Origin: an uncultured Thiocystis sp.
Lineage (GTDB): Bacteria; Pseudomonadota; Gammaproteobacteria; Chromatiales; Chromatiaceae
Direction of reading: 5' to 3'
DNA length: 34,893 nt
Assembly (NCBI RefSeq): GCF_903866365.1
Contig: NZ_CAIPNF010000182.1
Span: 1-34,893, forward strand
Below, one piece after another: positions 1-34,893 of this stretch. Numbering within the stretch: the stretch's first letter is position 1; each line of letters opens with the position of its first letter. The position numbers were made by a program, and so were the translations under genes. Under the pieces are notes generated by a model. The model was not told where the DNA came from, made no database searches, and was given only the letters and a program-made list of their open reading frames with translations.

Positions 1-238
1 CGACCGGCAATCAGCGTCATCGGCATCTAATCACTGGCTTGGTAGGGCGATCACAATATCTTGTGTCAGGCGGAGCTAACCGTCCACCCCCTAAGTAGAA
101 TTAGTGTTCTATTTCTGAAGTATTTAAAACATTGAAAATTCAAGAAAAAAACCCCAAACACCCATGGTTAGCCGATGGTTCTTAAGCCAACCCCAACACC
201 TGCGCCGACGTCCCCGGTTGTCGCCACCGGACTAGTGG

Positions 239-601
239 CCAGCATCCGCGAGGCTCTCTTTGGGCTACCAAGGTCGCGTGGTGGCGCTCGATCCGGGCAT
301 CCGCACCTTCTTGACCGGCGTTGCGGAAGATCGGGCGTTCAAGATCGGCGAAGGCGACTTCGCCCGCATCGCCAGACTGTGCGTGCATCTGGACCGGCTG
401 ATCTCGCGGCTATCAAAAGCGAAGTGCCGACAGAAAGCGCGGATCAAGAAAGCGATCCAACGGCTGCGCTGGAAAATCCGCGATCTGGTCAATGAGTTGC
501 ACTTTCAAGCCATTCGCTTCCTGCTGGACCGCTTCGACCTGATCCTGCTGCCGACCTTCGAGACCAAAGTCTTGATGCTTAGGAAACCGATTGCTGTTTA
601 G
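239..601 (+). pseudogene. TnpB-type (IS607/IS605 OrfB) transposase remnant
   Basis: Only the middle of a TnpB RNA-guided nuclease/transposase accessory protein survives. The frame reads VVALDPGIRTFLTG, the RuvC-I motif with its catalytic Asp in the wording typical of IS607-type TnpB. An Arg/Lys-rich helical stretch follows, and then LILLPTFET, matching the RuvC-II strand that carries the catalytic Glu. After FETKVL the similarity stops and the frame closes at 601. A stop at 233-235 closes the frame upstream, and only a TTG at 260 could act as a start. The N-terminal domain, the zinc ribbon and RuvC-III are all missing, as is any tnpA or serine recombinase. It is read as a dead fragment. The family call rests on motif memory, not on a search. 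Confidence 0.62.
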
Positions 602-742
602 ATAAAACTATTATTATCAATAAATTAAGTTGAAAACCGAACTGAACCAGTGCCATGGGCATACACCCCGTCTAGAAATTTTTCCAGCGGGTGCGGTGGA
701 AGCGACCAAGTCAGCGATCAAATGCCGGTCGATTGCAAGGTG

Positions 743-1228
743 TCAGTTTCTCTCGGTCGCGAAGCGAAAGGGCGCGGCCAGAATGCCTTCCGGGGTATGG
801 AGCAGCACCCTGGCCTCCCAGATCATGCGCGCGCGCGCGCACACCGGCAGCATGCCCTGCCCGGCGTAACGTCCAGAGCGCACCTCCCGAAGCGCCACGC
901 GATTGAAGCCCATGTTCATGTCGACACCGACAAAATCCACCTCGACGGACGTCGTCGCGAAACCGCTGGCCTCAACATCCAGCCGCAGCGGCGTCGCGAT
1001 AGGGATGGCGCGGGGCTCGATCGCAACGCTGACCGCGCGGCCATCCGGGAAACGCGCCGTGCAGGGACCGGCGCGCAGATCGCAGTCGGGATCGGGTTCC
1101 GCGACCTGAAGCAGCGGCGGATGCAGGATCGGCCAGACCTTCTGCACGGCAACCGCGATCACCCCCGCCAGGAGCAGACCCAAGACGCCCCACAGCAGGA
1201 TGGTCGCGCGCGTCGGAGAGGCGGTCAC
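743..1228 (-). CDS. FixH/YtkA-like single-pass membrane protein
   Basis: A 161-residue protein with one N-terminal membrane helix (ILLWGVLGLLLAGVIAVAV) and a roughly 120-residue extracytoplasmic domain. That domain has a cysteine pair near its start (CDL, GPC) and motifs such as VDFVGVDMNMGFNRVAL and GRYAGQGMLPVC. The beta-rich pattern resembles the FixH/YtkA-like fold, whose members sit beside membrane redox complexes, but no precise role can be assigned. The frame extends upstream to an ATG at 1261 inside the HerA-like gene. I chose GTG at 1228 because GGAGG lies seven bases upstream and this start sits 14 bases after the HerA stop. It is probably co-transcribed with that ATPase. The family call is tentative. 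Confidence 0.6.
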   Translation of the reverse strand: MTASPTRATILLWGVLGLLLAGVIAVAVQKVWPILHPPLLQVAEPDPDCDLRAGPCTARFPDGRAVSVAIEPRAIPIATPLRLDVEASGFATTSVEVDFVGVDMNMGFNRVALREVRSGRYAGQGMLPVCARARMIWEARVLLHTPEGILAAPFRFATERN

Positions 1229-1242
1229 TGTAGGCCTCCGGC

Positions 1243-2931
1243 TCAACGCATCTGCCGCCACCAGCGGTTGACGATCTCCGCCACATCCAGGTCTTCCGGA
1301 CCTTCACGCCAGCTCCGCGACAGGGGCGCGTCATGGCTGGCCGGCGCCGGATTGGGCGGATGAACCAGGATGCGCGAGGGCAGCAGCGCCGCGTCGCCCA
1401 CCGCCAGTACTTCGCCCCGCCGCAGCGAGGCCAGCATGTCGGCCAGATTCTTCGCGCCCTCGGGCAGCAGACGGCGGACATACTCCTGATCGTCCGCGTT
1501 GGAGATGCGCAGACACAGATAATTCCCGCATTGCGAGAGCACCGTCTCGGACAATTCGGTTGGCCGCTGGCTGACGACACAGAGCGTCACACCGTATTTG
1601 CGCCCCTCCTTGGCGATCCGCTCCATCGCGCGTCGCGTGCCGACATACTGGGTCTCGGCATCGCGCGGGATGTACTGGTGGGCCTCCTCGCACACCAGCA
1701 GCAGCGGGAACTCGTGGCGGCGCGGATTCCAGTAGTTGAACTCGAAGGCGAGCCGCCCGATCTGGGCCGAGACGACCGGGCGCAGATCGACCGGGATGGG
1801 GCTGAGATCGATGACCGTAACCTGACGCTTGGGTTCGCCCAGCCCGACGAAATCGCGCAGCAGACCTTCGAGACTGGCGGAGCTGCCGTGCTTGCGCGGA
1901 TGCAGGAAAAAATCGTAGCGGGCATCGTTGTACATCGATTGGAAGCGGACCAGGAAATCGTCGAAGGCGCCGTACAGCGGTCCCTTGACCTTGCCGAATT
2001 CCAGCTTCTCCTCATTGGCCTTTTTGAACTTCTGATACAGATCCTCGATGGAAAAATAGACCGGCGAATCCACCGAGAGACGTTCCAGACCCATGTGCTG
2101 ATTCGACTGGCGGCGCAGGCTGTAGAGCGCCTCGCGCAGAAAGGCGATCTGTACCGTGGCGTTGGCGTCCGTGCGATCAATGAAAAGATCGACCAGTTCG
2201 GCATAGGTCAGCAGCCAGTAAGGAATCTCCAGCTCGCGGGCATCGATATGCCGGGCGGTTTTGGCTGGAAACACGCCCTCATAGGGCGCGCTGGGAGAGG
2301 CGCGCCAACCGTACTCGCCATGCAGATCGAGCAGGACGATGTGCGAGCGGGGCATGGACGTGACCACCCGTTGCAGCAGGCTGGTCAGGGTCCAGGATTT
2401 GCCCGCGCCGGTCTGACCCAGGATCGCCAGATGCCGGCCAAACAGCGCGGATGGGTCCAGGCATGCCTTGAGCGTTGGCCGGGTGGATAGGCGGCCCAGC
2501 TCAAGCGCGCCCCCCTGATCGCGCACCAGCAGCGCGGCGAGACGACTGCTGGCGATCAGATGCACGGCAGCGCCGATCAGCGGGAAACGGCTGACGCCGG
2601 GTTCGAGACGACCATCCGTCCCGATCTCACCAAGCGCGATCAGTTCCAGACGCCGTTCGCGGACGGCACCCCGCCGCTTTTCGGGGATCGTCTGATCCTG
2701 CACCAGATGCCGCTCGATCGTCTCTTCCAGACTGCGCGAGACTTCGGCGAGCAGGTGACCGGCCCGATCCCTCACCTCCACCAGGCTGCCCAACTGACCG
2801 ACGGGCAGCGTTTCCTGACCCAGATTGACGAAGGATGGAAAACCTTCTTCCGCCGGGAACAGGGTGGCCACCAAGCAACCTCCCTGGATGTCGGTGATGC
2901 GGCCGATCAGACTGGATTCTGGCATAGCCAT
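1243..2931 (-). CDS. HerA-like DNA-translocase family ATPase
   Basis: A 562-residue P-loop ATPase of the HerA/FtsK superfamily. An N-terminal HAS-barrel-like segment (IGRITDIQGGCLVATLFP) covers about residues 7-60. Walker A GQTGAGKSW lies at 172-180, the HerA-type LLDLHGEYG at 200-208, Walker B LLLVCEEAHQ at 410-419, and a sensor-like SQRP near 454. Family members form hexameric pumps that work with the nuclease NurA in DNA end resection, or with other nucleases in defence islands. No nurA-like or other nuclease gene is adjacent, so the partner is unknown. ATG at 2931 is preceded by GGAG 11 bases upstream; the TTG at 2940 is too close to that site, and ATG 2925 is possible. The FixH-like gene follows and is probably co-transcribed. 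Confidence 0.85.
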   Translation of the reverse strand: MAMPESSLIGRITDIQGGCLVATLFPAEEGFPSFVNLGQETLPVGQLGSLVEVRDRAGHLLAEVSRSLEETIERHLVQDQTIPEKRRGAVRERRLELIALGEIGTDGRLEPGVSRFPLIGAAVHLIASSRLAALLVRDQGGALELGRLSTRPTLKACLDPSALFGRHLAILGQTGAGKSWTLTSLLQRVVTSMPRSHIVLLDLHGEYGWRASPSAPYEGVFPAKTARHIDARELEIPYWLLTYAELVDLFIDRTDANATVQIAFLREALYSLRRQSNQHMGLERLSVDSPVYFSIEDLYQKFKKANEEKLEFGKVKGPLYGAFDDFLVRFQSMYNDARYDFFLHPRKHGSSASLEGLLRDFVGLGEPKRQVTVIDLSPIPVDLRPVVSAQIGRLAFEFNYWNPRRHEFPLLLVCEEAHQYIPRDAETQYVGTRRAMERIAKEGRKYGVTLCVVSQRPTELSETVLSQCGNYLCLRISNADDQEYVRRLLPEGAKNLADMLASLRRGEVLAVGDAALLPSRILVHPPNPAPASHDAPLSRSWREGPEDLDVAEIVNRWWRQMR

Positions 2932-3071
2932 AACGGGCAAGACTCCACGCGATTAAATAGACAATCCAGGCGTGATTGTCGCCGAAGACCGTCGTCGACA
3001 AAGACGCAACATTGCATTTACGTCTTTCCGTCTTGCGCCGCAACGCCAATCGGAAAAAATAACATTACACC

Positions 3072-3099
3072 TTGCTAAATTAGAAAATGCTTATATAAT
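3072..3099 (+). promoter_or_regulatory. Sigma70-type promoter of the 57-aa gene
   Basis: TTGCTA (3072-3077) and a perfect TATAAT (3094-3099) are separated by 16 bases in an AT-rich stretch that contrasts with the GC-rich neighbours. Transcription would start near 3106, giving a leader of about 34 bases before the small gene at 3140. Confidence 0.7.
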
Positions 3100-3139
3100 A
3101 ACTAACCATAGTAGACATCAACCTTAACGGAGATTTAAC

Positions 3140-3313
3140 ATGGGTGCACTTGGAATTCTTGCCGCAGTCGCCGTCCTTCTTGGCGGTGTTCAAACCACGA
3201 TGGTGATGTCGGAGGACGACCGCCTTGCGGCCGAGGCCACGAAGGAGCCGGTCGTCGAAGTTCAGGCCGTTCAATCCGATACGACCAAGCCATTCGACTT
3301 GACCGAACTTTAA
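3140..3313 (+). CDS. 57-aa hydrophobic small protein, unknown function
   Basis: A short gene that is easy to miss but well framed. A consensus-like promoter lies upstream, GGAG sits seven bases before ATG 3140, and a strong terminator begins 24 bases after the stop. The product opens with a hydrophobic run (GALGILAAVAVLLGGV, residues 2-17) with no N-terminal positive charges. An acidic, Ala/Val/Thr-rich tail of about 35 residues ends in FDLTEL. It could be a single-pass inner-membrane peptide or a secreted small protein. I do not recognise a family. It lies just upstream of nikR, but the terminator between them argues for an independent transcript. Confidence that it is expressed comes from the flanking signals, not from homology. 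Confidence 0.66.
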   Translation: MGALGILAAVAVLLGGVQTTMVMSEDDRLAAEATKEPVVEVQAVQSDTTKPFDLTEL

Positions 3314-3337
3314 ATCCGATCTTCCCCGGCCCCCAAG

Positions 3338-3369
3338 CCCCGACGCCAGCGCGTCGGGGTTTTTTTGTT
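3338..3369 (+). terminator. Rho-independent terminator between the 57-aa gene and nikR
   Basis: CCCCGACGC (3338-3346) pairs perfectly with GCGTCGGGG (3351-3359) across a four-base loop and is followed by seven T residues. It ends the small-gene transcript only about 22 bases before the nikR start codon. Confidence 0.9.
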
Positions 3370-3390
3370 TGATCGAGTGAGCCAAACGTC

Positions 3391-3813
3391 ATGTCGAATC
3401 CTGACGAAACCATCCGTTTCAGCGTTTCGCTGCCCAAGCCGCTCCTCGACGAATTGGATCGGCGGGTGGTCGGCAAGGGCTATGCCTCGCGCTCGGAACT
3501 GGTCCGCGATCTGATCCGCGAGCGAATCGTGGAAGACACCTGGGAGCGTGGCGACGAGGAAGTGGCGGGTGTGCTGACCATCGTCTACGACCACCATCAG
3601 CGGGAATTAACCCAGCATATCCTGGATATCCAGCATCGTCAGTATGTCCATGTGGTGGCGACCACGCATGTGCACATGGACCATCATAATTGCCTGGAGA
3701 CCATCATCATCCGCGGGATGCCGGCGGAGATCGAACTGCTCAGTCACGAGATCGGCGGATTGCGCGGGGTGCGCTTCGCCGAACTGACGCGGGCGTCCAG
3801 GATCCAGAATTAG
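3391..3813 (+). CDS. nikR: Nickel-responsive regulator NikR
   Basis: A 140-residue ribbon-helix-helix repressor with a C-terminal ACT-like nickel-binding domain. The RHH part ([20 protein letters not shown], about residues 7-26) binds DNA. All four high-affinity nickel ligands of the E. coli protein are present with a constant six-residue offset: His82, His93, His95 and Cys101. In other bacteria NikR represses nickel uptake genes when nickel is plentiful; nickel feeds hydrogenase and urease. No nickel transporter, hydrogenase or urease gene lies in this window, so its targets are elsewhere. The Shine-Dalgarno is weak and a terminator ends just upstream. Its stop codon overlaps that of the convergent transglutaminase-like gene. 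Confidence 0.93.
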
Positions 3814-4697
3814 AGGCGGGAGACACTTAGGGTCTGCTCCAGCTCCGGCTGTTCGCCATCGCTCCGGCAGGTCTGACGCAAGGCTTGAATATCACGCGCA
3901 TCCCGACCGATCGCCACCCGCAGATAGGTCGCGTCGGCGAGCAATCGCAGGGCAGGATCGAAGCCCCGCCAGCCGCCTCCCGGAATCAATACCTCGACCC
4001 ATTGATGCAAGGTTTGCGGACGCGGCTCGGTGCCGGGCGGATCCTCGTCGTCGGGATCGAAGTAGGACGCATCGAGATACCCGGAGACAAAACGGGCGGG
4101 GATCCGCCACTGACGCATCAGGGCGATCAGCAGATGCGCCAGATCCGCCGCGGTGCCACGCCGGGCATCGAAGAGTGCCGGCAGCGCGGTCACCGAGGTA
4201 TTCTCGGCGGGATCGAACTCGGCGATCTCGCCGATCCAGTCGAAGGCATCCCGCACCTGCTGGAACAAGGGCACACCTTCCCGTAGTCCCGGCACAGCAA
4301 GGCCCGCGATCCGCTCCGGAAGCGCCGGTGTCAGGACGCCCTGATGCAGCACGAAATCCCACAGCCGCGGGGCCTGACGCAGACTGTCGGCGATCCAGGC
4401 CAGCTCGCGCGCGGGCGCAACCAGGGGGAAGTCGAAGGGGTTCTCCCGCTTCGTCTCGACCTCGGCGAACATGGAGAAGCTTAATTCCCGGTGAGCGCCC
4501 AACACCGCGAAATGGTGCGAGAGATTGCCAAAGCCGTCATACCCCGCCACCGGCAGCACCTCGGGCTCGACCGCGAGCGCGATGCGGATCAGCGACTGGC
4601 TCTCGTCATCCCAGGGCGCCAGACGGATCTGGACATGATGCTCGCGCGCGGCGGAGGCGAAGCGAATGCGGCAAGCCTGCTCAATGTGATATTTCAC
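3810..4697 (-). CDS. Transglutaminase-like protein lacking the catalytic cysteine
   Basis: A 295-residue protein with the N-terminal beta domain and C-terminal transglutaminase core found in the family that travels with alpha-E and circularly permuted ATP-grasp proteins. The core is recognisable: [19 protein letters not shown] (178-196), [10 protein letters not shown] (201-210), [13 protein letters not shown] (231-243) and a GFDP segment with Asp247. In active relatives the first motif reads RRGVCQDFAH. Here the cysteine position is Ala183, although His231 and Asp247 are kept. No other cysteine lies in the core, and the codons there are clean. It is therefore probably not an amidohydrolase or transamidase and may be a binding or scaffold subunit. 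Its ATG overlaps the alpha-E stop by four bases, so the two are translationally coupled. Confidence 0.85.
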
Positions 4698-5659
4698 TGG
4701 GCGTCCCCCAGATGGGCGTCAAAATAGTCGGCCTGCAACGCATCGCTGAATTCCGCCAGGCGCGCGAGGAAATCATCCAGATATTCATGCAGCCCCTGGT
4801 CGATGATGTCGTTAGCGGTCACGCCCGACAGATGTCCGCGCAAGGCATGCAGCCGGTCCGCGACCGCACCATCGGGCACATGGCCGATCCGCCCGAGGGC
4901 TCGCTCGATCCCTTCCACGCAGTAGGTCAACGACCGGGGATAATCCGGATCGAGCACCACGAATTCAACCACCTCGATCGGTCGGATCCCGCCCTGGTAT
5001 TGACGGCGATAGGGCTCGAAGCCGGAGAGCGACTTGAGCAGCGCGCCCCATTGATAATAGTCCAGGGGAGACCCCACCAGACTCAGGTCGGGCAGCAGCA
5101 GATGATAGCGGACATCGAGAATGCGCGCGGTCATGTCCGCGCGCTCCTGTAGACTGCCGAGCGCGGTGAATCCGTAGGCCTGACCGCGCATCATGGTGCT
5201 CTGGCTCAAGCCGAAAAAGGTCGCGACCTCGCGATGCACGAAGGCGTAGAACTCGGCCGCCCGCCAGGGCTGAAGGGTCGCCGCCAGATGCTTGTCGGTC
5301 GTCAGCCAGAACTGGTTCAACGTTTCCCACATGGCGTTGGAGATGCGGTCGCGCACCACCCGCGCGTTCTCGCGGGCGAGTTTCAGGCTGTGATGGATAC
5401 ATCCAGGGTTTTTACGATCCTGGGTCAGCAGATGGATCACCCGTTGCACCGTGATCCGCCCGTCCGGATGGAATTCCTCATAGAATTCATCCGCGCCGAC
5501 GATCGCCAGCAGCGGCTTCCACTGCATCTCCTCGGTGACCCCCTCGTCGGACTCCAGCATGTGGACGACATTGATATCCAGGACGCGAGCGGTGTTATCG
5601 GCCCGCTCCAGATGACGCGCCATCCAATACAGCGATTCGGCAATTCGACTCAGCATCAT
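4694..5659 (-). CDS. Alpha-E (DUF403) domain protein
   Basis: A 321-residue all-alpha protein of the alpha-E family, opening with MMLSRIAESLYWMARHLERA. The Glu and Arg in this first helix are the family signature. The rest is predicted as mainly helical, with no membrane segment or signal peptide. Its biochemical role is not established. The family nearly always sits between a circularly permuted ATP-grasp and a transglutaminase-like gene, as here, and has been proposed to take part in a peptide ligation or modification system. The start overlaps the upstream ATP-grasp stop (TGATG) and its stop overlaps the next start, so the three genes form one tightly coupled operon. Confidence 0.88.
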   Translation of the reverse strand: MMLSRIAESLYWMARHLERADNTARVLDINVVHMLESDEGVTEEMQWKPLLAIVGADEFYEEFHPDGRITVQRVIHLLTQDRKNPGCIHHSLKLARENARVVRDRISNAMWETLNQFWLTTDKHLAATLQPWRAAEFYAFVHREVATFFGLSQSTMMRGQAYGFTALGSLQERADMTARILDVRYHLLLPDLSLVGSPLDYYQWGALLKSLSGFEPYRRQYQGGIRPIEVVEFVVLDPDYPRSLTYCVEGIERALGRIGHVPDGAVADRLHALRGHLSGVTANDIIDQGLHEYLDDFLARLAEFSDALQADYFDAHLGDAQ

Positions 5660-7131
5660 CAGTCCGCCAGCACCCAGGTATCCTTGCTGCCCCCGCCCTG
5701 CGAGGAATTCACCACCAGCGAACCCTTGGTCATGGCCACGCGGGTCAGACCGCCGGGAACCACCTCGATCTCGCTGCCGTAGATGGCGAAGGGGCGCAGA
5801 TCCAGATGGCGTGACTCCAGTTCGCCGTCCAGATAACAGAGATGACGCGAGATCTGGACGACCGGCTGGGCGATGTAGTTGCGCGGGTTCTCCTCGATCT
5901 TGCGGGCGAACTCGGCGCGCTGGCTCGCGTTCGAGGATGGCCCCATCAGCATGCCGTAACCGCCCGACTCGGCCACCGCCTTGATGACCATTTTCTGCAT
6001 GTTGTCGAGCACATAGGTGCGATCCTGCGGATCCGTCATCTGGTAGGTGGGCACACTGGCCAGAATCGGCGTCTCGCCCAGGTAATAGCGAATGATGTCG
6101 GGCACATAGGCATAGACCGCCTTGTCGTCGGCGATCCCCGCGCCCGGCGCGTTGGCCAGCGCGACATTACCCGCGCGCCAGGCATTGATGACGCCCGCCA
6201 CGCCCAGGGTCGAGTCCGCGCGAAACACCAGCGGATCGAGAAAGTCGTCGTCGACCCGCCGATAGATGACATCGACTTGTCGCAGACCGAGCGTGGTCTT
6301 GAGATAGACCTTGTCGTTCTTGCAGACCAGATCGCGTCCCTCGGCGAGTTCGACGCCCATCTCTTTCGCCAGGAAGGTATGTTCGAAATAGGCCGAGTTG
6401 AAGATGCCGGGCGTCAGCACGACGATCACCGCCGACTCGGCCCCGCGCGGCGACAGGTGACGCAGCGCCTGCAACAGCAGGTCCGGATAGTGCTCGACCC
6501 GACGCACCCGATACCGCGCGAAGAACTCGGGCAGGATGCGGCGCTCGATGATGCGGTTCTCGATCATGTAGGAGACACCGGAGGGGGTGCGCAGATTGTC
6601 CTCCAGCACCAGATAGCGACCGTCCTCGTCGCGGATCAGGTCGACACCGCTGATATGGGTGTAGATATCGTGCGGCGGATCGATGTCCATGATCTCACGC
6701 CGGAAATCCTTCCCCCGATAGATCAGCTCCGGCGGCACCACGCCATCCTTGAGGATGCGCTGACCGTGGTAGAGATCCTTCAAAAAGAAGTTCAGCGCCC
6801 GAATTCGCTGCTTGATGCCCGACTCGATCTGATTCCACTCGGCGCCCGGGATGATCCGCGGCAGAATATCGAATGGCCAGACCCGCTCGATCCCCTCGTC
6901 CGCGTCGGAATAGACGGTGAAAGTCACCCCTTCGTTATGGAGGGCGAGATGCGCGTCCCGCGCCTTGGCCCCCAGCATCTGTTGCCCGGCGATCTGGATG
7001 TGCTCCCACATCGGGAGATAGTGATCGCGGGGACGGAAATCGTCCTGATAGAACTCATGAAAGGCCATGACCGGACCCTCGTAGCGGTCCTGCAATTGCC
7101 CGGTGCCACCGGATTGGAACTGTTTCAGCAT
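5659..7131 (-). CDS. Circularly permuted ATP-grasp protein (DUF404/DUF407)
   Basis: A 490-residue circularly permuted ATP-grasp enzyme, first gene of the three-gene operon. Recognisable stretches include GIKQRIRALNFFLKDLYHG (about 100-118), VSYMIENRIIERRILPEFF, GVELAEGRDLVCKNDKVYL, and the nucleotide-binding end VIKAVAESGGYGMLMGP. ATP-grasp enzymes join a carboxylate to an amine or thiol through an acyl-phosphate. For this subfamily a peptide- or amino-acid-ligase role is predicted from family studies, with the substrate unknown. The frame extends upstream to a TTG at 7182. I prefer ATG 7131, which has a GGGAG about ten bases upstream and gives the usual N-terminus (MLKQFQ). A terminator behind arsC separates the operon from the gene before it. 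Confidence 0.88.
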   Translation of the reverse strand: MLKQFQSGGTGQLQDRYEGPVMAFHEFYQDDFRPRDHYLPMWEHIQIAGQQMLGAKARDAHLALHNEGVTFTVYSDADEGIERVWPFDILPRIIPGAEWNQIESGIKQRIRALNFFLKDLYHGQRILKDGVVPPELIYRGKDFRREIMDIDPPHDIYTHISGVDLIRDEDGRYLVLEDNLRTPSGVSYMIENRIIERRILPEFFARYRVRRVEHYPDLLLQALRHLSPRGAESAVIVVLTPGIFNSAYFEHTFLAKEMGVELAEGRDLVCKNDKVYLKTTLGLRQVDVIYRRVDDDFLDPLVFRADSTLGVAGVINAWRAGNVALANAPGAGIADDKAVYAYVPDIIRYYLGETPILASVPTYQMTDPQDRTYVLDNMQKMVIKAVAESGGYGMLMGPSSNASQRAEFARKIEENPRNYIAQPVVQISRHLCYLDGELESRHLDLRPFAIYGSEIEVVPGGLTRVAMTKGSLVVNSSQGGGSKDTWVLAD

Positions 7132-7293
7132 GGCGGGAAAGCTCCCTCGACCTGGCCTGTTTCTATCGCTAAATTTCAGCAAAAAACATGCCTTATCTCG
7201 CCTGGCACGATCATTCGCCGGCAGACTAAGCGTTGCCGCATCCGCCCGAACCTTCCGATCCAGCCCCCTTGAACCAAAAAGCGGAATCGAGCC

Positions 7294-7317
7294 AAAAAAC
7301 GCACCATGAAGGTGCGA
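7294..7317 (-). terminator. Rho-independent terminator downstream of arsC
   Basis: On the minus strand CGCACC pairs with GGTGCG across the loop TTCAT and is followed by six T residues (plus-strand A tract 7294-7299). It lies 36 bases beyond the arsC stop and insulates the ATP-grasp operon. The stem is only six pairs, so strength is moderate. Confidence 0.75.
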
Positions 7318-7352
7318 ATATCGGGACCGATTCGCGAATGGACAACACGCGC

Positions 7353-7877
7353 TCAGGCGTCCGCGCGTTTCGCGTCGCCCAGACGCACCTGGCCAATCTC
7401 GTTCAGGCTCTTCTGCAGCTTAAGCCGGTCCAGCGAGTGCAATGGCAGGCTGACAAAAATCTTGATCCGGTTTTCCAGTTCCCGGAAGGTCTGACGGAAG
7501 GCCATGATGCGCGTCACCTCATCGCCCTCGACTGCGGCGGGATCGGGAAGCCCCCAATGCGCGGTCATCGGCTGCCCCGGCCAGACCGGACACAGTTCCG
7601 CGGCGGCGCGGTCGCAGACGGTGAAGACAAAGTCCATCACGGGCGCATCCGCTTCGGCGAGCTCGGACCAATCCTTGCTGCGCAGTTCGTCGGTCAGATA
7701 ATTGTTGCGCCTGAGCACTTCCACCGCCAGGGGATGAACCTCCCCTTTGGGGTGGCTGCCGGCGCTGTAGCCGCGAAAGTGGCCGCGACCGTAGCGATTG
7801 ATCAGGCTCTCGGCAATGATGCTGCGCGCCGAGTTGCCGGTGCAAAGAAACAGGACATTGTAAATTTGATCGGCCAT
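7353..7877 (-). CDS. arsC: Arsenate reductase / low-molecular-weight phosphatase family protein
   Basis: A 174-residue protein of the low-molecular-weight tyrosine phosphatase fold, in the branch annotated as thioredoxin-type arsenate reductase. The P-loop CTGNSARS has Cys12 and Arg18 (C-X5-R). Two further cysteines follow at 88 and 96 (TVCDRAAAELCPVWPG), in the place of the redox-relay cysteines of the family. The phosphatase Asp loop is DPAAVEGD near 112. Typical wording such as YSAGSHPKGEVHPLA supports the assignment. It would reduce arsenate to arsenite in the cytosol. The open frame runs upstream to 7997; I took ATG 7877 because the family N-terminus begins there and GGGGA lies about nine bases upstream. 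No arsR, arsB or acr3 gene is adjacent. Confidence 0.85.
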   Translation of the reverse strand: MADQIYNVLFLCTGNSARSIIAESLINRYGRGHFRGYSAGSHPKGEVHPLAVEVLRRNNYLTDELRSKDWSELAEADAPVMDFVFTVCDRAAAELCPVWPGQPMTAHWGLPDPAAVEGDEVTRIMAFRQTFRELENRIKIFVSLPLHSLDRLKLQKSLNEIGQVRLGDAKRADA

Positions 7878-8161
7878 TTTAGGGTGTCCCCGCATCGGTC
7901 GGAAATGTCTGGTCTGGTCAGAGCGATCCGCTGCGACCGATCGTCGGCCATCAGGTTCGCCACGCATTGCCGCGAAGACGCCCCGCCAAACGCGCAAACT
8001 CGACGAGGAATGGGAGTTCGATCAGGCATCATCATGGACGGCAACGCCACATCCTCGCCGATCTTGATGACGGCATTATGACATTCTGTTGTCGATCCAA
8101 TGATTTACACCACGTCCAGCATGACTGGCGCGATCACGAGTAGACCCTGCCGCGCCGACGC

Positions 8162-9544
8162 TCAGGAGCCGCCTTCACCGTAATAGTTGCCGATATAGTT
8201 CTCGAACTTGGTGTACTTGCCGAGAAAGGTCAGGCGCGTGGTACCGATCGGTCCGTTGCGCTGTTTCGCGATGATGATCTCAGCAATCCCCTTGTCGTTG
8301 CTGTCCTCGTTGTAGACCTCGTCGCGATAGATGAAGACGATCAGATCGGCATCCTGTTCGATAGCGCCAGATTCGCGCAGATCCGACATTATCGGACGTT
8401 TGTTCGGACGCTGTTCGAGACTGCGATTGAGCTGCGAGAGCGCGATCACGGGCACGTTCAGTTCCTTGGCCAACGCCTTCAGCGAACGCGAAATGGCCGA
8501 AATCTCGGTCGCGCGGTTTTCGGTGGATCCCGGCGCCTGCATCAATTGCAGATAGTCCAGCACGATCAGCCCCAGATCGTTCTGGTCGCGTTTGAGACGC
8601 CGTGCCCGCGCGCGCACCTCGGTGGGCGACAGCGCCGGCGTGTCGTCGATGAACATGGGCGCGGCGGAGAGGATGTTGACCGCCGAGGTTAGCCGCGGCC
8701 ATTCGTCGTCCTCCAGCTTCCCGGTCCGCACCCGATGCTGATCGATTCGCCCCAGCGAGGACATCATGCGCATGGCGAGCGAATCGCCCGGCATCTCCAT
8801 GCTGAAGATGGCGACCGGACGCTTGGACTGAATCGCCACATGCTCGGCCATGTTCATCGCGAGACTGGTTTTGCCCATCGAGGGACGGCCGGCCACGATG
8901 ATGAGATCCGCCGGTTGCAGTCCCGAGGTCATCTCGTCGAAGTCCGAGAAGCCCGTGGCAAGACCGGTGATCGACTCGTCACGTTGATAGAGCAAGTCGA
9001 TCCGCTCGACTGCCCGGCTCAGCAGGGTCTTGATGGGCTGGAAACCGCCGCCGCCGCGCGCCTCCTGCTCGGCGATCGCGAAGACGCGTCGTTCCGCGTC
9101 GTCGAGCAATTCGGCGGCGTCGCGCCCCTGGGGATTGTAGCCACTGTCGGCGATCTCGACGCCCGCCGTAATCATCTGCCGCAGTATCGAGGTCTGTCGC
9201 ACGATCCTGGCATAGGCCTTGATGTTGGCGGCGCTCGGGGTCTCGTTAGCCAAGGTGCCGAGATACGGCAGGCCGCCGGCATCCGCCAGCCGCTCGGTGC
9301 GCTCCAGGGTCTCGGCCAGGGTGACGACATCGAAGGGCTGATCGTCCGCCGCGAGCTTGGCGATGGCGCCAAAGATCAAGCGGTGTTCGCGTCGGTACAG
9401 ATCGCCCTCGGTCACCATGTCGGCGACCCGTTCCCAGGCGCTGTTATCGAGCATCAGCGCGCCGAGCAGGGATTGCTCGGCGTGGATGTTGTGAGGCGGA
9501 ACCCTCAGTTCATCGAATTCGGCCTCGGCCAACGACATCGCCAT
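8162..9544 (-). CDS. dnaB: Replicative DNA helicase DnaB
   Basis: A 460-residue hexameric replicative helicase of normal length. The N-terminal primase-interacting domain starts at VPPHNIHAEQSLLGALMLD. A linker helix leads to the RecA-like motor with Walker A GRPSMGKTS (near 215), Walker B LIVLDYLQLM, and the C-terminal SDLRESGAIEQDADLIVFIYR. No intein interrupts it. It follows rplI by 12 bases, the usual gammaproteobacterial arrangement. ATG 9544 opens the frame, but ATG 9538 has GGA at better spacing (seven bases), so the real protein may be two residues shorter. The 284 bases between dnaB and arsC hold no gene and no clear terminator. Confidence 0.97.
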   Translation of the reverse strand: MAMSLAEAEFDELRVPPHNIHAEQSLLGALMLDNSAWERVADMVTEGDLYRREHRLIFGAIAKLAADDQPFDVVTLAETLERTERLADAGGLPYLGTLANETPSAANIKAYARIVRQTSILRQMITAGVEIADSGYNPQGRDAAELLDDAERRVFAIAEQEARGGGGFQPIKTLLSRAVERIDLLYQRDESITGLATGFSDFDEMTSGLQPADLIIVAGRPSMGKTSLAMNMAEHVAIQSKRPVAIFSMEMPGDSLAMRMMSSLGRIDQHRVRTGKLEDDEWPRLTSAVNILSAAPMFIDDTPALSPTEVRARARRLKRDQNDLGLIVLDYLQLMQAPGSTENRATEISAISRSLKALAKELNVPVIALSQLNRSLEQRPNKRPIMSDLRESGAIEQDADLIVFIYRDEVYNEDSNDKGIAEIIIAKQRNGPIGTTRLTFLGKYTKFENYIGNYYGEGGS

Positions 9545-9556
9545 TCCGTCATCCGA

Positions 9557-10006
9557 TCAGGCTTCGGGAATGATTTCAAGCTTAATGACCGCATCCACAT
9601 CGGTATGGAGGTGCAGCGCGATCTCATACTCGCCCGCCGCACGGAATGGCCCGCTGGATAGACGCACCTCTGCCTTATCGAGCACGTAGCCGGCTTCGAT
9701 CGCTGCCGCCGCGATATCGGCGGCTCCAACCGAGCCAAACAGGCGCCCCTCATCGCCAGCCTTGCGCGCGACCGTCAGACGGATGCCGTCGAACTGGGCC
9801 TTGCGAGTCTCGGCGGCCGCTTGGATTTCAGCCGCGGCCCGCTCCAGTTCGGCGCGGCGGGTCTCGAACGCCTCCAGATTCTCGGCGGTCGCCGACACGG
9901 CAAAACCGCCGGGAACCAGATAATTCCGGCCGTAGCCGGAACGCACCTTTACCTTATCCCCGAGCACACCGAGATTGGAAACATTTTTCAGCAGGATGAC
10001 TTCCAC
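9557..10006 (-). CDS. rplI: 50S ribosomal protein L9
   Basis: A 149-residue L9 beginning VEVILLKNVSNLGVLGDKV, the standard N-terminal rRNA-binding domain. The long connecting helix and C-terminal domain end with IKLEIIPEA. The start is GTG 10006, preceded by an excellent GAGGA six bases upstream. The open frame runs on upstream, but that extension overlaps the previous gene and is not coding. L9 sits at the base of the L1 stalk in the large subunit. It is part of the rpsF-rpsR-DUF2232-rplI-dnaB run. Confidence 0.97.
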   Translation of the reverse strand: MEVILLKNVSNLGVLGDKVKVRSGYGRNYLVPGGFAVSATAENLEAFETRRAELERAAAEIQAAAETRKAQFDGIRLTVARKAGDEGRLFGSVGAADIAAAAIEAGYVLDKAEVRLSSGPFRAAGEYEIALHLHTDVDAVIKLEIIPEA

Positions 10007-10053
10007 GATAGATTCCTCTACAAAATTCGTCTGCGAGTCGCAGTTTGGCGGTC

Positions 10054-10965
10054 TCAGCCAAGGTTCTTGGCTCGCCGCGCGACACGGGCACGGATGTCTG
10101 CCCAGACATCGATCAATCCAACACAGGCCGCCAGAAAGAGAACCTGCGGCATGAAGAACACCAACAGTACATACAAACCCACGATCCAGATTGCACGCGC
10201 GCCTGTGATCCGATGCACTCCGTGCGCAACAGAGAGTCCTTGGAGAATTGGCAGGATCGCCAGTACCAGCAAGACATCGGCAACCAGGCTGGCACCCCGC
10301 TCGAAGCCCAGCAGCAACAGCAGTAACAGGATCGAAACCCCGACGATGCGGCGCAGCCTGAAGGACCTGAACTCCTCGCCGAAGCCCCCAGGATTGTAAA
10401 GGACAGCCTGCCACCCACGCGCAATGAACAAGCCAGCCAAAGTCTGCAAGACGAGCGCGACGGCAAAGCCACCGGTCATCCATTTAGCCAATTCGCCGAA
10501 CAGTGCCTGGCTGATATCCGCCTGAACGATACCGTCGCGCACCAGCGCCTGTTGGAAAGGCTCTAGCAGTTGCAGCCAGTAGATGGCCGGATCGCCTAAT
10601 AGAGCGTGCAATGCAAACACGAGTGTCAGGCCGAAAATCACCGCGAATTGAACGGTCATCACTAGCGATCGCGAGGATCTCAGCACGCTGGCGAGGATCC
10701 AGATCGGCATCCAGAACACCGCCAGGATCCCAAACGCCGGCCAGGGAGACCCCAGCGCCAGCGCGGCGAGAACGCTCGCACCCAGCGTAGCCAGCCCCAC
10801 GACCCGCAGCCCCGGCAGTGACCCGCGACGCAGCGTCACCAATCCAACCACCGCGGCGCTGATAGGTCCCAACAGGGGTATCAGCAATGACAAGAGCGCG
10901 ACCAAGGCAGCCACAAGCGCCGCCTGCGAGTAACCCCGCATGATGAAGTTGGCCAGGAACTTCAT
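10054..10965 (-). CDS. DUF2232 polytopic membrane protein
   Basis: A 303-residue integral membrane protein with about eight hydrophobic segments, starting MKFLANFIMRGYSQAALVAAL and ending in a basic cytoplasmic tail (RARVARRAKNLG). Its sequence type and position between rpsR and rplI match the DUF2232 (YybS-like) family common at this locus in gammaproteobacteria. The function is not established; some relatives resemble substrate-binding membrane components of ECF-type transporters. It starts 99 bases after the rpsR stop with a weak ribosome site and is probably read from the ribosomal-protein transcript. Confidence 0.85.
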   Translation of the reverse strand: MKFLANFIMRGYSQAALVAALVALLSLLIPLLGPISAAVVGLVTLRRGSLPGLRVVGLATLGASVLAALALGSPWPAFGILAVFWMPIWILASVLRSSRSLVMTVQFAVIFGLTLVFALHALLGDPAIYWLQLLEPFQQALVRDGIVQADISQALFGELAKWMTGGFAVALVLQTLAGLFIARGWQAVLYNPGGFGEEFRSFRLRRIVGVSILLLLLLLGFERGASLVADVLLVLAILPILQGLSVAHGVHRITGARAIWIVGLYVLLVFFMPQVLFLAACVGLIDVWADIRARVARRAKNLG

Positions 10966-11064
10966 CGTCTCAGGGGTGGAGCAGACGGCATCAATAGTGG
11001 CAGCAATCGGTCAACGGAACCTTGGCTGTTCCAACCGGCGGGCCTCCAGGACACCGTGGCTTGC

Positions 11065-11289
11065 TCAGTGGCCGTCCGTATAGGGAAGCAGGGCTAAAAA
11101 ACGGGCACGCTTGACTGCCTGCGCGAGTTGACGCTGGGACTTGGCAGAGGTTCCAGTGATGCGGCTCGGCACGATCTTGCCAGACTCGCTGACATAGGCC
11201 TTGAGCAGATTGAGATCTTTGTAATCGATCTCGGTAATGCCCTCGGCGGTAAAGCGGCAGTAGCGTTTGCGGCGAAAAAAGCGGGACAT
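11065..11289 (-). CDS. rpsR: 30S ribosomal protein S18
   Basis: A 74-residue S18 with the basic start [13 protein letters not shown], the core [27 protein letters not shown] (split over the family helix-turn) and the C-terminal [11 protein letters not shown]. It binds S6 in the platform of the small subunit; S6 is encoded just upstream. ATG 11289 is preceded by GGAG seven bases upstream. Length and sequence are entirely ordinary. Confidence 0.97.
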
Positions 11290-11340
11290 GATAGTTCTCC
11301 GTTACGGGAAGCTTAAACGTCGATTCCGACTGACAAGGAA

Positions 11341-11727
11341 TCAGTCGTCACGGCCTGAATCGTCACGACGGATGTCGTCGCCCGATGCATCGGCACGCTC
11401 ACGCTCCTCGCCTGCCTTGGTGAGCGGAGAAGGCTCTGTCACAGCGGCGTTGCGATGGATGATCATGTTGCGCATGACCGCGTCATTGAAGCGGAATGCG
11501 CTCTCAAGTTCATCGATCGCATCCTGATCGCATTCCACATTCATGAGCACATAATGCGCCTTGTGCACTTTATTGATCGGGTAGGCTAGCGGGCGCCGAC
11601 CCCAGTCTTCCATGCGGTGAACAATTCCGCCACGTTTCTCCAGATTGCCCTGGTAGCGATCAACCATGGCGGGCACCTGTTCGCTCTGGCTTGGGTGAAC
11701 CAGAAAAACCACTTCATAATGTCGCAT
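11341..11727 (-). CDS. rpsF: 30S ribosomal protein S6
   Basis: A 128-residue S6 opening [18 protein letters not shown], with [19 protein letters not shown] in the core. It has a charged C-terminal tail rich in Glu, Asp and Arg of the kind that receives glutamate additions from RimK in E. coli; no RimK is present here to support that. The frame is open 156 bases further upstream, but ATG 11727 has GGGAGC six bases before it and matches the family start. It is the first gene of the ribosomal block; the block's promoter should lie in the 208 bases shared with the divergent gene at 11936. Confidence 0.96.
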
Positions 11728-11935
11728 TGCTGCTCCCTTCGGATTGACAGCCTCCCGTCGTAACAGTGAGGCAAGGAGTTTCCCGCCAAGACGGGTAATC
11801 AGCCATGATACTTGAAATTGTCGCTCAATAAACCCCCGTGCCGCGCAATTCTTCCAACCAAACCCCGCTTGATCAAAATTCAAGCCTGGATCACACTGTT
11901 ACAGCGTAAATACATTAGAATATTTGGGGACAGAG

Positions 11936-12421
11936 ATGAGCATTGAGCACGATTTCGCTTCGCTTCGCAGCTCCAGTCTGAGCGCCAGCCTAAGCGACGA
12001 ACAGGTCGAAGCACTGGCGAGCATCACCCACTGTCGCCGCCTCGCGGATCAGGAGATCATCATCCAGGAAGGCAACGTCGACAACAGCCTGCATGTGATT
12101 ACCGAAGGCGCGATTGCCGTCACGCGCGATCTGGGCAAGGGCGAATACACAACCATACACGTCCTGCGCACTGGCGACCTCGCCGGCGAGATGGGATTCA
12201 TCAGCGGTCAGCCGCATACCGCAACCTTGCGCTCGCTTGGCCGGACCCAGGTCTGTAGCTTCGAGCGGGAGGCGTTCGAGTCACTGCTCACAGACCATCC
12301 CTGGCTGGTGTATCGCGTCATGCAGACCATCGTTCAGGTCAGCCAGGATATCCTCCGGCGCATGAATGCACAGCATGTGGAGCTTACCAAATACGTCAGC
12401 CGCTCTCACGCACTCTATTGA
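11936..12421 (+). CDS. Stand-alone cyclic-nucleotide-binding domain protein
   Basis: A 161-residue protein that is almost entirely one cNMP-binding domain of the CRP/FNR fold. The phosphate-binding cassette reads GDLAGEMGFISGQPHTATL, with the Gly-Glu and Thr-Ala features though without the usual Arg-(S/T)-Ala order. No helix-turn-helix follows: after the dimerisation-type helix (VMQTIVQVSQDILRRMN) the protein ends within about 20 residues. It therefore cannot be a classic CRP-type regulator and may be a ligand sensor or partner subunit. ATG 11936 has GGGG six bases upstream and is preferred over TTG 11924. It is transcribed divergently from rpsF. Confidence 0.8.
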   Translation: MSIEHDFASLRSSSLSASLSDEQVEALASITHCRRLADQEIIIQEGNVDNSLHVITEGAIAVTRDLGKGEYTTIHVLRTGDLAGEMGFISGQPHTATLRSLGRTQVCSFEREAFESLLTDHPWLVYRVMQTIVQVSQDILRRMNAQHVELTKYVSRSHALY

Positions 12422-12470
12422 ATGCGGATGCGATGACGAAGCAACAGACTCGATTGGGAGAACCATCGTC

Positions 12471-12977
12471 CTAACGCGATGGCACATCCTGCTCACGATG
12501 CAGAATCTGTTGTGTCGCCGCGTCGATGCCCTGCTGAGCGCGCTCCAGGAGCGCCCTACCCTGCTTGAGCATCGCCCGCCCGATGCCTTCCGCGAGCAAT
12601 GGATTGCCGATCGCCTTGCCGTTGAGCGTCATGCCGTAGGGGGATGTGGCATACGCCGCTAGCGGGTCGGCAAGAATCAACGCGGTATCCTCCACCGCAT
12701 CGTAACGATAGAAACAAGTCGCCTGCATAGGCTTGCCGTCTCCGTCCCGGGGCTGAGCCTCGAAACGCAGGTTGACCGCCAGATGGTCGGCCCTGTGCAT
12801 TTCAAGACTCGTCTCTTTCCAGGTCAGGGAAAGAGACGGGTCGAGCCATTCCGCAGCCAGATCCTTACAGAGAGCGACACGAACATCCTCGCCGGGATTG
12901 GAACATCCGGCAAGCAGCCCACACCCCACCATCCCGAATGCGATGACAGACGCATGCCTAAAAAGGCTATTATTCAT
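12471..12977 (-). CDS. Putative lipoprotein, unknown function
   Basis: A 168-residue protein with a lipoprotein signal peptide: a hydrophobic stretch then LLAGC, giving lipidated Cys25. The mature part carries two more cysteines (ALCKDL, ATCFYRY) that could pair, segments such as LTWKETSLEMHRADH, and an amphipathic C-terminal helix (IGRAMLKQGRALLERAQQGI). I do not recognise a domain. Ser at +2 after the cysteine favours sorting to the outer membrane, by the general rule. It converges with the cNMP-binding gene. The 235 bases upstream to 13212 hold no gene I can support. Confidence 0.7.
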   Translation of the reverse strand: MNNSLFRHASVIAFGMVGCGLLAGCSNPGEDVRVALCKDLAAEWLDPSLSLTWKETSLEMHRADHLAVNLRFEAQPRDGDGKPMQATCFYRYDAVEDTALILADPLAAYATSPYGMTLNGKAIGNPLLAEGIGRAMLKQGRALLERAQQGIDAATQQILHREQDVPSR

Positions 12978-13212
12978 TTTCTGTCTTCTTCAACTCGAAT
13001 TCCAGCAAAATCTCGATGGGGCAACCCTTGCCATGGGCCTTCGATGCCTACGCTCGCACGGTTCTATTGCATGCTCGACCTTGTCAGACCATCGAGTATA
13101 CTGGCCATCCTGTCAACGGGGCGGCGTGCGCCATCCCGGTCACGACCATAATCAAAACAATTCCAGAAGATCCCGCAGGTCGGCGCAATGACGCCGATTG
13201 ATGATGGGCGCG

Positions 13213-13797
13213 CTAATGACCAGCGCCACGCAGCAATTCCTCGTAACGATCCTTGAATGCCGCCTGACGAAGCCGCGACGCTTCCTGCTCGGTCGACGCC
13301 AGCGGCGAATCCCGCCAGAGGTTTTCGGCATGATCGAAGGTTGAATAGCGGTAACCGCGACCGACCTTGAAAACTTTGGTCACATCGTTTCCCGCCTGCT
13401 CCATGGCCTCAAGCTTGCTTAGACCCGCATTCGACATCGCCGCCGAACTGGACTGACGTTCGACATCCTCTCGCTCCGCAAGGTGAAAACGGTTGTTCTG
13501 AATCTCGCCGTGGGTGTCCAGTTCCACCGCATCCACCCCCGGCAGACGCGTCAGGAGGTAACCTGACATCATCATTGCAAGCTTCTCGTTCTCGGACTCC
13601 AGGGCCGTCAACAGCTTGTCGGCAACGATCTGGCAGCGCTGGAGTCGATCCGGCTTCTCGACCCACTCGCGGCTCATCTGCCAGCCACAGTCCATATCCT
13701 GGTCGAGCTGGTCATAAAACTCTCGCGCCCGGCTTAAGAGTGAATCCGGCACTCCGATTTCATAGGATTGATCATCGATGATGGCCTTCAGAATCAT
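13213..13797 (-). CDS. Hypothetical cytosolic protein, 194 aa
   Basis: A soluble, charged 194-residue protein without signal peptide or membrane segment. The N-terminal third (MILKAIIDDQSYEIGVPDSLL) looks like a small beta unit followed by helices. Later segments include HGEIQNNRFHLAERED and KVGRGYRYSTFDHAENLWRDSP. I do not recognise the family. Translation starts at ATG 13797 with GAGG six bases upstream. It is divergent from the PiuC-type dioxygenase with an 82-base gap, so the two promoters must be close or shared. No functional link can be claimed. Confidence 0.68.
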   Translation of the reverse strand: MILKAIIDDQSYEIGVPDSLLSRAREFYDQLDQDMDCGWQMSREWVEKPDRLQRCQIVADKLLTALESENEKLAMMMSGYLLTRLPGVDAVELDTHGEIQNNRFHLAEREDVERQSSSAAMSNAGLSKLEAMEQAGNDVTKVFKVGRGYRYSTFDHAENLWRDSPLASTEQEASRLRQAAFKDRYEELLRGAGH

Positions 13798-13879
13798 TCG
13801 GTGCCTCGTTCATGATATGCAACCATGGTGTATCTGTTGTCGTTATTCTATACCTTCATATAGCGAACAGGATCTCCCC

Positions 13880-14554
13880 ATGCTCCTCACGATCCCGGAA
13901 CTGCTCAATCCCGCTCAACTTGCAAAGATCCACGAGACGCTCGCTGGCGCCGCTTTCGTCGACGGCAAACTCACCGCCGGTTTCGCCGCCGCGCGGGTGA
14001 AACACAATGAGGAACTGCGCCCCGAACCAGCGCGCATGCAGCGTCTGACCCGTATCCTCATGGCGAGTCTCGGTCATCACCCGATCTTCCGTTTCGGCGT
14101 ACTCCCGCACCGGGTCGCCGACCCCATCTTCGCCCGCTATCAGCCGGGGATGGCCTATGGCGATCATGTCGACGATCCGATCATGGGATCCGACGGGCCA
14201 AGATTCCGCAGCGATGTCTCCATGACCGTCTTTCTCAACCAGCCCGAACATTATGATGGCGGAGAGCTCGTCATCCGTACCACGTTCGGGGAACAGCGGA
14301 TCAAACTACCCGCCGGCGACGCCGTCGTTTACCCCTCGTCAAGCCTGCACCGAGTAGCGAAGGTGAACCAGGGCGAACGCTTGGTTGCACTCACCTGGAT
14401 TCAAAGTTACGTGCGCGATCCGGCCAAGCGCGAACTGCTCTACGAACTCAACCAGGCGCGCGAATCCCTGCTCAAAAATGCGCCCGATCAAGCAGCCACC
14501 GGTTATGTGGATCGCTCCTACGCCAATCTGCTGCGGATGTGGGGGGACGTTTAG
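13880..14554 (+). CDS. piuC: PKHD-type Fe(II)/2-oxoglutarate dioxygenase (PiuC/YbiX family)
   Basis: A 224-residue member of the PKHD hydroxylase family. The iron-binding triad is complete: His96 and Asp98 in GDHVDDP, and His157 in SSSLHRV; Arg167 is placed to hold 2-oxoglutarate. The double-stranded beta helix is followed by the usual C-terminal helical part ending YANLLRMWGDV. In proteobacteria piuC is often iron-regulated and next to a TonB-dependent siderophore receptor, but none is adjacent here, and its physiological substrate is unknown. The start at ATG 13880 follows AGGA at eight bases; upstream codons in the same frame belong to the intergenic region. Confidence 0.9.
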   Translation: MLLTIPELLNPAQLAKIHETLAGAAFVDGKLTAGFAAARVKHNEELRPEPARMQRLTRILMASLGHHPIFRFGVLPHRVADPIFARYQPGMAYGDHVDDPIMGSDGPRFRSDVSMTVFLNQPEHYDGGELVIRTTFGEQRIKLPAGDAVVYPSSSLHRVAKVNQGERLVALTWIQSYVRDPAKRELLYELNQARESLLKNAPDQAATGYVDRSYANLLRMWGDV

Positions 14555-14731
14555 AGCGCGTTCGCGCAACCTGATCCCTGCCGGCGGGGAGTGTCTCGTG
14601 GGTCGCATCGAAGAGACGCCGGACACGAATCGATGCATTTCTCCAGTCTTGACTTTGCGCAAGATAAACAACACGATCAGCAGCGGGTCAAAGACAAGCT
14701 CAGCAAACATTTCAGGGATGGAGGGTGAGCG

Positions 14732-15175
14732 ATGAAGATCAGACTTGCAACCGACCAACATGGCTTTACCCTGGTGGAGCTCATGGTCGTCGTGTCCATC
14801 GTCGCCATTCTCGCCGCGATCGCCCTGCCCTCGTATCAGAAAGAGATCCGGCGGTCCAGACGCTCGGACGGCCAGGTGGCCTTGATGGCGATCGCCATCG
14901 CGCAGGAAAAGCTGCGCGGCCATTGCACCCAGTATGCCAACACCCTGTCCGGCACGGCGAACTGCGATGCGGATGGAGCAAACGCCGTGCTCGGCATCGG
15001 CGCGACCAGCTCCGAAGGTTATTACCGTCTGTCGCTCTCCGGGGTAAGTTCCGCCGGATTCACGGCCACTGCCGTCGCTACTGGCCATCAGGCATGGGAT
15101 ACCGCGGGCGGCATCTCCTGTGATCCACTGACCATCGACCAGGACAGCAACCGGGAGCCAAGGGCATGTTGGTGA
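14732..15175 (+). CDS. pilE: Type IV pilin-like protein, PilE type
   Basis: A 147-residue prepilin with a short leader and the cleavage/methylation site HG^FTLVELMVVV (Gly11/Phe12, Glu at mature +5), then the long hydrophobic helix. The globular part has three cysteines (GHCTQYA, ANCDADG, ISCDPL) in the pattern of minor PilE pilins. It ends unusually in RACW. GGAGG lies seven bases before ATG 14732. It heads a five-gene run of minor pilins whose products prime or cap type IV pilus assembly in the inner membrane. The next gene overlaps its stop by ten bases. Confidence 0.88.
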   Translation: MKIRLATDQHGFTLVELMVVVSIVAILAAIALPSYQKEIRRSRRSDGQVALMAIAIAQEKLRGHCTQYANTLSGTANCDADGANAVLGIGATSSEGYYRLSLSGVSSAGFTATAVATGHQAWDTAGGISCDPLTIDQDSNREPRACW

Positions 15176-15780
15176 AGCGGCTAATGGCCTTCCACCGCGC
15201 ACGCGTCATCCGCGGAATGTCCCGTCCCGCCATGATCGACGCGGCGTTTTCGGTGCGCCATCGTGGCGGGACCGGACCCCGAGGTTTCACCCTCCTGGAA
15301 CTGCTGGTCGTGGTATCCGTACTGGCCGTTCTGATGCTGATCGCCGTCCCCTCCATGCAGGCCATGCTCACGCGCAATCATCTCAAGGCGGCGGCGCAGT
15401 CGATCGCGGAGGATCTGCAATGGACCCGCTCCGAGGCGATCAAGCGCAACCGAATCCTGCTGGTCGCCTTCGATGTCGAGCACTGGTGCTATGGCGTTGG
15501 CGATGCTGGAGCCGCTCACTGCAACTGTCGGCTGGCCCCGGAAGACGCGGGCGCCTGTTCGTTGAAACGGCGCCTGGGAACGGATTTTCCAGGCATCGGC
15601 CTGGCGGCAACCTTTGCCGGCACCCGCTTCGACCCCCTCCGCGCCACGTCAAACAACGGCACCCTGACCCTGACCGCCACGAACGGCACGAGCCTGAAAG
15701 TGGTGTTGTCGCGACTGGGTCGCGTCCGGATCTGCGCGCCCGCGGGCGCGGTCGCGGGCTATGACGCATGCGGCACCTGA
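15166..15780 (+). CDS. fimT: FimT/GspH-like pseudopilin
   Basis: A 204-residue pseudopilin of the GspH/FimT family. The prepilin site is RG^FTLLELLVVV (Gly40/Phe41, Glu at +5), then AAAQSIAEDLQWTRSEAIKRN, the diagnostic FimT helix. The C-terminal RIC...CGT end matches FimT, whose C-terminal tail in some species binds DNA for uptake. The 40-residue leader is long for a prepilin; a shorter start at Met18 or Met23 is possible. ATG 15166 overlaps pilE and has GGGAG nearby. The central part has additional cysteines (HWCYG, HCNCRL, GACSL), more than usual for FimT. Confidence 0.85.
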   Translation: MLVKRLMAFHRARVIRGMSRPAMIDAAFSVRHRGGTGPRGFTLLELLVVVSVLAVLMLIAVPSMQAMLTRNHLKAAAQSIAEDLQWTRSEAIKRNRILLVAFDVEHWCYGVGDAGAAHCNCRLAPEDAGACSLKRRLGTDFPGIGLAATFAGTRFDPLRATSNNGTLTLTATNGTSLKVVLSRLGRVRICAPAGAVAGYDACGT

Positions 15781-16865
15781 TGCCCCCGGCATGGCGCACC
15801 GCGCGACAGTCCCCTGCCACGCGACGTCGGCGTCAAAGCGTCGGCCATCGGTCCCGCCAATCCGGCGTCACCCTGATCAGCCTGATGATCGGCATGCTCG
15901 TCGGAATCCTGGTGCTGACCGGAACGCTGTCGGTCTATCTGCTGATCGTGAAAGGCGCGCGCGAGAATATCCAGCAAGCGCGTCTGAATCAGGAACTGCG
16001 CGCGGCCCTGGAAGTCATGCAGCAGGACATTCGGCGGGCGGGCTATTGGGATTTCGCCGACACCAATCAGGACGGCGACAGCAACGCAGACGGGGTTCTG
16101 ACCTGGAGCGACCTCGGCGTCAACGCGGGCGGCTCCGGCACCTTCGATACCAACGGCGACGGCGCGACCGACGCCCTGGATCTCCATCCGGTCAACAATC
16201 CGTTTCAGCGCCAATACGGCCCCATTAACAACGACCTGTGCATCGGCACCGACTCCGGTACCGGGGCCTGCGTCGCCGAGCACTGTACCGCGACGAATGC
16301 GACCGGCGATTGTCTGACCGGGATCCAGACCGGAAGCTGCATCACCTACACCTACGATCTGGACCAGGATGGGCGGATCGGCGTGCGCTCCTGCGACCTT
16401 GACGCGGCTGCGGCCGACTGTCCCCGGCCCGCCGGCGCGCCATTCAATGCGGCCAATCACGAACCCTATGCCTGGCGCCCCTGGTATCCGCCCGCCGAGG
16501 CGGATAAAACCAAGGCGATCGCCATGGAGATGTTCGGCTATCGTCTGCGTGGCGGAAGGATCGACATGCGCGTCGGCTGGTCCAATTCCGGCGATGTCAG
16601 CTTCGGCTGCGACAGCGGGAGTTGGGAAGGCATCACCAGTTCGGAGATCACCATCGCCCACCTTGAATTCACGCTCACAACCCTGTTGCGCAACGCCAAT
16701 CCGGCCAAATCGAGAACCGATACCTGTGCGACCGGCGATCTCTGCCAGCGGATTCGTTCGGTCGGCATTACCCTCGCCGGCCATCTCGCCCAGGACGACA
16801 GTACGCGCCAAACCCTCTCCGCGCTGGTCGCCGTGCGCAATGACCGCTATCTCCAGGCGCCCTGA
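15768..16865 (+). CDS. pilW: PilW-like minor pilin with Ca-binding-type loops
   Basis: A 365-residue minor pilin of the PilW type. The very basic 33-residue leader ends SG^VTLISLMIGMLVG. The usual Glu at mature +5 is replaced by Ser38. After the helix comes the PilW signature ELRAALEVMQQDIRRAGYW. Three loops follow that look like EF-hand or dockerin calcium sites: DTNQDGDSNADG, DTNGDGATDALD and DLDQDGRIGVRS. The protein also has many cysteines. PilW joins PilX, PilV and PilY1 in the pilus-tip priming complex in other bacteria. The ATG overlaps the fimT stop by 13 bases; the start could be a few codons later. Confidence 0.84.
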   Translation: MRHLMPPAWRTARQSPATRRRRQSVGHRSRQSGVTLISLMIGMLVGILVLTGTLSVYLLIVKGARENIQQARLNQELRAALEVMQQDIRRAGYWDFADTNQDGDSNADGVLTWSDLGVNAGGSGTFDTNGDGATDALDLHPVNNPFQRQYGPINNDLCIGTDSGTGACVAEHCTATNATGDCLTGIQTGSCITYTYDLDQDGRIGVRSCDLDAAAADCPRPAGAPFNAANHEPYAWRPWYPPAEADKTKAIAMEMFGYRLRGGRIDMRVGWSNSGDVSFGCDSGSWEGITSSEITIAHLEFTLTTLLRNANPAKSRTDTCATGDLCQRIRSVGITLAGHLAQDDSTRQTLSALVAVRNDRYLQAP

Positions 16866-16885
16866 GCCATGAGACGGAGGTTGCG

Positions 16886-18067
16886 ATGACCCCCCGGACA
16901 CCCCGCCCGCGACGCCCCCAGTCCGGCGCCATGACCCTGTTGGTCGGGCTGCTCCTGCTCATCGGTGCGGGGATCATCACCTTCAGCGCTACCCGCACGG
17001 GCGTCATCGAACGGCGCATCGCCAACAACGAATTCCGCGCCCGGGAAGCGCAGCAGGCCGCTCAGGCGGGACTCGAATATGCCCTGGCGTGGCTGGCCGA
17101 AAACCTCTGGACCACCGGCGACGCCGAGCCGAGCCCGCCGCCCGTCACCGCCGCCAACGGCTATGTGTATCAGACGCGGCTGACCTTTACGAAAAATTTC
17201 CATGGCGTCTGCGCACGGGCACAGGCCACTGCCACCACCGAGCCGGAGATCCTCGCGAACGTCTGGGAATGCTTCAACCAAACCGGTTTATTCGATTCGA
17301 CCAGCGCCACCACCATGCCTCCGCCGCTGGTGTTGGCGGGCTGTCTGGCGGAACCAACCGAGCCTGCGGAACTTTTCGTCCTCAACGCCAACGCGGTCAT
17401 GACCGGGCGGGCCGCCAACGCGAGTTGCCTGCCCCAGGGCAGTCTCGACATCTCCGCCTGGAACGACGCCAACGACAACCGCATCCTGGAACCCTTTGAG
17501 GAAGGCGCGAGCGCATCCTTCGATCGGACGGCGTTCGACGGTTGCCCCGGCGATCTCTGCGCCTGGAACCACGTCTTCGACATGCCGCTTGAGGACGCCA
17601 AAACGGCCGCCACCGAGTCAGGCCATGTGTATACCAGCCACATCCCCTGCGGCGCCGCCGCGCCGCCGGGCCTCTATCTGATCGAAACGACCGGCCCCAT
17701 CGATGCCGTGGATCTCACCGGCGCCTGCTCGGGAGCGGAGGGCGCCGGCGACCACGGCATCGGCTCACCGCAAAAACCCATCCTCTTGATCGTCCCCGCG
17801 GACAGCGGCTGCCCGTCCTTCAATGACGGCATCGACATCCACGGGATTGTCTACTATGAATCGACCACCGCCTGCGCGACTCAGGGTTGGGGAGGCGCCA
17901 GGGTTCATGGCTCGGTGATCTGGGAAGGCGATGTCGGGGCACCTGCGGCGAACGCCCGCTTCATCGAGACCGAGTATGGGACCGGGAGCCACTTGAACGA
18001 CGCCTTTCAGACGATCCGCGGGGCCACCCGCATTCCCGGTACCTGGCGCGATTGGGACTCGGACTGA
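16886..18067 (+). CDS. pilX: PilX-like minor pilin with large C-terminal extension
   Basis: A 393-residue PilX-type protein, about twice the length of PilX from Pseudomonas. The N-terminus has the PilX pattern SGAMTLLVGLLLLIGAGIITF followed by RRIANNEFRAREAQQAAQAG. The extra region after about residue 160 is Cys- and Gly-rich. It contains DANDNRILEPFE, another EF-hand-like loop, and a repetitive beta-like stretch near 300 (LIVPADSGCPSFNDGIDIHG). GGAGG precedes ATG 16886. It lies 20 bases after pilW in the same direction. A role in pilus-tip assembly or adhesion is inferred from position and N-terminus only. Confidence 0.8.
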   Translation: MTPRTPRPRRPQSGAMTLLVGLLLLIGAGIITFSATRTGVIERRIANNEFRAREAQQAAQAGLEYALAWLAENLWTTGDAEPSPPPVTAANGYVYQTRLTFTKNFHGVCARAQATATTEPEILANVWECFNQTGLFDSTSATTMPPPLVLAGCLAEPTEPAELFVLNANAVMTGRAANASCLPQGSLDISAWNDANDNRILEPFEEGASASFDRTAFDGCPGDLCAWNHVFDMPLEDAKTAATESGHVYTSHIPCGAAAPPGLYLIETTGPIDAVDLTGACSGAEGAGDHGIGSPQKPILLIVPADSGCPSFNDGIDIHGIVYYESTTACATQGWGGARVHGSVIWEGDVGAPAANARFIETEYGTGSHLNDAFQTIRGATRIPGTWRDWDSD

Positions 18068-18090
18068 CGACCACACAGACGGAGGCAAAG

Positions 18091-18810
18091 ATGCTCAGAC
18101 AGACCAAAGGGAAACAACGGGGTTTCAGCCTCGACGAGGCATTGATCTCGCTCGTGGTGCTGTCCTCGGGACTCCTCTCGCTCGCTCAATTTCAGGGGCA
18201 GATGCACGAAAACAGCAGCCAAACCAAGACCCAGACCACAGCCGTCAATCTGGCGCAGCAGAAACTCGAAGCGCTGCGCGATCAGGCATCCACCGACTAT
18301 TCCGGCATCGTCGACAGCCGCGACATCCCCCAGGCCCATCCCGGCGACAACACCAGTTTCAGCCGCCACTGGACCGTGACCTCACATGCCTCGCCCGCCT
18401 ACAAGGAAGTCAGCGTCACCACCGACTGGCAGGCGTTCGACGGCACGGCACAAGCGGTGACCATCAGCTCTTTTCTGGCCCCAGGAGCGCCCTATACCGG
18501 CGACATCAAGCCCTCGACCGCCAGCGGCGGAACGACCGAAGACAACGAACGGCATGACGGGGAAGATGACGATGACCAGTCGGATCGCCCCGACGCGGAC
18601 GCGGATACCGGCAGGGAAGTTGCGGAGCCCGTTTCGCAGGCAACCTGCCTCTGCAAACGCAGCGGATCCACCCAACAGGCACAGCTCGATGCCCGCAGCA
18701 GTCACCCGGATTGCTCCCATGCCTGCTGCCAGCAAAGCTGGGGGGCAAGTTCGGAAGGTGCCTGCAATAGAGCGGACTGCGAATTCGTCGCGCAATGCAG
18801 ATCTGGTTGA
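18091..18810 (+). CDS. pilV: PilV-like minor pilin with acidic linker and Cys-rich tail
   Basis: A 239-residue minor pilin with cleavage site RG^FSLDEALISLVVL (Gly11/Phe12, Glu at +5) and the PilV phrase AVNLAQQKLEALRDQ. After a normal pilin head the protein carries an acidic linker (about 150-174: EDNERHDGEDDDDQSD and more). A tail of about 55 residues follows with eight cysteines (186, 188, 208, 212, 213, 225, 230, 236). Such a tail is not part of ordinary PilV and may be a disulfide-bonded or metal-binding module. GGAGG lies six bases before ATG 18091. It is the last gene of the cluster in this window; no pilY1 follows. Confidence 0.8.
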   Translation: MLRQTKGKQRGFSLDEALISLVVLSSGLLSLAQFQGQMHENSSQTKTQTTAVNLAQQKLEALRDQASTDYSGIVDSRDIPQAHPGDNTSFSRHWTVTSHASPAYKEVSVTTDWQAFDGTAQAVTISSFLAPGAPYTGDIKPSTASGGTTEDNERHDGEDDDDQSDRPDADADTGREVAEPVSQATCLCKRSGSTQQAQLDARSSHPDCSHACCQQSWGASSEGACNRADCEFVAQCRSG

Positions 18811-19155
18811 ATCCACGCCACCTCCAGGATGCCGGGCACGTCCTTGACGACATGCGCGAGACCGCGCCCGTGAAACCGGGCAATTGATCGCTACTGGCGT
18901 CAAGGCCCGATCAACTCTCGCAAATCAGTCGGTCGCAACACCCGATCCAGCACTCGATTCGATGCGGCACGGAGATCTCACGGCAGAAATGCCTTGCCGA
19001 ATGGCTCAGTCTTCGGCAACATACGCCTAGTGCAGTGTTTTCTTGTAGTGTTCCGGTCGTTCCTCCTCTCCGCAGTGCGTGGCAGATCCTTCCGAAATAG
19101 CGAGACAGTCGTCTGCACATACACACGTTTCAGTTTCATTCTAGAGATTACCGAA
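18811..19155 (+). other. Intergenic stretch and cold-shock leader, no gene seen
   Basis: 345 bases between pilV and the cold-shock gene contain no frame I can support on either strand. The only clear structure is an inverted repeat at 18994-19019 (TTGCCGAA, ten-base loop, TTCGGCAA). The stretch from about 19020 to the ATG is probably the long 5' leader common for csp mRNAs, but I could not place a convincing promoter. Confidence 0.5.
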
Positions 19156-19359
19156 ATGGCTACAGGTACAGTTAAGTGGTTCAGTGACGAAAAGGGCTTT
19201 GGCTTCATCGCCCCCTCCGACGGCTCCAAGGACGTCTTCGTCCATCACAGCGCCGTCCAGGGCAGTGGCTTCAAGTCGCTGGCCGAAGGGCAAAGCGTCT
19301 CCTACGATGTCGAGCAAGGTCAGAAAGGCCCGAGCGCAACCAACGTCGTCCCACAGTAA
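19156..19359 (+). CDS. Cold-shock domain protein, CspA family
   Basis: A 67-residue single-domain cold-shock protein of exact family length. It begins [20 protein letters not shown], containing RNP1 (KGFGFI), with RNP2 VFVHHSA following, and ends in [10 protein letters not shown]. It binds single-stranded RNA and DNA and acts as an RNA chaperone or antiterminator. The upstream region is long and AT-richer, in line with a structured leader, and a strong terminator follows within 35 bases of the stop, so it is a monocistronic unit. Which Csp paralogue it is cannot be decided. Confidence 0.95.
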
Positions 19360-19393
19360 CTCCGGACGGCAGGCATGCCTGCCTAGCCCAGGG

Positions 19394-19419
19394 AAGCCCC
19401 GCCCCATGGCGGGGCTTTT
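19394..19419 (+). terminator. Rho-independent terminator of the cold-shock gene
   Basis: AGCCCCGCC (19395-19403) pairs with GGCGGGGCT (19108 offset: 19408-19416) across a CCAT loop, extended by one A:T pair and followed by a short T tract. It isolates the csp unit from ybiT. Confidence 0.88.
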
Positions 19420-19481
19420 GCATTTATGGCCCGTCGAATCGGTGCACTACTCTTCCATCCAGCTTTTTGCGGAACCCTGCT

Positions 19482-21074
19482 TTGATTTCCACAGCCAACA
19501 TCACGATGCAGTTCGGCGGCAAACCGTTGTTCGAAAATATCTCAGTCAAGTTTGGCGGCGGCAATCGCTACGGTTTGATTGGCGCCAACGGCTGTGGAAA
19601 ATCCACCCTGATGAAGATCCTGGGCGGCGATCTGGAACCCAGCGCAGGCAACGTCTCGGTGGATCCCGGCAAGCGTCTCGGCAAATTGCGTCAGGATCAG
19701 TTTGCCTTCGAGAACCACACCGTCCTGGATGCCGTTATCATGGGGCACGACGAACTGTGGCGGATCAAGCAGGAACGTGACCGCATCTATTCCTTACCGG
19801 ACATGAGCGACGAAGATGGTATGAAGGTCGCGGACCTGGAGGTGCACTTCGCCGAGCTGGATGGCTACACCGCCGAGTCGCGCGCCGGCGAGCTGCTGCT
19901 CGGGCTGGAGATTCCGCTGGAGCAGCACGAGGGCCTCATGAGCGCCGTGGCACCCGGCTGGAAACTGCGCGTCCTGCTCGCCCAGGCGCTGTTTGCCGAC
20001 CCCGACGTCCTGCTGCTCGACGAGCCTACCAACAACCTGGACATCCACACCATTCAGTGGCTGGAAGAGATGCTGAATGCACGCAGCAGCACCATGATCA
20101 TCATCTCGCACGACCGCCACTTTCTCAATAGCGTCTGTACCCACATGGCTGATCTGGACTACGGCGAATTGCGCGTCTATCCCGGCAGCTACGACGAGTA
20201 CATGACGGCCGCGAGCCAGGCACGCTTGCGCCAGTTCGCCGACAACGCCAAGAAAAAGGCCCAGATCGCCGAACTACAGACCTTCGTCAGTCGTTTCTCC
20301 GCCAACGCTTCCAAGGCCAAGCAGGCCACTTCCCGTCAGCGTCAGATGGAGAAAATCAAGCTGGAGGACATCAAGCCATCCAGTCGGGTCAACCCCTATC
20401 TCCGCTTCAGTCAGGATAAGAAGCTCTATCGACTGGCGCTGGAGGTTAAATCCCTGTCCAAGGGCTACGACACCTCACTGTTCAGCGGTCTCGACCTGAG
20501 CGTCGAAGTGGGTGAACGCGTCGCCGTCATCGGACCCAACGGCATCGGCAAGACTACCCTGATGCGCAGCCTGTCCGGCGACCTGCCACCCGACAGCGGC
20601 ACGGTCAAGTGGTCCGAGAACAGCAGACTTGGTTATTTCGCCCAGGATCATGCCGCCGATTTCGCACTGGATATGACCCTCTTTGACTGGATGGACCAGT
20701 GGAAACAACCCGGCGACGACGAACAGGTCATCCGCGGCACTCTCGGTCGGCTGCTGTTCTCCCAGGACGAAATCAAGAAATCCGTGAAGGTCATCTCCGG
20801 CGGCGAGCAGGGCCGGATGCTCTTCGGTAAGCTGATGCTGCAAAAGCCCAATATCCTGCTGATGGACGAGCCGACCAATCACCTCGACATGGAATCGATC
20901 GAATCTCTCAACAATGCGTTGGAAGACTACCCTGGCACGCTGATCTTCGTGAGTCATGATCGCGAGTTCGTCTCTTCACTGGCGACCCGTATCATTGAAC
21001 TAACGCCTTGGGGTGTCGTCAACTTCCGCGGCAACTACGAAAACTATCTGGAGAGCGAAGGGGCGGCGGCATAA
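19482..21074 (+). CDS. ybiT: ABC-F family ATPase YbiT
   Basis: A 530-residue soluble ABC-F protein with two ATPase domains and no membrane part, closely similar throughout to E. coli YbiT and of the same length. Walker A motifs are GANGCGKST (first domain) and GPNGIGKTT (second). Signature and Walker B motifs include ISGGEQGR and [10 protein letters not shown] / [10 protein letters not shown]. The inter-domain linker has the YbiT-type [26 protein letters not shown] proteins act on the ribosome E site. The frame opens at TTG 19467. Alignment to the E. coli start favours TTG 19482 ([12 protein letters not shown]), an uncommon start codon, with GGAA about nine bases upstream. Confidence 0.93.
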
Positions 21075-21109
21075 GATACCAATGGGACGCCGCGCTGCTC
21101 GGAACCGAT

Positions 21110-22420
21110 ATGAAGAAACTTACCAATTTCAAAAAAATGATTAAGTCAAAGCTTCTGCGACAGATTTTAACGCTGTTTTCAGGGAAAGCGGCTGCGCAGA
21201 TCGTTTTGCTTGGGTCGGCACCAATCATCACGCGCCTGTTCGAACCCTCCGATTATGGCGCAGCCGCATTGCTGATTGCGATCGCTCAAATAGCAACGCC
21301 AGTCGCCACACTCAGCTACAGCACGGCCGTGCAATTAACGAATCGTGACATTGATGCTCGCAAACTAGTCGCCCTGGTGTTGATGACCGCCTGCCTGTTC
21401 GTTTCCATCATGACACTCTTGATGTTATTATTAAATAATTTGATCCATTCCGAATTCATGAGACAGTTCGGAGGCTGGGAATGGTTCATCCCTTTGATGC
21501 TTCTTTTATATTCCATCGAGACCGTTATTTCCTCCTGGAATACACGAATGAAGCAATTCAAGATCCAGGCGACGACCTATGTAACAGGCAACGTGGTTGG
21601 AGCAGGCAGTCGCATATTATTAGGTTGGGCGGGTGGTAGTTCCGTGGGAGCCTTGATGGTCGGATATCTGTTAGGCACCGTGACCCGGGTGACTTACCTG
21701 ATCCGCAGAAGTTCAATCTTCAGCCCGTCAAGCCCCCAGGAACGAGTAAATCAAAGTACCTTCAAACAATTGGCGGTCCAGTATCGCGATTTCCCCCAGT
21801 ATGCCATGCCAACGGCGATTTTACAGATGGCTAGCAAAAAGCTGCCCTTGTTCTTTTTTGGAAGTCTCTTCTCTCCCGCCGCCGCGGGTTTTTATGCAAT
21901 GTCAGAGCGCCTGTTCCTGGGCCCCCTTAATCTGTTACAGACATCCATTCGCGCTGTTTATACGCAACATACGGCGGATGCAGTAAAAAAGGGGCGGAAA
22001 GTTACCCCCATATTGGCCAAGGCGACATTCTTCACGGCCGGCGTTACGCTTGTTCCCGCACTGCTCCTTCATAGCTATGGCGAGCCGGGTCTTACCTGGC
22101 TATTGACCGAAAAATGGAGTACGGCTGGAACTTTTCTTGAAATCATGTCCCCCATGTTCTTTTTTTCATCCCTGGCGATCCCTGCAAATGCCGTGATGGT
22201 CGTTTGCAGAAGGCAGTCTCAAATACTGACCATACAGATTGGGACAAGCGTCGCATTGGTAGCAGGAGTTTTGATCGCATATTCGTTTTGGGGTACCGCC
22301 GAAGCGGCTTTACATTCGATGGTGATCGTATACGCAATCCGGCATTTGCATGTCATAATCCTTGCATTTTCAATCTGTGACCAGTGCCGGCGCATGGATA
22401 CTGGCATGGAATCCGTTTGA
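21110..22420 (+). CDS. Wzx-like polysaccharide flippase (MATE/MOP superfamily)
   Basis: A 436-residue polytopic membrane protein with about 12 hydrophobic segments. The start has a basic amphipathic stretch, then LTLFSGKAAAQIVLLGSAPIITRLFEPSDYG, the hallmark of O-antigen/capsule repeat-unit flippases (split here over the first two helices). Such proteins move undecaprenyl-linked sugars across the inner membrane. No wzy polymerase or glycosyltransferase genes lie beside it, so its glycan is unknown. Base composition is visibly more AT-rich than in the neighbours (for example around 21420-21440), which suggests acquisition by transfer. ATG 21110 lies 35 bases after ybiT with GGAA at a suitable distance. 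Confidence 0.82.
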   Translation: MKKLTNFKKMIKSKLLRQILTLFSGKAAAQIVLLGSAPIITRLFEPSDYGAAALLIAIAQIATPVATLSYSTAVQLTNRDIDARKLVALVLMTACLFVSIMTLLMLLLNNLIHSEFMRQFGGWEWFIPLMLLLYSIETVISSWNTRMKQFKIQATTYVTGNVVGAGSRILLGWAGGSSVGALMVGYLLGTVTRVTYLIRRSSIFSPSSPQERVNQSTFKQLAVQYRDFPQYAMPTAILQMASKKLPLFFFGSLFSPAAAGFYAMSERLFLGPLNLLQTSIRAVYTQHTADAVKKGRKVTPILAKATFFTAGVTLVPALLLHSYGEPGLTWLLTEKWSTAGTFLEIMSPMFFFSSLAIPANAVMVVCRRQSQILTIQIGTSVALVAGVLIAYSFWGTAEAALHSMVIVYAIRHLHVIILAFSICDQCRRMDTGMESV

Positions 22421-22583
22421 ACTTCCCGCGAATCCTCCTCGCGTCTGAACCCGGATCCGGCATCATGCCAGACGTTGCCGATTCGTCAGTTAGCGAGAAC
22501 TGTATGGCAAATCCTTGCCAAACACGATTTTCAAACTGTTATACTCGAAACTTGTTTCCTGCCGGCACTCTCGGTTTCGACCT

Positions 22584-22928
22584 ATGCAGACCAGTGAATT
22601 GGAAAACCGCCGCATTCATCCTCGCGTACCTCTGGGGTGCCATGTTCAGCTCCAGCCGATCCGCACTTCATTAGCTAGTTCAACGGAGCGCAGATCTGAC
22701 AGTATTTCGCGAGACATCAGCGCGGGTGGCATGCGGATTTGGTCAGACCGGGCATATCCCATGCATACTCGATTGCTGCTTGCGTTCGAATGCGATGCAC
22801 TCGAGTGGACGGGCATTACCACTTGTGTAGGCTCGGTCGTCTGGGTCGAACCAGACCCGACCGCCGGCCGGTGCCTGCTCGGGGTCAAGTTCGGCGATAC
22901 CGAACCCGGAAAAACAACTCTTCAGTAA
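22584..22928 (+). CDS. PilZ domain protein
   Basis: A 114-residue single PilZ domain. It shows the c-di-GMP-binding pattern: an arginine cluster near the N-terminus (NRRIHPRVPL, residues 9-18) and the D-x-S-x-x-G motif (RDISAGGMRIW). The last strand region ends LLGVKFGD. It should be a cytosolic receptor for cyclic di-GMP, the messenger that controls motility, pili or exopolysaccharide. Its neighbours, a flippase upstream and a minor pilin cluster 4 kb away, would suit that, but no direct link is shown. The frame extends upstream to 22515; ATG 22584 gives the normal family start. Confidence 0.86.
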   Translation: MQTSELENRRIHPRVPLGCHVQLQPIRTSLASSTERRSDSISRDISAGGMRIWSDRAYPMHTRLLLAFECDALEWTGITTCVGSVVWVEPDPTAGRCLLGVKFGDTEPGKTTLQ

Positions 22929-22932
22929 TCGC

Positions 22933-23910
22933 TTATCTTACTGAACATCTCATCTCACTGGATGCCGCGATGCGGGCCCGGACCTCCAGCGCTACCTCCA
23001 ATGCCTTCAGGCCGGTGCGACCATCCACCAAGGGCGAGCGCTTTTCGCGAATCCCCCGGACAAACTCAGCAAGCTCCAGATCCAGGGGCTTGATGGGCTC
23101 CACTTGGAGACGTTCGCGCACGATCTCCGGGCGGGCGATGCCATCGACCGAAAAAGGTGCGGCAATGTCGATGATTTGCGAGATAAAATCCAGCGAGAGA
23201 TAACTTTTCGGCTGAAAAACCCGGATTCTTCGTGTGGTTTTATCCGAGACGCGGCTTGCAACGACATTCGCGACGGTCCCGTTGGCGAATTCCAAACGGG
23301 CATTGGCGATATCCACATGCTCGGTCAGAACAGACGCACCAACGGCAGAGATGCTGCAAATTTCAGCGTCCACCAAGGAAAGAATAATGTCGATGTCATG
23401 GATCATCAGGTCAGAAACGACATCGACATCTGTCGCCCGCTCCACAAACCCTCCCATGCGCTGGGCCTCGAGATACAGCGGTGCGCGAATGCGTTGCGCG
23501 AGTGCCATTACGCCAGCATTGAAACGCTCGACATGTCCGATCTGAAGCGTTGCGCCATGAGCCTGTGCCAAGTGCACGATCTCCGCGCCATCCGCCAGGT
23601 TCGGAGCGATCGGTTTTTCGAGCAGCACATGGATTCCGCGTGACAGCAGGGGGGCGGTCGCCTCCAGATGAGCGGTGGTCGGAACCACAACACTGACGGC
23701 ATCCACCTGATCGATCACATCCCCGATACTGTCATAACTCACGCAACCGACTTCCGCCGCGACCGCTCGGGCACGGTCATGATCGATATCGACGACGCCG
23801 ACCAGATCGACCTCCGGCATCCGCGAGTAGATCAGCGCATGGAAACGACCCAGATAGCCGACACCGATGACGGCGACCCGAATCCTGCCGGACGAAAGCG
23901 TATCTGACAT
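22933..23910 (-). CDS. Gfo/Idh/MocA oxidoreductase, GnnA-like
   Basis: A 325-residue NAD(P)-dependent sugar dehydrogenase. The N-terminal Rossmann fold has VAVIGVGYLGRFHA; EKPIA (about residue 97) carries the conserved Lys-Pro. Motifs LQIGHVERFNAGV and SDLMIHDIDIILSLV match the branch that oxidises UDP-GlcNAc at C3 (GnnA, the first step to 2,3-diamino-2,3-dideoxyglucose in lipid A) and is often found with lpx genes. No lpx gene or gnnB aminotransferase is nearby, so the substrate is an inference. A TTG at 23919 opens the frame; ATG 23910 is preferred. Neither start has a strong ribosome site. It converges with the PilZ gene four bases apart. Confidence 0.78.
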   Translation of the reverse strand: MSDTLSSGRIRVAVIGVGYLGRFHALIYSRMPEVDLVGVVDIDHDRARAVAAEVGCVSYDSIGDVIDQVDAVSVVVPTTAHLEATAPLLSRGIHVLLEKPIAPNLADGAEIVHLAQAHGATLQIGHVERFNAGVMALAQRIRAPLYLEAQRMGGFVERATDVDVVSDLMIHDIDIILSLVDAEICSISAVGASVLTEHVDIANARLEFANGTVANVVASRVSDKTTRRIRVFQPKSYLSLDFISQIIDIAAPFSVDGIARPEIVRERLQVEPIKPLDLELAEFVRGIREKRSPLVDGRTGLKALEVALEVRARIAASSEMRCSVR

Positions 23911-23985
23911 AGGAAGCAACCAGCCTGAGCGGCTAAGAACGCAACTGCGATCGGATAAATGTCAGCGCACGGACACCACGCATCT

Positions 23986-24168
23986 TCACCCGCCCACGTT
24001 GGCCGGTCGAGGCGCCTGTGTCGCGATCGGATTCTCCGTCGCATCGGAGTAGATCGACACCTGATAGCCAAGTGTCGCAAACATGCCAAGCGCGACAATA
24101 ACCAGTAGCAACAAGAACGGATCGGGTTTGGGCCGGCTGCGTTTGGAAGGGATCAACATAGCGGGCAT
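23986..24168 (-). CDS. Possible 60-aa single-pass membrane protein
   Basis: A 60-residue frame with a basic cytosolic start (SKRSRPKPD), one clear membrane helix (PFLLLLVIVALGMFATLGY) and a short polar tail. The charge pattern, positive inside and a single helix, is that of a real small membrane protein. The frame opens further upstream to 24336, but that part is not protein-like. Met at 24168 or 24159 would be the start; both have weak ribosome sites. No family is recognised. It lies about 75 bases upstream of the GnnA-like gene on the same strand. Confidence 0.42.
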   Translation of the reverse strand: MPAMLIPSKRSRPKPDPFLLLLVIVALGMFATLGYQVSIYSDATENPIATQAPRPANVGG

Positions 24169-24401
24169 CGCTTCGAGTAAACGTTTAACAGCAGCATACA
24201 ACTCTATCAAATAATTAGAAAGAAACTCGAGCGATCCGAGTAGACCATGGATCTCGTGACCACATCCAAACCACGTCCGACACGACATTGGTTGGTTCTG
24301 GCCGGGCGGATCGGATAAACAAACAACCTTGACCATGCCGTACGCAGTTTCATTGGTATTATCACGCTTTCCGATTCGCTTGTCCGCAGTGGAGACCCCA
24401 G

Positions 24402-24776
24402 GTGAAAGAACTTTCGATCAAAATCGTGACTCAAAGCCAGTATCAGCCAGATCAGTCCTCGCCCGCCGAAGGCCGCTACGTCTTCGCCTACACCATCACC
24501 ATCGAGAATCAAGGGGACGAACCCGCCCGCCTGCTCGACCGACATTGGATCATCACCGATGCGGACGGGCAAGCGCAGGAGGTGCGCGGACAAGGTGTCG
24601 TGGGCGAGCAGCCGCACTTGCTGCCAGGCGAACGCTATCAATACACCAGCGGCACCGTCCTGCCGACGCCATTAGGAAGCATGCACGGCAGTTACGGGAT
24701 GATCGACGATAACGGGATCCGCTTCGAGGCCAGGATCCCCGCTTTCTCGCTGATTTCCGCCACCAGCATCCACTAA
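24402..24776 (+). CDS. apaG: ApaG domain protein
   Basis: A 124-residue ApaG of standard length. The fibronectin-III-like fold is seen in YVFAYTITIENQGDEPARLLDRHW and the hallmark PGERYQYTSGTVLPTPLGSMHGSYGM (each spanning adjacent strands). The nucleotide-binding-like GQGVVGEQP loop lies between. The exact biochemical role is unclear; knockouts in enterics affect Co/Mg sensitivity. The start is GTG 24402. apaH follows 106 bases downstream in the same direction, the usual pairing. Confidence 0.93.
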   Translation: MKELSIKIVTQSQYQPDQSSPAEGRYVFAYTITIENQGDEPARLLDRHWIITDADGQAQEVRGQGVVGEQPHLLPGERYQYTSGTVLPTPLGSMHGSYGMIDDNGIRFEARIPAFSLISATSIH

Positions 24777-24882
24777 CGAAATCGCGTTCCTGTTCGCGCG
24801 AAGGCCCGGCTTCAGTGGAGCGAAGCGGCAGCGTCCAGGACGCGGTCATCCGTATTTTCAATCCGAGCACGCCAACACGACC

Positions 24883-25719
24883 ATGCCCACCTATGCGATC
24901 GGCGATATCCAGGGGTGCTATCTTGAATTGAGGGCGCTGCTCGACCGGCTTGCCTTCGATCCGCTGACCGACCGCCTGTGGTTCGTCGGTGATCTGGTGA
25001 ATCGAGGACCGGACTCGCTCGATGTACTGCGCTTCGTGCATGCGCTCGGAGAAGGCGCAGTGGTCGTACTAGGCAATCACGATCTGCATCTACTGGCACT
25101 CGCCGCGGGCAATACCAAACACGCCAAAAAGAGCACGTTGGATGCCGTCCTGAAAGCACCGGATCGCGATGAACTTCTGCATTGGCTCCGTCATCGCCCA
25201 CTTCTCCACCATGACCCGGAGCGGAATCTGATCCTGATTCATGCCGGCCTACCGCCGCAATGGGATCTGGCGGATGCGCGCGCGCGAGCCGGTGAACTGG
25301 AGGCGGCGCTGCAAGGAGACGATTATTGTGATTTTTTACTCGCCATGTACGGGGATCAGCCGGACCGCTGGTCACCCGAACTGACCGGCATGGAACGACT
25401 GCGTTTCATCACCAACTGCTTGACCCGTCTGCGCTTCTGCGCAGCGGATGGCACGCTGGCCCTGAAGGAAAAAGGAGACATTGGGAGACAGGCGGCCGGC
25501 CTAATCCCCTGGTTCCAGGTACCAGACAGAAAAACCCGGCATGCGCGCATTATTTTCGGGCATTGGTCGACCCTTGGCTACCGTGAGGAAGATAACGTCT
25601 GGGCGATCGACAGCGGCTGTCTCTGGGGCGGCGCACTCACGGCCATCCAGCTGGACAACATGCCATGGATGCCGATTCAGTTGAACTGCAAGGGGTATCT
25701 CGCACCTGGTCAGGATTGA
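24883..25719 (+). CDS. apaH: Symmetrical bis(5'-nucleosyl)-tetraphosphatase ApaH
   Basis: A 278-residue metallophosphatase that splits Ap4A into two ADP. The catalytic series is intact: GDIQGC (residues 7-12), GDLVNRGPDS, GNHDLH, and HAGLPPQWD further on. The C-terminal half has FGHWSTLGY and the GCLWGGALTA metal-site motif. Length matches the E. coli enzyme (280). It removes dinucleoside polyphosphates made by aminoacyl-tRNA synthetases and acts as an RNA decapping enzyme in E. coli. It converges with folA, with 76 bases between stops and no clear terminator. Confidence 0.95.
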   Translation: MPTYAIGDIQGCYLELRALLDRLAFDPLTDRLWFVGDLVNRGPDSLDVLRFVHALGEGAVVVLGNHDLHLLALAAGNTKHAKKSTLDAVLKAPDRDELLHWLRHRPLLHHDPERNLILIHAGLPPQWDLADARARAGELEAALQGDDYCDFLLAMYGDQPDRWSPELTGMERLRFITNCLTRLRFCAADGTLALKEKGDIGRQAAGLIPWFQVPDRKTRHARIIFGHWSTLGYREEDNVWAIDSGCLWGGALTAIQLDNMPWMPIQLNCKGYLAPGQD

Positions 25720-25795
25720 GCGTCAGCGACGCCGCCGCATCAGACGATGCCGATGCAGTAACACAAAAAACATGCCATCCAGATCACGGGGTCGT

Positions 25796-26356
25796 TCACC
25801 GCCCGCGCTGGAGCTCAAAAAAGGTCATGGCAAAGGCATTGCGTGCATCCGCCGCCTGCTCGATTCGACTCACCTCGCGCCACTGCACGGGATCCCAGTC
25901 TGGAAACAGGGCATCGCCTTCGATCCGGACATGGACACGGGTCAGATAAAGACGGCTGGCGCGTGGCAGTGCCTCGGCATAAAGCGCGGCACCGCCGACA
26001 ATCATCAGCTCAGGAACACTGCCCGCGATCGCAATCGCCGCATCGAGGGAGGAGGCAACGGTGCAACCATCCGGGCGAAAATCAGGATCGCGAGACAGGA
26101 CAATATGCCGTCGTCGCGGCAGCAAACCCGGCAGCGACTCCCAGGTACGCCGCCCCATGACGATGGATTGATCCAGAGTCAATCGCTTGAAGTGCGCCAA
26201 ATCGGCCGGTAAACGCCAAGGCAGGGCATTGTTTCGACCAATGACGCCATTCTCCGCCACTGCGGCAACCAGCGCGAGGATCGGCGCTGCGGTATCCTGA
26301 GCGCCGATAGAATCCAACGCACCCACTACCGACCCCCGCCCCGACTCAGACTGCAC
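25796..26356 (-). CDS. folA: Dihydrofolate reductase
   Basis: A 186-residue type I DHFR, with the enzyme proper starting near residue 25 (APILALVAAVAENGVIGRNNALPW). Active-site features are the Met20-type loop NALPWRLPADLAHFK with its Asp, MGRRTWESLPG for cofactor, and GGAALYAEALP near the C-terminal half. It makes tetrahydrofolate with NADPH. About 24 N-terminal residues precede the usual start. The annotated ATG overlaps rsfS by 11 bases; a start within that extension is possible, but no better ribosome site was seen. It is the last gene of the nadD-rsfS-folA run. Confidence 0.93.
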   Translation of the reverse strand: MQSESGRGSVVGALDSIGAQDTAAPILALVAAVAENGVIGRNNALPWRLPADLAHFKRLTLDQSIVMGRRTWESLPGLLPRRRHIVLSRDPDFRPDGCTVASSLDAAIAIAGSVPELMIVGGAALYAEALPRASRLYLTRVHVRIEGDALFPDWDPVQWREVSRIEQAADARNAFAMTFFELQRGR

Positions 26357-26702
26357 TCGATGCCATCATCGGCTCGGCGGCTGGGGCGGACCAAAGACGT
26401 TCGAGATTATAGAAATCACGCACTTTAGGCAGCATCACATGGACGACGACACCATTCAGATCCACCAATGCCCATTCGCCCTCGGCAACGCCCTCGGTCC
26501 CAAGGGGTGTCTCGCCAGCTTCCTTCGACCGAAAGGCGACAGTCTCGGCGATCGCTTTAACATGCCGATCGGAGGTACCGGATGCGACCACCATGTAATC
26601 AGTGATGGCCGTCTTGCCGCGCACGTCCATAACATTGACATCGCGGGCCTTCATGTCGGAAAGCGTCTCGACGACCAGTTGCCGAAGTTGCTCAAGTTGC
26701 AT
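26346..26702 (-). CDS. rsfS: Ribosomal silencing factor RsfS
   Basis: A 118-residue RsfS/Iojap protein. The family core is plain: VMDVRGKTAITDYMVVASGTSDRHVKAIAE (in two parts, about 23-52), then GVAEGEWALVDLNGVVVHVMLP and FYNLERLW. It binds L14 on the large subunit and blocks joining of subunits when nutrients run short. ATG 26702 lies 72 bases after nadD, the usual partner. The C-terminus adds an Ala/Met-rich tail of about 13 residues. Confidence 0.95.
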   Translation of the reverse strand: MQLEQLRQLVVETLSDMKARDVNVMDVRGKTAITDYMVVASGTSDRHVKAIAETVAFRSKEAGETPLGTEGVAEGEWALVDLNGVVVHVMLPKVRDFYNLERLWSAPAAEPMMASSAV

Positions 26703-26774
26703 GCGTTCTCCTCTACTTAAATGATGAAAATCAATGATGTATATAAGTTTCGCGAAAGCGTTGACGAGACTGAC

Positions 26775-27404
26775 TCACCGATAGAGACCCTCGCGCTTAA
26801 TGATAGCAAGCACCGCCTCGGGCAACAGATAACGCGGACTCAGGCCGCGCGCGATCAATTGTCGAATGCGGGTTGATGAAATCGACACCTGGGTGACGTC
26901 GTGGTACAGGATACGCCCCCCCGGACGCTCCGCCAGGGACGCCGGCTCATCGCAGCCGTACTCCAGATAGAAATTGCGCAGGAAGGGATCGGCAACCGAA
27001 CCATGACCGGGTCGGCGCATCACAACCAGATGCGCCAACTCAAGAATCTCCAGTGGTCGGTACCATGACAGGAAACCAGCGAATGCATCCGCGCCAACCA
27101 ACAGATAAAGTGGCTCATCCACACCCACCTCGGCACGTAGCGAGACGAGCGTATCGTAAGAAAAAGAGCCGCCCGGCCGCTCCAGTTCGCGCCTGTCCAG
27201 GACAAAACCTGGCTGTCCGCCAAGCGCCGCTTCCAGCATCGTCAAACGCATCGCGGCGGCGGCCAGTGGTTGAGGACGATGAACGGCGACGTTCAGTGGA
27301 ATAAAACGCACCTCGTCGAGACCCAAACCCTGGAGACAGTCTAGTGCCGGACGCAGATGTCCGAAATGAACAGGGTCGAAAGTTCCGCCGAGGACGCCAA
27401 TCAT
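26775..27404 (-). CDS. nadD: Nicotinate-nucleotide adenylyltransferase NadD
   Basis: A 209-residue nucleotidyltransferase that turns nicotinate mononucleotide and ATP into deamido-NAD. The adenylyltransferase motif GGTFDPVHFGHLR is at residues 6-18, and the second signature ISSTRIR lies near 180. Length is normal. Upstream on the same strand, 85 bases away, is the 52-aa gene that follows the sulfide:quinone oxidoreductase; whether they share a transcript is open. Confidence 0.95.
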   Translation of the reverse strand: MIGVLGGTFDPVHFGHLRPALDCLQGLGLDEVRFIPLNVAVHRPQPLAAAAMRLTMLEAALGGQPGFVLDRRELERPGGSFSYDTLVSLRAEVGVDEPLYLLVGADAFAGFLSWYRPLEILELAHLVVMRRPGHGSVADPFLRNFYLEYGCDEPASLAERPGGRILYHDVTQVSISSTRIRQLIARGLSPRYLLPEAVLAIIKREGLYR

Positions 27405-27489
27405 CGATTAAGCCGCATCCGCTCCAACGGACATGGGTTCAAGCCAACCGATCCACTTGAAACCACGCATGCCATTGCTTGGACACAAT

Positions 27490-27648
27490 TTAGTTATGCG
27501 ACTTCAACAGAAGTTTCAGGATCTTCAGGTTGATCACCCAGAAGCGGTAAAACTGCCAGATGAAGGATGTCCGCATGTAGCGGACCCATTTCGTGGGCAC
27601 CGGCGGATAGTATGCCTGCTGATAGGGCTCTTTGTTCTTAGCGGCCAT
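27490..27648 (-). CDS. 52-aa basic aromatic-rich small protein beside sqr
   Basis: A 52-residue frame with a proper start. ATG 27648 is preceded by GAGG about nine bases upstream, and the stop is TAA at 27490-27492. The N-terminus is polar and Tyr/Pro-rich (KNKEPYQQAYYPPVPTKWV). The C-terminal 30 residues are rich in Trp, Phe, Tyr, Leu and Lys (WQFYRFWVINLKILKLLLK) and would form an amphipathic or membrane-lying helix. It lies 143 bases downstream of the sulfide:quinone oxidoreductase gene on the same strand. Composition suits a membrane-surface accessory peptide for that monotopic enzyme. I cannot name a family; the link to SQR is inferred from position and chemistry. Confidence 0.68.
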   Translation of the reverse strand: MAAKNKEPYQQAYYPPVPTKWVRYMRTSFIWQFYRFWVINLKILKLLLKSHN

Positions 27649-27791
27649 AAGTCTCTGCCTCGCAGTAGATGTTTCGATCAGCGTCCGATTGAGCCGGACG
27701 ACACCGCAAGGAAGAGGTTATCCCTCTCCCGTGCGCTTTACCACCAGAAGAAGGTGATTTCAACCGGGGGATTGCGATGACTGAAAACGCC

Positions 27792-29249
27792 TCAATCCGG
27801 AAGTATGGACCAACCCGGACGGAGCTTGGCCTGGTAGATGAACACATGGTGCAGGATATACTTCATCCAGTGTCCAGCCAGTCCGATCTCGCCAAAGGTG
27901 AGATTCATGTCCCGTCCATACTCGGGATAGGTTTCGTAATCCGGCACGACCGGGAACACCGTCATGGTGGCGGCGGTACCGTTGAAGATATCCGAGCCGG
28001 TCGAGGCCACGCAGGCCGCGCCCATCTCGCCCATGGAGGCGGAGTGCGTCGGCTCCGGCGCGCCCTTGAGCATGTCGCGGAGACTCTCCGCGACGGCCTT
28101 GCCGATGGTGGCCGAAGGCATGCCGGTACGCGGCGGGGTCGGACTGATCTGGGTGCCGTTGGGGCTCTTCATCACCTTGCTGATGGGATGCGGCGGCGCG
28201 AAGGCGATGCCGATGGCGAAGATGTTCTTGTATTTCGGCGTCTGGTAGGTTCTTGGCCAATCCGCCTTACTCCACTCCTCGAACGGCTTGGGAGCGTAAT
28301 CGGCATCGACCTTCATGAACCCGTTGGGCGCGAAGACCTGATCGGTGATGTCGGCGCCAGACTTATCGAACGCCTTCAGGCCAACCCCCGAGAAAGGCGG
28401 AATCAGCATGGAGAAATCGAAGTTCAGTTCATGATAGGTGCCATCGAGCAATTCGTAGTGAATCTTGCCCGGCTCGATCTTGGTGATGTGCGCGCGGGTG
28501 ATCCATTCCATGCCGCGCTCGACCATCAGCGACTCGGCGAATATCTTGCCGTTGGTCACGTAGCCGCCGCGCGTGATGTGCACGCCGCCCATGCCGAAAT
28601 CGCCCAGTTCGTATTCGTTGCTGATCCAGACTAGCCGCCCGCGCTCGCGCACACCGGCCTCGCGCAAGGCATGATCGACATTGTAGATGTACTCGAAGGC
28701 CGCGCCCTGGCAGGTACACATGCCATGTCCCGTGCCGACGACAAAGGTACGCTCCTCGCCGGCCTTCATCGCCTCGATGTTCTTTTGCAGTTGCGAGTTC
28801 GCCTCCAGCGCGTGGCCAGGCGTGCAGACCGACACGGTATAGCCACCGTCAGGCCCCAGGCCGGGCGTGGCGCCGAAATTCAGCTTGGGGCCGGTGGCGT
28901 TGACCAGATAATCGTACTCGATAACTTCAGTCTGCCCGGCCCGCGACATCTCCGTGTATTCGACCGTCACAAAGGGGCTGGCATGCTCGGCATCGCCTTC
29001 CGGGTTGATCGACAGTGCCTTGGCCTGACGAAAGTCCACGTTAATTTTCTTATAGATCGGAGCAAGCTCGAAGGTCACCTGCCGCTCCGTCATTTCGCCC
29101 ACGCCCACCCAGATATTCGACGGAATCCAATTCCACTTGGAATTCGGCGAAACCACGATAATCTGATGCTTTTTCCCGACCCACTTGCCCAGGTAGCGGG
29201 CGGTGGTGTGACCGGAAATACCCGCCCCAAGGATGACGATACGTGCCAT
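27792..29249 (-). CDS. sqrD: Sulfide:quinone oxidoreductase (type IV-like, SqrD)
   Basis: A 485-residue FAD enzyme that oxidises sulfide and passes electrons to the membrane quinone pool. The N-terminal dinucleotide motif is GAGISGHTTARYL (8-20). Cysteines fit the SQR active site: Cys142 (SVCTPGHA), Cys178/Cys180 (GMCTCQGAA) and Cys413 (AACVAS). The last 30 residues (GHWMKYILHHVFIYQAKL) form the amphipathic membrane-docking end. Wording such as WIPSNIWVGVGEMTERQV matches the longer SqrD/type IV branch of phototrophic sulfur bacteria; type VI is the alternative. GGAG lies seven bases before ATG 29249. There is no signal peptide, as expected. The upstream 240 bases before the IS remnant should hold its promoter. 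Confidence 0.88.
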   Translation of the reverse strand: MARIVILGAGISGHTTARYLGKWVGKKHQIIVVSPNSKWNWIPSNIWVGVGEMTERQVTFELAPIYKKINVDFRQAKALSINPEGDAEHASPFVTVEYTEMSRAGQTEVIEYDYLVNATGPKLNFGATPGLGPDGGYTVSVCTPGHALEANSQLQKNIEAMKAGEERTFVVGTGHGMCTCQGAAFEYIYNVDHALREAGVRERGRLVWISNEYELGDFGMGGVHITRGGYVTNGKIFAESLMVERGMEWITRAHITKIEPGKIHYELLDGTYHELNFDFSMLIPPFSGVGLKAFDKSGADITDQVFAPNGFMKVDADYAPKPFEEWSKADWPRTYQTPKYKNIFAIGIAFAPPHPISKVMKSPNGTQISPTPPRTGMPSATIGKAVAESLRDMLKGAPEPTHSASMGEMGAACVASTGSDIFNGTAATMTVFPVVPDYETYPEYGRDMNLTFGEIGLAGHWMKYILHHVFIYQAKLRPGWSILPD

Positions 29250-29485
29250 ATGCAGACTCCAGGTTCGATTCAGCCCTCGTCGCTTAAAGTTCGTCGCTTC
29301 AAACGGCGTCGATCAATTCCCATCTCACCCTATTCTTATCGACATGAACGATCCTTGTCGAGAAGAAGAAAAAAACGCTTATATACTGATTTAACGCGCC
29401 AAATGCCCGCTCGTAGCCGCAACTTGCAGGACAGGCCGACGAGGATGGATGCGCCGCGCCTATTCTCCGCGAGAGAGCAAAGCCG

Positions 29486-29824
29486 CTATCCCGGATGTTT
29501 CATAAACCTGTGGGCAGGCCCAGAAACGATGGGCGAGGTAGGGCGGATGGCGCGGGTCATCGACCGTCTGGGCGAGTCGTTCGGTCAGACCGATCGGCGG
29601 GTCGACACCGTGCAGAATCAAGGGGCCGAAATCAGAAGACATCGCCCCGCCGTCAACGTCAGCCCGAACGGTCCGGCCGTCGACGGGAGGAAATCGCAAC
29701 GGCTCTTGGGTAAACTGGGACATGGGCAACCTCGTTTGGCTTCTCCGAAGCGTTCTTGGCGGAACGCCAATTTTATCAATTGGTTAAACGAGTGTCGCCC
29801 GTTTTTATGAATAATCCGGGTTAG
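29486..29824. mobile_element. Internally deleted IS1380-type element (MITE-like)
   Basis: A 339-base element bounded by imperfect inverted repeats: 29486-29506 and 29804-29824 match at 18 of 21 positions (ends CTATCCCGG and CCGGGTTAG). Inside, on the minus strand, only the first part of a transposase remains. No target-site duplication is visible (flanks gccg and actc). It is therefore a deletion derivative of a full IS that could in principle be moved by an intact copy elsewhere. Confidence 0.66.
29507..29723 (-). pseudogene. IS1380-family transposase, N-terminal fragment
   Basis: Begins at ATG 29723 with MSQFTQEPLRFPPVDGRTV, then DVDGGAMSSDFGPLILHGVD and IGLTERLAQTVDDPRHP, the N-terminal layout of IS1380-family DDE transposases (the Ser-Ser-Asp-Gly-type motif and the Gly-Leu-Thr helix). 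After about 70 codons the sequence runs straight into the element's inverted repeat, so the catalytic domain is gone. It is non-functional. Confidence 0.66.
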
Positions 29825-29864
29825 ACTCCAAATTACTATTTTAATTCAACAAAGTATAAACAGA

Positions 29865-30410
29865 CTCTTAGCGGGCGTCGTTGAGGACGACGAAACCCTC
29901 GTCGGCGGCGCCGAGCACGGAGGCAAGCGTGGACGCGGGACCGCCAAGATGGTCGTCGTGATCGCACTAGAGGTTCTCGATCCCAAGGGGTTCGGGAGGT
30001 TGCGGATGCGGCACATTGCGGATGCCTCGGGCGAAAATCTCGTACCTTTCGTGTGCGATGTCGTTGCGGCTGGTTCCGTGGTGCATACCAACGGCTGGAG
30101 CGGGTACCACGACTGGCCGAAGCGAGGATTGACGCACCGCAGGACGGTTCTGTCGTCTTCCTCTGATCCTGCACATGTGACCATGCCCGGCGTCCATCGG
30201 GTGGCGAGCCTGTTGAAGCGCTGGATCCTCGGCACGCACCAGGGTGCGGTGACTCCTGAGCACCTCTAGGGGTACTTGGAGGAGTTCACCTTCCGCTTCA
30301 ACCGGCGCACCTCGCAGAGCCGTGGACTCGTCTTCCGCCGCCTCCTGGAGCAGGCGGTCGTCACCGCGCCCGTCACTGAAGCCGCGGTGACGCATGGCTA
30401 TGAGTGGTGA
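29865..30410 (+). pseudogene. IS1595-family transposase remnant with amber stop
   Basis: The frame covers most of an ISXO2-like DDE domain: VVEDDETLVGGAEHGGKRGRG with the first catalytic Asp, GSVVHTNGWSGYHDWP with the second, VHRVASLLKRWILGTHQGAV, and after an in-frame TAG at 30267-30269 the expected EEFTFRFNRRTSQSRGL, ending at TGA 30408-30410. The N-terminal zinc ribbon is missing; its place is taken by AT-rich sequence from 29825. The amber codon and the missing N-terminus both mark it as dead. Family assignment rests on several consecutive motifs. Confidence 0.78.
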
Positions 30411-30548
30411 CCACAACATTTAGGGAGTGGAGGCGCTCACCGACTACCCCCTTTCCGGAAATCGTCTAACGGGGTGCGGATGGACAGTCGGATCGCGGAC
30501 CCGCATACCTGATCGGGAAAGCTGATCCTCAACAACCAGGAGTCCGCC

Positions 30549-30938
30549 ATGAACGATCCCAACACGCAATCAGGAAACCTCTTCGCGCATGGACCTAGCC
30601 CCTCCGCGGGCGAGGATTTCGAGGAACTCCTGCGCTTGGGCCAACTGCGGATCGAGCGCATCCTGAGCAGTGACCGGCCCGACAGCGGTCTCTACGATCA
30701 GGAACAGGACGAATGGGTCTGTCTGCTGCAAGGCGAGGCCACGCTCTGGATCGCCGGCAATACCCTTCAGCTCGCCGCCGGCGACTACCGCTTCATTCCC
30801 GCGCACACCCCGCATCGCGTCCTGCGGACCTCGCACGCACCGCCCTGTCTCTGGCTAGCGGTGCATCTCGATCCCGCAGTCAGCGCGGAGCAGGAGGTTC
30901 AATCGCATCCCGATCATCCGAACCGGCCTCAGAAGTGA
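30549..30938 (+). CDS. Small cupin-domain protein
   Basis: A 129-residue single cupin. The first cupin motif reads DQEQDEWVCLLQGEATL, with the usual His pair replaced by Gln and Glu/Asp but the Glu kept. The second is GDYRFIPAHTPHRVLRT with its His. Such proteins bind a metal or small ligand, and the substrate is unknown. AGGAG lies six bases before ATG 30549. The 3' end overlaps the convergent deaminase gene by 59 bases, more than is common. Confidence 0.8.
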   Translation: MNDPNTQSGNLFAHGPSPSAGEDFEELLRLGQLRIERILSSDRPDSGLYDQEQDEWVCLLQGEATLWIAGNTLQLAAGDYRFIPAHTPHRVLRTSHAPPCLWLAVHLDPAVSAEQEVQSHPDHPNRPQK

Positions 30939-31614
30939 CCGCCGCCCCATAGATTTCGCCATCCTTTACGACATACTCCCGCAGCGCCGCAATCGCCTCT
31001 TCCCGCCTCAGATCGCGTGTCACGCCGATGCCGCGGCGCGCATAGCCTTCCACCCAATCCGGCGGTTTGTGGCCCTCGTCGAAACCGATGGCGCGGACAT
31101 CCGCGTCCCGTGCCGCGCAGACCAGGCGGTCGATGCCCGACCAGGGCAGGGCGCCCAGACACATGGCGCAGGGTTCCGCGCTGCTGAACAGCACGCAGCC
31201 GCCTGGGACGGCCTGACGCAGATCGTAATGGCCAAGCATCTGTTGGGCGCTGGCGATTGCCAGCATCTCCGCGTGGGCGATGGAGCAGCGCGAGGCCACC
31301 ACCAGATTGACCCCGACCGCGAGCAGTCGACCGCTCTCCGACGCGAACACGGCAGCGCCGAAAGGGCCGCCGCTGCCGACGCGCACCTGCTCGCGGGTGA
31401 GTTCCAGCACCAGCGCCATCCGTCGATCGTCATCCGGGAAGATCGCCGGACGCGCGCTGAGAAAGGGCGCGATCCAGCGGGGAAGGGCGATCTGAATCGC
31501 CCCTGTCCAGGCTGGCGGTGCGGAGACTTCGCGCGGGGTGCTTGTTTCTGGGATTTTTGCGTCCAAGTTTCTGGTCTCGCCTGTCAAAAAAGCCTTTCCG
31601 TTTGAACGGCCCAT
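30880..31614 (-). CDS. Guanine-deaminase-like nucleoside/base deaminase
   Basis: A 244-residue zinc deaminase of the cytidine-deaminase superfamily. The zinc site is HAEMLAI (His114, catalytic Glu116) and EPCAMCLGALPWSG (Cys149, Cys152). FGAAVF before and AIGFDEG after resemble bacterial guanine deaminase GuaD more than TadA or cytosine deaminase. It is longer than GuaD (about 156) because of a 65-residue N-terminal part, of which IALPRWIAPFL is probably real. The ATG at 31614 lies only 26 bases from the divergent yceI start and has a weak ribosome site, so the true start may be further in. Confidence 0.82.
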   Translation of the reverse strand: MGRSNGKAFLTGETRNLDAKIPETSTPREVSAPPAWTGAIQIALPRWIAPFLSARPAIFPDDDRRMALVLELTREQVRVGSGGPFGAAVFASESGRLLAVGVNLVVASRCSIAHAEMLAIASAQQMLGHYDLRQAVPGGCVLFSSAEPCAMCLGALPWSGIDRLVCAARDADVRAIGFDEGHKPPDWVEGYARRGIGVTRDLRREEAIAALREYVVKDGEIYGAAVTSEAGSDDRDAIEPPAPR

Positions 31615-31640
31615 CTTATCAATCCGCTGTGGAGAAACCG

Positions 31641-32240
31641 ATGCGCAATTCGATGTTCGCTCTCATCCTGTCCGGGATTCTGACCGCAACCCCCGCGCTG
31701 GCCGACTGGACCCTCGACCCGGCCCGTTCGCACCTGGCCTTCGTCTCCATCAAGGCCAACGATGTGGCCGAGGTCAATACCTTCGGCAAGATTCAGGGAA
31801 CGATTGACGGTGATGGTCAGGCGGTTGTCACGCTCATGCTCGACACGGTCGACACCCTGATTCCAATCCGTAACGAGCGGATGCGAGAGTTTCTGTTCGA
31901 GACAACCAACTACCGGGAGGCCGTGCTCAACGCCAAGATCGACCCCAAGATCATCACCGACATGGCTATCGGAGACATCGCTCAGATCAATGCCGAGGGT
32001 AGTCTCTCGCTCCATGGTCAGGAGCAACCCATGACACTTGCCATGCAGGCCGCGAAGGTGGACGCCAAGACCGTGATGGTCGCGAGCATCAAGCCGCTGA
32101 TCGTCGATGCGGCCAAGTTCGGGATGAGCGATGGGGTCGAGAAACTGCGTGAGATTGCTGGTCTGGCAAGCATCAGCAAGGCCGTGCCCGTGAACTTCGT
32201 GATTAGCTTCGTCGAGGTTCCGGCGGCCGCTGGGCAGTAA
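31641..32240 (+). CDS. YceI-family periplasmic lipocalin-like protein
   Basis: A 199-residue secreted protein. The signal peptide (MRNSMFALILSGILTATPALA) is cleaved before DWTLDPARSHLAFVSIK, a standard YceI start. The beta-barrel motif VTLMLDTVDTLIPIRNERMREFLFE and GSLSLHGQEQPMTLAMQ also fit. YceI proteins bind isoprenoid lipids in the periplasm, and related ones bind polyprenyl or quinone-like molecules. GGAG lies six bases before ATG 31641. It is alone in its transcription unit; the deaminase runs the other way. Confidence 0.93.
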   Translation: MRNSMFALILSGILTATPALADWTLDPARSHLAFVSIKANDVAEVNTFGKIQGTIDGDGQAVVTLMLDTVDTLIPIRNERMREFLFETTNYREAVLNAKIDPKIITDMAIGDIAQINAEGSLSLHGQEQPMTLAMQAAKVDAKTVMVASIKPLIVDAAKFGMSDGVEKLREIAGLASISKAVPVNFVISFVEVPAAAGQ

Positions 32241-32398
32241 TCCACGCCGCGTCTGCCGTGACTGGCGCGATTGTCACGTTGGCTCCTCCTGGCATGCCTC
32301 AATGGCATCGCAGATGACGCGGTTTCGGCCAACCGCTGTCGATGTCTGTCGACGGGAGTACCATAATAGGGGTTCCTAAACGGCGTCCAGCGTGATGC

Positions 32399-32424
32399 GC
32401 GTTGTTTTGATGCACCAACAACGC
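32399..32424. repeat. Inverted repeat upstream of the radical SAM gene
   Basis: GCGTTGTT (32399-32406) and AACAACGC (32417-32424) are a perfect eight-base inverted repeat with a ten-base spacer, 44 bases before the GTG start of the radical SAM gene. It could be an operator or an mRNA hairpin; there is no T tract, so a terminator is unlikely. Confidence 0.55.
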
Positions 32425-32467
32425 ATGTCATGGCGGGCGCGGTTTAATCCCGAACTTGGAGTCGCCC

Positions 32468-34156
32468 GTGGCATCGACAGACCAAACCTTTCACGTCGAA
32501 CTGATCAAACCCTCCCACTACGACGATCAGGGATACGTCATCCAGTGGCTGAAGGCGTGGATTCCGTCCAATTCGCTGGCCAGTCTCTACGGGCTGACCC
32601 GTTGGGCGGCCGGGGAACGGGTGCTTGGTGATGACACCGAAATCCGGATCCACGCCTACGACGAAACCAACACCCGCATCCCGGTCGAGCGAATCATCCG
32701 CCGCTTCCGCGCGTCGGCCAATCGGGGCCTCGTCTGTCTGGTCGGGGTGCAGTCAAATCAGTTCCCGCGCGCGCTCGATCTGGCGCGCCGTTTCCGCGCC
32801 GCCGGGATCCAGGTGGCCATCGGCGGTTTTCATGTCAGCGGTTGCCTGGCGATGTTGCCGGATCTCCCCGTTGAACTGAAGCAGGCCATGGATCTTGGCG
32901 TGACGCTCTTTGCTGGTGAACTGGAGGGACGGTTTGCCGACTTCCTGCGCGCGGCTCATGAGCGTCGGCTACTGCCGCTCTACAATTACATGGATGATCT
33001 GCCGTCCTTGCAGGGGCAGACCATGCCGTACTTGCCGCCCAAGGTGGCGCGCCGCTACGCGCCCATGCCGGGTAGTTTCGATGCCGGACGCGGCTGTCCC
33101 TTTCTGTGCAGCTTCTGCACCATCATCAATGTTCAGGGGCGCAAGTCCCGCTATCGCGATCCGGACGATATCGAGCGCCTGCTGCGGGCGAACCTGGCGC
33201 ACGGCATTCGTCACTATTTCATCACCGACGACAACTTCGCGCGCAATCGTAACTGGGAGGCGATTTTTGATCGCATCGCCCAATTGCGCCAGGAACTGGG
33301 CGTGAAGTTCAACTTCACCATTCAGATCGACACCCAGTGCCACACGCTGCCCAACTTCGTCGACAAGGCGCGCAAGGCGGGGGTTTCGCGGGTCTTCCTG
33401 GGGCTGGAAAATATCCACCAGGAAAACCTCGCGTCCGCCCGCAAAAAGCAGAACAAGATCGACGATTACCGTGCGATGCTCCTGGCCTGGCAGAAGAAAA
33501 AGGTCACGACCTACTGTGGCTACATCATCGGCTTTCCGGACGATACGCCCGCGCGAGTCCTCGCCGACATCGCGACCATCCAGCGCGAGCTGCCGCTCGA
33601 TATCCTGGAGTTTTTCTGTCTGACCCCGCTGCCCGGTTCCGCCGATCACAAAGCGCTCTATGAGCAGGGCGCGCCGCTGGAGCCAGACCTGAACGTCTAT
33701 GATCTTGAGCATGTCTGCACGACTCACCCGCGAATGAGTCGGGAAGAATGGCAGGGGCTCTATCGGCGTGCCTGGGATGACTATTACTCCATGGCTCATC
33801 TGGAGACACTGATGCGGCGCGCCGCCGCGTTCGATCGCAACCCGAAACGCATCATGGAAATCGCCCTGGAGTTTTACGGCTGCTTCCGATTCGAGGGCGT
33901 GCATCCGCTCCAGGGCGGCTTTATCCGCCGCAAGATCCGGACCGACCGTCGCCCATCCCTGCCATTGGAGGCCCGTCTCCCCTTCTATCGTCGCCGGTGG
34001 TCTGAGATTCGCGCGACCTATATCGGCCTGGCTGTCTATGCGTGGCGCGTGTGGCGGCTCTATCGGCGAGTCCGCCACGAACAGCGGGCGGCGACGAATC
34101 CCTATGTGGACGAGGCGATGCGGCCCTTGCCCGAGGCCAGCGGGAATCCGTCATAG
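32468..34156 (+). CDS. B12-binding-type radical SAM enzyme
   Basis: A 562-residue enzyme with an N-terminal cobalamin-binding-like Rossmann domain (CLVGVQSNQFPRALDLARRF, about 90-109, then VAIGGFHVSG) and a radical SAM core with the cluster motif GCPFLCSFC (Cys210, Cys214, Cys217). The DxHxxG histidine of classical B12 proteins is not seen, as in many members. GLENIHQENL and YIIGFPDDTP are family motifs further on. The C-terminal 150 residues are basic and may contact membrane or RNA. The reaction is unknown; methylation or rearrangement of a lipid is a common job in this group. GTG 32468 is chosen over TTG 32456 because GGAG lies six bases upstream. Confidence 0.85.
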   Translation: MASTDQTFHVELIKPSHYDDQGYVIQWLKAWIPSNSLASLYGLTRWAAGERVLGDDTEIRIHAYDETNTRIPVERIIRRFRASANRGLVCLVGVQSNQFPRALDLARRFRAAGIQVAIGGFHVSGCLAMLPDLPVELKQAMDLGVTLFAGELEGRFADFLRAAHERRLLPLYNYMDDLPSLQGQTMPYLPPKVARRYAPMPGSFDAGRGCPFLCSFCTIINVQGRKSRYRDPDDIERLLRANLAHGIRHYFITDDNFARNRNWEAIFDRIAQLRQELGVKFNFTIQIDTQCHTLPNFVDKARKAGVSRVFLGLENIHQENLASARKKQNKIDDYRAMLLAWQKKKVTTYCGYIIGFPDDTPARVLADIATIQRELPLDILEFFCLTPLPGSADHKALYEQGAPLEPDLNVYDLEHVCTTHPRMSREEWQGLYRRAWDDYYSMAHLETLMRRAAAFDRNPKRIMEIALEFYGCFRFEGVHPLQGGFIRRKIRTDRRPSLPLEARLPFYRRRWSEIRATYIGLAVYAWRVWRLYRRVRHEQRAATNPYVDEAMRPLPEASGNPS

Positions 34157-34176
34157 CCGGTCCTTGGCGATGCAGG

Positions 34177-34761
34177 TCAAGCCGCCTGGGGCCGCTTCCA
34201 GGTATAGACCGCTGTCACCGCATAATTCCAGACCGCGCCCACCAGAATCCCGGCCAGCGCGGAGAAGAACCAGCCAGAATGCCCTTCCCGGAACAGATAG
34301 TTGGCGATCCCGACATTGGCCAGGGCGCCCACGCTACAGACCAGCACGAAGGTGAACCAGCCCCACAGCAGTTGCCGCCCGCGCAGCCGCATATCGCGGT
34401 AGGTCAGCAGATTGTTCAGGAAAAAATTGCTGGTCATGGCAACCAGGGTCGCGGCGGTTTGACCCAGCATGAAAGCACCGCTGCCGAGCAGGGTCAGGAT
34501 CGGCCACAGCACCGCCATGTGGACGAAGACGCCAAGTCCCCCGATCAGCGAAAAGGCGATGAAGCGCACCGGAATCGTGGTTCCGATGATCTTCTGGGCC
34601 AGCATCAGCAGATATTCCCAGAGCACCGCCTTTTCGAGTTTGCTGTCGCCCGCTTGACGCTGACGGAAGGTGAAGGGCAGTTCGCGAAACCGTAGCGGGT
34701 GTTCGGCGGATGAGAAAATATCCAACAAAATCTTGAAACCAAGACCGCTCAGGGTAACTTC
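34177..34761 (-). pseudogene. GtrA-domain half of a truncated glycosyltransferase fusion
   Basis: The surviving frame starts inside a glycosyltransferase: GFKILLDIFSSAEHPLRFREL and FTFRQRQAGDSKLEKAVLWEY are the end of a dolichol-phosphate-mannose-synthase-like catalytic domain. It continues into a GtrA domain with four membrane helices (FIAFSLIGGLGVFVHMAV, TLVAMTSNFFLNNLLTYR and two more). Intact proteins of this type are GT2-GtrA fusions that load a sugar on undecaprenyl phosphate and flip it. Upstream, the frame meets TGA at 34762-34764 and the similarity ends near 34755. No proper start is present (only TTG 34728), so this is a 5'-truncated gene. Stop at 34177. Confidence 0.72.
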
Positions 34762-34769
34762 TCAATAAC

Positions 34770-34892
34770 TCACGGCACAGCCTGAGCGGCCAAGATCCGT
34801 TCGCGCACGATTTCCGGCAAGGGCGGGATGTCTCCGATTTGCCCGATGCGGTCATTGAGGTAGTCCCAGAAGGAAATCCCGAGCTTGCGGCA
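34770..34892 (-). pseudogene. Probable transposase C-terminal tail, running off the window
   Basis: The last 40 codons of a minus-strand frame read CRKLGISFWDYLNDRIGQIG and then DIPPLPEIVRERILAAQAVP before TGA at 34770-34772. The Arg-Lys-Leu-Gly...Phe-Trp-Asp-Tyr-Leu pattern is what I associate with the C-terminal tails of some insertion-sequence transposases, but I cannot name the family. It abuts exactly where the GtrA fusion gene is broken, which fits an insertion. The rest of the gene lies beyond the window, so it may be intact. Confidence 0.4.
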
Positions 34893-34893
34893 G

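Follow-up and report, generated by a model that had tools for sequence, protein, structure and literature searches.

A conserved small gene that follows the gene for sulfide:quinone oxidoreductase (SQR) was found in DNA of an uncultured Thiocystis sp., and its 52-residue product is inherited together with one clade of SQR, with a linkage close to one-to-one. The enzyme encoded upstream fits type IV (SqrD), as assigned on its three cysteines and Ala-Cys motif. Partnership between the 52-residue protein and SqrD is highly probable. According to our best explanation, the protein would be an obligate small partner (subunit) of SqrD, with a helix completing the membrane and quinone face of the enzyme; we give this fuller reading an even chance.

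The window, i.e. the whole stretch of 34,893 nt that was analysed, carries the following features at this locus.

27490..27648, minus strand: gene of the 52-residue protein (52-codon ATG frame), the proposed small partner of the adjacent SQR; translation MAAKNKEPYQQAYYPPVPTKWVRYMRTSFIWQFYRFWVINLKILKLLLKSHN
27658..27661, minus strand: GAGG, a ribosome-site-like sequence read from the DNA, 9 nt 5' of the ATG
27649..27791, minus strand: spacer of 143 nt between the SQR stop codon and the ATG of the peptide gene
27792..29249, minus strand: sulfide:quinone oxidoreductase, a flavoprotein of 485 aa, type IV (SqrD)-like

The preliminary description of this DNA had claimed a short frame with a ribosome site downstream of an SQR gene on the same strand, and this arrangement was confirmed, both genes lying on the minus strand with the peptide gene behind the SQR frame. 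A consensus scan detected no terminator-like site in the 143-nt spacer. The gene on the other side of the 52-residue frame encodes a CTP_transf_like protein, presumably nadD-like. A DDE_Tnp_1_4 transposase fragment is located at 29460-29729 of the minus strand, some 210 nt 5' of the start of SQR. The organism is probably a close relative of Chromatium okenii, as its genome belongs to one genus with G511, in which the peptide agrees in contig number and coordinates with that of C. okenii DSM 169 (L003).

The frame at 27490-27648 is a conserved protein gene under purifying selection. The genome contig scan gave at least 30 confirmed relatives of the peptide in other genomes, with 62-96% identity among the matches listed, and a second copy was found in the own genome with 57% identity to the window peptide. 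In the alignment of 32 peptide sequences, 16 columns are invariant (N5, P8, Y9, Q10, Q11, P15, P16, P18, T19, R26, W31, Q32, R35, F36, I39, and L46), and the N-terminal half is extremely conserved. For six separate peptide-gene pairs, pN was 0.051 against a pS of 0.55, indicating strongly purifying selection, and omega was between 0.015 and 0.134 in 10 of the 12 computed pairs (finite dS), the other two being saturated. The pair of the window and Chromatium okenii DSM 169 (L003), of which the synonymous sites are saturated, showed the reversed pattern in its antisense reading and in the two alternative frames (pS 0.06-0.15, pN 0.24-0.28). Homologues beyond the own strain and a Ka/Ks ratio far below 1, on which the preliminary description had made its proposal depend, were thus both observed. 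Short frames often arise by chance, 51 frames of at least 30 aa overlapping the region 25500-29500, and the frame at 27490-27648 might have been a chance frame or an RNA element instead of a protein gene; such an origin is refuted by the frame-specific purifying selection at the codon level together with the 16 invariant columns in 32 sequences, and its probability is negligible. Genes of this size had been supposed to escape annotation often, and this one does not always do so: all three annotated PLSDB plasmid records examined list the gene as 'hypothetical protein'.

The type of the SQR was judged from its sequence. The best match among PDB sequences is the SQR of Aquifex aeolicus (E 6e-38), and in the HMMER alignment Cys142, Cys180, and Cys413 of the window SQR align with cysteines of the A. 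aeolicus chain, which we take to be the catalytic ones; three cysteines are thus present as in types I and IV. SQRs are monotopic flavoproteins of six types (PMC9666304), and type IV is marked by an Ala at the position of Val331 of TrSqrF, just before the C-terminal Cys (PMC9666304). In the window SQR, Ala412 stands directly before Cys413 (GAAC413V). Type IV corresponds to SqrD, represented by Alvin_2145 in Allochromatium vinosum (PMC3368242; PMC11267869), and a single clade is described for types I and IV (PMC4584964). Assignment to type VI (SqrF) was rejected for the window SQR, a chain of 485 aa with its C-terminal cysteine at 413, whereas the type VI enzyme TrSqrF is a short chain with quinone-channel residues at 331, 333, and 366 (PMC9666304). 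The window enzyme resembles the known SqrD proteins (Alvin_2145; CT0117) in organism group, in the three catalytic cysteines, and in the Ala before the C-terminal cysteine, and it differs in its proposed small partner, of which no mention was found in the SqrD literature as far as examined. The occurrence of SqrD is linked with intracellular sulfur globules (PMC3368242), a link that would suit a small protein acting as the carrier or relay of the sulfane sulfur or polysulfide product of SqrD. This role was rejected, since cysteine is absent from the window peptide and none is conserved across the family, and we consider it very improbable.

The linkage between the two genes was strict. In all 32 first loci (30 loci of other genomes among the matches listed, the window, and the second copy of the own genome), SQR was located directly upstream of the peptide gene on the same strand, the contig of L010 holding only the end of SQR. 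In a draw of 398 genomes from the phylum, the own genome counted, a strong peptide match was obtained for 25, and SQR at 72% identity or more was detected in the identical 25, which are not independent of each other as they belong to four families and seven genera, with 22 of them in a single family (f40, which by matching coordinates includes the Ghiorsea loci). In a further 81 genomes of this draw, the SQR-like proteins do not exceed about 40% identity, and none of these genomes gave a strong peptide match. Within the family of the window, both the peptide (E 0.001 or better) and SQR were found in the identical 38 of 116 genomes, representing 19 genera; 41 of the 42 peptide matches stand just behind SQR on the same strand, and the remaining one (G430:C8) is fused to an SQR remnant. 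At this last locus (L139, G430:C8 65277-66083), approximately the first 245 residues of SQR run on in frame into the helix portion of the peptide, an arrangement like that left by a deletion of the intervening stretch. In the Nitrosomonadales family that includes G364, strong peptide matches were found in 42 of 150 genomes (8 genera) and SQR in 43, all 42 being among those 43, and every one of the 42 matches lies just behind SQR on the same strand. The genome G618 of this family carries SQR without the peptide in the 165-nt tail before the contig end, and gave no genome-wide match at E 0.001. The tendency to sit beside sulfur-oxidation genes, on which the preliminary description had also made its proposal depend, was therefore observed for SQR genes almost without exception, in the first loci as well as in the genome surveys.

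Some weak matches were set aside as chance: the profile matches of G316, G185, G203, and G355 in the phylum draw (E 0.001-0.009), with no SQR within the 6 kb fetched around them, and that of G531 in the Nitrosomonadales family (E 6e-4), a genome that was negative for SQR at E 1e-60. At the locus L071 (G152:C21), the SQR match is split into two pieces about 200 nt apart, and the peptide behind it looks intact; the contig G251:C307 ends inside a second SQR.

Given the near-universal adjacency behind one kind of SQR in the surveyed genomes, a small second protein probably takes part in the work of this enzyme. Such tight linkage and joint inheritance agree equally well with an assembly factor for SqrD, which would act in FAD insertion, folding, or membrane delivery and then leave the finished enzyme; the structure predictions described below, however, speak weakly for a structural role, with the helix positioned at the C-terminal domain, and we hold the assembly factor to be unlikely.

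The neighbourhood was compared for 46 loci, up to about 5 kb on each side, using frames of at least 70 aa only (with many short loci among them, and with the contig of L023 occurring again as L058). Apart from SQR and shadow frames, no neighbour cluster was common to more than 6 of the 46 loci, indicating that SQR and the peptide gene travel as a pair. Clusters of 38, 26, and 16 loci were considered as extra neighbours and rejected; they overlie SQR and were interpreted as its shadow frames. Six of the 46 loci (L017, L019, L026, L027, L029, and L054; Pfam check on L017) have a gene for cytochrome bd subunit I no more than 5 kb away from the pair. This neighbour, together with the extreme conservation of the N-terminal half, would be in line with a tether between SqrD and a partner that uses quinol, for example cytochrome bd or the photosynthetic apparatus, the N-terminal EPYQQAYYPP being the docking piece. 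However, cyd genes are nearby in only these 6 loci, the pair occurs in both phototroph and iron-oxidiser genera, and the relatives in Sulfurovum and Marivivens are without EPYQQAYYPP and yet still linked to SQR. A tethering role thus appears decidedly improbable.

The two divergent relatives are both encoded on plasmids. In Sulfurovum mangrovi (Campylobacterota), a protein of 53 aa with 41% identity to the window peptide is encoded behind an SQR of 63.5% identity, and in Marivivens (Alphaproteobacteria), a protein of 52 aa with 23% identity is encoded behind an SQR of 60.2% identity. The membership of the Marivivens protein rests on position and motif, since it was not recovered by tblastn with the window peptide. 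Both have retained the PT, R, Q, RF, and K positions. A shortened form of the peptide, a frame of 38 aa with WQ..RF preserved, stands behind an SQR of 43% identity in G449. The part common to the family is therefore the C-terminal helix and not the tyrosine/proline-rich N-terminus. The peptide motif was detected neither in the five distant SQR loci scanned (L098-L102) nor near the FCSD (L106) or the short SQR (L107) of the own genome, the latter of which we read as type VI. In the second pair of the own genome (L064; G000:C415, 1718-3371), codon 480 of the 485 codons of SQR is an in-frame TGA, GMATCQ stands in place of GMCTCQ, and the peptide has lost several otherwise conserved residues. A copy related to L064 was found at G430:C1 (L140), without the early stop. 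The pair of type IV-like SQR and peptide is also present in several genera of neutrophilic iron oxidisers, as seen in those of the loci L013-L029 that bear the titles Ghiorsea, Gallionella, Gallionellaceae, or Sideroxydans. SQR is reported to be common in Gallionellaceae (PMC10734462), and is present in Mariprofundus strains that showed no growth on sulfide (PMC5513912).

No family of Pfam-A or NCBIfam was hit by any of 18 peptide members at E up to 0.1, and nothing credible was obtained from Pfam, NCBIfam, and PDB sequences by single-sequence, profile, or member-wise searches. The statement that the peptide belongs to no named family therefore holds for Pfam and NCBIfam. A search of open-access papers, as far as their text was available, found no description of a small partner of SQR, and such a partner of SqrD is probably previously undescribed. 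Two known systems offer a comparison. Flavocytochrome c sulfide dehydrogenase (FccAB) consists of an SQR-like flavoprotein and a second subunit, a c-type cytochrome; unlike this FccA-type subunit, the 52-residue protein is without the CXXCH heme motif and without any cysteine. CydX is a very short accessory subunit of a respiratory enzyme and is encoded directly behind the enzyme genes; the comparison is of the works-like kind only, as the enzyme is different and none of the 18 peptide members matches a small-subunit family of Pfam or NCBIfam.

The structure of SQR and peptide was predicted twice, with different queries and in both cases as one read-through chain, so that neither prediction is a proper test of the complex. 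The input alignments of the two models share many rows; the second is without named Chromatiaceae records but includes one SQR row (L142) from the family of the window. In the first model, a single C-terminal helix of SqrD is predicted at 458-474, after Cys413, and the helix of the peptide at model residues 528-548, which correspond to residues 29-49 of the peptide and belong to blocks with a mean pLDDT of 74-79. For the peptide as a whole, the block mean pLDDT ranged from 47 to 79 in the first model and from 27 to 59 in the second, which was poorer overall (mean pLDDT 75.5). The fold is the same as that of type I SQR (A. aeolicus 3hyv and Acidithiobacillus ferrooxidans 3t31), with Z of 38-39 across some 400 residues in the first prediction. 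When aligned by structure with A. aeolicus 3hyv_A, both predictions match as far as the last residue of the peptide and chain residue 416, a region that we assume to be the second C-terminal helix of the A. aeolicus enzyme. The first C-terminal helix includes Phe385 (PMC9666304), and residue 416, 31 residues further on, is thus clearly beyond it. Most rows of human SQOR align as far as the peptide helix and chain residues 441-445 in both predictions. As judged from alignment end points, the peptide helix was reached by 6 of 16 SQR rows in the first prediction and by 5 of 16 in the second; nine A. ferrooxidans rows per prediction, plus human 6oi6_B in the second, stop where SQR ends or within the linker, and seven rows of other flavoproteins per prediction also reach the peptide helix. 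With low to middling confidence, these models suggest that the peptide helix may sit near where SqrA and human SQOR end.

The SqrD chain itself seems to have no further helix behind its single C-terminal one. For most SQRs, a pair of amphipathic C-terminal helices within one chain is described, with the C-terminal domain serving for membrane binding and the quinone site, and type VI is named as the exception with one helix (PMC9666304). Our one-helix reading of type IV differs from this account. By hand alignment, the distant SQRs L098-L101 continue for 22-26 more residues after the G-(K/H)-W helix, and SqrD ends six residues after this helix; MAFFT placed the gaps differently from this hand alignment, which leaves SqrD without helix 2. 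The total of residues after the C-terminal cysteine is similar (71-75 in L098-L101 and 72 in SqrD), because SqrD is longer before the helix.

The preliminary description had also proposed a C-terminal helix able to lie on a membrane, and a membrane-surface partner of SQR. The helix is predicted as noted above, and the partnership is well supported by the linkage. The suitability for membrane was found to be weaker: the hydrophobic moment of peptide residues 21-48 was not significantly above that of shuffled sequences, 32% of which reach the value of the peptide. Amphipathicity as proof of membrane contact was accordingly dropped, and placement at the membrane surface is an inference.

The linkage data on one side and the limits of the two predictions on the other led us to rate the partnership with SqrD much higher than the helix mechanism, for which the chances appear to us about balanced. 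By this mechanism, the 52-residue protein would bind to the C-terminal domain of SqrD. The SqrD chain would stop after the first of the two amphipathic helices that, in most other SQRs, are connected with attachment to the membrane and with the quinone channel; the missing second helix could be replaced in trans by the C-terminal helix of the small protein. As a result, SqrD and quinone would meet at the membrane surface. As a wider and more tentative proposal, one that we think possible and somewhat doubtful, type IV SQRs might be obligate two-subunit enzymes, in which a separately encoded protein of about 52 residues supplies the second helix, absent from the main chain; without this protein, docking or quinone reduction would be faulty. 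If this is true, recombinant type IV SQR studied alone has been an incomplete enzyme.

A conserved small partner tied to one type of SQR would redefine the SqrD enzyme. Genomes of purple sulfur bacteria and neutrophilic iron oxidisers could then be screened for this SQR clade by an inexpensive sequence marker, and co-expression suggests itself for SQRs, enzymes described as hard to make in heterologous hosts (PMC9666304). A defined deletion of the small gene becomes directly informative.
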